Shown in pieces: positions 1 through 64,000 of a stretch of 64,000 nucleotides of DNA. Below the pieces are notes generated by a model, which was not told where the DNA came from, ran no database searches, and saw only the letters and a list, made by a program, of their open reading frames with translations. Each line of letters begins with the position of its first letter. Position 1 is the first letter of the stretch. The position numbers and the translations under genes are program-made. The stretch comes from Melastoma dodecandrum (taxonomy: Eukaryota > Streptophyta > Magnoliopsida > Myrtales > Melastomataceae), in contig JARUPY010000290.1 of assembly GCA_029817715.1 (NCBI GenBank), positions 1,798,001 through 1,862,000 of the forward strand. Reading direction: 5' to 3'.

Positions 1-1453
1 TTTCTTTCTCCTCTTGTGTGATTTTCATCCCAGCAGGAAACACTGGTTTCCTTCCTCTCTTCTCATCATGTGTCTAGTAGATACGGAAGAGGAGAAGAGG
101 GTCCATCTGGGGGATTATGCCCCAGAGCCGAGCGCCGTGACGGGAAGAATTCCTCCAGTTCTTTCTGATGGTGCAGGACGATGAGCTTGTGCTACGATGT
201 ATGTCCAAGAGTGACTCAGTGCAACAGGAGCGGATGGGCGATATTAGCCTGACCTGACCCCGAAGCACATGTAGTTGCTTGGAAACGTCACGGTCCTTTT
301 GGATAACCGAAGCTGCATGCACATATAGATACAGGAAGTCGAGATAGTTCATGACACGACCCTAAAGCTTCGGCTCAAATTATTATTATAGTTTTGCTTG
401 ATAAAGGTATGGTCTATTTTAACATAAAACCAAATGAGGGGAAGAAGAGTTGTGGTCCTGTTGAGTTCACCTGGGGAGACGACACCTGTCCGGGCCATGT
501 TAAATTGAAGTTATATGGCCGACATGTCATTTTCAATTCTCCAACAGCCTCCTCTTTTCTAAGGGTGGGAAAAAGGATTCGAGGGTCAAGCAGGAGATAA
601 TGACAACACAGGCGGCTATGACATTTTTTTAACATATAATTAACATAATCACCAATTAACTTGGAGCTTTTCTTTCTAGAAAGTCGAGTGACCTCCCCTA
701 GGTTAGCTAAAAAGAGACGAAGAGGGTTTGTATAAGACGCGAATGGCATGGCAATGTCAATCTGCGTTTACCTTCTCTCTTTCTTTGCCCCCATTTTGTT
801 TAAGTGCAGAGGAAGGGAAACAAAACTTAAAATGACAAGTGACAGAAGAAGAAGGCGGAATATGAACACTCCCATTTTCCTGTCCACACACAGACACTTT
901 GTGAGAGTTTGGCCCCCCCACAACTGACCTTTGTCATAATCTAAGCTGCATTGTCGTCTGCATCGTCACTTCCGGGGACCAACTACTGCTACTACCAGAA
1001 TGAACGTGATAAATATACAATACTTATTGAAACTATGTCTACAACTCAAAGTTTGCGAATTCCCATACGAAGGAATGCGCAACCCCTGACGTAATCTCAA
1101 GCCTCCCCTCAATTATATAGAAAGAAGAGAGGGAGAGAAGGGTGACGTGAGAAAGAACCCCAAAATAAAGGGTTTCGGTTTACTAATCAAGCTTTCTCGA
1201 GCCACTCATTACCCGATTTGTTTGTGTAACCCTTTTTTATATATATATTTCCCCCCCCCCCCCCCCCCCCCCCCCCCCGCCCAAAAATCCAAGGGCAATT
1301 GCGCCATTTAACACGCAATCATATGGTTCCTCCTCCCTTCTTCTTCATTGAGTCTATTTAATATTGGACAAGCCACACTCGACCCTGTTTGTATCTTCTT
1401 CCTTCGGCTTGCTCTTCATACTCCCACCACTTCATCTCCCAAGGTAATCTCCA
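1..1453. other. Intergenic and promoter region with a 28-C homopolymer
   Basis: No gene is recognised here. The longest open stretches, on both strands before position 750, resemble no family I know and have no splice context. A run of 28 C residues lies at 1251-1278, just after a TATATATAT tract. Its exact length is probably unreliable. The last 200 bases should be the promoter and leader of the HD-Zip gene that begins at 1454. Confidence 0.5.
1353..1362 (+). promoter_or_regulatory. Candidate TATA box of the HD-Zip gene
   Basis: A CTATTTAATA motif sits about 95 bases before the ATG at 1454, followed by a reverse CCAAT (ATTGG). The spacing allows a transcription start near 1385 and a short leader. 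This rests on motif and distance only. Confidence 0.35.
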
Positions 1454-2260
1454 ATGACCATGATCCGTAATGCGACAGACGGAAGCCTCGCCCTCATCTC
1501 CCGGCTATACCCTGGCCTCTACAACCAGCCCCCTCCTCAGCACCCTAGAGGTCCATCTATGATTTACCTCATTCCGTGCCTTAACCGCCTTGGGGTGTTT
1601 TTGTTCTCATTTGTTCTGACTTGGGATTTTGGTTTCTTAAGAGACGAAGCCGAGGAGGCGGAGGAAGAGGAAGGCGGGAAACCATGGTGGGATCACGGGG
1701 ATGAAAAAGAGGAAGCTAAGCCCAGAGCAGGTGAACCTCTTGGAACAGAGGTTCGGAGATGAGCACAAGCTTGAGTCCGAGAGGAAGGGCCGGCTTGCTG
1801 CTGAGCTGGGGCTCGATCCGAGGCAGGTAGCCGTGTGGTTCCAGAACCGGAGGGCGAGGTACAAGAGCAAGAAGCTGGAGGAGGAGTACTCGAGGCTCAA
1901 GTCCGCTCATGAGAGCGTTGTAGCCGAGAAGTCCCGGCTCGAGAACGAGGTTAGGAAAATAGAATGTCTGAAAATATTTTATGATATGGAAAACATTACG
2001 ATGATTATTTATCTACCTTCTTTTTTATGCAGGTGATAAAGCTCAAGGAAAGGCTGGCGGAAGCCGAGAAGGAGTCCCGCCGCGTGTCGGGACTGCTCGA
2101 TGGACTTGGCTCCAGCAACAGCCCGAGCTCGTCAGTTACGGTGAACGGAGCAATGGGCCAGCTGGCAACGTCGTGGTGGACCAGGGACTATGTGTACGAG
2201 GACGTGTTATTCCCGGAGACGGGCTGCCTCATGATCAACGGGATGGACTGGGGTTTTTGA
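1454..2260 (+). CDS. HD-Zip class I transcription factor (ATHB21/40/53 type)
   Basis: Three exons, 1454-1550, 1642-1949 and 2033-2260, join in frame to about 210 residues. The N-terminus carries the short [11 protein letters not shown] motif of the ATHB21/40/53 clade. A basic PRRRRKRK stretch is followed by a complete homeodomain (from [10 protein letters not shown] to [10 protein letters not shown]). A leucine zipper starts at [10 protein letters not shown] and crosses intron 2. Recognition helix residues W, F, N and R are all present. Class I members bind CAATNATTG-type sites as dimers in the nucleus; several members of this clade respond to abscisic acid. Intron 1 splits a GAG codon, so simple translation through exon 1 runs into the wrong frame. 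The start could be ATG 1454 or ATG 1460. The C-terminus ends in an aromatic, acidic tail (GMDWGF) as in relatives. A broken relative lies about 3 kb downstream. Confidence 0.93.
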
Positions 2261-5250
2261 TGTAGTTTTATCACAAGTGAATGCGCCGCGGTAATGTCTC
2301 TACTGTAAAATTCAACTAATGTGACATTATCTTGTATCTAGTCGTATTTAATAGATTTAACATCTAGCCGGCTTGAATGTAGTCACGTAAAAAATTTTCC
2401 CCCTTTTTTCTCGCTAAATAACTCATTTCATGTGTTTTGTGACGACGACACCTAATTCAGATCGTATCGTGATTTTGTTTCGTATAATATTTTTCCTCCT
2501 AGGAAAGACAGGAACATATTCCATGTCCGCAACCATGAAAGGCCTTTGGACCACCTACGGCCGCCTCTCGTTTCGACACTACAACACATTTCTCTCCTCA
2601 CCTCTTAAAGAAACAAGTAGATAAATAGAAAGTGGAGTATTAATTAGTCTGGACGTGTGTTTTTTCATCCAATAAGTATCATTAGATCAGAACAAGTGGG
2701 ATTAATTTAGATTATATGACCCAAGTCAGGAACGCCGTGCTCTCTGATCGACCATGTGGTCGAAGTTGTTGATTAAGGAGAGAGTTTAGAAGGAAGGATT
2801 CAACTTGTAATAATAAAAAGAACAAGAAGAGGAAAATATGAACGGGCATGAAGCAGCCAGAGAGACCCGACAATCTATTCAGACCCCCATTATTCAGGAA
2901 TTCGTACATTACGATGGCGAGCTCGTAAGAATCTTTTGCATTTAAATAAAACAAAACAAAATAAAATGTTTTTAAATTAAGTGATCCTTCTTATTCGGTA
3001 ATGTTGTACCACAATCGCTTAATTATCTAAACGCTTAAAGCGTGACATACTTTATATTTTAATCAAATTAGAATGATAAAAAGTGTGTGATGTTAGGGGA
3101 GTTTGCTTCTTGGCTGTTTTACTCAATATTATAAGTAATGGCATCAAATTAAGCCATAATTTGAGAGGGGGGGGGTTTCGATGAGGGGTTTTAACTGCAC
3201 CAAATTCGCACAAGATAAAGTTTAATCCCAAAATATACAAAATGTATTGAGATTTTATCATGGGAGAGGAGAGGGTGAAGGGATTGGACGTTCAAAGTGA
3301 TCAATAACGACTAGGCATTGGGAAGATGATCAAAACAATCAGCAACCGTAGTTCAATTCTCCCAGCCAATGGGATGGATGTCCATCGAAGAAGTTCCTGA
3401 AAAGTCTGGGAGATGGGAAACAAGTCTTGCTTCTGTTGGGACACAACATGACAGCCATTATTTTTAATCACAAAGGTAGTAGAACTTGATTATAACAAGA
3501 AGGGTTATTATTTCAATAATTGGGGTGTGTTTAAAACAAATCCCAAAAAGCAAACAAAAGGAATCTCTCGAGCTCGACCACCACCCCACGATGGGCATAT
3601 GCCCTATCTATATATAATTAACTGTTCATCCTTATCCTCTCAACTTTGTCCTGTGCTCCCCTTACCTTAACCCATGGTGAAGGTTAAGAAAAGACAAAAA
3701 AAAAGGGCATCCCCAACTACAAAACATTGTCATCTTGTCCAACCTATTCGAGAATTACCCGCCTGAATTTAGAAAACGTAATTAATTCATCCATCCATCC
3801 CCCGGAAACTTTGCCCACGAGGATGCTAAGACAAGATTTGACCCGAAGGAAAGGAGATATGAAATCACGATGACCATTCATAGAGTGATTGATGTAAGGG
3901 TCCAATTGAGAACTTATTCCCTGATGTGACACGTGTCTATCCAATGGACCTACATGACTTTAAGGGTGGCTGACGTGGAGCAGAGACAAGAACACCACGT
4001 GAGTCGAACATTGTACAACCTATAGACTTTAAAAGAGTTGGATCTTCCCCCATTTCTTATTCTTAGGAACCTCGAAGGCCGCCTAAGTAAGAGGGAAGCA
4101 GTGACAGATCTTCTCCCCTAAGCTGCTCTAAGTTGAAAGAGTCGAAGTAAATCTCAAATCTAGGAAATTATAAGTGACTTGAGAAAATGATTTCGAGCTC
4201 AACCGTGGTGGTTATGCGGGCACGGTAGGAAAGAAAGGAAAGCCCGGCATCTGAATAGGATTTAGCCAAAGCTCGATGACTTTTTGGTAATGTTTGGTAA
4301 TCGTGCGAATGACGTGGATACACGTGGATGGATATAGCGACGTGGACCCAGGTTAGGACAGCATCCGGTAAGACGACACGTGCTGATTTGATGGGAGTTT
4401 ATTGTTTTGCCCAACTGGGCGTGAAGGGCCGACCAGTCGCTCTCTCCCTCCCTCCCTGCCTTTCTGCAAAAGAGTTAACCACGTCCATTTATTTTTAAAG
4501 AATAAGAATTTTTCCTCTTTTTGATTTTGGAAGGGGTATTCCATATACATTCCATATTGATTTGATCTAACTTGAGCTTGATCTTTCCCCGAGCATACCT
4601 TCAAAATCAATCACGTCTAAATTTCGAATATAGATATACTTTTTTTTTCGTAACCTTTTACACGACCTTAACGTATTTTACTATAATATAACGTTAATCG
4701 TTAAAATATATAAAATTATTTAAAAAAATAATTTCATTTTCTAAAAAAATTCACGTTTCAAACAAAATAAAAAAATCGGTGTTTCGCTATAATAAATTGG
4801 GGAAATCGATGTCGATTTTAGTCTCACGAGAGGAATTCGGTGTTTCTACCCGCATGAGACACTCTTCTACCTTTGAATGACACCGTTTTCATAAGCCTTC
4901 TTGTGGACAAATTTTCATACTAAAAAGTTCTCTTTATATTTGCGAGAGTTACCCCACGTCGTTTATGAAATCATCGAATTTTCTTAATTATGAATTAAAG
5001 AGTGTGTTCCCGAAGTTTACAAGACTTTTTAATCTAAACTCCAATTTATAATCAACCCATTTAATCTAATCTTTCTGAACCAACGATCCCAGTTTAATTT
5101 TTAATCCTTTGATTAATCTAATGACTTCATCCTAGTCAGGCACGAGGTCAGCATGATTCTGCGTTTGGCGGCCTCCCTTCCCGAAGCAACAGGTCCGTGT
5201 TTACGCTTCCTTGTTTCTTGTTTCGGGGTTACAAGTCGTTGTAGATGCGA
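2261..5250. other. Gene-free spacer rich in ACGT-core motifs
   Basis: About 3 kb without a supported gene. The region 3925-4385 holds a cluster of G-box/ABRE-like ACGT cores, listed separately. The rest is AT-rich with short homopolymers. Open frames at 2712-2954, 3744-3944 and 4353-4610 look like chance frames. Confidence 0.5.
3928..4382. promoter_or_regulatory. Cluster of G-box / ABRE-like ACGT cores
   Basis: Within about 450 bases there are at least seven ACGT cores in bZIP-binding context: CACGTG at 3930-3935 inside the palindrome GACACGTGTC, TGACGTGG near 3971, CACGTG near 3996, GACGTGG near 4311, CACGTG near 4321, GACGTGG near 4339 and CACGTG at 4377-4382. Such motifs are the usual targets of ABF/ABI5 and other bZIP or bHLH factors. 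The cluster lies about 0.9 kb upstream of the HD-Zip relic, so it may be that lost gene's old promoter, or a downstream element of the intact HD-Zip gene. That placement is inference. Confidence 0.45.
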
Positions 5251-5254
5251 AGCT

Positions 5255-5545
5255 GATGACAGGTATAGGAAGGAAGAATAGGAAGCTGAACGAGAGAGAG
5301 GAAGCTGAGCCAGGAGCTGAATTTCAGCGAGGAGCACGAGCTTGAGTCGCAGACTAAGGACGCGGGACTGTCTTGCCAAAGCCAAGAAGGAAGTCCATCA
5401 GTTGTCCTTGAGGCTCGACGACAGGGGGTCGAGTGCGTTCAACGTCACGGAGCAACTCTCCGTATCGCAGAAGATAATATTGTGGCGAAAAAACGTGAAA
5501 AAGTTGGACAACCACGGTGGGGAGGGGATACGCGGGACCAGTTAA
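5255..5545 (+). pseudogene. Degenerate HD-Zip relic (homeodomain helix 1 joined to zipper end)
   Basis: The stretch at about 5268-5365 translates in shifting frames to NRKLNERE and ELNFSEEHELESQTKD. These match the start of an HD-Zip homeodomain ([10 protein letters not shown] and [12 protein letters not shown] in the intact gene at 1.7 kb). Immediately after it, at about 5372-5445, comes LAKAKKEVHQLSLRLDDRGSS, one residue run that parallels the end of the intact gene's zipper ([21 protein letters not shown]). Homeodomain helices 2 and 3, the WFQNRR recognition helix and most of the zipper are missing between the two, and the frame shifts. The relic is therefore probably an old tandem duplicate of the neighbouring HD-Zip gene that lost its DNA-binding core. 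It could instead be a fragment of another HD-Zip I paralogue. Confidence 0.6.
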
Positions 5546-6444
5546 TACTAATGGTATTTTCGAGTGGGCAGAGAATTGGGTAATGGAAAAAGCCCGATGA
5601 AGTGACAAAACCCACTTTAAGTCCCATAACGACATATACATATATATATTTCACTGAATCTGAGATGGAATTTAATGTTGCAGTTCGGCTTTTTTTTCTC
5701 TCTGTTTTCATTCAATGTATCAGGACGATCAGACAGCCCACTTTTAGGACAGGATGAGTAATATTTGACCGGCTGTCCCTCCCAAACTTCAGAAGGGTGT
5801 AATATGGAAAAATGTCGTGCAATAATTGCATTTGTGAATTAGTTCCGCAGATTCCTTGGACTCATCCACCAACAAGAGTTCTCGGAACACACCAAGAGTT
5901 CAAACATGCCCAGAGAGTGAGTCGTGATGTTAACGAATACCGTTATAAGAGATTGTTTCGAAATTCCGGATGAGCGGAAGTCAAATTTTATAAGTTCGAC
6001 TTTTTATCAATGAAGTCGAAATTGAACCTGGTTTCTTTAGAGGTAAGTTTCAGAATTTCGAAATTATTTACTCTATTTCACAAATTGTTTTCGAGAGCAA
6101 AGCCCGTGAGCCATCGACAATCAATTCAATCAACGGGACCGTCGCAGCACAGGAAGATGGAGCCGAAGCCGATTTACAAGAAAATGTTTAAATACAATAT
6201 ACATATATATACCAAGCAAGAAGAACAAACTTAGAGAAAAGTTGTTCTGCATCTGCAGTTGACTGAATAGATATCATAATTAGCCTAATGATGACAGGAG
6301 GATTATAGCACAACAACAACAGCCTTCACCCAAATTTCATCTTCTTCGGACATTATCGCCGGGGAGAATTTCTGTCACCGGAAGTTGGTCAATGAGGCTG
6401 TAATCCCAGATAAGGTGTGTCCCATACATCCTCAGGATCTGCAT
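5546..6444. other. Spacer and 3' flank of the IDD gene
   Basis: No gene is supported. The part from about 6250 to 6444 is probably the 3' untranslated region of the minus-strand IDD gene. The rest is AT-rich, with a short TATATATA tract near 5640-5650. Confidence 0.4.
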
Positions 6445-8673
6445 TCAGGAGTTCCTACTACCCATTTCCTTCCCGCTAAACTCCACGCCGGTGCTGAAGG
6501 ATGCAGTGGCTTCTGCCGTCATACTTATATTAGCACCCCCGATGGAAGTAATGAGAGCCGATAAGCCACTGTTTGGGTTCCCGCTGGCAGCCATGCCTAA
6601 TCCAAGGAAGTCGAGCGTAGTGTGTTTTGGACCTAACACGGATGAGGTCCCCATCATCAGCTCCTTCAACCCGGAACTGCCATCAGGAATTAACCCGAGC
6701 CCAAGTCCACCAGTGGTGATCGTGCTTTTCGTCAAGTCTGCATTACCAGGGGTCCATTGTAAGCTATCCTGGTCCTGAACAGATGAGGCAGGACTGGGGG
6801 CGATCCCCAGACCACGAAGAAGCGAAGCGTTCGTTGCTGTCGCGCCCATTTGAGCGGCCTTTTGGAGGAGGGCTGTCGCAGAGAGTGCCGGTTGCAGCGG
6901 CGGAGCGTACTGCCGCCGTTCCTGCCCTGCAGGGCCAAAGATTGAGGATGATGATGTGTGGTTGGTTGAGAGGCCGAGCGATATGGGTTCAATGGATGAA
7001 GAAGGTCCGAGATCAGAGGGATGCTTGGGCTGGGAAACCACCCGGATCGTATCTGTGAAGGGTGGAAAAGACGCTGGCAGGGGAGGCTGAAAATTTGCAC
7101 CTGTTGTTGGGGATGCAAATAACCCCGCTGGAATGCTGTTGCTCATTTTACTGTTGCTGCATGAGCTAGTGCTGCTGCTACTAATTCCTCTGATAACACT
7201 GGTCGTCGCTGGCGGCACCTCTTCCATAACTTGAGGAGGAGCCGGAGATTCTTGTAACCCTGAAATGTTAGCACGGCAAGCAGATCAAACTTGGATTATA
7301 GTACCACCAACGATGCATTAGTCCAACCTGATCTCTCTCTCTCTCTTTTAAGTTTATTTATAAATCAAACTCAGCCAAAAAGAGAATGAGCAACAAATAT
7401 CCTATCAGGAGTCTCTTCATCGAACCTCGTTGCTTAAACTTTGATGAAGAAGATGACAAAGTTAACTCACAGACAACAGCCGTCGTCCAAAACAATATGC
7501 TCCAATAGAACTCAACAGAAGTTTCAGATAGAACAAGAATTAAGACCAAGAAAAAACTGCTACTATCCAATAAACAATTAGAACCAATTTAGTTGTAAGC
7601 CTTGTTTAAGAAAAGAATAACTCGAGTGAACAAGTATCAAACAGACAACAATGCAATGAATAGCAAAAGGCAACTTACCAGCTGCCTGATCAGCCAACAA
7701 TGATGGCAAAACAGTAGCTGGGGAATTGATGACAGCAGTGGGTGAAGCCAAAACAGGAGGAGAAGCAGGCTTCTGAGGTTTCACGTCGGATTCTGGACCA
7801 GGATCACCTGGAGCTGGAGCCAGAACAGGAACCTGAACCTGACCCTGGCCCTGTACCTGAGCCTGAGCTTTCGTGCTTTCCTCAGCCAAAGCATCACAGA
7901 ACGCCCTGTGTGTGATGAAGCTATCCCTCCTGCAAGAAATAATCAATTGGCGACCCATTTCACAAAAACTAGCAGTTGAAATCCTAAGTTTTACCAAACC
8001 TAATCTTCTGATAGAGAACAATTAATATGAGATGGGAGAAACACCTCGAGAACAAGGTTCCACAGTCGCACTTATACTCCCTAGTGCCACAAATCTTAGA
8101 ATGAGCCTTCCAGTCAGACTGTACAGCGTACTTCTTCGAGCACTTATCGCATTTCCACTTCTTCTCACCGTGTTTTCGGCAGAAATGCTTCTTTATCCCC
8201 GTCAGATCGCCGAGTGCCCTCGAAGGATCATGATGCACGCAGGATGTCTCTGGACAGACATAGACCTTCTTCTTCACTTCCTGACTCGACCTCTGCCTCA
8301 ACTTCCAGGGCAGATTATGGCCCCTCCTGTGAAGTTGCAGGTTCTGGTCTCGCTGGAATCCCTTGTTGCAGATTTCACACACAAACCGATTGGTCGCCAA
8401 CAGGGTCTTCGGAGACAGCGCTATAACCTCCGCGTCCGGATCTGCCCTCCGAATCAGAAGAACAGGAACAGATCCTCATATCATCAAATCAATCGGCAAA
8501 AACAAGACTAAACTCGTTGAAAAGGAGGGATCCTTACCGGGCATTCCAGGGAGGTTCCGCTTCTTCTTGGCAGCAGTAGGTGGCGGCTGAGACGGAGTCG
8601 GCCGATGATCGCCGGAGGAGGAAACGCTAGCTTCCCCAGAAGCAGTGGATGAATTATCATGTTCCTCAGGCAT
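6445..8673 (-). CDS. INDETERMINATE DOMAIN (IDD) C2H2 zinc-finger transcription factor
   Basis: Four minus-strand exons, 8673-8538, 8441-8045, 7929-7679 and 7259-6445, join in frame to about 532 residues. Exon 1 encodes a Ser-rich start and the KKKRNLPGMP basic signal. Exon 2 holds most of the ID domain: DPDAEVIALSPKTLLATNRF, the C2H2 finger CEICNKGFQRDQNLQLHRRGH, a second finger with HFCRKHGEKKWKC, and the C2HC fingers continued in exon 3 (SRRDSFITHRAFCDAL). Exon 4 is a Ser/Gly/Pro-rich activation region with the conserved LSATALLQKAAQMGATA block and the TLDFLGLG motif. The two C-terminal blocks are typical of the JACKDAW/MAGPIE/IDD4-5 side of the family. IDD proteins bind an 11-bp TTTGTC-containing site and partner with GRAS proteins (SCARECROW, SHORT-ROOT, DELLA) in the nucleus. 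All splice phases fit the known IDD gene structure. The exact paralogue cannot be fixed without a tree. Confidence 0.95.
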
Positions 8674-9470
8674 ACCTCAAAAAAAAAAAGGCCCCAGGGG
8701 TAGAAAAACAAAACCAACTACCCTCTTTTTGTTGTCCCCCCTCCCCACCCCCCTCTATCTGTTGTTGCTTGCTTGACTGCTCCTTGGATTCAACCTAAGG
8801 GACAAACAAGAAGTGAGGGCAACATCTGGGGGATTTGCCAAACTATCCTATCCTTCATTTTGGACAATAACCCAACAAAAAACACAGACACGTGATTAAA
8901 GAAAAACAAGAGAACTATTATGAGATGTGAGGCAAAAGGGTAAAGGATCCACTTTTGGAAAGGAAAAAACCACAAAATGTTCCCATCTTTCTAGGGTTCC
9001 GATCCCCTCCAACCCCACCCCCACTTCTCAGCTACCAGTCAAATTCCCACTTTTTTCCCCATGTAAAACAATTTAGTTTTCTGTCACCCACTTTAAACCT
9101 TTTCTTCCTACACCCAACCTACCAGCTCCTAATGACCCGAAGAAATCCCTTCTCCCTCGAATCATCCGGGACACACCCACGACTCATGTTCAATTTCCTG
9201 AGTTGAGAAAGAAATCCCACGATGCCGCGCCCCCCCCCCCCCCCCCCCCCCAACCCAAAATCACTAAAACTGAGCCAACCAGGTGAATTGCTTCAGAGGA
9301 GGGACATGAAGGGGGAAAAGGGGGAGAAGGAAGGGAGGGATTGCTGGCGGAGGACAGACAGACCCGAAAAGTCAAAAGAGTGACTCTCCTCTCGTTACTG
9401 CCCAAAGTTGTCGTCTTTCTTTTCGTCGTCTAAACTAGTCTTTCCTCCCACGCTCCCCGAACGGAGATAG
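8674..9470. other. IDD upstream region with a C homopolymer
   Basis: Promoter and leader side of the minus-strand IDD gene. It is pyrimidine-rich on plus, with a run of 23 C residues at 9230-9252. No other gene is recognised. Confidence 0.45.
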
Positions 9471-9474
9471 CGGT

Positions 9475-10207
9475 GTACATGACGGTTACGTAATTTATTA
9501 AATACTATTAAAATTTTTTAATAAATTTTATTAAAAGTTTATCGTTACTAACTAAGTCAATGCGAATTTAGTAAAAAATGTAGTAAAAAAGTCAACGCTA
9601 AATTAGTAAAAAAGTATGAAAAATTTACTATTTTTTTACTGTTCAAAGAAGTTAAAGTTTACTAATTTTTTGCTAACTTTACTAAAACTTTTCCGTTAGT
9701 AAAAGTCAACTCAGATTTAGTAAAAAAAGTAGTAAAATTTACTAATATTTTTACTAACAATACGTTGACTTTACAAAAAAACTAGTAAAGTCAACGTACA
9801 ATTAGTAAAAAAGCTAGTAAATTTTACTACTTTTTTTACGAAATCTGAGTTGACTTTTACTAACGGAAATGTTTTAGTAAGGTCAGCGCCCTAGTAAAAG
9901 AAATAGTAAAATTTACTACTTTTTACTGTGCGAATTAAGTCGATAATTATTAATTGTTTACTAATTCCGGTGTCTTTTTTAGTAAAAAAACTCTTCCAGT
10001 TAGTAAAAATTTTAGTGAAGTCTTACATTTTTAGTAAATGTTTACTAATTTTGACATGTTTTTACTAAAAACATGTCAAAATTATTAATTAGAACAGTGT
10101 TTACTAATGAATTTATTAATTAGAACAGTGTTTCTGAACCTAACTCCGGACATATTTTTGATGTGAAATTACCAGTTTACCCTGGTTATTAAACTTATTA
10201 CTAATTT
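9475..10207. repeat. Left terminal inverted repeat of the MULE
   Basis: About 730 bases, matching the right repeat in inverted order. Shared landmarks are CGGTTACGT near the outer edge, CGTTACTAACTAAGTCAA, the TTTTACTAACGGAAA block, and the inner edge GTTTACCCTGGTTA with ACTTATTACTAATTTA. The repeat is built from many interspersed copies of TTTACTAA and its complement TTAGTAAA in both directions. Differences from the right arm are scattered substitutions plus block insertions and losses, so the arms are diverged. Confidence 0.85.
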
Positions 10208-11260
10208 AGGAGGTCGAAAGTTGTCATTCCGTTCGAAGTGTTCTTCCTCCCAGCGATCATCCCGTTCATCCTCCGCCTTCCCATTCCGACCGCCGCGTCT
10301 GGTGTTGCAGACCAAAGTCGGGGCGTCTCTTCTGCAAGTGGTCAGGACGACATCAGGTTTGTACTCCGCTTTCGTTTTTGTCGTTGTTTTTCCTGGCATT
10401 GCTTCCATAACCCTAATCGTGTAATTGGTAAGTTCCGAAACCTCCAATCCTAACGTTGGAGAAGTTTTGAAACCTGAAATCGCAAGGGCGGTGGTAGTCG
10501 TTTGTGGGTATTGCGGTTTTATGGGTTTGTGGGTGTTGCGGTTTTATAGGTTTGTGGGTTTTGCGGTTTTATGGATTGTCCGCTATCGAAACCTGAAATC
10601 GGCCGTTTTTCCCTATTTTTTTTCGTGTGTGATTTGGGTTTGTGGGTTTTGCGGTTTCCTGGAATCCGTCTTCCTTACCATTCACGGTCCGTGGTCCTTC
10701 TTTTGATTTGTTGGTAGTCGTCCTCATAGTCGGTGGTAGTCGTCCTGATTTGTTTGGGACTGGGTATTGCTCGTCGGAGGTAGGCTTCCTGAGGTGTTGT
10801 GTGTTGGTAGTCATCCTGATTTGGCTCAACTTGGTTGGGTATTACTTGGACTGGGTCTGTGGTGTTGTGTATACCTTGGACTGGGAATGGTTGGGTTTGA
10901 TTTTATTGGTTTGGTTTAATTTGACGAAAGCAGAAGTGGGTTTGAGTTGGTTCGGTTTATGTGGTTCGCAGCTAATTTGGTTTGGCTTTGGTTTTTTGTT
11001 TTGTTATGGTTTGGATTGTGTTTGTTTTCATTTTATTTGGTTGGAGTGGGGTCCGATCTTCATTTGGTTTGATGTTAATTTGTGATGGATTTGTGATGGA
11101 TGCTTCTTGGGTTTAAGTTGGTTTTGTTTAATTTTGTTATGTTTGAGTGGGACTGTAGGAATAAAATGAAGTTCGGTTCGTTTTAGTTATGGTTCGCAGT
11201 TTAATTAGCTTCGGTTTAATAGGGTATTTCGTGTATTTGTACTTGTTGGAAAGTGCAGAA
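10208..11260 (+). other. 5' region of the MULE-borne Ulp1-like gene
   Basis: GT-rich DNA between the left TIR and the first supported codon of the protease gene. At 10500-10660 a unit close to TTTGTGGGTNTTGCGGTTTTA recurs four times with spacing of about 27 to 75 bases. It may hold a leader exon or intron of the element's gene, but no reading frame here is convincing. Confidence 0.4.
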
Positions 11261-14200
11261 ATGGAAGGGCATTTTGCAGATTTGGCAGGACAGTTTTCAC
11301 TCGAGGCACAAGGGCTAGACCTTCCAGAAGCTGGAATTGAAGGCAACACACATGTTTCTTCTCAAAAGGAGAAGGCGAAGGCTGTGCGTGTTTCCAAGGT
11401 AACTCCAGAAACATCTTTTGTGAGTGTTGGGAGTATTCCTGATTGTAGTATTGATGGTGTCGCGGATATATTGTTACAGGATTACCTTTATACAAGGTGT
11501 AGTCCGCGAAAGTTGTTGGCTGTGCTGAATACATTTAACGATGCCAAGAGGGCTGCCCTTTGTGACTTAGGATTTGATGGGCTACTGCATCTGGCTAGTC
11601 GACAAATTCATCACAAGGCTCTGAAGTGCCTTCTGAAGTTGTTCGACCCCGTTAAGAGAGTTATGATAATTGACGGTGTAGAACACCGAATGCTCTCTTC
11701 GGATGTTGAGGCCCTGATTGGCCTTCCGGCTACGAAAGTCGATGCCCCGTTTAGCGGACACATGGACACCGTCCGGGATGAGCTGAAACAGCATCTGAAG
11801 AGGGGTAAGATTTCTCTCAAGTCAGTTGAAAGTAGTATGATGAGAAGAGATATTGCGGACTACGTATGGAAAGTGGAGGTCGTACTATTCATATTAGGAA
11901 GCTATTTGTGCCCGACGATGGCCTTCGACATCGAGAAGGAGTACATGCTCGCGACACGGGACGTTGCCTCCATTTGTAAGTTTGATTGGGCCACTCACGT
12001 GGTCGATACACTATGTAGTCAAGTGAGGGCCTTCAAAGGGCATCACACAAAGTATATAGGAGGCTGCGTCCATCTATTGCTGGTGAGACTGTATAGTACA
12101 TTGTTTGTTCTGCTTATTGACTGTATTTGGAGTGATTTTATTATTGTTAACTATTCATTGTTAATTTGTTGGATTTGTGGGCCTGAAATCCATATTCAGA
12201 GTTGTAAATGCTGATCTTGCTGAACTTGTAGGTTTTGTCGTTGTTTTAATGCCTACTAGTGTTTTTTTTACATGTCATTGGATGAAATTCTTAGAAAGTC
12301 CATTTACAGGAATCTCGCGATGTCGAAACTAACGCAGAGGAAGAAGTGGACCCTGCGAACGAATATGGGCAGATGGAAATGGTGATGCGTCAGCTGAAGG
12401 TATTCATTTCGTGTGCTGGTCTGTATCTGTTTACAATTTGGGTTGTTACTTTGATTTGAAATTACTTATTATATGATGTACTTCATAACCAGACCGTGGA
12501 ACTTTCTGTTATGAGACTCCATGCTACTAATGAGCACATCATCCGGAAATTGGGATTGATTCTCAATGAAGTTAGAAGAGAAAGAGGGCGACAAGGCCAT
12601 CCCGTTATGCAAGAAGAGCGTAGTAAGTCTGAGGAGAAGGTGGTAGGAGACGAAAACGAAGATCATGTACCAGAGGGTGTTCCGGAAGGAGTGACAGAAG
12701 GAATGGTTGATGTAAATCCGACTGATAATGTGTCCGAGCATGAGTCTCCAACGACGTTTGCCGGACATCGGCATCAGTGTACCTATAGTCGAGGTAGGCT
12801 CCACTATGATGTCGGAGAAGAGCTTGGTTCCGTATCATCCTCCTTAGAAACAACAGAATTTGCCAGAAGGCTCCGACGATTATTCGGACCCGTGTGAGGT
12901 ACAACTAGCGCGAGCTCTGAATAAACTATCTGCATTGGTTGGTGCTTCCGTGAATGAGAGTGAATCTGAGCTGAGCATGACTCCATCCGACGAGGGCGTG
13001 AAGACGCTGCTGCAAAGGAATAAAGGAAATGAGAAGAATTCTTATGAAGTCGCAGTGGATAAGGAAGGCACCGGCACCCCCACAGAAACAAAAAAGGAGA
13101 AGGATTTGGCAGGAGAAGAATGTGTTGCAGAATTCGAGGATGTTCCCACCACTAAAGTCGACAAGGAAGCTCTGGTTCCCATCGATATGGATCCGGAAGT
13201 TGGGAAAGGTACTCAAGGGGTGACGAAGATGGGGGAAGAGGTCGAAGTGCATTTGAAGGTGAAGTATGATTACATTTTTTTTGTTAACTCTTTCGAAAGT
13301 GATTGACAATTGATGGTTGCTCCACTATTTGTGACAGGAAAGTGGATCATCGACAACAGCCGTCTTCAATAGAAAGACCACTCGTTGTACGGCTGAGAGG
13401 AAGCCGTCCTCTTTTAAGAGCAGTCCATTTATCCCGCCTAAGCTGGTTACAAGGACAAGAAAGCGTGGACGGCCCACTATCCCTGATGAATAACTGGACT
13501 GCAGCATACCCACTCGTCCTGCCTCGACTGTGAGCTTCATGAGGATTAATGGGTTTATCCATTGTTGTAACTTGTCATGGTTAGGCACTGCAAAAATACT
13601 TCCCAGTGGACGTGCCCGTTAGTGAGCTGAAAACATTTACACCGGCTCAATGGTGTGGCATTGAGTATGTTTGGAATGATGACCGAGACAATAGGTTAGT
13701 GTCACTGTCTTCGGATATTGGGATATTGGGATATTGTTTAAGTTTCTTCAACATTTCTTTATAGATATTATTTGCTGCAGTGAATGTCTCTATATGACCG
13801 AGTCCGCACACGTTAATAGGCATGCGATGCGTTCTCTTATGCCACGAAGATGGATAGACAGCGATGTAAGATTACCTCTTTAATTACTAACCTTAAATGA
13901 GGATTAACCCATCTAAGTCGGCGACGCGACTATTCGTTGTTGCAGATTATAGACTTCCACGCCGTCATGCTACAAAGTAGCATGGATCCTAAAATGAGAA
14001 GGATTTGGTACCTTCCAAGTTGGTTGGGGATAAGTGCTGATTTACATGATGTTCTAAATCCACCAGATGTAGCCTGAACTAACCACGAACCGATTTCAGA
14101 ATCTTGCATCGACGCAATATCGTGCAGCCAAAATGCCCGTCATAACCAAAGCAAATGCCACAGCCTTATATGCGCACTTCAAGTCTCACATTGGGAAGAA

Positions 14201-15100
14201 CGACGAAGTGCAATGGGTAACCATCCAGTCCATGTAACTGTCTTCGTGCCTATCTCCAGCTACTTATAATTTAGTAATTTACGACATTTGCCATGTTCTT
14301 TGTTTCGTAAACTGAATGCTATGCCCGTTTGTAGATTTTTATTCCGCTTTGCGTTGCGGAATCACATAGGGCATTACAGATTGTGTCGTTCAGGACAGAA
14401 GAAGTCCTCATAATGGACACAACGTACAAAAAACTGTCCAACGTCGGGGGCAGAGCAGAGCTTCATCATCGTGTATTAAAGCTTTTAAGTGTCGTTCTGG
14501 AAGAGAATCGGGTCAAATCAAAGGCAAAAAGGTATCAATTACCAGACATTTCCAGCTGGAAAATAATATATCCGACGAACGTGCCCGACCAGATGGCTGC
14601 GGGGAATGAGTACGTCCAACTACATTACCCAATTTTCTTTTCAACTGTATGAACGTAACCAGCCGTTACACATATTATGCATTATTGTTTCTGCAGAAGC
14701 GAATGTGGAATATATGTCATGAAATTCATGACATTGGCTGAACCCCCGTTTGGTGCTGAAGAAGTGGTAAGTTCATTAACTCATTCGACGTAATTACTGT
14801 CAAACACTTACAGTCTTTGTGTAGTTAGACCGTATGATCCTACCTGTGTTAGACTGTATTTGTGCTGCAATTCTGGATAGACACTTGGCTTTCTTTTCAC
14901 TGACAGCTGTCCCGAAATGCATGTATGTGTGTGTTAGACCGTAGGCATTGCTGATAGGTTGCGGATGGTTGTTAGCATGATCAAATGGCCTGGGAATGAG
15001 GTTAAGAAAAGAATACATCAGAAAGTTAAAGATGATGCGAACAAGAGGAGTAAGAAGTCGGAGAGCAGTGATGCTTCAACATGGGATGCAGGTCGATAGA
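11261..15100 (+). CDS. Ulp1/C48-like cysteine protease carried by the MULE
   Basis: Multi-exon gene. Supported exons: 11261-12082 (MEGHFADLAG onward; a Ulp-MULE N-terminal region with SPRKLLAVLNTF and LIGLPATKVD), 12310-12399, 12493 to about 12800, about 12857-13258 (acidic, Lys/Glu-rich), 13338 to about 13487 (AT-hook-like RKRGRPTI), 13583-13695, about 13945-14070, about 14100-14217, 14335-14611, 14698-14766 and about 14946-15100. The protease core has WIFIPL-like sequence, His in ESHRAL (14364-14366), Asp in VLIMDTTY (14416-14418), Gln in DQMAAG and Cys in ECGIYVMKF (14704-14706). The catalytic triad of SUMO-type proteases thus appears retained, although the usual Trp after His is Arg. The join between the 12.5-kb and 12.86-kb exons does not fit one frame, so there is a frameshift or an unresolved intron. 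Family knowledge: such proteins remove or process SUMO; their role in transposons is unknown. Confidence 0.65.
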
Positions 15101-15369
15101 CACTTGACTGACCAGATGCATCCTGTACATTCCTTGAGCAAGACATGCCCAAATCCTGATTTTGACCACGCTGTTGTAGTGAACTTTATGCAGTCTTTGT
15201 GTAGTCCTTTGTTGTAATAGCTGGCAACCTGCTCAATCGAAGTTGCAATTTTGGAATATGTAAATGTTGTGACAGAATAGTCCGTGTGTACATAGCGTAC
15301 CTTTGGTAACTGAATGAACAGGTTGATGTTTTGTCAAAATACTGCCGTTATGCTGTCGAAATTTTAAGT

Positions 15370-17077
15370 TATGGGTACACCTTTAACTGTCCATAAACTG
15401 AATTATCTTCACAGCGCACATCCTCTTCTATTTCAAAACAACGTTCACTACAGACGTTAGGTAGTTTCTCGTTATTGAGGCCACGATCATAAAATCGTTG
15501 AGAGGGACCCACGCCAGTTTCTTCCTTGCTACCGTGAATGACATACTCTTTACGAATCTGGTCACCAATATTATACGCAACACGATTATCAACCCCCGTT
15601 AAACCTTCATTCTCCACACTACTACTCTCCAACTCCAACGTCAATGATTGAATTTTTTTCTGAAGCATCCGAAATGCGTTGTGTGATCTTCCAGCAAGAA
15701 AACACATTCGCCGACATGCAGTCATGAGAATACCCTGTCGTAGACCATTGATGTCGACACCGTATTCACGGCAAGATAGAACTTCAGAACTTGCACTTTT
15801 AGCTAACTTTGTCCACCTTTTATTGACCAGATGCTTTGGTATGGTCAAGAATCCTTCAACTTTCGCAACGTGAAAGAGGTGGACACACGAAAAACCAAAT
15901 GTCTCAAAATGTAAGCAGCTGCAACTGAGTTGGACATTTTGTTTGCCAAATGACACTTGCAATCATCTATGCTCACCGTCATAACACGAAAGAGTGTTTA
16001 CCCTCGCTATATTCCCGTCAGCTATATCTTCCACATAAAATCGTGCTTCCTTTTTCATTTCGGACTGACTTCTACGAAAAGAACTCAGGGTGTACAATTG
16101 ACTTGCATCCTCCTCAAATCGGCGCAAGTGTTTGCCTCCCATCCTCCTCAGGGTGTACAATTGACTAGCGGATGTTTGCCTCCCATGATCTGTGTATGAG
16201 TACGTAGGAGCCAAGTGTAGTTCGCAATGGTTTCATAACTCATTAAAGCAGACCCAAACACAGTAGTTTGATGGTGATGATTGACACCGACGATGATCAC
16301 CATTTGCATTCCATAATTGTTTGTCTTAAACGTTGAGTCCAGTGCTACGACATCGCCGAATGATTGGTAATCAGTGATTGAGGTACTGTCCGCCCAATAT
16401 ATGCGTGTCACTTCATTATTTCCTACATGTGATTCGAACGTCATACCACTCTCATTGTTCCTCCTAGACAGGAGATATGCAAGGACTGAATCACAACGAC
16501 CAGCCACCCCAGCAGACTCTTCCTTCAACTTCCGGTTATTGAGGTCCTTCATTAAGAAACCGGCACATGAGTGTCCACCAGATGCGTGTACTACTAGTCG
16601 CATAATATCACACTGTCTAAATCCAACGTCAAGCATTCGACGGACAAAGGTCATATCTTCGTCGCAAACTTGCCGCCTTTCTCGCATGAAATATGACAGA
16701 CGTTCGCTCACCATGTCATGATTGTGTTCCAACTGAACTGCAACCAAATTCCACTGCCTATTGACCTCCACTCTCGCTTTAAAGAACTAGTTGCAACCGT
16801 TCTTGACAGATGCTCTAACCTGACTTCTCGCTGTCAACATAGGGACATCGGAACACTCGCCTTCCCTTGAACAAACCCACTTTCTCATGACGCATTCACC
16901 GTTTCTTAATTTCTGCCGATCTTTTTTCCGAACTGAAAACCCATGAACCATTGCATACATTTTAATGAACTCTTCAACTTCTTCGGCAGTACCAAATGAC
17001 ATATTCAACATCTGTTCTTCATTCATATCACTGACTATATTGAAGAAGTGATGAACATCCTGCTCACCTACATTCAC
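15370..17077 (-). pseudogene. FAR1/MuDR-type MULE transposase, broken
   Basis: Read on minus from 17077. The FAR1-type DNA-binding region comes first (FGTAEEVEEFIKMYAMVHGF, then CVMRKWVCSREG and EHNHDMV). The start of the MULE transposase core follows (DVVALDSTFKTNNYG, with the first catalytic Asp; YTWLL; MGGKHP). After a gap a SWIM zinc-finger region resumes (CSCLHFETFGFSCVHLFHV, about 15925-15865) with a Leu-rich tail. Three kinds of break are visible. An in-frame TAG at 16787-16789 falls in the DNA-binding region. The sequence between MGGKHP and QLYTLSSFRR is missing, where the second catalytic Asp, the C/H motif and the third acidic residue belong, and a GGKH-containing segment is duplicated there (16080-16190). 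An in-frame TGA at 15963-15965 precedes the SWIM region. It cannot make a working transposase. Confidence 0.85.
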
Positions 17078-17103
17078 ATTAATGATGAAAGGTTATCAAT
17101 ATA

Positions 17104-17640
17104 TTAGGAATGATGAATAATAATTGCAGAATCAACATCATGTTCTTCACCGAATCTTGACTTCTCCGCGTTCAATACACTTTCCATTTCTTCAGGCCAA
17201 CGACGACGCAAACCCGAAATCCCCCACAATCCGAACAAGATGAACCTTTTCGACCACCTGCAGCGGACGAATATCAACCCGTCACTCCGCCTGCAGCCGA
17301 AGAACACTCCCCTGTCGGACCAGCTGCAGCCGAAGAAGATCAACATGACACTCTACCTACAGCCGAAGAGGAGGGACTATGCCGAAGACCTGGGACGATG
17401 CCCTGCAGCCGAAGATCTCGGAGGATGACCTGCAGCCGAAGATCTAGGACGAAGACGACCGCCGGCCGAATATGTGGGACGAAGACGACCTGCACTAGCA
17501 AATGCAGAAGCCCAAGATCTGGAACGATGACAGAATGCCGGCTGGGAGGAATCAGAGACGAAGAGCAGCTGACGAATTGGAGAATCCTTGAATGACCATC
17601 TGCAACTTGGACTATTACCTCTGCCTACGGGAGCAACACC
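17104..17640. repeat. Degenerate CTGCAGCCGAAGA minisatellite inside the MULE
   Basis: From about 17260 to 17510 the plus strand repeats a short unit around CTGCAGCCGAAGA at irregular 25-50 base spacing. Examples begin near 17291, 17324, 17359, 17402 and 17431. In one plus frame it reads as PPAAEEHSPVGPAAAEEDQ and then continues open to 17595. It sits between the transposase start and the right TIR. It may be a captured coding fragment or a subterminal repeat; I do not recognise the protein. Confidence 0.5.
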
Positions 17641-17824
17641 TCGTCAGGAAGACTGGTGCAACGACTCCAAATAGAATTACAGACGTAAACCACCAGCCAA
17701 TTAAATGCGGATATGGGGGTTAAACTTAGTAAAATTTATGTCACTAGACTTAAAAATCAGTAATTAAGTTAGTAAATTATTTACTCGGGGTCACTTAACA
17801 CAAAGAAAATTAGTAAAATGTTTC

Positions 17825-18598
17825 GTAAATTAGTAATAAGTTTAGTAACCAGGGTAAACCGGTAATTTCACATCCAAAATAGGTTCGGAGTTAGGTTCGG
17901 AAACACTGTTCTAATTAGTAAATTCATTAGTAAACACGTTCATTTTTTAGTAATAGTTTACTAATATTTTTAGTAAAAACATCTCAAAATTAGTAAACAT
18001 TTACTAAAAACGTAGGACTTTACTAATAGTTTTACTAACTGGAAGAGTTTTTTACTAAAAAAGACACCAGAATTAGTAAACAATTACTATTTTTTTAGTA
18101 AATTTGCGCTGACTTTACTAAAACTTTTCCGTTAGTAAAAGTCAACTCAGATTTATAAAAAAATAGTAAAATTTACTAATATTTTTACTAACAATACGTT
18201 GACTTTACTAAAAAACTAACAACTTTTAGTAAAGTCAATGTACAATTAGTAAAAAAGCTAGTAAATTTTACTACTTTTTTCACTAAATCTGAGTTGACTT
18301 TACTAACGGAAAAGTTTTAGTAAAGTCAGCGAAAAATTAGTAAACTTTAACTTCTTTGAACAGTAAAAAAGTAGTAAATTTTCGATACTAATTACTAATT
18401 TTACTAATTAGTAAATTTTACTAATTAGTAAGTTTTCCATACGTGGTTTACTAATTACTAATTTTACTGAAAGAAGACCGGATTTTAGTAAATTTTACGA
18501 TATTTTTTACTAAATTCGCGTTGACTTAGTTAGTAACGGTCAACTTTTAGTAAAATTAGTAATTAGTAAACCACGTAACCGTTACGTGCACGTACCGT
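17825..18598. repeat. Right terminal inverted repeat of the MULE
   Basis: About 770 bases, inverted relative to the left arm. It contains the same TTTACTAA/TTAGTAAA lattice and ends with GTAACCGTTACGTGCACGTACC. It carries an extra AT-rich palindromic stretch near 18390-18440 made of back-to-back TTAGTAA units. Confidence 0.85.
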
Positions 18599-18956
18599 TA
18601 GCCGCTTCCCCAAATGGACAAGTTCTTCCCATTTCAAACCCCGTCGGTAGCTTTTGTTTTAGGGGGGGAGTGTAATAAAATGAATAATTGTACGACCACG
18701 TCCTGACACGTCTCAAAGATGCTCGTATTTTTTTTGTTAGTAATTAAGCGAGGTTTGTCTAAGAATTAGTTTTAGAACAAATTGTTCGAATATGCTCGCG
18801 GCACGAGAGATTTACAAATTTACCGGTCGCTTTAGAACTGAAAAACGACTCGCACTTTAGAATGGCGATAAAAACATTAAAAAAAATCACAATTCGAAAT
18901 CAAGGAAATTAAAGAAATTCACGGCGTGAAATTTTGAAAACCTTTTATTAGTGTGG

Positions 18957-20037
18957 CGTAGGGGTGAAAACGAGCCGAGTCGAGACCGAATACCCTCATG
19001 CTCGAGCTCGGCTCGATTAGGAAAAGCCCCAACTCGAGCTCGGCTCAAATTCGATCGAGCTCAAATAATTTGAGCTCGAACTCGGCTCGATGCAATTATG
19101 GAGAGCTCGAGCTCGGCTCGAAAGGCTCGAATGTAGATCAAGCCTAAGCTCGGCTCGAGAGCTCGAGCTCGATTTCAAAATATACATATATTGAAGTTGA
19201 CTCGAACTCGGCTCGGTTGGCTCGAAAACATATATAATAAAGTTCACTTCAAATCCATAAATCTGAAATAACAATATTGCCAAAACATTTCAACAAAATC
19301 ATACTCTGTCTTTTGGTTCTTTGATTTCCAACAATCAGTTATCAAACTGATTTTGCTAACACTTTGAAGATTGTTCATCAACTTTCTCTTTTCAATATCA
19401 TAAACTTTCATACAATCCGTCTTGCCTGTAACTCAACCGATCCTTTTCCATTCAGGCATCCTTAACTTCATCATCATATTGAATCCTTGTTCATCCAAAA
19501 TGGCGGCAATGAGAGCATTTAACTTTCTTCTCTCCATTCTCCAAAATTTCTTCAAAATCATCCAAAACCGTTCAAGTTTTCTTCCTTTTATTTGCTTTGA
19601 ATTTCTCCTCTTCTAGTGCATCCTTCTTTGTTGCATTATCAGTTTCACCAGCTGAATTTAACTCATTTCCAATGCCCCCGTCTGGATTTGAATCTCCTTT
19701 CCCAACTCATTACTTTTGGAGACGAGGATGGGGATGGGGAGCATGCCCTGACGGAGGGGGAGACGACGGTTTTTTTCTTAGGGTTTGCTTCTGCTACAAG
19801 AGTGTTGTGAGAGAGAATGAAAAATTTTTTTAGGTAATTTTATTAATTTTTTTATTAATAAATTAATAAAATTTATTATATAATATTAGGCTCCCGAGCG
19901 GCACGCGAGCCTTCGAGCTGTCAGTGCTTCGGCTCAACGAGCCGAGCTCGAGTTCAACTCGAGCTCGGTCAAAGTCGAGCTCAAACCGAATTTTGAATGA
20001 GCCAACTCGCGAACCACTCGGCTCGTTTTCACCGCTA
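18957..20037. mobile_element. Non-autonomous hAT-like element with GAGCTCGGCTCGA-rich ends
   Basis: The left end reads TAGGGGTGAAAACGAGCC and the right end reads GGCTCGTTTTCACCGCTA, an imperfect terminal inverted repeat resembling Ac/hAT ends. Both subterminal zones (18957-19230 and 19885-20030) are packed with CGAGCTCGGCTCGA-type repeats. The flanking 8-mers are GTGTGGCG on the left and GCGTAGTG on the right. They match at 5 of 8 positions, and all three differences are transitions, as expected from an old 8-bp hAT target duplication. The AT-rich core has no transposase. A minus-strand frame at 19017-19283 only reflects the repeats. Confidence 0.7.
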
Positions 20038-21190
20038 GCGTAGTGTTTTAAAATAGTTTTTTTAAATAAATTCAAAGAATTAATTCTGATCAGCAACTTA
20101 TGTGCGCTAAATTAAGAATTTTTTCAATGCTCGTGACCAACTCCTGGACTCCTTTAACTTGTTAGAATTAAATTTACACACACAGAGAAAGAAAAGAAGG
20201 AAAGCCGGACTACGCCTTACTAAAAAACAAGTAGGCAAAATAATTGATATTTAGAATCATGAATTTATCAACTTTATATTTTCACTTAAAATTTTTTTAA
20301 TTTGTCCTTAAATTAATTTTAGTTTTCAATCAATCCTAGTTCAGGTCACTACTGTTGTTCTGTTTTACAGCCTGTGCCGCTTCCCATGGCCTTTTAGTTA
20401 AATATTTGTCCTGCCCTTTTAGTTTGTATCGTTAGTCATTCCGGTCCTTGGCAATCTTAAGAAAAAAGACCAAAGCACCTGAACCACGAGACTCATTGGA
20501 CGGGTTTAAAGCTACGATCTGCCTCCTTCCTTCAAGGCTCCATGCATGGCTAGACAACTAGAGTTGACTCTAACATAAGTTAAGAACATCCATCCATCTC
20601 CACCGAATTCTCGATTTCAATCCATTGTGTGGATTCCTCTTAAGTTTCTAAAACTCCCATGAAGTCAACTTGCAACACTAGCACACCCCTGACACCCACA
20701 TCAAATTAAGAATTGCAATTACTTTAAAGCAACACTTCTCAAATACACCAACTTGATGCCCCAATGCTTATAAGCTACGTACAAGACAAACTAAGGCCAA
20801 TGAAATGCGCCTACAAAATAAAGACGATGCGTGCAAACGGATGATGATAATCTTTTTAAATTTTTGATATGACGTGGGTGCCAACCTTTTAGTTCCGCCA
20901 GCGAACCAGGAATTTCATGAAGAATGAACATAGAACAATAAGTTTGGACATGAATTTGAAGTTAGAGATTCTATTTTTTTTTAACTTTAGTAGATTCTAT
21001 TTTTAGTAGATTCTATTTTTTTTAACTTTAGAAGATTCTATTTTTTTTCAATTAACCTTAATCTTCAATCAATTTTAGTATTCAATTTTAGTTCGAGGAG
21101 AAATTCGATGAACATGAACCAAAAACACAGAAAATGAGGAATTTCAAATCGTCCAAAATCACCTTTGTGACAAGAACCCTAACCCCTTCT

Positions 21191-21588
21191 TGATTTATTT
21201 CATTGTCATTGTCATGTAGAAAAAACAAATGACACGTATTAACGCTGAACGACGAAATCGCAAACGCTGTTACGAATACAGCCAAATTGAAAACTAAAAT
21301 TAATTTAAGGCTAAATTGAAAACTTTTAAAGCGTTAAGCCAAAACGTAAAGTTGACAAATTCATTGGGCCAAATATCGATATTTTGCCCTTGATTTATTT
21401 CATTGTCATTGCCACGTAGGAAAAACAAATGACACGTATTAACACTGAACGGCGAAATCGTAAACGTCGTTACGAATATGGTTAAATTGAAAATTAAAAT
21501 TGATTTAAGATCAAATTAAAAAAATTTAAAACGTTAGGCTAAAATGTAAAGTTGACAAATTTATTAAGTTAAATATCGATTTTTTGCC
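21191..21588. repeat. Two-copy tandem repeat with 200-bp period
   Basis: The segment starting TGATTTATTTCATTGTCATTG at 21191 restarts at 21391 with the same order of landmarks: AAAAACAAATGACACGTATTAA, CTGAACGRCGAAATCG, GTAAAGTTGACAAATT and AAATATCGAT. Most differences between the copies are C/T or G/A changes, as in methylated repeats. The sequence resembles non-coding parts of retroelements, but I cannot name the family. Confidence 0.8.
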
Positions 21589-24042
21589 AAAAAAACAAAA
21601 TAAATAAGAGTTGGCAAAAGAGTAGATCGAGTCAATTTGGTATTTGGTTTCTCACTTCTTCACACAACAATAAAGTTGGGAGTTGAACGGGGCAAACCCA
21701 AAATTATATGTAATCCACATCACTTTTTTCCAGCCGTCTGTTCATCGGCTCCTCCCACGGGCCATCATTTTGGTGAGTGTTGGGCTTGTGAATCATGGCT
21801 CGCTTCTCTCTTCGTGTGACAAGGTCTGCTCGACCGACCATCGACCTTTTCACCTGAACGGAATTCTCCCTGATCTCGCTTACGACTTATCGTGTTGAAG
21901 GATGGAGCCTGCTTCTCCAAGGTGGAAGCGAGAACTCCGCAGCTTTGGACGCAGTGTTGTGATACCACTGTCGGGAGCTAAAAAGCGCCTGACCCGTAGG
22001 ATCCGAGACGAGGATCCTATCATCCTCTTCGATCTCGTAATCTGCTGTCACATGGAAAGGTATCGCAACCTACAGATTCAAAATCACTAGGTTTGGGAAG
22101 ACTTAAACACTGACCGAAGATCATAACAAAGAAGTCAGTTACTGTAATTCCAATGGCAGTTTAGACAGGTATGAACCTCAAGACATGCATCATTCCCTTT
22201 CCCTTTCCCCTATTTAGTAATGACACATTGAAGTATGCTAACTCTTTGGAAAAGGGAATTCCGTTGATTCACAAAGCTCATGAGTAGTGCACAAGTTTTT
22301 GACGCAGATTATCCAGAAGCCACCAGAGTTTGTCTGGAATGAGAATTGTTCATTACCTTAAAGTTTACCGCAACATGTAGGATGCAACACCCATTCCCAA
22401 GTAATACTAGATGCAAAATCTATTATGATATATACCTCGTATCAACTTCATGCTCACCTCTTCATTGAATACATAGTCTTTTAAACAGCAGTAGAACAAC
22501 TGGAACACACCAACTAATTGTCAACCTCAGGGTATTTCAATATTAGCGGGTTATGAAGTAAATATACAACTGGAAATGCACCAATTCTACCCAGAGTCGA
22601 ATCTTATCGGGCCGGTACGATTGGGCCAGGCCCATCACAATAATCATGCATACGAAAGCGCGATGCGAACGAACGAACGAACGTCAGTCCCTGAGTCCAA
22701 AAAACACACACCAGGGGTGCGGCCATGTCCAGAGGTGCTTTGTCCAAGAATAATCGGAGTGCCCCAGGCTGTGTTTTTGCTCACTCACCCACTTCCAACA
22801 ACTACAAGATAAACTCATACCTAATCTCAAAATTTATTCAATTCCTCGAACCTTTTTCGTGGTTCACTAGCTGCATGTTGGTCACGTGACGTCCGCAGTT
22901 GGGGGTGGCGATGATGCAAAAAAAATAAGAAAGGACACAATGCTCCCGTGCCATATTAGAAACTTTTATCAGCGACCAGTCCCCCCCGTTGTGCACCCTT
23001 TCATGAATCTAGCATAAACATCCTCGTGCCACTGCTTTCAAAATCATAGAAATCGTTTCCCCCCGCGCTCTCGCGCGGTTACAAGTAACGTAAGTGTACC
23101 GGGTAGACACGCGTTGTCGTCGAGCACGTTTCGAGCTGCGTTGGAGAGTGACTGAAATGCCCCTTCGAGAGAAGCTCTGTATCGGAACGAGTAAAATCCG
23201 GACCCCGGGTTCATAATCAACTGTACCGATGCTTGCCCATTAACGTATACCGAATTTATAAGAATGGCATGAATAAAGTAAGGGTGGGTTTCATGTGGAG
23301 GTGGGTCCATTTTAAAAAAAAAAAAAAAAAAATTATCCTCTCGAATGAATATATCATCATCGGCCCAGCAAGCAGCTACCCGAAATTGTCCCCCTGCCCC
23401 CATCTCTGTCCATCCTCATACTTAATACACCCAAGTCCTCCTTTTCTTTGTTTAATCGTCTCGAGTACATTTCCAGCTATACTTGGGGTAGAAATAGCCT
23501 TTACACGACCGGTTCATAAATATCGATGGGTAACGTACGATGAAAAGGAATCGGTGGGTGGGTTACAATTTGCACATCGTTTTCCAAAAAGATGAAACCA
23601 GAAATTTCTATTTCTAGGTTATATAAAGTTACTCTCAAAAGATGACCCCCGTCGAAAAGGCCGAGCAGATAGAAAACTAAAATGGTGCTTTTTTTAAAAA
23701 GAGATTTGGGAGGTATAACCATTGCTTTTCAAAATTCGTTTACTATTAAATCATCGGCATCTGAAATATTAATTTCCTTCTTTTATAAGGAAATTATTAT
23801 TTTAAAAATGAATTTTAAAGCATTAGTCAATAAATTTTAAAACTCTTCATAATCTTTCGCAAAATATTAGAACTAGAAGAGTATCCTCGTAAAAAGGACA
23901 CACGACACGGAACGATTTTGTGATAATTATTGCTATGAATTAAATGTAAAGATAATTGATGCCAAAAATATCACATGGAAAGATACCACGAGGAGGACAC
24001 ATCAAAAGGAAAAATGGAAAGCAAGGAACCGAGAAATTAATT

Positions 24043-24065
24043 GGGGGGGGGGGGGGGGGGGGGGG
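24043..24065 (+). repeat. G homopolymer (23 bases)
   Basis: An uninterrupted run of G within AT-rich DNA. The window also has C runs at 1251-1278 and 9230-9252, so long G/C homopolymers recur here. Their lengths are prone to sequencing error. Confidence 0.9.
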
Positions 24066-25299
24066 TGCGGACATGTCACGTGTTCCCCATCTTTCTATCT
24101 ATCCACATTTTTCTAAGAAATTGTTTTTTGATCGTGACTCATGCTCTTCTTATATGAACTCACAGCACGGTTGGTCCGAGGGAATAGCCATTTACCGAAT
24201 TGATTTTTCCGTTGACTACCTGATTTTCGGAACTTTCTCCGACTAATTCGAATTCGATTCGAGTACGAGACTTAACTCTGCGGTGAATGAGTCTTCTATG
24301 GCCAAGGACTCGTATCTCCACTGAATCCTTGACTTTGTAACATGTGTCCCTAAGTATCCTCCACATCCTTTGTCCCGAATGGCCTTTGGACGACTGCTAG
24401 AACTAAACGGCTTGCTTGAACCACAGCTTTCGAGCGAACTTGTATTGAGACCCCCAAGGAATCTGGCGAATGATATTATTGATATAACCTTTCGCGCTAG
24501 GCCTGAAACTATCCTTAGACTCATTATGCAGGTTTTATTGGGTATATGACCCAAAATATTTATTCCCAAGGAAACGGTTATAAACCGCAGCTTAGAGAGG
24601 TAGAGAGTTTGCCTCGAAGGTACACACACGGACGTACGTATTTTTGTTAACCCCCCGGGCCAACATCCAATATAAGATCGGGTGGACAAAATTAATATCA
24701 TACCAATGCGATCGAACTCCTCATTCCCATCAAACACATTCATAAATATGTGTATAAATGAATGCCGTGTCTCCTCCCCCAAAATCACATGACTATGTCC
24801 AGTGCACCGCATCGTTCCTCGTAAAAAAAAAAATGAATGAATGAATAAAATATATCACATTATATTATTACACACCATCATCATCGTCTAAATAGACGTA
24901 ACCCATTAATTAATTAATTTATACCATAAATGCCTCGAATTTCTACCCAACCCCCGACGGTTGATTTTCCATATACTTTTTTTGGTTTCTTTTATCTCTC
25001 ACTGAAATCCATGCTCTTTTCATCCTCTCAATTATTATAAGCTTTAGCTTACTTACTTACTTACAACCCCCCATCCATTTTCCAAACCTTAGGCTATATC
25101 TACTTACTGACACCGTACTGACAGGACGAAATATTTTTAAGCTTAACTGAGACATGTTCAAACAAAATTGATTTTATTACAACATGCGATATATTGTTCT
25201 TTTTTTTTTCCTTAATTAACTCGGTTGCCTACAATTTCCCCCAAAAGTCAGAAAAAGATAGGGAAGACACGGCTACGATCCTTTCCATGGAGTGGATGA

Positions 25300-26557
25300 C
25301 TAAATCATGTGCCTAAACCCGGGCCCTCCGATCAAGTACTCGGGGTCGCTGCCGTTCCTGCCGCCGAATATCGGGCTGGGCCCCATGAATTGAGGGTGGT
25401 GGTTTGGGTGCGTGTGCGACAGCGGGTGTGGGTGCACCCTTTGTAAGTCCTTCTGCCTGCGGAGCTCGATCACCTTCCTATGGGAGTTGGAGTGTTTCGT
25501 CGAGATGAATGTCGGGCTGGCCGCTGGGCGGTACTCCGGGACTAGCCTGCCTGACTTGTAACGGACCCCGCACGCGTTGCACAGCGTCTTCGGGCCCAGG
25601 GGTCCTGTCCTCCACTGTGGAGTTTTCTCTGCTGCGCAGTGGAGGCACCTCCGAGGGGCTGCGTCCTGTCCCCCGGCGTTCTCCCTCTTTGAGGACGTGC
25701 CCTGGGGGGAGGGCTCAGCCGTGGCAGAGACCGTGAGGTGGAGGAGTCGAGTGGTCCAGTCGCAGGGGATGGCGCGTGGGCGCTTGGACCGGGACTTTGA
25801 CGGTAGTGGGGATGGCTCGGGAAGGAAGACCGAGGATGAATCCGGTTGGGTCGGGGCATCGGAAGATGGGGACCCCGGGGTCGGCGGCTGCGACAGGTGA
25901 GCGGCGGTCGGCAGGAACAGGGACGGTTGCTGGGCCGAGAAAGAGTCCTCCACAAAATTCGACAGCCATTCGAGCTCCGCCAGATCATCGCACTGCAGAA
26001 CCGAATTAAATTTGAAACCAACTACTTTCCATTTCGGGAAACTCTCCGCCGATCCAAAAGAACAAAAGAAAACAAACTATTCCATAACAACAATACTCGA
26101 TCTAATCACTTGGAACAGAGCTCGAATCCAGAAATCCAACGCATTTAGGAGAATCAGGTCACAAGACGGAAACGAGAACGTAAGCTCTGGAATTTGCGGA
26201 ACTTAGTGGAAAACATCACGCGCGGCTGTGATTGCTTACCGGAACGGACAGCTCGCTGGAGAGGTTGCAATCACCACCAAAGCTCCTCCCTGCTCCATAG
26301 AAACCGTTAAGGAAGACGCCGCCATTGCTGTTGCTGCTGTGGTTGGTATTACCACATATGGAGGAGTTACAGCTGTCGACAGCAGCGACAACGGAGGAAT
26401 CGGTGGCAGCATTTTCGAAGAATCCAGCACCGGCGACGGCCTCGGCGTTGGAGAAGTCGAGGAGGTCGTCGACGAGGAAGGGGTCACCGGCTGCCGAGGC
26501 AGCGGAGGAATTGTCGGCAGTAGGGCAGTAGTAGTAGTAGTAGTCGGGAGCTTCCAT
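25300..26557 (-). CDS. GATA zinc-finger transcription factor
   Basis: Two minus-strand exons, 26557-26240 and 25992-25300, join in phase 0 to 336 residues. Exon 1 starts [10 protein letters not shown] and contains the acidic [11 protein letters not shown] block near residues 23-33, the usual N-terminal motif of subfamily I GATA factors. Exon 2 opens with [19 protein letters not shown], another conserved block, then a basic SKRPRAI segment. The GATA finger is C-X2-C-X18-C-X2-C ([20 protein letters not shown] then [20 protein letters not shown]). It ends with the [15 protein letters not shown] block. These proteins bind WGATAR sites in the nucleus and act in light and growth responses. The frame remains open upstream of the chosen start, with in-frame ATGs at 26764 and 26728. 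I chose 26557 because family members begin at this motif. The His/Pro-rich tail ([13 protein letters not shown]) varies in the family. Confidence 0.95.
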
Positions 26558-28700
26558 TCGCGAGTGGGGAGGGATAGGCCACAGCAGCTGAGTACTAAGG
26601 TAGGATGAGAAGAAGGGATAGGCGGTGGGAGTGTGGGGCGGTGATGGAGCGGACTGTAGGTGGTTGTGAGAAACAGGTGAAGGTAGGGCAGTGGAAGGAA
26701 GGGAGTGTGTTGGGGCGGGGGGTTTCATGGAGTACAAGGGTCGGGGACAAAATGGTAATCTCACTCCATCGGGTAATTCATTTGTTTTATTTATTTTGCA
26801 TCGATAAATTAACTTTTTTTAATTAGTGAGTCGTAGATAGCTTTTCCTTTCGAGAACGTGTTTCATTCACTCCGCTTAACGTAAAAAGACCACTCAGGGC
26901 GAGGGATTACCGTCGTCTCTTGGTGGATATCAAGTTCTGATATCATATTAAATTTTTCGTATCGATTCATTCCTCGGACCTAACATGTTAGTTACATATT
27001 AGCTAGCACGTTAACCGCGAGGGACAGATATGGAATGGGGAATGGATCTTGCTCCTTTTGGGGGTGGTGGTGGTTACTTAGATGGCTGGCTAATCAAACT
27101 AGAGGCTCTTCTTCTTCTTCTTCTTCTACAGCTAAATGAGCAGAGGAGAACAGCAGCAGCTGCTGTTGCCCTGTGAATAATATTAAATGTTCTATCGTAA
27201 TTAGATGAAAGGTAGAAAAGGGATTTTGTCAACCAAATCTCTCCTCTCTCTCTCTCTCTCCGTAGAATTTATCTTTTTTGTTTCGGAAAATTAATGAACT
27301 AAAAATCGATCCACGAGGGAGGGAGCAGGTTTTGGTCGCCGGTGATTCCTTAATTTCGATTAATCATTTTGTTTTTCTTTTATGAATTGATTAAATGGGA
27401 GTGCATGGGGAACCGTGCAAACTCTCAACTATTCGTGGGGTGAAACCCGGAACCATACTTTTCCACTATCCCCCAATTATAATATTACTACGATGGGTTT
27501 TTGTAATGAGTTTAGTAATTCTTTCGGGGAGCATCTGTTGGTCCTGTTCTGACACAATTGTCCTCTTGCCCCACGTTTAAGCATGATACTTACAGCTCAA
27601 CGTAACTAAAGATACTCGTTTTTATTACACGACATTAAACCCCCGAATATCCAAACCGGGTGTTCGGGTTTTCAGATGGACGGCCCAGATCCTGTCCACG
27701 TGTGTGTAGTTGGGGAAGTGAAGTGATTGATTGAACTTCAAACTCGGTTAGCATTTATTACTCAAGTCTCCCTGCCGTAACTGAGGTTACTAAGAAGAAC
27801 CCTGTGAAACAATCGAGCTTGTTTGTTTGACTTGATCTCACATTGACTTTTTAATCGACCCTTCTTTTATATTTTTGTGTTTGTACAAAAGAATGTGGGA
27901 GGAAGAATTAAGAGAGACCCAATTTTTGGAGATGATCCCAAAGCAAACCACCCCAAATAAATAAATAAAAGGAAAATGTACCGCCGCGGTAATCGGATAA
28001 GGAGGAAAACAAATAAATAATTAATGGGTTTCGAATCAATTAATCCAGCTCATTTAAGTTTTTTAATTATTAGTATTATTATTCAATCTACTACTCCCCC
28101 CCATGCTTTGTGCAGGAAATAGTGGCGTCCGAAAGACCGAGCACGTGACGGTGGTGGTGGGGGAGGTGTCAGCAGTCATGTGACACTTTAAAAAAAAAAA
28201 AGACAAAATTAGGAAGGAAAGAAAAAATTTCTTTTTTCTTACCTTCTTCTTCTATCGCGGCCATGTGAAAGTCGTATCCCTCGCATTTCATTCTAATTCG
28301 TAAGCTTCAGACTGGCTTAATCTTGAACACATGACTAACGCACGACCCAGTTGCCCCGAGTCGATCGAAGCTGGCCGGCCGGCAGAGTTGCTTCCCATCT
28401 CGAACCCTTGTTTCGCGCTGAGGATTGCACGTGAGATTTCGAGTCGTTCCCTTTTAACAAATGTGTTCAGGGTTTAAAAGCCTACACCAGATGTGATTGT
28501 TTTTTAACGTTTGGAAGTCAAAGGTTTTTTTTTTTAAAGTAATACTAACTTTCCTGAGTCGGTCCGATGAATGTCGAGTTGACCTTTAGAGTGAGCTATG
28601 TTCCTCTCTTTACTATGGTCCACCAAAATATTTCTTCTTTTACTGTGGTAAGTTATAAATTCCCTTAAGGTTCAATTTTTTTTTTTTAAATTTTGTCGCT
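26558..28700. other. GATA upstream region and gene-free spacer
   Basis: Promoter side of the minus-strand GATA gene, then gene-free DNA. Simple repeats include a CTT run near 27107-27127 and a CT run near 27241-27262. No coding signal is supported. Confidence 0.5.
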
Positions 28701-28731
28701 CAAAACAAAAAATGAAAATTTTTCATAAGCA

Positions 28732-28743
28732 GCTCTTGTACCA
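28732..28743 (-). other. Candidate pararetroviral primer-binding site
   Basis: On minus the sequence TGGTACAAGAGC matches the caulimovirid initiator-Met-tRNA primer site TGGTATCAGAGC at 10 of 12 positions. It lies about 600 bases downstream, in the viral sense, of the TATATAAG motif at 29335-29342, a plausible leader distance. Confidence 0.45.
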
Positions 28744-29334
28744 ATTTCGATATGCAAGATACGAACTTGGTAAGATTTTTCTTATTGTCTTTGTCATCGG
28801 CGTTCTGCCGACCTCAAATACGCATTAGAGTATCTTGAACTAGCCGTAGATCCCAAATTTAACTTACCTTCAAGGAATAATTCTTCACATTCACTCTGAA
28901 CCAGAGTCATTTCTTCTAATTTCTTAGAATAACTTTCTAAAGCCTTGACAACTGAGTTATCTAGGCCGACAGATTTTCCAAACGATCTACTACAGTATTT
29001 AAAAGTCCAATAGTAGAGTCATTGTCAATACCGTGATCCAAGTGGAGCAATTATGGGTTTGGACAATCAATCATAGAAATGACTCGTGCATTTGCACCAC
29101 TTTAATTATGTTCCCTTATTAAAATCTTCTTTCAAGACAGATAGAACAACAACATAAACAACTTGACTCAAAAGTAAAAGATGTTTATCATACCTTACTC
29201 AGGTGGGTAGCTCTAAGGATTCACCAAGCTTCTGTAACTTCAGAGAATTAAGAGTTCCTCACTTCTCAGAATTGATAAATCTATGAGATTGAAAGGTTCT
29301 TCGGTGTCATCTCGAATGCCCTTACCTTAAGGGA

Positions 29335-29342
29335 CTTATATA
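29335..29342 (-). promoter_or_regulatory. TATATAAG, candidate viral promoter TATA box
   Basis: TATATAAG on minus matches the TATA form typical of caulimovirid full-length transcript promoters. It lies between the last viral reading frame (ending 29679) and the candidate primer site. A second copy is at 33647-33654. Confidence 0.4.
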
Positions 29343-29678
29343 GACACTCATCCTCCTCAACAAGGTTTCAACCCAAGGGCTTATCCTTCAAGGTTTCGAT
29401 CCACCGATCTAGCCTCCTCAACAAGGTTTCGATCCCTAAACCAGTTTTATGTTTAGGTTAATTCTAACAATCTTACTCTTGAATTTTTTAAGGTATTCTG
29501 GAGACAGATCAAAGAATTCAAACTCAGAGAGATGTGAGAGAAAGTTCTCTATTCAGATCGCCTCCCCAAATGTGGTAGAGAGTTGTAAAATATATATACA
29601 AAAGAAGCCGGTGTCTATGCGTTGTTTGCCAGCTCAAAAGTAGAAGAATCTAAATTTTCCAAAAAAAAACTACAAAAG

Positions 29679-30650
29679 TTAGCTAGTGGTCCTAGTGACC
29701 GAGAAAATATCTATCCTAACTTTATTGAGCTTTTTCTCCCATCTATTTTCTTCCTTGTCCTGGGATTTTTCTTCATTATTGGCACTTAGCATCACTGATG
29801 ACATTTCGCCAATCTCTTCTTTAGAGAGTCCCTGCTGATGTTGATATTCCTCATGAATTCTTTGGGCTCTCTCTTCATCTTGTTCAAATTGCTGAGCTAA
29901 GGATTTGTCCGAATAGTCAGCAATTTTTCTCCAGACTACAAAGGTATCTGCATGGAGCAATAACTCAGAATTTTCTCTCCTCCAAAAATTGTTCAGAAGA
30001 TCCAAAACCCTGCTCCATCCCCGTTCTCCTACTTGTTCGTCTATGTAGCTTAAGTAAGAACGGAGGATCGTGACAGTTATCATCCCATCACTAAGCACGT
30101 AATACAACTCCTTTCGAGCGAATACATGCTCCAACACATCCTTCAAGAACTCAATTTTTATGGCTTTTCTTATGGTTTTATCCTTGTAATACTTCCGCCA
30201 TAAACCTCTATGATCAAGGTCCTGTAGTTGAGGTTATATCAGATGTCTATTCTCACTAGGATGGATGTCCCATACTTGCATATTAGGAAGAATTACTTTT
30301 CCTAACTTCTCATTTTCTTCTTCCTCCATCATAGTGCTAGTAATCAATGTCATGGCATACTTTGGTTCATATCTTAGGCAACTGAGAACAAACGTCACTA
30401 ATGACGGCAGCGGATCTATATGTTCTTGCTCCGAACGATCAATTTCCAAGATATCCACAAACCATGCATATAGATATGGAAAAGCTACTCTCACCAATCC
30501 TGAATTAATTCTCAGGGTCGTCCACTTCTCCGATATCCGGTGTAGATACGGGCGAAGTACAGAGTTCTCCTCGATTGAGTATTCTCTCATATCCATTACC
30601 TTTGGGGTTTCTATTTCTTTGACCTCATAAGGTATTATGGACATAGCAGT
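29679..30650 (-). pseudogene. Unidentified viral reading frames downstream of polymerase
   Basis: Two long minus-strand frames, 30644-30234 (136 residues) and 30146-29679 (155 residues), follow the zinc-knuckle region in the viral sense and end before the promoter motif. The second is strongly charged and Gln/Glu-rich (EQDEERAQRIHEEYQHQQ). I do not recognise either. By position they could be remnants of the extra downstream ORF that some caulimovirids carry. The frames are not continuous with each other. Confidence 0.45.
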
Positions 30651-31119
30651 GATAAGAATCTGTTGTTATCCCTTACAGCTTTGGACAGATCTTCTCCATC
30701 CAAAGCCGTATACAACAGTTTTAGACTCCAGATCTTCGATATACTCTATCACCTTTGCTGCAAAAAACTCAATCTGACGCATATACTTGTTTTTAATGCC
30801 ACCCATGAATCCTCCACAAACAATAGTCGCATCCCAAGATAGGGATCCATCTTCGAAATAGTCTAAATCAAAATACTAGGATTCTTCTGAACCCTCATGA
30901 CTTACGTCATTGTGAGCCTGCTTCTTCAATGTTTCCCTTCACTTCTGGGTTTCCTTCTTCGAGTATGTCTGATATTCCATAATTAAAATATTCATCATAC
31001 TCCATTTATGCCTTATCATCAGGTTCTTCCTTCTGAACCAGTTCCCCTATGAAGGCTTTGAATTCTGCTTCTTCTCGAGCGTACTCAGTCTCAACTTCTT
31101 CCTTCTCCTCCTACTTTCT

Positions 31120-31875
31120 CTACAAGAGATTCTTATAGGAGTTGACTGCTTTGTTTACTGAGGTGTTTTGCTCCTTAGCCAAGTGATCTCGGCAGTAATT
31201 GAAATGTTCCATGCTTAATGGGTACCACCAAGGTTTTTTAACCTTATCCTCCTTTACCGAAGCGTCCTTCTTAGGACCAGAGGACTTGAGTTGTTTTCCT
31301 TTTCTCTTCCTCTTGGCTTTTTTTTTGGAATCAGCCTGAGCTTCTTCTTTTAGATCTGTCATTTTCGTCTTTCCTTGAGTGCTTCTCTCCTTAGGGTTAG
31401 CCATTCTCTTGAGGATCTTTTTTCGTTTCTACTTTGGAGTTAGTGTTAACCTTCTCCTCTGGATCCACCTTCCCTTCCCGGGAATTTATCTTCACTTTCA
31501 CCTTAGAGTTGGTCGAGACCCAGCCACTCCCTTCTAGGAATCAACTTTCGTCTTTCCTTTAGAGTTGGTAGAAACCTTCACCTTATAATCGACCATCCCT
31601 TTCTGGGAGTTTGTTTTCGCTTCTCCCTTAGAGTTGGTAACAACCTTTTCTTTGGGATTGGCCACTCCCTTTTGGGAGTTCGCAGTTTTCAGCTTACTTG
31701 GACATTCGAAAGATCTATGTCCAGGTCGCATACATTACTAGCAAAGAGCCGCTTTCGTTCCAGAAACAGAACCAACATCACTATGCTTACTCTCTTTCTT
31801 ACTGGGACATATATTTTTGGAGTGCCCCACCTGCTTGCATCCCCAGCAGACCTTCTTCTTCGCGATTGGATCCAT
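31120..31875 (-). pseudogene. Viral Lys-rich region with two CCHC zinc knuckles
   Basis: On minus, a CCHC knuckle (C-X2-C-X4-H-X4-C: CWGCKQVGHSKNIC) spans 31849-31807. A second one has its last three ligands in CMRPGHRSFEC. Its first Cys (31741-31743) is followed by two consecutive stop codons (31735-31740) exactly in the X2 spacer, so the knuckle is interrupted. Downstream come repeated NSKGKTK / NSQKG-like Lys-rich units and a KKAKRKRKGK segment. CCHC knuckles and basic tracts are normal for viral nucleic-acid-binding or coat proteins. Finding them after RNase H rather than before the protease is unusual. Confidence 0.55.
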
Positions 31876-33382
31876 CTGTCAGTTCTCTAGAGAGAGAATC
31901 GACTATTATGCTTTTGTCCGAAGATAAGTATTCAACATCGAATTTATATTAGTCAAACCACTCTTACAACCTCAAAAGTTTAGTCTGCCTAGCCTCTTTG
32001 AGGTTCAGACTCATAAACCTTTTTACGTAGGTCGAATTAGAGCGTACTAAGAATTTCTTAGGTGCCAAAAAAGATGTAAAAGGCCTTTATTCCGTTTTTC
32101 AAGGCCAATACCTCCTTTTCATGTATCGGGTATCGGAGTTCGTACCCCTTAAAACTACCCGACCAGTACTTACAAATAGGTTCCGGTTTTCTTCCTTTGA
32201 TTTTCAGAACACAGCCCCCCAAAACTCGTCAAAAGCATCAATTTCCAGGACTGACTCATCCTTGTCAGAAGGTAAGGCAAGTTGCGGTGAATTCTTAACT
32301 TTACCCTTAATCTTTTGAATAGCTTGAGTATCATCATCTTCCCATGACCAAGGATTCGTAAAATATGTCTTGTTTGAAATCCTCCCTATATCTTGGGAAA
32401 TATCTTTTACAAACTTTCGGGCATAGTTAACAAATCGACGAAACCTTTGGACTTACTTCCTATCCTCAAGTTTGTCAGAAAAATAAAAAACTTTCTCGGC
32501 AATATGGCTTTGTAATTTAATCTTCCCTTTTCTCAATTTTCATGCCTAGAAAATTAACTGACTCCTTAAACCATTTTATCTTCCTTTCAGACAGAATCAT
32601 GCCTTCCTAGCGAAAGACATCAGTCACCTTATCATTATCTATTTTGCGCTGAACGATGCCTGGAACATTTTTCGGCCGAACGACATCACCAGCAATTCAA
32701 ACATCCCTTATGGAGCATTGAAAGTAGTAAGATGAATAGAATCTTCTTCCATCTTTACTTGTCAGTACACACTCTTCAAGTCAAATTTGGAAAAGAATTT
32801 TGGTTGGCTCAAACTTATTCTATCAATAAGGTCTCCTGCCGTAGGAATCTTATCGCCATCATCTTTTGTAGTTTTGTTAAGCTGACGATAGTTTATAACC
32901 ATTCGTACTTTACCTTGCACCAGCTCGGCATGGTTTATTACCATAAAGACATGACTTGAGTGTGGACTATAATTATCCCTAATCAAGCCTTTTCCAAGCA
33001 ACTCAGGAACCTGTTTGTCAAATTCCTCATCCATTTCACCCGTATATGTAATATTTCTGGCTCTTATAATGGTTCTGGGATCTTCATACCAGTTAGAACT
33101 TCTAGTATTCGTTGGAGAAAACAGAGTTTGCACCCATAAATCGTTCTCTTCTAGCCGTGTATCACCACGTTGAGCTCGCACTCTGAAAGCTCTTGCACAT
33201 GGCGAATCACCACAATACTCTGTCTGTTTTACCAGATAGAACCCAAATTTTAACCTTAACTTAGGCTTTTGTAGAGTACAGATTTTCACAATCGTGGACA
33301 TCAAGTTGTGAAATAGACATCTAGTTGTGAAATAGTAGAGTACAGATTTTGTGAAATAGACATCTAGTTGGCCATTGCTCAA
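31876..33382 (-). pseudogene. Pararetroviral reverse transcriptase / RNase H, broken
   Basis: The minus frame 33382-32762 contains the caulimovirid polymerase entry region: SPHSSHVFMVINHAE, VRMVINYRQLN and FFSKFDLKS motifs near its end. Homology continues past stops and frameshifts to about 31876: an RT palm segment (QRKID), EGMILSERK, FLGMKIE, and an RNase H start (IDAFDEFWGAVF near 32250-32210, with the first catalytic Asp). A deletion near 32630 joins QRKIDND almost directly to the EGMIL segment and removes the interval that holds the YxDD polymerase box. The frame contains several stops. The 5' part (33273-33370) has short duplicated segments. No active enzyme can be made. Confidence 0.75.
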
Positions 33383-33646
33383 TAAACTTACAGACTTCAG
33401 GAATATTGAACAAAGAGTTATCCGGATAGGTAACTCTCATCGTCCTTAATTATTCCTCTCTTGTTTGGTCTACAGGGTCATCATAGACCGGTAGTGACGC
33501 AGCGAGCGCTGATCGGACTGCCCGACAAACATACGGTTGAACGGGACGACGAACTCAAATCAGAGTTCAAAGGTAAATGAGAGAAATCTCAAAGGTTTTC
33601 TTCAAAGATAATGATAATTGTCCACCATTCGGAAGCCAAAGGACTC

Positions 33647-33654
33647 CTTATATA
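33647..33654 (-). promoter_or_regulatory. Second TATATAAG motif inside the pararetrovirus
   Basis: The same TATATAAG form as at 29335-29342, here between the movement and polymerase remnants, where an intact genome would not place its main promoter. It may mark a junction between two viral fragments. Coincidence cannot be excluded. Confidence 0.3.
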
Positions 33655-33816
33655 GACCATGAGGGGAAGAACCCAGCCCCCTCATTAAGACTAGAAACAT
33701 TTCCCCAGAACCCCTATTAAAGAACCCTCATTAAAAGAAAACAACCATAAAGTCTGACAGCACCATGCAAAAAGGAAGATGGATTTCGTGACTCTTCGTC
33801 TTCAAGAAAATGGGCT

Positions 33817-33951
33817 TCGACTTGGGCGCTGGCGACTTGATCGACTTGGGCGCTGGCGACTTGGTCGACTTGGGCGCTGGCGACTTGATCGACTTGGGCG
33901 CTGGCGACTTGCTCGACTTGGGCGCTGGCGACTTGATCGACTTGGGCGCTG
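33817..33951 (+). repeat. 24-bp tandem repeat, about 5.6 copies
   Basis: The unit TCGACTTGGGCGCTGGCGAC plus TTGA repeats almost perfectly from 33817. Small variants are GGTCGA for GATCGA in copy two and GCTCGA in copy four. Translated on plus it gives a DLGAGDLI octapeptide repeat, on minus an RPSRSSRQ repeat. Near identity of copies implies recent expansion, in contrast to the decayed viral sequence around it. Confidence 0.9.
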
Positions 33952-33970
33952 ACTCAAGTCGACTTCAGGA

Positions 33971-34077
33971 GGGAGGTCAAGTCGCAAGTCGAGTTGGCCG
34001 CATCATTGGAGGTCAAGTCGCAAGTCGAGTTGGCCGCATCATTGGAGGTCAAGTCGCAAGTCGAGTTGGCCGCATCA
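33971..34077 (+). repeat. 36-bp tandem repeat, three copies
   Basis: The unit GAGGTCAAGTCGCAAGTCGA followed by GTTGGCCGCATCATTG occurs three times, adjoining the 24-bp array. Both arrays share GTCGA-rich composition and may derive from one source. Confidence 0.9.
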
Positions 34078-34439
34078 GGTAGTGATCCCTGTCTATACCC
34101 CACGATCCTTCTCGTGTGTTGAGACAGGGTTGTGGAATCGACCGACCTTCGAGACATTTCCTCAACTAGCGGTGGTGCAGATGCTTCTGTTGGACAAGAC
34201 ACAATCATGTCATTTTCCACATTGCTTGCCCAAGAGGAAACTTCATAGAGCGTATGAGTTCTTGGCTCTCTCAGATATGGCATTCTAATAGGCAAATGCC
34301 TATCAGTTCTAAAATTACTAGCTGACGATTCTCCCAACATCAAATTAATCTCAACCTCTCTGTCGGATATTCGCCGCACTAATAGGTCTAGAACTACTAC
34401 CCGATTCAGTCATAACCCAACTTCTTGGCCAAGTTAACT

Positions 34440-35060
34440 CTAATGGGTTTACCGCCTATGAAATTGTCTTAGTTGTTATGTCCTTCTTCGAACAACTCAA
34501 TAAGCCTTGAGATGTTCCTTACACCAGGACTAGTGGTATTTGCCAAACGGTAAATTACCCTAGTGTGATACGCCAAAAACTTGGCCTGGGGATTCATCAT
34601 ATCCATATTCGTTGATTTTATCCTTAAGGTCAATGAATTCCCCAAACAACGATCGTTCAAGGCCATCATGAAATTTGGATGGACCTGGAACCATACAGGA
34701 CCATGTGCAAGGTTGGCCTACATACCTGATATCAACTGGTCTTTGAGTTCTCTCCATCTTTGATCACAGCTGCTACCAAAGGACTGTCCGCTGAAAGGTG
34801 GAATAGCGGAACTAATCCTATCTGGATCAACCCAATGTGTATGTACGTTGTTTAGTAATGGGATATCGAGAGTTTCAAGTTTCGTACTCGTAACTTGAGT
34901 CGTCGCCTCATACTATGAGATGTCTATTATTGATTTGAAGTTAAACCTCGAGACATTATAGACTACTCTCACATTAGTGTTAGGCAACCTCCATTCCAAA
35001 ATAGACTGGGATGGATCTTCATATGAGTGAGATTCCTCCAGTACCTGATTCGTTGATTCT
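34440..35060 (-). pseudogene. Pararetroviral movement protein (30K superfamily), broken
   Basis: Minus translation across several frames gives the core signature of caulimovirid cell-to-cell movement proteins: HGPVWFQVHPNF, then MMALNDRCLGNSLTLRIK, then VIYRLANT (about 34700-34510). Stop codons interrupt it, including one just before the HGPVWF motif and one after EEGHNN (near 34470). In live viruses such proteins form tubules through plasmodesmata. Here only the remnant exists. Confidence 0.65.
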
Positions 35061-35089
35061 AAAGGAAACAACTCATCGCCATCTCCATT

Positions 35090-36830
35090 CTGCTATGCTC
35101 TCATCATGAATAGATGCGTAGTCCAGAGATCAGAGTCTATATCATAATTCAACACTACCTCATAAGTTGATTCTACTTCCGAGTCTAAGTCGGAAATGTC
35201 CTGCTCATCTACCGGTTCATAAGCCAAGAGTTCTTCCTCATAATTCCTGTCATCTAGAAAAACCATCCGGAGTCTTTCTCTCATTTGTTCTTCTAAGGAC
35301 AAGTATCCGCCTTGTGGGCTTTTGACACACAAAACCAGCAACAGTTGCAACTGTTCAACGGTTTTTCTTTGGGCATTTAAGGTCTCTGTCATGCTTTCGC
35401 TTAAATGCATCAATCATATCTTTGTCTTTAAGGTTATCCCATCTCCTCACAAACCTTTTGGGTTTGTAAGCATGACCCCTCCTTTACTTGTTTTGGAGAT
35501 CTTTTTCTTGGCCAAACTTTCCTATTATTGTAACCAACAAATTTTCTCTTCTTAGAAAAGCATCGCGGTCTCCCTGATTCACTTGGATTATCACATTCAT
35601 ACCTTCCAGATACATACTCAATTTGAGAACAACGGCTCTTATTAAGGTAAGGAAGCTTATTTGCCGCTTCCTTAACCTGGAGCCTCAATACACGCCTTTC
35701 TTATCGTGTACTTTACCGCCTGAATTTTTCATCCAAGTCCATGAACAATCTTTTCGTCATTTAGAAGTAATTCATAGGCATTTTGCACAAACTTCCGACC
35801 AGGGCTCTAGAAGTTTTGCAAAAAAGGTTCCCAATATGAATTGTTGAGGCACCACGTCTAGATTGAAATTCACAAATGTAATTATCAAACAGACACATAT
35901 TGCAGATTTGTAGCTTAACCAGAGCTGTCAAAGATTGCTCTTTCTCCGCAGTCTCAGTGGACAACGAAAAATCACAGAGCTCTCGTTTTAATGCATCGGC
36001 AATAATTGCTAATACACCGTCAACCACAGAGCTCTCGTTTTTTAATGTATGAGCCACCAAAGATTTTCAGTATTTTTGCGTTGTTCCCATGAGGGCTGCT
36101 ACACATAATTCGTAAACCGATCCAGGGGTTAAAATCCCAGCAGATGCATTCATTCCAATAAGTGATAGTCACTCATCTATACTTTCGGATACGTGAAAAG
36201 CACCAGAAGTGATAATAGGCTTTAAGACATTATCCTTTGGAATAAATTTCGGCTTGGTTCTATGGGGATAATTCGGCCTGTAAATCTCCCTTTTCGCAGT
36301 TACCAGTCCATTGAACGTTCGATTACCTAAGTGAACTGGAGTTTCTTCTGCCAGATCCAAGGTTTTCCTTAGGTCTTTTGCCAACTCCCCACTTTCGGAG
36401 TTCATATTAGCATATCGTTTTCGTGGGTCTAAAATGTAAGGAGGAACTAACTCCTTATACAATTTATCCACACTCTTACTTTGACCCTGTTTGGAATTTC
36501 TTTCTCCTAGTTTCAATTTTTCGACTGATTTTCCCCAAGTACCATCCAGTCCAAAAGTCGCCTCTGTCTCGGGCCTTTTTAAACTTCTTTCGTGCTCCAA
36601 AGAGTCTAACGTCTTGTTATGCGCCTACTTCCTGACCAAGATGGTTTCGGCTTTCAACATTTTCAGAGATCCTTTGAATAGTTAACTGGGTTAACAATTC
36701 ATTTATGCTTCTACCTATTCTATAGGGAGCTGCTCTAGACTCTGGAACGAACCCCAATCTTCGAGGAGTTCTAAAAGGATTTCCTGATGTTTGCATTCTC
36801 CTGACATTTCAAGGACCAATTCGTAATTTT
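35090..36830 (-). pseudogene. Upstream part of the viral polyprotein, possibly coat-protein-like
   Basis: Four minus frames in series: 36600-36169 (basic, Pro-rich), 36060-35761 (contains ICNMCLFDNYICEFQ and LFCKTSRALVG, reminiscent of the central caulimovirid coat region), 35688-35434 (very basic RPRCFSKKRKFVGYNNRKVW) and 35413-35093 (Gln/Glu-rich, acidic, probably helical, then DSEVESTYEVV). They are separated by stops and frameshifts. The coat-protein reading is a weak resemblance only. Its place upstream of the movement region is the reverse of the usual order. Confidence 0.4.
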
Positions 36831-38620
36831 TGTAAACTATAGGGACCATTTTGAAAACTTAGAAAAAGACAAAATAAGAGAAAGACGGTAAAGGAGGAAT
36901 AACCACACTTACTACCCTAAAGGTCAAAATATTTTTCTTTCTTATGGTAAAGGGGAACTATCCATTAATAATAGCTTTATATATTATATATATTAAGTTG
37001 AAGATTGGGCTTTGGGTTTCTTTCATACATGGGATGGAACCAAGCCGCATTCTTTCTTAGGCTGTCCAAAAGTTTTGGGCTCCTCTTTGCGCATGAAATG
37101 ATGACCTTTCCGCGTAAATCCAATTCCTCTTTATTAGAATTAAAAAAAGTTATTAAATATGAAATTTTTATATCTTATTTCTTGAAATAAATATAGTTTT
37201 GATATGCATAAGTATATATATTTATGGATGACCGTGCATTGAAAAAAAATTGATGAGAACGGTTATGTGGCTACTACGATTGGATATTAAATGTATTTTT
37301 AAAATAAATGGACACAATATTTAATAAATGATAATATGATAAAAAAAAACCATCAAAATGAGGGGTGAAAAACAAACCCACCCGTTCGGGAACTGATTCG
37401 ATAAAAGTTCGATTCGAACTCGAATCGACTCTTTAGCGAAAAAAATAAAAGAATTCGAGCCTTTAACATTTATAACTCGATGACTCGTGTAGGACGTTCG
37501 CGAATCTTATAATTATTCAAGGGTTCCAAACCAAACGTTGCCTACTACTCAGCCCAGCCTTCGAGTCGTCGGACGACCTCTCTTCCTAGCCCTGGCGGGA
37601 CGACTTCCGTCCTACCCCTTGTGGGACGACCCTTCGCCAGGTGTAAACACAATAATTTTAGGCCTGGAACGATGGGATTTTTACCATGCTGGTGAGTTGA
37701 AGTTGAAATGATGGTCATGATGGCCTGATAGCTGAAGAGTTGGATGCAACCACGAAAAGCGGTGCTTGAGGCGTACGTGTACCAAAAAAGGAGAAGCTCG
37801 AACAGTGGCAATGCAGTGACCAACTCTAATGTGGAAAAGCCAGTATCGAGATTGAACTCGAGAGTGTCCGTCCAAGGCCCAGTCGTGGACCGAGCCCCAG
37901 TGACACTTTCTCCGGCGGGGTTACTCACACAGTGAATTTTGTATTACAATTAACTCTAACCCAAAATGGTTTGATCTCGAGTGGCTCATTTTCGACCCGA
38001 AAAATTCGAAAAGTTTTTGTGTTTGGGAAAAAGAAAGGGAGCCAAAATTTTTCGGTAATATAGCAAAATAGTTAAGTGACGACTCTAATTCTCTGTCACT
38101 ACGCAAAAAGAAAAGGTAAAATATACGATAACATCAAAAACTATTATGAAACTTTTTATTTTATCAAAATCTTAGTTTGTTATACAATTTTATCACTAAC
38201 TTTTGTTTCTATATTGATTTTGGTCAATCTTCGATTTTACCATGTGAAAATCAAACATGTCTTAATCTATAAATTTCAGTTATTGATTAAAAAAGTAAAA
38301 AAAAATGATAATAATATCGAAACATTTTATGTGTTTTTTATTATAAGATTTTAATGGTTAAATTAAGTAAGTTGGAATTTAAAGTTGGACAGTTGTTATT
38401 GATTCTGTTCAGAATATGTAAAATCGATAAATGCTGAATGATGGCTCTATTATGGGTTCCTACCAGGTGTAAGGTGGATTACAAAACGTCGTAACGAGAC
38501 GTGTTTAACTACTATGACAGAAATATTACCCTAAATTTAGCGATAAAAAGGGACATAATTAATTATATTATCGCATATTTTGTAAAAAAAAAAAAGAAAA
38601 AGGTATCCTTCTAACTTTAG
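36831..38620. other. Gene-free spacer
   Basis: AT-rich, with no supported gene. At 37364-37480 the sequence GGGGTGAAAAACAAACCC and nearby TTCGATTCGAACTCGAATCGA palindromes resemble a decayed hAT-type end, but I find no partner. A GC-rich island at 37540-37930 has overlapping open frames on both strands that match nothing I recognise. Confidence 0.45.
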
Positions 38621-38944
38621 CCCTAAATTGCTGCTCAGATTCGAAACCCTAATTCCCAATTCGGCAACCCCATTTCAGTCGTCGTCGGTCGCATCCAGCT
38701 GCCGATTCGTTCCTCTCCAACTCTCATCGCCAGGCTCCCGCCACTAATCTTCTCGTCTCAAGTTCCGTCACTCGATCTCCTGCGTCGCTTCTGTAGCAAA
38801 ACCCTCGAGCTGCTCCCCCGCCTCCACCTCGTTAACCGCCTCTTCTCCGATCGGTTTGTTGTTCCACGCCTCGGTTCCTGTTCTGGGTACCTTGTATTGG
38901 ACCCACGGCAGCTTAAAGTCTCGATCTTTGTCCCGGCCCCATCG

Positions 38945-38991
38945 ATGACCGCCACGGCAGCCACTGGATGAAACATGCCAGTTCTGCGTAG
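38945..38991 (+). other. Two short upstream ORFs before the MUT9-like kinase start
   Basis: uORF 1 (38945-38971) encodes eight residues and stops three bases before the main ATG at 38975. uORF 2 (38968-38991, ATG AAA CAT...TAG) overlaps the main start in another frame. If the leader reaches 38945, ribosomes scanning to the kinase start would meet both. Confidence 0.6.
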
Positions 38992-41900
38992 CACCGGACG
39001 CAGGGGGCGGGCGACTCGCAACAAAGACAACGACGGGGACGACGAGGGGAAGAAGAATAACGGTGGTAGGGAAGGTATTCGGGCGTCGGACGCGATAGCG
39101 ACACGGGGGCGGCGGAGGCGGGCCCTGCTTGAGGAGGTGAAGGCTGCAGAAGATATAGTTCAGAAGGAGGAGGGGAAGGAGAAGGAGGAGGAGGAAGGGG
39201 AGGAGGGGTTTAAGGGGAAGGGAATGGATGAGGAAGATAGCGGCGGGGATAAGGTGAATGCTGGAGGAGCAGGTGAAGAGGATGAGGGGAGCACGGTGCC
39301 TTTGCCGGAGAAGGTAGTTGTTTCTCTCAAAAGTATTGTTCCGTGGAGGAATTTAGGATTATCAGGAGTAGTTAGCCAGAGTTTGTTAGCACCGGCAATA
39401 TTGTAGATATAGACATAGTGGTGTGCCTATCAGGAAAAAAATGATTTCAAAGGTGGCTACTTGGAGCATATCTGTAAGTATAAGATTACTTGTTTAGACG
39501 ATGGGATGGATTACCGCGGGTTACAGGTTTAGAAAATTCTTTAATAAAAAAAAGCATTATGACTGATTTACTCTTCATTGTCACAGACACTGGGTAAGGT
39601 AAACGGGGTCAGAGGTCAAAACTTTTATCTGCCAATGAGTTTAAATTTGTATTATGTTCAGTTATTTGATTATTTGTGGCTGGTCGTGGCTTGCTCATGC
39701 CAGTGCGGTTTAATGGAAGTAGTTATGCTGATGATCCGGGGTTTGCTTTTTTGTTTTTTCATTGTCAGGCCTTCTTGTTGATGTGGAAATATGAGTAGGC
39801 TATCTTTGTTTTCATTATCAAAGTATGAGAGGTTCTGAGTTTCCCTCATCGGCCAACTGATTTTTGGAGATGTAAATCCCTTTTTTCTTTTTGTATTTAC
39901 CTTTACTTTGCTTTGTGACTGAGTTTCTATATATATATATATATATATATATTGCATACATTTCCCTTCCTCAGCCGTCTGTTTTTGGCGTTGGCCTTTG
40001 GTAGACTATGAATTTCGGTATCAAATGAAACAACTTTTTTCATTTTTTCGACCATTGGATGAAGTTGTTGGTTACATGTCAATACTATGGTAGATGCCAC
40101 TGCTTCTGGGTTGTTGGGAATTTTTGGTTTTCATTGAATGGATGTGTTTAATTCTGTATTTTCTAACTCATTTATTAATATGATGTTGACTCCCTAGGGA
40201 AAGAACTGTGTTTCCCCACAGGCAGCTTGATATCGGCTCAAACTAAGATCCTATTATAGCTTTAGCCCACAGAATGCAACTTAGTTTCCTTAAACCGCAT
40301 CAGTATTTGATGATACATAGAATATTGAATGACTGACATCTGCTGAACTAAATGATATGTAGTGGGCATCAATTCTTCGATCTCTATATTTTGTTCCCCA
40401 CCTTAGCTTCTTATATTTTGGGAGCTCTTTCTACTCTCTAGGGTTTGTTAGTCCTCAAACAGATTTTTGGTTCTCACATACGAGAAATTTTGTTTGAATA
40501 TTTGAAGCTTGCATCTTCCCTGGCTATTGAATTCCAATGCTGTCAAGAGTTATTTAAAACTCAGTAATTCTTTACCCTGCAGGTCCAAGTCGGTAACTCT
40601 CCATTGTACAAAATAGAAAAGAAATTGGGGAAAGGAGGTTTTGGACAAGTTTACGTTGGCCGACGTGTGTCTGCTGGTAGTTCAAGTGACATTGCAACTG
40701 GTGCCGGGGCAACAGAGGTGTATATTTTGTGGTGATACTCAGTTTAAAGTTTAGGCTTTCGAGTTTCTCTGGACAAACAGCTATTGATTGTTGACATATA
40801 GGGACCCTTACATTTTCTGGATGATACCGTAGGTCGCCTTAAAGTTTGAACACAGGAGTAGCAAAGGATGCAATTATGGGCCCCCTTATGAATGGCAAGT
40901 TTACAGGTGATGTCTTGAATTCGTGCACCGGTTTTGGCTATTTCATGTGACTCGCTTCACTGAATACAGTTTACCTGCTTTTGGATCACATGCAGTACAC
41001 TAGGTGGCAGTCATGGAGTACCTCGAGTACATTACAAGGGACGGCAGGGTGATTATTATGTCATGGTATTGTTTATTTTTCAGCTTTTCTGTCTCCAGTA
41101 TGTAGCATATTACATCCTTTGTTTTTGGAACTTCTATTTTCTGATGAGTAATTAATGGCAGGTGATGGATATGCTTGGCCCGAGTTTGTGGGATGTTTGG
41201 AACAACAATTCTCACACGTACGTTGTGTTTTAGATCTCTTACCTTATGAGCTTTGCATGTTGAGAATTTCTGGTCTTCGATTAACTGGGCTCATGATCTA
41301 TTCCAGAATGTCCGTTGAAATGGTTGCTTGCATTGCCATTGAAGCTATTTCTATTTTGGAGAAGATACATTCCAAGGGGTAGGCTTGCTTCAATCCACCT
41401 TATCGTCAAATCAGCTGATGATTGACTGCTTGATAGATCCTTCTCGTTATATTGCTTATTTAATGCCATCAGTTGAAGGAGTGTGTGATGTAAAATTTTC
41501 TTGATCCTGCAATGGGAGTTTGATGAGACTGTGTACTGGACAGGTATATTCATGGTGATGTAAAGCCGGAAAATTTTCTTCTTGGTCCTCCTGGATCACC
41601 TGACGAGAAGAAATTATTTCTCGTTGACCTTGGTTTAGGTATAGAAAAATACTAACAGCCTGTGGATTAGTGTTATGGAATTCCTTCCTACTCATTACAC
41701 CCCTGTTTTGTGTATCAGCAACGAAATGGAGGGATAGTTCAACCGGTAATCATGTGGAGTATGATCAGAGGCCAGATGTTTTCAGGTATTGTGACTAATT
41801 ACTTTGACATTTGTGCAGAATATCTTGTGTGACTGTACTTCCTGTCTCTGATTGCTGATTCATTGTTGGCCATGATGGCAGGGGAACAGTGCGGTATGCT

Positions 41901-43785
41901 AGTGTAGATGCTCATTTAGGGAGAACTGGAAGCAGGAGGGATGATCTGGAATCTCTTGCTTACACTATTATTTTTCTTCTTCGTGGTCGTCTACCATGGC
42001 AAGGATATCAGGTTGGCCTTTAACCCCCTTGACGTGACACTACTATTCATGTCTGTTAATATATTGTATTTTGACATTTTTTCTCGGTTCATGATGAAGG
42101 GCGAGAACAAAGGATTCCTCGTCTGCAAAAAGAAAATGGCCACATCTCCAGAAACTCTTTGTTGCTTGTGCCCCTCGCCTTTTCAGCAGTTCGTTGAACA
42201 TGTCGTGAACTTGAAATTTGACGAGGAACCAAAGTACGCGAAGTACATTTCCCTTTTCGATGGGATTGTTGGACCAAATCCAGATATTAGACCCATCAAT
42301 ACCGAGGGTGCCCAAAAGGTTCATGAATAGCTCTTATTCAATGCAAAAGTCTAGCTAGAATCAGCAATTTTCTCTGGCTACGAGTATCATCTTCAGCATC
42401 TGACGAGCCGATAATTTTTCTCTGTATAGCTTGTAGTGGGCCAGAAGCGAGGAAGATTGACCATGGAAAACGACGAGGATGATGATGGACAAGCAAAGAA
42501 AAAGATTCGACTGGGCATGCCCGCCACACAGTGGATTAGTGTATATAATGCCAGGCGTCCGATGAAGCAAAGGTTTGTCTTCACCTGCCTAAACTTGTAA
42601 CTTCTGCAACTCATCTGAGGAACTGTTTTGCAATTATGCCTCATTTTACTGTTCACAATAGAAGAACTTTGGTGGTGTTGCTAGCGGAGTTTGCTGATGT
42701 TGCCAGCGGAGATGATGTTGTTTAATGGGCTTGACTGGCGTGGTTTCCTTAATCTGCTTCCTCTCTGTAGGTATCATTATAATGTTACAGACGTGAGGCT
42801 CAGCCCCCACATCGAGAAAGGAAATGAAGACGGGTTGTACATAAGCTGTGTTGCTTCTTCTCAAAACCTCTGGGCCCTGATCATGGATGCTGGCACTGGC
42901 TTCACTTCTCAAGTTCATGAACTTTCGCCATTTTTCCTTCACAAGGTAGACGCTCTATTTCTCAGTTTTGAATATCTTCTGGAATGATGGTTTAGCCGTC
43001 TCGCATTTGTGTACCCCAGGAATGGATAATGGAACAATGGGAGAAAAACTATTATATCAGTGCAATAGCCGGAGCAAATAACGGGAGTTCATTGGTAGTG
43101 ATGTCCAAAGGTATTAGATGATGGTGATTCCTTGTCACTTTCCTGCTGGTTATTAATCCTTTATTAACCTGTTAATTTCATCGGGTTACAGGGACCCAGT
43201 ATCTTCAGCAGTCTTACAAAGTTAGCGAGTCATTCCCTTACAAGTGGATCAACAAAAAATGGAAAGAGGGTTTTTACGTGACCGCCATGGGGACTGCTGG
43301 GTGTAGGTGGGCAGTGGTCATGTCTCGTGGTGCTGGATTTTCCGACCAGGTAAATTACCGACCATCAGGGACTATATATCTTGGTTTACTTGTTTGAGCC
43401 TGAGTTGTCTTATCAGAGAAAAATCTACTCGTGGAGTTTTCCTTCAGGTGGTTGAACTGGATTTCCTTTACCCAAGTGAAGGCATTCACCGACGCTGGGA
43501 CAGTGGGTACCGCATTACCGCAACTGCTGCAACTTGGGACCAGGTTGCCTTAGTTCTCAGCGTGCCTAGGAGAAAACCCATGGATGAGACACAAGAGACG
43601 CTTCGAACTTCTACATTCCCGAGCACGCACGTGAAGGTCAGAGAATCCGTGACTTTCTGAATTTTTTAGCTGTAGTGACCTCGGGCCTTAGTGGCTAACA
43701 ATGATTGTGCGATTCGTGTATGCAGGAGAAGTGGGCCAAGAATCTTTACATCGCATCGGTCTGCTATGGGAGGACAGTTTCCTGA
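38975..43785 (+). CDS. MUT9-like / casein kinase I-like Ser/Thr kinase (MLK/PPK/AEL family)
   Basis: Sixteen exons join in frame to about 690 residues, a normal MLK length: 38975-39313, 40583-40717, 40833-40906, 40996-41065, 41162-41217, 41307-41378, 41544-41638, 41719-41785, 41882-42011, 42100-42318, 42430-42572, 42771-42945, 43020-43110, 43192-43349, 43448-43636, 43726-43785. A charged, Glu/Lys/Arg-rich N-terminus (residues 1-113) precedes the kinase domain: glycine loop [13 protein letters not shown], catalytic Lys in [24 protein letters not shown] and a casein-kinase-like [14 protein letters not shown] activation segment. A conserved C-terminal half follows ([31 protein letters not shown]). 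Family members phosphorylate histones H3 and H2A and light or clock proteins such as CRY2 and PIF3, in the nucleus. HRD is replaced by HGD, as is normal in CK1-like kinases. A basic QKRGRLTM segment with KKKIRL is a likely nuclear signal. Confidence 0.96.
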
Positions 43786-45841
43786 TCCAGTTTGAATTCT
43801 TACCCTGGCTCTGCCGAGAAACCTGTATCACGGGGACCGGCACCGAGGTTGTCGTACTGTCCTAGTGTTTCCCGTGCTGTCAAATTGTGTTGAGTCGCGT
43901 ACCTACTGAAAAATGGGTTCACCCATATCTGCTATGTAGTTTGTATAGGCGAAAAAGGATAGCGGCAACCATTTTCTTAATAAATGGTTAATTTGTTTTC
44001 ACTCCTCTGCTGGATGAGAGATTGTTTCAGTGCTCCTCTCCGGGTGTGCGTAGGCTTACGATCATTGTATGATATGAACCGAAGAAGTTGCACTCACGTC
44101 CCTGGTTTCTTACCTGCCTGCCTCAGAGTTTTATTCGCTCCTGTCCGCTTTGATTTGAGGTCTAGGCATGAATCTGGTTTGTTGACTAGATGAAGATTTT
44201 CTATTTTTAGGAATTATTTTCCCGACTAACACTAGCAAGTAACAAATCTCGGTCGCCTGCCTGCCGCTTTCGCCGGAGGCCTATTGTGAACGTTGGGACT
44301 TTCTTAGCGAGCTTTGTTCCCTAGTGACGTTATTTGACAAATTATTTTATCAAATAATTTCGTAACTTTTAAAATTCGTCGACTAACCCAGTGAAGTCGA
44401 TCTTTGTAAGTCCGACTTCTTCTCTACACGTAGGCAAAAACAAAAAAAACTCAAACGTAAAGGCCGACTTCCCTATACAGGCAAAAAAAAATTTCAAAAA
44501 AAAAAAAAATTCAAAAGTCATTTAAGGCCGAATTTCTTATATTTAAGTAAAAAAATTTTTTAAATGTCGACTTCCTCAAATACTGAAGTCAGCCTTTGTA
44601 AAACCGATTTTATTGAATTAATCGTCTAATTTTAAAAGTTACGAAATTATTTAGTAAAATAATTCGTCAAATGAGATCATTAAAGAACAAAACTCCTTTC
44701 TTAGCAAAAGAAACATTCAACCCGAGGTTTACTTGGAACATGAATCAAATAGCGGGGTGTGGGTTGATGATAAGTTGAAGAAGCACTTTGGTGGTTCGCC
44801 GAACTCCACGTGATTCTGGGACTAATTCTTCTGGTCGATTAACACGTTTTCCAATAATTTAATCATATCTTTGGTCTTTTCAACAATAAATTGACATAAC
44901 AACTACTCCTATTTGATTCCCCCCCTCCTCCCCTTAACAGCACCTTTGCTTAAATTTTATCACTGAGGAATTGATCCGAAATCAAAGAAATCTTCACCAT
45001 TTCGAGAGCATGAAATCATTTCAACAATCACATTGGAAATGACAAGGGCTGACTAATTTAACGAATTATTTATTGCACTCTGAAGCTAAAAAATGAGTGG
45101 TCGGGCATATGAGTGAGAACACATTGAATGAGGAACCAAATCATGATGACACGGTGTACGTTTGATGTCTAAATTTGCGGTTAATAAATTGAACACAGTG
45201 TGGTGGAGAACGAGCATATAATTAAATGGTGGGCATGAAAAATCTGACGGACATTTCCCCAACCTCCAACCAAATGGCAAGCCAAGTCCAACCATTTTAC
45301 TCCTAAATATATATTAAGATTAAAGTTTCAGTTGTTATAGTAATAGTAAATATGGTTCATTTTCTGTTTTCTTTTTTATTTTTTATTATTTTCATAAAAA
45401 AAATAAAAACTGAGAACGGACCTTCGCGCCTTTTCTCGCAACATCTTCGTTATCTGCAAAAATTATAAAAAAACAATAAGATAAAAATTCGATTCATATA
45501 AACAAAGACTTTTCCGTGTTATAATTTGATTAAAAAAAAATTAAGCAAAAATCCAAGGGTAGGACAAAAAGACAACATTTTCTTACTACAAGAACAATCG
45601 CCCGAGAGATCCGTCGCTTTCAATCCGACGCGGCGACACCGACGCCTCCCCCCTTTTATCTGAAACACCCATTACTATTCTTCTTCTTCTTCACCCATTT
45701 TTCTTCCGCCGTTTCCTCTTCCCCTCTCCAAAATCGATCCCAAGGCCATCAGCCCGCCTTCTTGTCGTATTAGATAATAGTAATAATACGAGGAAACGGA
45801 AGTGGGATTCTTCAGTTTGGTTTCTTGATTTCTTATCCGCC
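43786..45841. other. Spacer between MLK and NADP-ME, holding a MITE
   Basis: It contains the MLK 3' flank, a MITE (44309-44695), AT-rich DNA and, from about 45590, the pyrimidine-rich leader of the malic enzyme gene. No other gene is supported. Confidence 0.5.
44299..44705. mobile_element. Mutator-type MITE with perfect 10-bp target duplication
   Basis: The element (44309-44695, 387 bases) begins GAGCTTTGTTCC and ends GAACAAAACTC, an inverted pair. The terminal repeats extend about 85 bases inward (TTTGAC...AATTATTTTA...AAATAATTTCGTAACTTTTAAAATT). The 10-mer CTTTCTTAGC occurs directly on both sides (44299-44308 and 44696-44705), a perfect target-site duplication. Length 9-10 fits Mutator-like elements. 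The interior has repeated CCGACTTC/GAAGTCG motifs and A-runs but no coding sequence. Confidence 0.9.
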
Positions 45842-49974
<4,133 letters not shown>

Positions 49975-50899
49975 ATTGGCCGGATGTCTGCGGCGACTGG
50001 CAGTTCTTCCCGGGGGGGGCATTGTGGGAAACCTAAGTTTTGTGTTTGTGGGTGATGAGTCTATTAAAAAATTCAAAATTATTTATCATCCTGCAAAGGA
50101 TTTTGTACGGATAGAAGAAAGGAGGATTGCAGTCATTTCGCCATAAATTTTACAATTTATTTATAAAAAAATTGATATTTATGTAATGTGTAATAATAAA
50201 ATCATATCACGTGTTAGATTACATTCGACGTAGTTTAAGATAATATAATAAAATATGGGACAGGGAAAAAGGAAACGTGGGCGGCTTTTCCATCAGGAAA
50301 AAGCAGGTCAGCATAAATTGAATCAGATTGCGTCGCTTCCATCCAATATTGCATAAATAATATCATCATGATGCAATTAATATGGCACAATTTTTAAAAT
50401 TTAGATTATATTTTATTACCTAAGTTGTCCCGACAGAAATTGCTTTAGTTGATCTCCAGAAAAAACGAATTAATGTGGAGATTTAAGGCCATCACGGTGG
50501 ATAGAAAAAGTGGCCTTTTCTATCTATAGCTTCAATATTTTTAGCAATGATATCCTCTATTTATTCTTTAATCTTCTTCCTATTTTTTTTTAAGAAAATA
50601 AAATAAGTGGATATCTGTTGGGATTTGTCAAATATAGATTTCTTTTTCACCGTACCCAAAAATAAATAAAAAGCGCGTGAATTAAATAAGAAAGAAAAAA
50701 ATTTTGTTTTTTTTTTCATGTATGTAAGAGAGAGAGCGATGCGAGGAGGCAGTGAGATAAATTATTAGAAAAGAAAAAATCCCAACAAACAGAAGAGAAC
50801 GAGGTCTTACTCTCTCTCCCATCGTAATCCCCAAAATACCCCCCCACGGGGAAAACCCAAGTCCCTCCGCCGCCGCCATTGCCGGCTCCCGCGGCCGAG
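49975..50899. other. NADP-ME 3' flank and MYB leader
   Basis: AT-rich spacer with the 3' untranslated region of the malic enzyme gene and the leader of the MYB gene. No gene is supported. A GAGAGAGAGCG-type tract near 50730 is in the MYB leader or promoter. Confidence 0.45.
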
Positions 50900-52599
50900 A
50901 TGACGCGCCGCTGCTCTCACTGCTCCTCCAACGGACACAACTCCAGGACCTGCCCCTCCAGCCACCACGGGCCTGGCGGTGCTCCCTCCGGAGGCTCCCA
51001 TGGCTATGCCTCCCCCGGGGGAGTTAGGCTGTTTGGCGTCCGATTGACGGACGGCCGCGGCTCCACGGTCAAGAAGAGCGCCAGCATGGGTAACCTGTCC
51101 GGAGACCTCCACTCGAATCACGCCGTGCACCCCAACGATCACATGTCCGCGGACGGTTGTCTATCCGATGATCCCGCTCATCACGGCCCTGGTTCGTCCT
51201 CCCGCCGTGGCAGCGATCGGAAGAAGGGTATGCCGAGTCCTTTCCGCGGATTATTCTGATGGAATTGACGTATCGTATTTGCGAGTTATTTGTCCTTGAT
51301 GTGTGTACCGCGTTAAGTTCTTTTGCTCTTATGCTGTTGGAATTGTCTCGTGCGATTGTTTCGCTTCAAAGGTCTTGTCTTTTTTTTTTTTTTTTTGGTC
51401 GGAGAAGTTCAGAATCGTCGGTTTCGTTTGTCCCGTTCGTTCGTCTTTGCAATTTCAAGTTATTGGTTCTTGCGGATGCCCATGATGAATGTTTCGGCCT
51501 GTTTCAGAAAGTTGCTGGTGATTGTGTTGATGACAAGGGTTGAATAATACTTCGAACAACGTGTGTAGGATTTGATTGTGCAATGTTATATAATGTGGAT
51601 CCTATGTTGATCGACATCAGGTCGAAGGGTTGTTCAACTGGATTGAATATCCAGTGGATGAAAAGGTCTATTGAGTTGTCCGATCAATGTCTGTTGATTT
51701 TTTGCTTAAATTATCTTGGGATGATCCTCAGGAAATTTGTGTTCCATAATCCTGCGTTCGATGTGGATGTTTCAGGAGTGCCCTGGACGGAGGAAGAGCA
51801 CCGAATGTTTCTCGTAGGTCTGCAGAAACTGGGCAAAGGAGATTGGCGAGGTATATCTCGCCACTATGTCACATCACGAACCCCTAGCCAAGTAGCTAGT
51901 CATGCCCAGAAGTACTTTATCCGGCAAAGCAACACCAGTCGCAGAAAGAGACGCACCAGCCTGTTCGACATGCCTCAGGATGCGGTTTGTTATCTTCTTT
52001 TTGGTGCACATTATTGTGTTTAACCGGTATGCTTCTGACAAACCAGACGATTTCTGTTTGTCTAGGCCAATGTCCCACACTCTGTCCATGAAGACCTCGC
52101 CCTGGGCCCTCACTACGAAATCGAAACTGAAGTTCTCAACTCCATGCCTTCACTCGATCTCTCTCTCCGCACCGAGCCCTCTTCCGCACCCATCGAAGCC
52201 GCTGCTCGCGATCCTGCAATGAACATCCGTGATCAAGCCCCTGCTTGCCCATCCGGTGGCTACCCACCTTTCATCCCAGGCTACTTCCAAGGGCACACCC
52301 CTGTGCTGATGCCCCTCTGGCCCAGAGAAGCATTGGCTCCCTTGCCCAACGTCTCCTCCTCAGACCAATACTCTCACCACCAGGTCGTGAAACCAACCCC
52401 TTCGCTCGCGAAATATCCCGCAAACATGGACGAGCTGGTGGGAATGTCGCAGCTCAGCCTGATGGAGAGTGAGAACGGGTGCAGGGGCGACCCGTCAACC
52501 CTGTCCCTGAAGCTGCTCGGGGAGCCCTCAAGGCAGTCGGCGTTTCACGCCAAGCCCCCGTTGTCGGTGCCCAAGCACAATCCCATCCAAGCGGTTTGA
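50900..52599 (+). CDS. One-repeat SHAQKYF MYB with N-terminal zinc knuckle (KUA1/MYBS3 type)
   Basis: Three exons, 50900-51227, 51776-51984 and 52066-52599, give 356 residues. The start [19 protein letters not shown] contains a CCHC knuckle (C-X2-C-X4-H-X4-C) as in KUA1/MYBH and rice MYBS3. A VRLFGVRL block and [10 protein letters not shown] motif follow. The single MYB repeat starts [20 protein letters not shown] and ends [11 protein letters not shown], with a basic RRKRR tail. SLDLSLR near residue 210 is an LxLxL (EAR) repression motif. Family members bind TATCCA or I-box type sites and repress genes of leaf growth, senescence or sugar response. The frame is open upstream without an earlier ATG, so ATG 50900 is the natural start. 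Intron 1 is about 550 bases. Confidence 0.95.
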
Positions 52600-52937
52600 T
52601 ACTGAGCCCCGGCCTCATGAAATCACAATTTCATGTCAATTGATATTTTTTTTTTGTTTCATTTTTAGTTCCTCCTTACTTATACAGTTCTGGCATTATC
52701 TCCTGTCAGTTTTATTACAATTTTACAGTACATAGAACGATTTGATCGTAAAAGGGGAAGGACTAATCTGAAACATCCAAGACAATAACAACACGTAACC
52801 TCAATTAGCTCATAATTAAAGGATCAAGTGGTAAATAACAACGTTCGAGAAGGGGAAGACCTACGCCTTTCGGACAATAAACGGCTACCGGAGAAATTCA
52901 AAAAAGAAACAAGAACGAGAAGAAGAAGAAGAAGAAG

Positions 52938-55024
52938 ATGCACAAGACTATCTCTCGATCTCGACCCAAGTCAGGGAGGAAACCCTTGAGGGAGATCCAT
53001 GTTTCCGGGAAGAACGTCCCCGCGACCGACGCCCCGTCGAAGCCCGGGAAGAACTCGACGGTCTCGTGCAGGGGATCGCCGAAAGGGGAGGGGACAATGA
53101 GGAGGGATGGTCGCGGCGGTGACGGGGACGGCGTCCTGGATAGACTCCTGCTCGTGAGGTCAGACTTGGCTGGGCTCATTAGGGAGGTAAGGGCGATAAC
53201 ATTTTTGTGCGTGTGCATTGGGTTTAGGGAATGAGACAAGGATTTCATGGGGTTCTAATGCTTTCCAGATTTTTTCGATTTCGCGGCCGCGGCATTGATG
53301 ATGATTGTGTGGAAAAGTGGTTGCTTTTTCTTTGGTTATTAGTTTGACGCAAGTGAGATTTTGGGGTCTAGGGTTTTTCTTTCTTTTGTTTGGAATTAGG
53401 GTCTTGTTGGATTGGTTAATAGGAAATTTAGCTTTTTGGTTTGAAGATTAAAGAATTGGAGATTGTGATGCCCTTGTAGTGTTTAGATTGGGGCTCGTTT
53501 GATTCCGGCTGTTGAGAGCTTCGTTGATGATGATGAATCAGTTTTCATTACTAGTGGAGAATGCAGTTCCTTCATCATAGTCCTCTAGATTTGCAGAACT
53601 AATCAAGTATACATTTTACGAGATTGATTAGCAGTTGGATGGGATTTGATTAAGGATGATCGTTTGGTTGATTTCGGAAATATATGATCTACAGCCAGCC
53701 TCATGGTTCTTGTTTTACTGATTGAGGGAGGTTGATCCACGCCTGTGCTTGCAGATTGATGAATTGGTAGCCCAAGCATTCCAACTCGAGACTACCGGCA
53801 GGTGTGGGAAAGAAGAAGCCGACGCACTGTCGGTTTTCTTGTCTGAAATCCTGTCTTCTCTGAAGGTAATACATGTAGAACAACTATTCCTCGGTGAAAT
53901 TAAAATCTCTAGTGAAGCTGTTTTATGAGCGAGTTATGGTTGGCAGCCATGGTCATCGAGATTAAAGAGTGCATTATCCCGCCCTCCGATATCTTTGGAA
54001 CCGGCTGAACCTTCTTCTGCGATCGCTGTTCGCAGTCCTGAGCAAGATAAATTTGATTCGCTTATCTCCCCATCGCCTCTTGTCTCATGGCGTGCTGAAT
54101 GCACAATTGAAAGGGGTAGACAAGTGTTCATGCTCACACCCTTGCCAATGTCATCCAAATACAGGAAACCACCCCCTCCAGATTTCCCGAAACCGGTCTC
54201 CTCAGCAGTTCCACCGCTCTCGTTGACCTTATTAGAAGAGGGAAATGATCACGAAACTGCGAGCAAGGATGAGCCCCCACCCATGGGAGAGGAGCAAAAT
54301 TTCGCTTCCCCAAAACTGGCATTGAGGAAACCATGCTCCATGGTCGTAGTAACTCCTTGCTTCAAAGTATCACCTCCGAGGTCCTGCAAGTTGCTGGACC
54401 CGTCGTTGGATTCATCTTGTTGGAAAGACGCCAGGAATCGTAAGGCAACCCCATTTCCTATTGGTTTGAGGAAATATGACAATTCACTGTCTGAATCAGA
54501 AGAAGAGGGGGCCTCAGAAGAGCTGACCCAGAAGTATCCGAAGCTGCTGGCGATACGACGAGACATCAACAAAGGAAACAGAGCAAAAGAACCTTCGCCA
54601 GAATGGTCATTCTCTCCCCCTAAAACTTGCACCGTGATGGAGCCTCCTGCCGAGAAATCACCGCACGACGCTTCCGACAGCTTCCGGCTAATGCCCGTTC
54701 AATGTATGTTCGTTCCTTCATCTTCTATTTGCGTGCTGGCTATTATGATGACATTACCACCTTGGAATCCTTCATTCAATCACTCCATTCCTCCTGTTTC
54801 TAGGCGACAACTCTCGGCTAATCGAGAAGACTCCCGTATGGAGGGGCCCCGAGGGGAACCGGCCAAGGAGGCCGCCGGGAGAAAACACGCTCAAGAGGGA
54901 GCTGTGGACGAAATTCGAAGCCGCATCCGCCTACAACATTCCAAAAGGCAACGGATCCCACTCGGCCGACTCCAAACTAAGAGGATTCATGGACAGACTC
55001 GACGAGGCTTCTCTCGACGAGTGA
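52938..55024 (+). CDS. Plant-specific protein of unknown function
   Basis: Four exons, 52938-53186, 53755-53865, 53947-54703 and 54804-55024, join in frame to about 445 residues. No enzymatic domain is visible. The N-terminus is very basic (MHKTISRSRPKSGRKPLREI). A helical segment crosses exons 1 and 2 (LLLVRSDLAGLIREIDELV). Much of the middle is Pro/Ser-rich, with FMLTPLPMSSKYRKPPPPDF and an acidic SESEEEGASEEL block. The conserved-looking end reads TPVWRGPEGNRPRRPPGENT, then LKRELWTKFEAAS. I recall uncharacterised proteins in other plants with this WRGP and GENTLKRELWTKFE ending but no assigned role. Low complexity and basic patches suggest a nuclear or cytoskeletal adaptor; that is a guess. 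Exon joins all respect frame and GT-AG. Confidence 0.8.
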
Positions 55025-55317
55025 TGCTGGGCAGCCAGTTGATCGGGCAGTTTCTTGCAAATGGTAATGAAAAGGAAAAAGGTTAGCAAGTAGTGGAAAA
55101 GTGTAAGGGATAAATACATGAACTCGCACGTCTTCCCTTTTAATGATGTCTTAATTCTGGCCGCCAAAAGAGAAGTCCAAAAGAATTGCAACGCAAATCC
55201 AGGCCCAGAACAGCAAAACGACGTTCCCACGTTAGTTAGATGTAATCACGTTTATGGTAAAGCTATTGGTAAGAAATATGATTAAATATTACCAAGTTTC
55301 ATTATAAATTATGAACG

Positions 55318-56979
55318 TTGTCACTGGGGAAAGGAAGAACACCATCCGGGATATTCCTGGAAACCCAACTTCCCTACCAGAAGCAGCACTACTCGATCCA
55401 ATTCCCGTCCGTCGTCTCCCCGAATCCGGACTTCGGTGACCTTGATTCCGCCGCCTTCCTTGGAAGTATTCGTGACCGTAGGCCGTACCTGGAGTCCCTG
55501 CTGCACGAGTCCGGGGCCTTGCTGCTCAGGGGATTCCCCGTGACTTCCGCATCAGACTTCAACGATGTCGTCAAGGCTTTCGGGTACCCTGAGCTGCCGT
55601 ATGTCGGGGGCATTGCCCCTCAGAATAAGGTCGTCGGGAGAGTGTTCACCGCGAACGAGTCGCCACCTGATCAGAAGATCCCCTTCCACCACGAGATGGC
55701 TCAGGTTTCTTTGGATTGAATGTTTTGCAGGATTATTGTATTGCCCTGGTATTTTGGCTAGGATTAGCAATATGGGATGTGCTTGGTGAAATGGTGACGG
55801 AGCTTCGTCGGGGAGAATGTTTTGCGACTTTCCAGATGTTTTGGAACTAATTCACATCCTCGTCTGATGAAGAGGTTGGCATAGCTGTTAAACGGATTTG
55901 CCTGTTCTCGATGAATGAACAGGTCCCAGAGTTCCCGGCGAAGCTGTTCTTCTTCTGCGAAGTAGAACCTGGCAGCGGAGGAGAAACACCGATTGTACTT
56001 AGCCTGTGGACGGACATGAGACAGTTAAAGTCGTTATTGCAGGAGTCCTGTTGCTGTCATGTGTAATTGAAGTGAAGGAAGATCGACTGGACCTGGTTTG
56101 ATTGGAAGAACAAAGGCCGAATAGAAGAAGGAAATGGGAGAAGGGCCTTCTAAGGAGAAGCATATGGGCTTCAAATAACAAATAGATAAAAGGGGTAAAA
56201 TTGTAAATACATTATGTTTGTTATCTGGTGTGAGAGCTGCAGCACACGCAGCAACGATATATGAAACATAATTCATTCTGTTTCAGTGTGGAATGAAAAA
56301 CAAACCTTTTTGTCCTTTTCTGGAGAGTAGCGATGGAGGTGAAATGAGGAGGTTTTAGAACGTCTTGTCGAGCTTCATAGCCATGTTATATATGATAGGA
56401 TGAAGGAAAAGTACCCGGATTTCATCCAGCGGCTGGAGGAGCAGGGCCTGCTCTATATTCGCGTCCTGGGGGATGATAACGACCCTCATCACCGATTGGC
56501 CGTGGGTGGAAGTCCACATTCCTGACGGACGACAAGACCATCCCCGAGAAAAGGTTTTTGTGCAGCAGCTCTAAATTCGCTCCAAGGACTTCCAATGTGT
56601 TGATTATGACGCATCTTCACTAATGTATCCACTTCAGGGCCTCGCAGCTGGGGATTAAACTGGAGTGGACGAAAGATGGAGCAAAGACAATTATGGGTCC
56701 GATCCCCGCAATCAAGTTTGACAAATCACGAAACCGCAGTTCAACAGCATGGTAGCCGCCTTCACCGCCTGGAAGGATGCGAGGAACGATCCCGAGAAGG
56801 CGGTGGCATTTGATGATGGCACACCCTTGCTGGCCGAAACTATCCTCGACTGCCTAAACATTCTGGAGGAAGAAAGTGTGGCGATCCCTTGGAGGAAGGG
56901 CGATGTCATGCTGCTAGACAACTGGGCCGTGCTCCACTGTCGCAGGTCTTTCGAACCGCCGAACCCACTTTGCAAGTAA
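55318..56979 (+). pseudogene. TfdA/TauD-like dioxygenase (At3g21360 type) pseudogene
   Basis: Segments match the clavaminate-synthase-like Fe(II)/2-oxoglutarate oxygenase family: HESGALLLRGFPV, DFNDVVKAFGYPELPYVGG, FTANESPPDQKIPFHHEMAQ (iron-binding H-x-E region), exon 2 with KLFFFCEVEPGSGGETPIVL, then GIKLEWTKDGAKTIMGPIPA, FNSMVAAFTAWKDARNDPEK and WAVLHCRR (distal iron His). Lesions: no in-frame ATG, with a stop just before the first supported codon at 55318; a solo LTR inserted at 56005-56377; a one-base loss near 56495 before GRGWKSTFL; a small deletion near 56735 that removes about two residues and shifts frame before FNSMVAA; and a shortened C-terminus (PPNPLCK). Lesions were judged against the remembered family sequence. 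The gene is surely inactive. Confidence 0.88.
56000..56382 (+). mobile_element. Solo LTR inserted in the dioxygenase pseudogene
   Basis: The insert at 56005-56377 (373 bases) begins TGTGGACGG and ends GAGCTTCA, the TG...CA ends of an LTR. It is flanked by TAGCC at 56000-56004 and 56378-56382, a 5-bp target duplication typical of LTR retrotransposons. Removing the insert and one TAGCC makes the two exon halves contiguous in frame (VLS then HVIYDRMKEKYPDF), which confirms the borders. No internal retrotransposon genes remain, so the internal part was lost by LTR-LTR recombination. Confidence 0.88.
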
Positions 56980-57154
56980 TGTATTTGGGTTGTGTTACTG
57001 TCTCTTGCTCGTGCCTACACAACTCATCACTGGGATTGTGATCTTTACATTGTCTAAAACCAGTCGGGTCGATTTAGGACAAAAACATACGAACAGATAG
57101 ATTGCAAGAACGTCATCTCAGGAAAAATACACTAGGGATACATCACTTGACTCA

Positions 57155-60100
57155 TCATCTTCCTTGGACTAGGCCACTGAAAACCTGGCTGTTACCGGCG
57201 AGGGTAGCCTCCCACTCAATCGACGACAGAAGTATCTGGGACAGAGAGATCACGACCTGCTTCATGTCTGGCCTCAAGATTGGGTCGTCATCCACACATA
57301 GTTTCCCCAGCATGGCCACCTTGAATAAACAGTCTTCTGGGTAAAGATCCATCAGATTGGCATCGATGCAGTCTTTCATGCTCGATACGCATGTTGAATC
57401 GGGAACACTCCTCAGGGCACTCAACATCTGCAACGACAACAGTGTCAGCAGAGAGAAAAAGGCCATGTTGTGCTAGTTAGATTCGAGACTTACAAATGAG
57501 ACCAAGGAACGTCTCTCTGCACTTTTCGTCTGAGAGCTTTCAGTGCGTATAGTTGCCTCTTTACCGGACACTAGCTCGAATAGCACAACTCCAAAAGCAT
57601 ACACGTCACTTTTTGTCGTCGCTAGCCCATTACTCAAGTACCTGTAGCATGAAATTCCTCAGATAAGTTTTGAAATCATATTTTTTTTTCTCACTCAGGT
57701 TTGAGAAGATATCACTCACTCGGGAGCCAAATAACCAAATGTGCCTACGACTTTGGTTACTGAGGCCTCTGCATCACCTGTCTTCCCAATGAGCTTCGCC
57801 AAACCAAAATCAGAAATCTTGGCACCAAACAGGCAAATGTTTCAGAGTCAGCGACACTTGTAAACTGGAAAAAGGACTCTAGTATTGCATCATTCATTAT
57901 GGGATCGCCTGATCATACCTTTGCCCTGAAGGAACCGTCAAGCAAAATGTTGCTCGTCTTAATATCTCGATGGACGTAATGGTTTTTAGTGTGCTCGTGG
58001 ATGTACTCCAAGCCTCGAGCCGTATCAAGTGCAATTTGGACTCTCATAATCCATGAAAGATAAGTTTGACCTGGAGCCAATACATCAGCAACCTTTGTAT
58101 TGGGGTCGACTTTCTTATCACAATATTGTTGTTTACCTTTGCTTTGCGGATCATGTAGATGATTCTTAAGCGAACCATTCTGCGCGTACTCATAAATCAA
58201 GAACAACTCCTCATCAGTAGCTGCATATCCAAGCAATTCAACCTGAGGCAGTTTCAGGCAAAAAAATATTCCAAAACTGCTTTAATCAATCATCCGGATA
58301 AATGAAATCATGTTGTGAAGTATCAGAGATAAAATTGGATTTACCAAATTTGTATGATGAACCTTGCACAAGACTTTCACCTCAGCCAGAAACTCTTTAG
58401 TTTTCGTTGCAGTCATCCTTTTGACAGCTAACTCCTATGAAGAACAACATCAAAGGCAATCTCACAAGTTAGAATGGAAAACGGAAAAACGACACGGAGA
58501 TGATTCTGGGTAGATAATTTACCTGGTCATGCAAAACACCATGGTAGACAGAGCCATATGTGCCATGTCCGAGGAGATTAGATTCAGAGAAACCTTCAGT
58601 TGCAAACAGGATGTCCTCATAAGAAAACACCACAGGCTTCTCCAAATCAAACACATCGGCCCCTAGTGCTGCATTCAGACGATTAGATGCATTTGTAAAT
58701 GCATAATCTTGGGGAGTCTAACCAATATAAAAAAAGGCAACTTTGAAAAGCAGCAAAGGAAAGCCGAGTCTTGTTTCGATACAACAGCACACTAGACCAG
58801 TAAATGGTCCACAGAAGGATCCGATCTTCACATACAAGAATTACCATATTGACATGGTTTTCTAATTTAGAAGGGATTTTCAACAGTAGCGGTTTTTATA
58901 GAGCTTCCCACGAGTACATAATACTGCAAGACTTGAGGATTTCTTGAATTCGATCAGCCATGTTACCATACCTTTAGGAATGTTAATTTGGTTGTTGCTT
59001 GGCTCCCGGTTGGTTTGCCTCCAATCCCCAGGTTTGCAGCACATGTATCTCCCAGATCCACAAAGAATGCTGGGATTTCGAAGTATTAGGAACTTATGAG
59101 AGAGCTTCCCATCGGGACCTTTCCCGCGATTTCCTCGTGTATCGGCACAGCACCTTGATGACCTGAATGAAATGAATAATAGTATTCCTAATACCAACAA
59201 GGCAACGCCAATCCCCAAACTCCCGACAATCCAGCCATACGATACGCGAGCCTTACGGTTCCCTTTTGTAACTGCAAAAGAGAAGTAGGAAACATAAATT
59301 ATTTCTAGTTTTATGTGCAGCCGAAACTCTGCTTAGATATTGCGTACTATAACAAAGACTGTAGAAGCATAAGTCAAACAGGCGTTCACACTTCCTTCAC
59401 CTGAGCTTATCAGCTCATCGTCTAAAAGTGTGGTTATCTTACCGTTACTAGGAAAGGAATCTGCAGATGGGGCCAGAGCGGGCACGGGACTGATGTTCTC
59501 TGTTGGATAAGGCTCCCCAGGAACTGTATTGACCAAACACAACTCACGCTGAGTCAAACAACCAGAACTATCAAATGTATATAAGATGATAAACATGAGC
59601 AGATGCCACTGAAACGTCAAGGAAACGCCATCGATGAAAATTCAGTATCATCGGGAACATCCCAAAACCAAATCAGACTACCGAATCTGGTCCACTGAGG
59701 GTTTACCTGAATTGAGGGGGATGTAATACAAATTCCCAACAGTGACATTATCAGGACTAGCAATCCCGTTCACCTGCTCAATGCTCCCCATGCTGACCCC
59801 GAACCTACTGGCCAGCGACTCGACATTATCCCCATCCCTCAACACATAACTCACAAGGTAGTTCCACAGTCCACTTGAACACCCGCAGAACAACCTCAAT
59901 GACACAACTGAGCCCGCCCTTGCTGTCCTAGTACTGTTTGGCGGGATTGCCAGGCCATCATACGCCTCTGTGACAACATCATACACATAGCCCCCATCCG
60001 AGTGGACTGTATATGTCGTGTTGGTCGCATACTTCCTCTCGGTATGCAGGCAGGAGCAGTTCTTCCTCACGAAGACGTAGTCGATCTCTGGATTCTCGAC

Positions 60101-60295
60101 GGTGACATCCTCCGGGAACACGTCAAACATGGACTGGATCACGGACAGCGTCTCGTTAGGCAACGGCTTGAACGCGAGGAAGGACGTGCACACCCGCGTG
60201 GTGTCCGTGCAGTTCATCGGCATCGCAGGGCCCGACGAGACAGTCCCGACTCCAATGCCCAGCCACATAACAACACAAACCCAATGAAAATCCAT
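57155..60295 (-). CDS. LYK3: LysM receptor-like kinase (LYK3-like)
   Basis: Nine minus exons, 60295-59707, 59523-59443, 59271-58972, 58668-58523, 58434-58345, 58242-57919, 57817-57720, 57641-57494 and 57427-57155, join in frame to 682 residues. A signal peptide ([22 protein letters not shown]) opens the ectodomain, whose CxC pairs (NCSC, CGC) separate LysM modules; the last LysM is [20 protein letters not shown]. Then come a Pro-rich stalk, a membrane span ([20 protein letters not shown]) and the kinase: [35 protein letters not shown] and GYLAPEYLS. It is an RD kinase with all catalytic residues. The ending [20 protein letters not shown] and the exon pattern match Arabidopsis LYK3 (At1g51940). 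LysM kinases sense chitin-type oligosaccharides at the plasma membrane; LYK3 is linked to immune damping and ABA crosstalk in Arabidopsis. It faces the dioxygenase pseudogene tail to tail, 175 bases apart. Confidence 0.94.
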
Positions 60296-63200
60296 ACTCC
60301 GACAAAGCAGCTAACGAGGGGTTCCCAATACGAGGTTTCACGTAGTGGCAATGCTCCGAATCAGATCAGCATCCATTCTTTCCAGCTGAAATCACGACCT
60401 GAGTACCCAAAAACGGGTACCGAGAAGTGGGTATGCTCCAAACCCAATCAATCTCCAGTCTTTGGGTCGAAATCCTAACGAGGGCAGCCGTGGAAGTCAC
60501 GGGGACGAGGTCTTGGGCGAAGTGGGTGCGTCCGGGAACAGAACAGGAGAGGAAAAAGGTGCAAACTTTGGTGAGATAGAAGGGAAAAGGAAGGCCGGGG
60601 ACAAGTGGGGATTTGCCTGAAATGGAGGGGAGGGGAGGGGGAAGAGGAGATTTTTATGTCGTCGTCGATGAGCTGTGAAAAATAGAGAGCGACGTTTGCT
60701 TGGTTAGTTGGACTTGGGAGGAGCAAGTGATTAAGATTAAAAGAGGGAAAAGGAGAGTGTGATCAAACTCTGGGAGGAGGTTTTGGTTCTAGGTGTCAAA
60801 ACTAAATGCCTCTTAAATTTATTACAACATAAGATGAACTCGAAACTCTCCATCATAATAATTTACCTTCTCGTGCTCATGATTTCGTTTCAATTAATTC
60901 TCACGAATTCTGATATTTTTTTTTTAATTTAAGGAATCGCTCTGGCAGGAAAGCTTTTTGGGATATATCATCTGCAAGCTAATGAGGAAAGTGACATTGA
61001 AACAATGATGCTGTGTTCGCAATGAAATGATGGATGACTTCATATTCAACAATGATGGATGGGTTTTGATTTAATGGTTTAATTAGGGAGGGATTGGGTA
61101 CTTACTTTTCAACAAACAATTTTGGGGATTAGCTTGATTGATTGATTAGAGACAGCTCCTTCATTTCGTGTGATTCTTCACTTCTTATTACCATAAAATC
61201 TATGTAAGAAAGAAAAATCCTTTACAAGTTGGACAGGGATTCTTTGCTTCTTGTCAAGTTAAACTATTAAATTAAATTGGAACCACAAAAAAAAAAAAAA
61301 GAGAGGAGTCTTCTGGTTGGGAATATTGTTTGCTGGCTAAAGGCTAATCACTTGTCACATTTGCTGGCATTGTATTATATTTTTTGGATTATTTCTTTTT
61401 CCTAGATAGGCCATGCTGTTACTCGGATATCTTCTTTTGCCCTTATTTCTGGTTTGCCAAACTGCAGTTAAAAAAACAAATAATGGTAATTATATAATTA
61501 CGGCTTTTGTCGGTGGTGGTGGTGGTATATGTATGATAATAATGACATGGAAAGGATTAAAATTACAGTCCAACAATCCAGACATTACCTTTATTACTAT
61601 TTGTTAGTACAGTACGGCCACATCGAGTTTGATTTGGTCTACATCCCACCCATTCGAGTTTTTAGGATACTTGGCGTTTCGCCTGTAAATTCAACACGAG
61701 AGAAGGAGGGGGTGAACAAAAAACCACACAGGGAGAAAGAAATGACAGAAATAGGAGGAGGCCCTCCTCCTACTATTACAACTACTCCCTCGTGACTAAA
61801 AATCCGACCAACAAACCTAACACAGAATAACGTAATGTTGCTTGGGTTTTGCATTTGTGTAGTACAACACTTCATTTTTTATGAGGGATGATTTTCAACC
61901 AAAGTTTGATTAGTGAGTGAGTGTGTGTGGGGGAGAGAGCCGGTTAGTGGAGTTAGTTTAATTTAAGGATGATGTGATTTGTGACCATCATCCCATCCCC
62001 TCAGCCTCAACTACTCACTAATTTTTACCTCTTTTATGTCTCATTTTGGGACCACCCAAATTGGTTTATGGCATGCCGGGCCTTGACTGATGGGCCGGCC
62101 CATTATGATGGACACGTCACGGACAGATTAGGTGTCCAAACATATGACAGCGCTCACACCCACCAGAAAAAATATAGAGGAAACGGAAAGGGTCGAGACT
62201 TGGCAAATACTCCCCAAATTCACATCTCCATCAATTAATTATTTTAAAATCAAACGATCATCATCATCAATTAAAACTTGCCTTCTTCGAGCCAGAGCCA
62301 GAGCCAGCCGCCCCCCCCCCTCCTCTAAAGATAATCTAAAAAGTTTCAAGAGTTTTGTAATATTCCCTTTAGAAACCCCCATTTTCTTTTTCATTCGATG
62401 ACACGTTTTTGGAATCTCTAGATTCGTTGATTGATATTCCCCTATGAGTTTGACACGAGTGATTCGATGAATCTTAGGGTGTGATCTTAAACTCAGTCAA
62501 CGGGGTAATTAAAATGTCTATCTAACCCTAGTCATGTTTGTCGACATGGAAACTGATAAGGACAGGAACCCTATTATATTGGTATTGGTGTCACCAAACA
62601 ACCCCACGTTTTATTTCTTTGAAGGGTTACATTTATGATCTTTGGGGGCAATTTCTAGGAAACCAATGGACATTAACTAGCTGTAGTGGTGGTAGTAGTA
62701 AGTGGGCGCAAATATGCAATGCCCAAAAAAAGTGTCGACGACGACGACGACCACCACGTGGAAAATGAGTAAAATGTGTGTGCATTCCCTTTTCTCCAAG
62801 AGGGGAATTATAGTTATTTGGTGATCGTGCATCCACTAGCTTTAGTTGTGTAGTCATGTGTATGTGTGCGTCAAACTTTGGTAGAAATGTTTGAATTACC
62901 ATTATCGTTATGTTTATTTTTGTGATGCTGAACCTGCTTCTATTCTTAAGTACGAAGAATTATGCTTGTCGTCACGTTTCTGACAGTTGAATTGAGATAA
63001 GTGTGACCTCAGAAATGACAAGTTAACGTAACGAAGGGAGTGTTTTGTAAGGTAAGTCGCTCAAATTATCATAAGCTTGATATATTAAACAAAAGAGTGG
63101 GTGTTCCTTTTTGAAGGGGGAAAAAGAGAAAAAGAGCAATAGCTGCTGGGGTCACAAACGACTCGAGTGTGAATATCTAAAAGAAACGTGGGGCTAAAAC

Positions 63201-63830
63201 GAGCAAGTGGATGAAATATGATGATGAGCATACAGACTTTGCGCATCTAAATGTAGCAAACATAGAATTATAGCGTGTGTCACCCAACACAAGGAAAAGT
63301 ATCCCCTTAATTCATCATTCTTCTCTTTTATAACAAATGGAAAAATATGTTCCTTTTGTGATGTATTATTCTCTCTAGCATGACGTTAGTTTAATAAATG
63401 TTGGGAATATGCTAAAATATTTACTTTCGCAGCAGAACGTGTCGTATCGGGGCTGAATTTTAAGAGAGAATTAGAGCTTTTATGAATGAAATGTTGAGGT
63501 CGATAAAATTTGATTTCTTGAAAAGGAATTCCTAAATAGCTGAATAAATTGTTGGCGAGTTTACCAGAAATATTTTAGTTGAAGGTATAAATCTCTTAAA
63601 GATTCCAAATAGTTGCAAGAAAAAAAAAAATCGTTGATCAAACTACGAGAATATGATGCAAATCACAAATAAAAAAGAAGTAAAGAGTATTAAAAATATG
63701 TTGGTAAATAATCTAGATATAGGAGAGAAGATAATAAGATAGGGCAAGGGGAAGAAAATTTTTGACATATATCTTTACTAAAAGATAATCATCCTAAAAA
63801 ACAATTATTTTGTTAGACTAAATGTGCAAT
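60296..63830. other. LYK3 promoter side and gene-free distal region
   Basis: The leader and promoter of the minus-strand LysM kinase occupy roughly the first 500 bases, with pyrimidine-rich stretches on minus. The remaining 3 kb is AT-rich. Open frames at 61529-61795, 61639-61875, 62132-62401 and 62633-62902 lack any recognisable similarity and are low-complexity. No RNA gene was seen. Confidence 0.5.
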
Positions 63831-63837
63831 GCAATCT

Positions 63838-64000
63838 TGCCAACAACTTCTTCGTATGAAGAAAGTATGTCCAAGTAGTGAATACTCTTAAGATGAATAT
63901 GCAGGATCGATGGCAGAAGAACAAATGCAATTAACAGAAGAAGTAAATGATCAAGTGTTTGTTGCCACATGTTTGTTAGCAAAGGTTCCGGATCAAACTT
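63838..64000 (+). pseudogene. Copia retrotransposon gag-protease fragment at the window edge
   Basis: One plus frame reads CQQLLRMKKVCPS, a decayed zinc-knuckle-like stretch, then a stop (TAA near 63889). It continues in the same frame with MAEEQMQLTEEVNDQVFVAT and CLLAKVPDQT up to the window edge. The VFVATC sequence just before the end resembles the linker that in Copia polyproteins precedes the protease motif WLIDSGC. The window ends before that motif, so the call is tentative. Confidence 0.4.

What the first reader, a model, noticed from the sequence alone, without database searches (positions are those of the whole stretch)
9475..18598. Long-TIR Mutator element pairing a SUMO-protease-like gene with a dead transposase
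One element carries both a Ulp1/C48-like gene, whose His, Asp and Cys catalytic positions all appear present, and a convergent FAR1/MuDR transposase ruined by two stops and loss of the catalytic core. Ulp-bearing MULEs are known (Kaonashi-type), but an apparently better preserved protease than transposase in the same copy hints that the protease is constrained separately, or that the element was mobilised in trans. The TIRs are unusually long (about 750 bases).
Basis: partly seen in the sequence, partly recalled or inferred. Interest (0 to 1): 0.8.

Follow-up and report, generated by a model that had tools for sequence, protein, structure and literature searches.

The report
Dead copy of a two-gene transposon
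This stretch is an old, broken copy of a plant jumping gene that carries a SUMO-protease-like gene beside its transposase; both genes are broken here, while relatives in the same genome keep them open, and the long ends of these elements are packed with a repeated 7-letter word that evolution has protected.

Summary
The element is real: about 9463-18609, TIRs of 749 and 787 bp, an 11-exon Ulp1/C48 gene (11261-15099, +) and a convergent FAR1/MULE transposase (17026-15369, -). It is a decayed member of a family with 1,390 recognisable termini in the genome; 94 of 141 scored protease exons have a convergent scored transposase within 12 kb. Between subfamilies both genes are under purifying selection (C48 omega 0.13-0.24, transposase 0.22-0.29): the protease is a standing second gene of the element. 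Very short derivatives imply trans-mobilisation within the family. ULP-carrying MULEs, with and without TIRs, are already known. What looks new: each TIR is an array of about 30 TAGTAAA words, individually conserved (3.3% divergence inside, 25.5% outside; simulated control 21.9 +/- 2.7% inside) and nearly absent from the interior. This recalls the arrays bound by VANDAL anti-silencing proteins and can be tested by binding assay. Elements are also mosaic.

The parts
9463..18609 (.). whole element (degenerate MULE, about 9.15 kb)
   Evidence: ends by comparison with relatives; length 9,147; no TSD found for this copy
9463..10211 (+). left TIR, 749 bp, 26 copies of TAGTAAA counted on both strands
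17823..18609 (-). right TIR, 787 bp, 33 copies of TAGTAAA; 81% identical to the left TIR over 627 aligned columns
11261..12082 (+). protease gene exon 1 (274 codons; weak Plant mobile domain match, below cut-off)
12310..12399 (+). protease exon 2
12493..13258 (+). protease exon 3 (frameshifted and with a stop here)
13338..13487 (+). protease exon 4 (donor lost)
13585..13694 (+). protease exon 5
13781..13865 (+). protease exon 6
13946..14029 (+). protease exon 7 (donor lost)
14100..14216 (+). protease exon 8
14335..14609 (+). protease exon 9, catalytic His, Asp and Gln positions
14697..14766 (+). protease exon 10, catalytic Cys position
14938..15099 (+). protease exon 11 with stop codon
12755..12756 (+). 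lesion: 8-bp deletion, frameshift
12845..12847 (+). lesion: stop TAG (L039 has it too)
13488..13489 (+). lesion: exon 4 splice donor reads GA
14030..14031 (+). lesion: exon 7 splice donor reads AT
14368..14370 (+). lesion: Trp>Arg directly after the catalytic His; Trp in the 14 aligned relatives
15369..17026 (-). FAR1-type MULE transposase pseudogene, convergent to the protease gene
16787..16789 (-). lesion: stop TAG in the transposase
15963..15965 (-). lesion: stop TGA in the transposase
16128..16170 (-). lesion: core deletion with about 43 bp of filler (net -442 bp)

Best explanation
The window holds an old relic of a large Mutator-like family with young members. Its complete form (9.4-9.8 kb) carries two convergent genes, a FAR1-type transposase and an 11-exon ULP/C48 protease, between TIRs of about 760-800 bp. 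Shown: membership, anatomy, lesions in both genes of this copy, family-level purifying selection on both genes, very short derivatives with intact ends, and conserved TAGTAAA arrays in the TIRs. Inferred: the transposase moves full and deleted copies in cis and trans; an element-encoded DNA-binding protein (the transposase, or the N-terminal part of the ULP protein) occupies the TAGTAAA array; the C48 domain removes SUMO or a similar tag from transposase or chromatin at the element and so favours transposition or opposes silencing. In this copy both genes and one end have decayed without significant constraint.
For: Family size: 1,390 termini within 3 mismatches, 0 in the reversed control. Pairing: 94 of 141 scored protease places with a convergent scored transposase within 12 kb. 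Lesions. Selection: 7 between-subfamily pairs give C48 omega 0.13-0.24, exon 1 0.18-0.32, transposase 0.22-0.29. Neutral-looking private changes in the window copy. Age: own TIRs 81% identical against 99.7% in L031. Exact 9-bp TSDs in L026, L027, L031 and L032. Arrays: 24-36 words in each of 18 TIRs, position-wise conserved. Trans-mobilisation: 17 of 27 facing pairs among 100 listed termini span 460-1,543 bp.
Against: No RNA, protein or binding data. No TSD for this copy. C48 exons lean towards constraint (P 0.078, 0.063). Only 20 of the 93 other paired places were read, chosen by rank in the exon-1 score, so the selection estimates rest on few subfamilies, and mosaic exchange violates the single-tree picture. 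What binds TAGTAAA is unknown.
Confidence: 0.8

Rival explanations
1. In this copy the protease was kept by selection of its own (host use, or service to other copies) after the transposase died.
For: Catalytic His, Asp, Gln and Cys remain; C48 private changes lean silent (5:6, P 0.078; 9:12, P 0.063).
Against: Frameshift, stop, two lost donors and Trp>Arg beside the His; exons 2-4 have 0 silent: 12 replacement private changes; the whole gene looks neutral (P 0.40).
Confidence: 0.06
2. The TAGTAAA array serves transposition only: it is a multiple binding site for the element's own transposase, and the protease acts elsewhere.
For: Mutator TIRs are known to hold transposase binding sites (PMC3310237, abstract start); elements with little room for anything but TIRs have spread; preferred spacings of 20, 12 and 8 bp suggest ordered binding.
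Against: About 30 sites per end is far more than the one site per end that I recall for maize MURA (recalled, not looked up); no binding data.
Confidence: 0.45
3. The protease is a host gene fragment captured by chance and carried passively.
For: MULEs capture gene pieces frequently (PMC2528002, section 10).
Against: Purifying selection on exon 1 and C48 between subfamilies, full splice-site conservation in L024, L031 and L032, and the recurrent convergent pairing.
Confidence: 0.05
4. The motif conservation is not selection but repeated copying (gene conversion or slippage) of one simple repeat.
For: The TIRs are AT-rich and contain nested inverted repeats; TIR types are exchanged between elements.
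Against: Spacers differ by 19-26% while the words at the same places differ by 3-7%; the edges of the word are sharp; conversion would carry the spacers along.
Confidence: 0.15

Closest known systems
ULP1-containing MULEs of grapevine and melon (Benjak 2008, PMC2528002, sections 8 and 10 read; van Leeuwen 2007 known only through that paper)
   Same: ULP sequence downstream of the transposase, in either orientation, in TIR and non-TIR MULEs including Jittery-like ones; TIRs up to 710 bp in one listed grape family (Mutavine-7; whether that family carries ULP was not checked); 9-bp TSDs where found
   Different: Here many places have open transposase frames (47 of 150 scored at 700 aa or more), selection on both genes is measured, and the TIRs are TAGTAAA arrays; no sequence comparison with grape or melon elements could be made
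Kaonashi (KI-MULE) of Arabidopsis (seen as passages in PMC2528002 and PMC13317346)
   Same: MULE with an ULP/C48 gene in reverse orientation to the transposase gene, multicopy
   Different: KI-MULEs are non-TIR and have three genes according to the review; this family has long TIRs and two genes were found
VANDAL elements with VANC anti-silencing proteins (passages of PMC5735166 and PMC10398659)
   Same: MULEs with a second protein and dense arrays of a short word in non-coding parts; VANC21's YAGTATTAY shares TAGTA with TAGTAAA; the review says some VANCs carry an Ulp1 domain
   Different: VANDALs lack TIRs; VANC has DUF1985 and DUF287, not found here; arrays here lie in both TIRs and run in both directions; anti-silencing is not shown. 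PMC5735166 itself has no occurrence of 'ulp1' in its main text
MULEs with PMD proteins (passages of PMC5418596)
   Same: MULE carrying a protein with a plant-mobile-domain-like part; the authors speculate about anti-silencing
   Different: There PMD is fused to the transposase; here the match is weak (E 0.014, 15.0 bits against a cut-off of 34.9) and lies in the protease gene

Membership tests
Mutator-like elements (MULE), FAR1-type | MULE transposase domain | tested here: met
   PF10551 2.3e-13 in the window piece, 1.4e-26 with FAR1 1.3e-16 in L031
Mutator-like elements (MULE), FAR1-type | long TIRs | tested here: met
   749 and 787 bp here; 750-832 bp as delimited in 13 relatives
Mutator-like elements (MULE), FAR1-type | TSD of about 9 bp | tested here: met
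   exact 9-bp repeats in L026, L027, L031 and L032; none found for the window copy, L034 and L039
Kaonashi (KI-MULE) | ULP/C48 gene convergent with the transposase | tested here: met
   Peptidase_C48 1.9e-13 in L024; orientation
Kaonashi (KI-MULE) | no TIRs | tested here: not met
   TIRs of about 760-800 bp in most of the 14 elements measured, so it is not filed as a KI-MULE
Kaonashi (KI-MULE) | common descent with Arabidopsis KIU genes | not tested
   no plant reference sequences at hand; the protein database gave no relative among 7,993 candidates scored
VANDAL / VANC | DUF1985 in the second protein | tested here: not met
   no DUF1985 up to E 1 in the full L024 protein; the genome search for PF09331 rang nowhere, controls included, and decides nothing
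VANDAL / VANC | dense array of a short word in non-coding parts | tested here: met
   TAGTAAA arrays; VANC21's own YAGTATTAY has 1 hit in five loci scanned
VANDAL / VANC | protein binds the word and removes methylation from its own family | not testable with these tools
   needs binding and bisulfite data

The most novel reading that the evidence does not exclude
The ULP protein is a sequence-specific anti-silencing factor of a TIR-MULE: its N-terminal part reads the TAGTAAA array of both TIRs (about 60 sites per element) and brings a deSUMOylating C48 domain there, protecting only its own family. This would be a VANC-like system that arose in a TIR element, and the array would let gene-less derivatives share the protection.
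Probability: 0.2. Interest if true: 0.75.

Novelty: new member of a known kind. Interest (0 to 1): 0.48.

Why it matters
Why ULP genes recur in plant transposons is unexplained (the 2026 review PMC13317346 calls the domain's function in these elements unknown). This genome offers a large family with young copies, open frames for both genes, measurable selection on the protease, very short derivatives and a defined DNA word in the TIRs. That gives a concrete protein and a concrete DNA target for asking whether transposon ULPs are local anti-silencing factors or transposition helpers.

Tried and rejected
Separate constraint on the protease of this copy: not supported. Unique chance capture: rejected. 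Strict linkage of TIR type to the protease N-terminus: suggested by segment trees but broken by L026, whose two TIRs are of different types. VANC21's own word YAGTATTAY: 1 hit in five loci scanned. Fold of exon 1: AlphaFold mean pLDDT 35.9, unusable, no fold search made. Relatives in the protein database: none at E <= 0.001 among 7,993 candidates scored. DUF1985 in the genome: undecided. Peptidase_C48 in the genome: 57 matches from 150 scored of 316 candidates, not pursued. Alignment artefact as the cause of motif conservation: 40 simulated pairs gave 21.9 +/- 2.7% inside the word, minimum 15.8, against 3.3% observed. Citrus CitMULE (passages of PMC4334395): no ULP mentioned, short degenerate TIRs, so not the same; PMC9569675 only cites the melon paper. 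The organism was not identified.
Full report
Observation. The inverted repeats reported at 9475-18598 are real. Comparing ends with relatives sets the element at about 9463-18609 with TIRs of 749 and 787 bp. The transposase has two stops and a net 442-bp loss in its core; about 485 bp of a relative's length are replaced by about 43 bp at 16128-16170.

The family. The left TIR has 818 candidate places in the 373-Mb genome (40 scored), exon 1 of the protease 776 (141 scored) and a transposase piece 854 (150 scored). A 29-base terminal word occurs 1,390 times with up to 3 mismatches and 0 times when read backwards; I infer several hundred elements. Of the 141 scored protease places 94 have a convergent scored transposase within 12 kb, most of them 5.0-5.5 kb away; the only 2 same-strand cases are cross-pairs of two neighbouring elements. 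Of the 150 scored transposase places 47 have an open frame of 700 aa or more, and 32 of the 94 paired ones. In the 14 elements measured, those without large internal deletions are 9.1-9.8 kb; the two TIRs of one element are 99.7% identical in L031 and 99.3% in L040 but 81% here. The window copy is therefore old and others are young.

Gene structure and lesions. Aligning 15 copies (the window and 14 relatives) gives an 11-exon protease gene of 912 codons in L024. L024, L031 and L032 have no lesion; 12 of 15 have at least one. The spliced L024 protein matches Peptidase_C48 at 1.9e-13 and Plant mobile domain only weakly (0.014, below cut-off). For the C48 part of L031 the only PDB sequence up to E 1 is yeast Ulp1 (1euv), E 0.013, with the His and Asp motifs inside the aligned stretch. 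The window copy has an 8-bp deletion after 12755, TAG at 12845-12847 (also in L039), donors lost at 13488 and 14030, and Trp>Arg at 14368-14370 next to the catalytic His. Of 21 transposases L031, L039 and L040 have no lesion and L032 only a stop at codon 717 of 722; 18 of 21 have something. L024 keeps the protease but not the transposase, L039 the reverse; among these copies only L031 has both free of lesions.

Selection. Pairwise dN/dS (Nei-Gojobori, my script, 19 pairs). Seven pairs lie between subfamilies (L024-L031, L024-L032, L024-L040, L031-L040, L031-L037, L037-L040, L033-L031): C48 0.13-0.24, exon 1 0.18-0.32, exons 2-4 0.35-0.54, transposase 0.22-0.29. They share sequences and are not independent. 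Closer pairs are nearer neutrality (L024-L026: C48 0.70, exon 1 0.45, exons 2-4 0.71, transposase 0.50), as expected if most copies die after insertion; L024-L036 and L024-L037, which are mosaic, lie between for C48 and transposase (0.46-0.49). The window against L024 gives C48 0.37, exon 1 0.36, exons 2-4 0.73, transposase 0.58: a pairwise value mixes the constrained past with the time after insertion. Changes private to the window copy under a strict rule: protease 6 silent, 14 replacement, 1 stop (24% silent expected, P 0.40), of which C48 5:6 (P 0.078); transposase 4:19 (21% expected, P 0.74). A looser rule: exon 1 3:8, exons 2-4 0:12, C48 9:12 (P 0.063), transposase 5:17 (transposase codons 285-460 counted from Met24 left out because of the deletion).

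Trans-mobilisation. The terminus search listed the first 100 exact matches; they contain 27 adjacent facing pairs under 20 kb, of which 17 span 460-1,543 bp, too short for either gene (I did not read these 17). One derivative of about 2.5 kb on C272 is flanked by a matching direct repeat of 10-11 bp; about 1 kb lies between its TIRs and was not examined. Such copies need a transposase in trans. Nothing shows whether the window copy moved that way.

The TIR word. TAGTAAA (either strand) occurs 24-36 times in each of the 18 TIRs of 9 elements, where shuffles give 1-2. In the five loci profiled it is nearly confined to the TIRs; in the window it occurs 26 and 33 times in the TIRs, 3 times in the 7.6-kb interior and 7 times in the other 54.9 kb. 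Between the left TIRs of L031 and L040 bases inside the word (as found in L031) differ by 3.3% and outside by 25.5%; 40 simulated unconstrained pairs, aligned the same way, gave 21.9 +/- 2.7% inside; 22 of 32 words are intact at the aligned place against 3-9 in 20 simulations. Six ordered pairs pooled show a sharp edge: the seven positions differ by 0-9%, the adjoining bases by 29-33% (pairs overlap in sequences). Four further comparisons, three of them right TIRs, give 2.9-6.5% inside and 19.0-25.7% outside. Against the window copy the contrast is weaker (6.4% inside, 13.7% outside with L024; 6.1% and 18.7% with L031), as expected for a relic. Spacings cluster at 20, 12 and 8 bp. The TIRs also fold back on themselves (folding energy -239 against -129 for shuffles in the window TIR). 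I read this as an array of protein-binding sites kept by selection in active lineages. Which protein binds is not known.

Mosaic structure. L037 is close to L040 in left TIR and exon 1 but to L024 and L039 in C48 and transposase. L026 and L037 differ by 13-39% up to about 4.0 kb and by 4-15% beyond; the switch lies near the start of the C48 exons. L026's two TIRs are only 84% identical and match different types. Protease modules have thus been exchanged between subfamilies.

Comparison with the literature. PMC2528002 (sections 8 and 10 read, other passages seen) reports ULP-bearing MULE families in grapevine with and without TIRs and in both orientations, Jittery-like families included, and cites melon and rice; it calls KI-MULEs non-TIR. 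PMC13317346 (passages) says some VANDALs carry a VANC gene with an Ulp1 domain of unknown function. PMC5735166 and PMC10398659 (passages) describe VANC proteins on arrays of short words in non-coding parts; the main text of PMC5735166 has no occurrence of 'ulp1', so I could not confirm the review's statement there. PMC5418596 (passages) speculates that PMD proteins captured by MULEs serve anti-silencing. PMC3310237 (abstract start and passages) treats tandem TIRs. In my eight paper searches I saw no listing that points to a MULE whose TIRs are such an array, but I read only the items named here and the library is open-access only, so this is weak evidence of novelty.

Verdict. A dead member of an interesting family. 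The finding as framed falls; the family-level facts (selection on both genes, short derivatives, word-array TIRs, modular exchange) stand and are testable.

Noticed in passing
window 9463-10211 and 17823-18609; TIRs of L024, L031, L037, L039, L040: About 30 TAGTAAA words per TIR, conserved place by place while spacers diverge; spacings cluster at 20, 12 and 8 bp.
   Followed up: yes
L037, L026, L031 against L024, L039, L040: Elements are mosaic: TIR plus protease N-terminal half and C48 plus transposase have different nearest relatives, with a switch near the exon 4/5 boundary; L026 has two different TIR types.
   Followed up: partly
e.g. G000:C123:737369-738910, C91:12423-13965, C37:176269-177699: Facing pairs of perfect termini only about 1.43-1.54 kb apart: short derivatives little longer than two TIRs; not read.
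   Followed up: partly
L025 (C539) and L035 (C233): These two copies share transposase lesions and the right-flank letters shown, so they look like one insertion present twice (allelic contigs or a segmental duplication); genome counts may be inflated by such pairs.
   Followed up: no
L040, L041, L042: In this subfamily the open frame of exon 1 begins with a Met at position 54 of the window's exon 1, so its protease may start later.
   Followed up: no
window 7984-8475 (-): Open frame with C2H2 zinc-finger look (INDETERMINATE-domain-like by recall, not searched) about 1 kb from the element's left end, reading away from it: the insertion lies upstream of that frame.
   Followed up: no
window 33954-34409 (-): Open frame ending in a threefold repeat of about 12 residues, next to a retroelement-like frame at 32762-33436; neither searched.
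   Followed up: no
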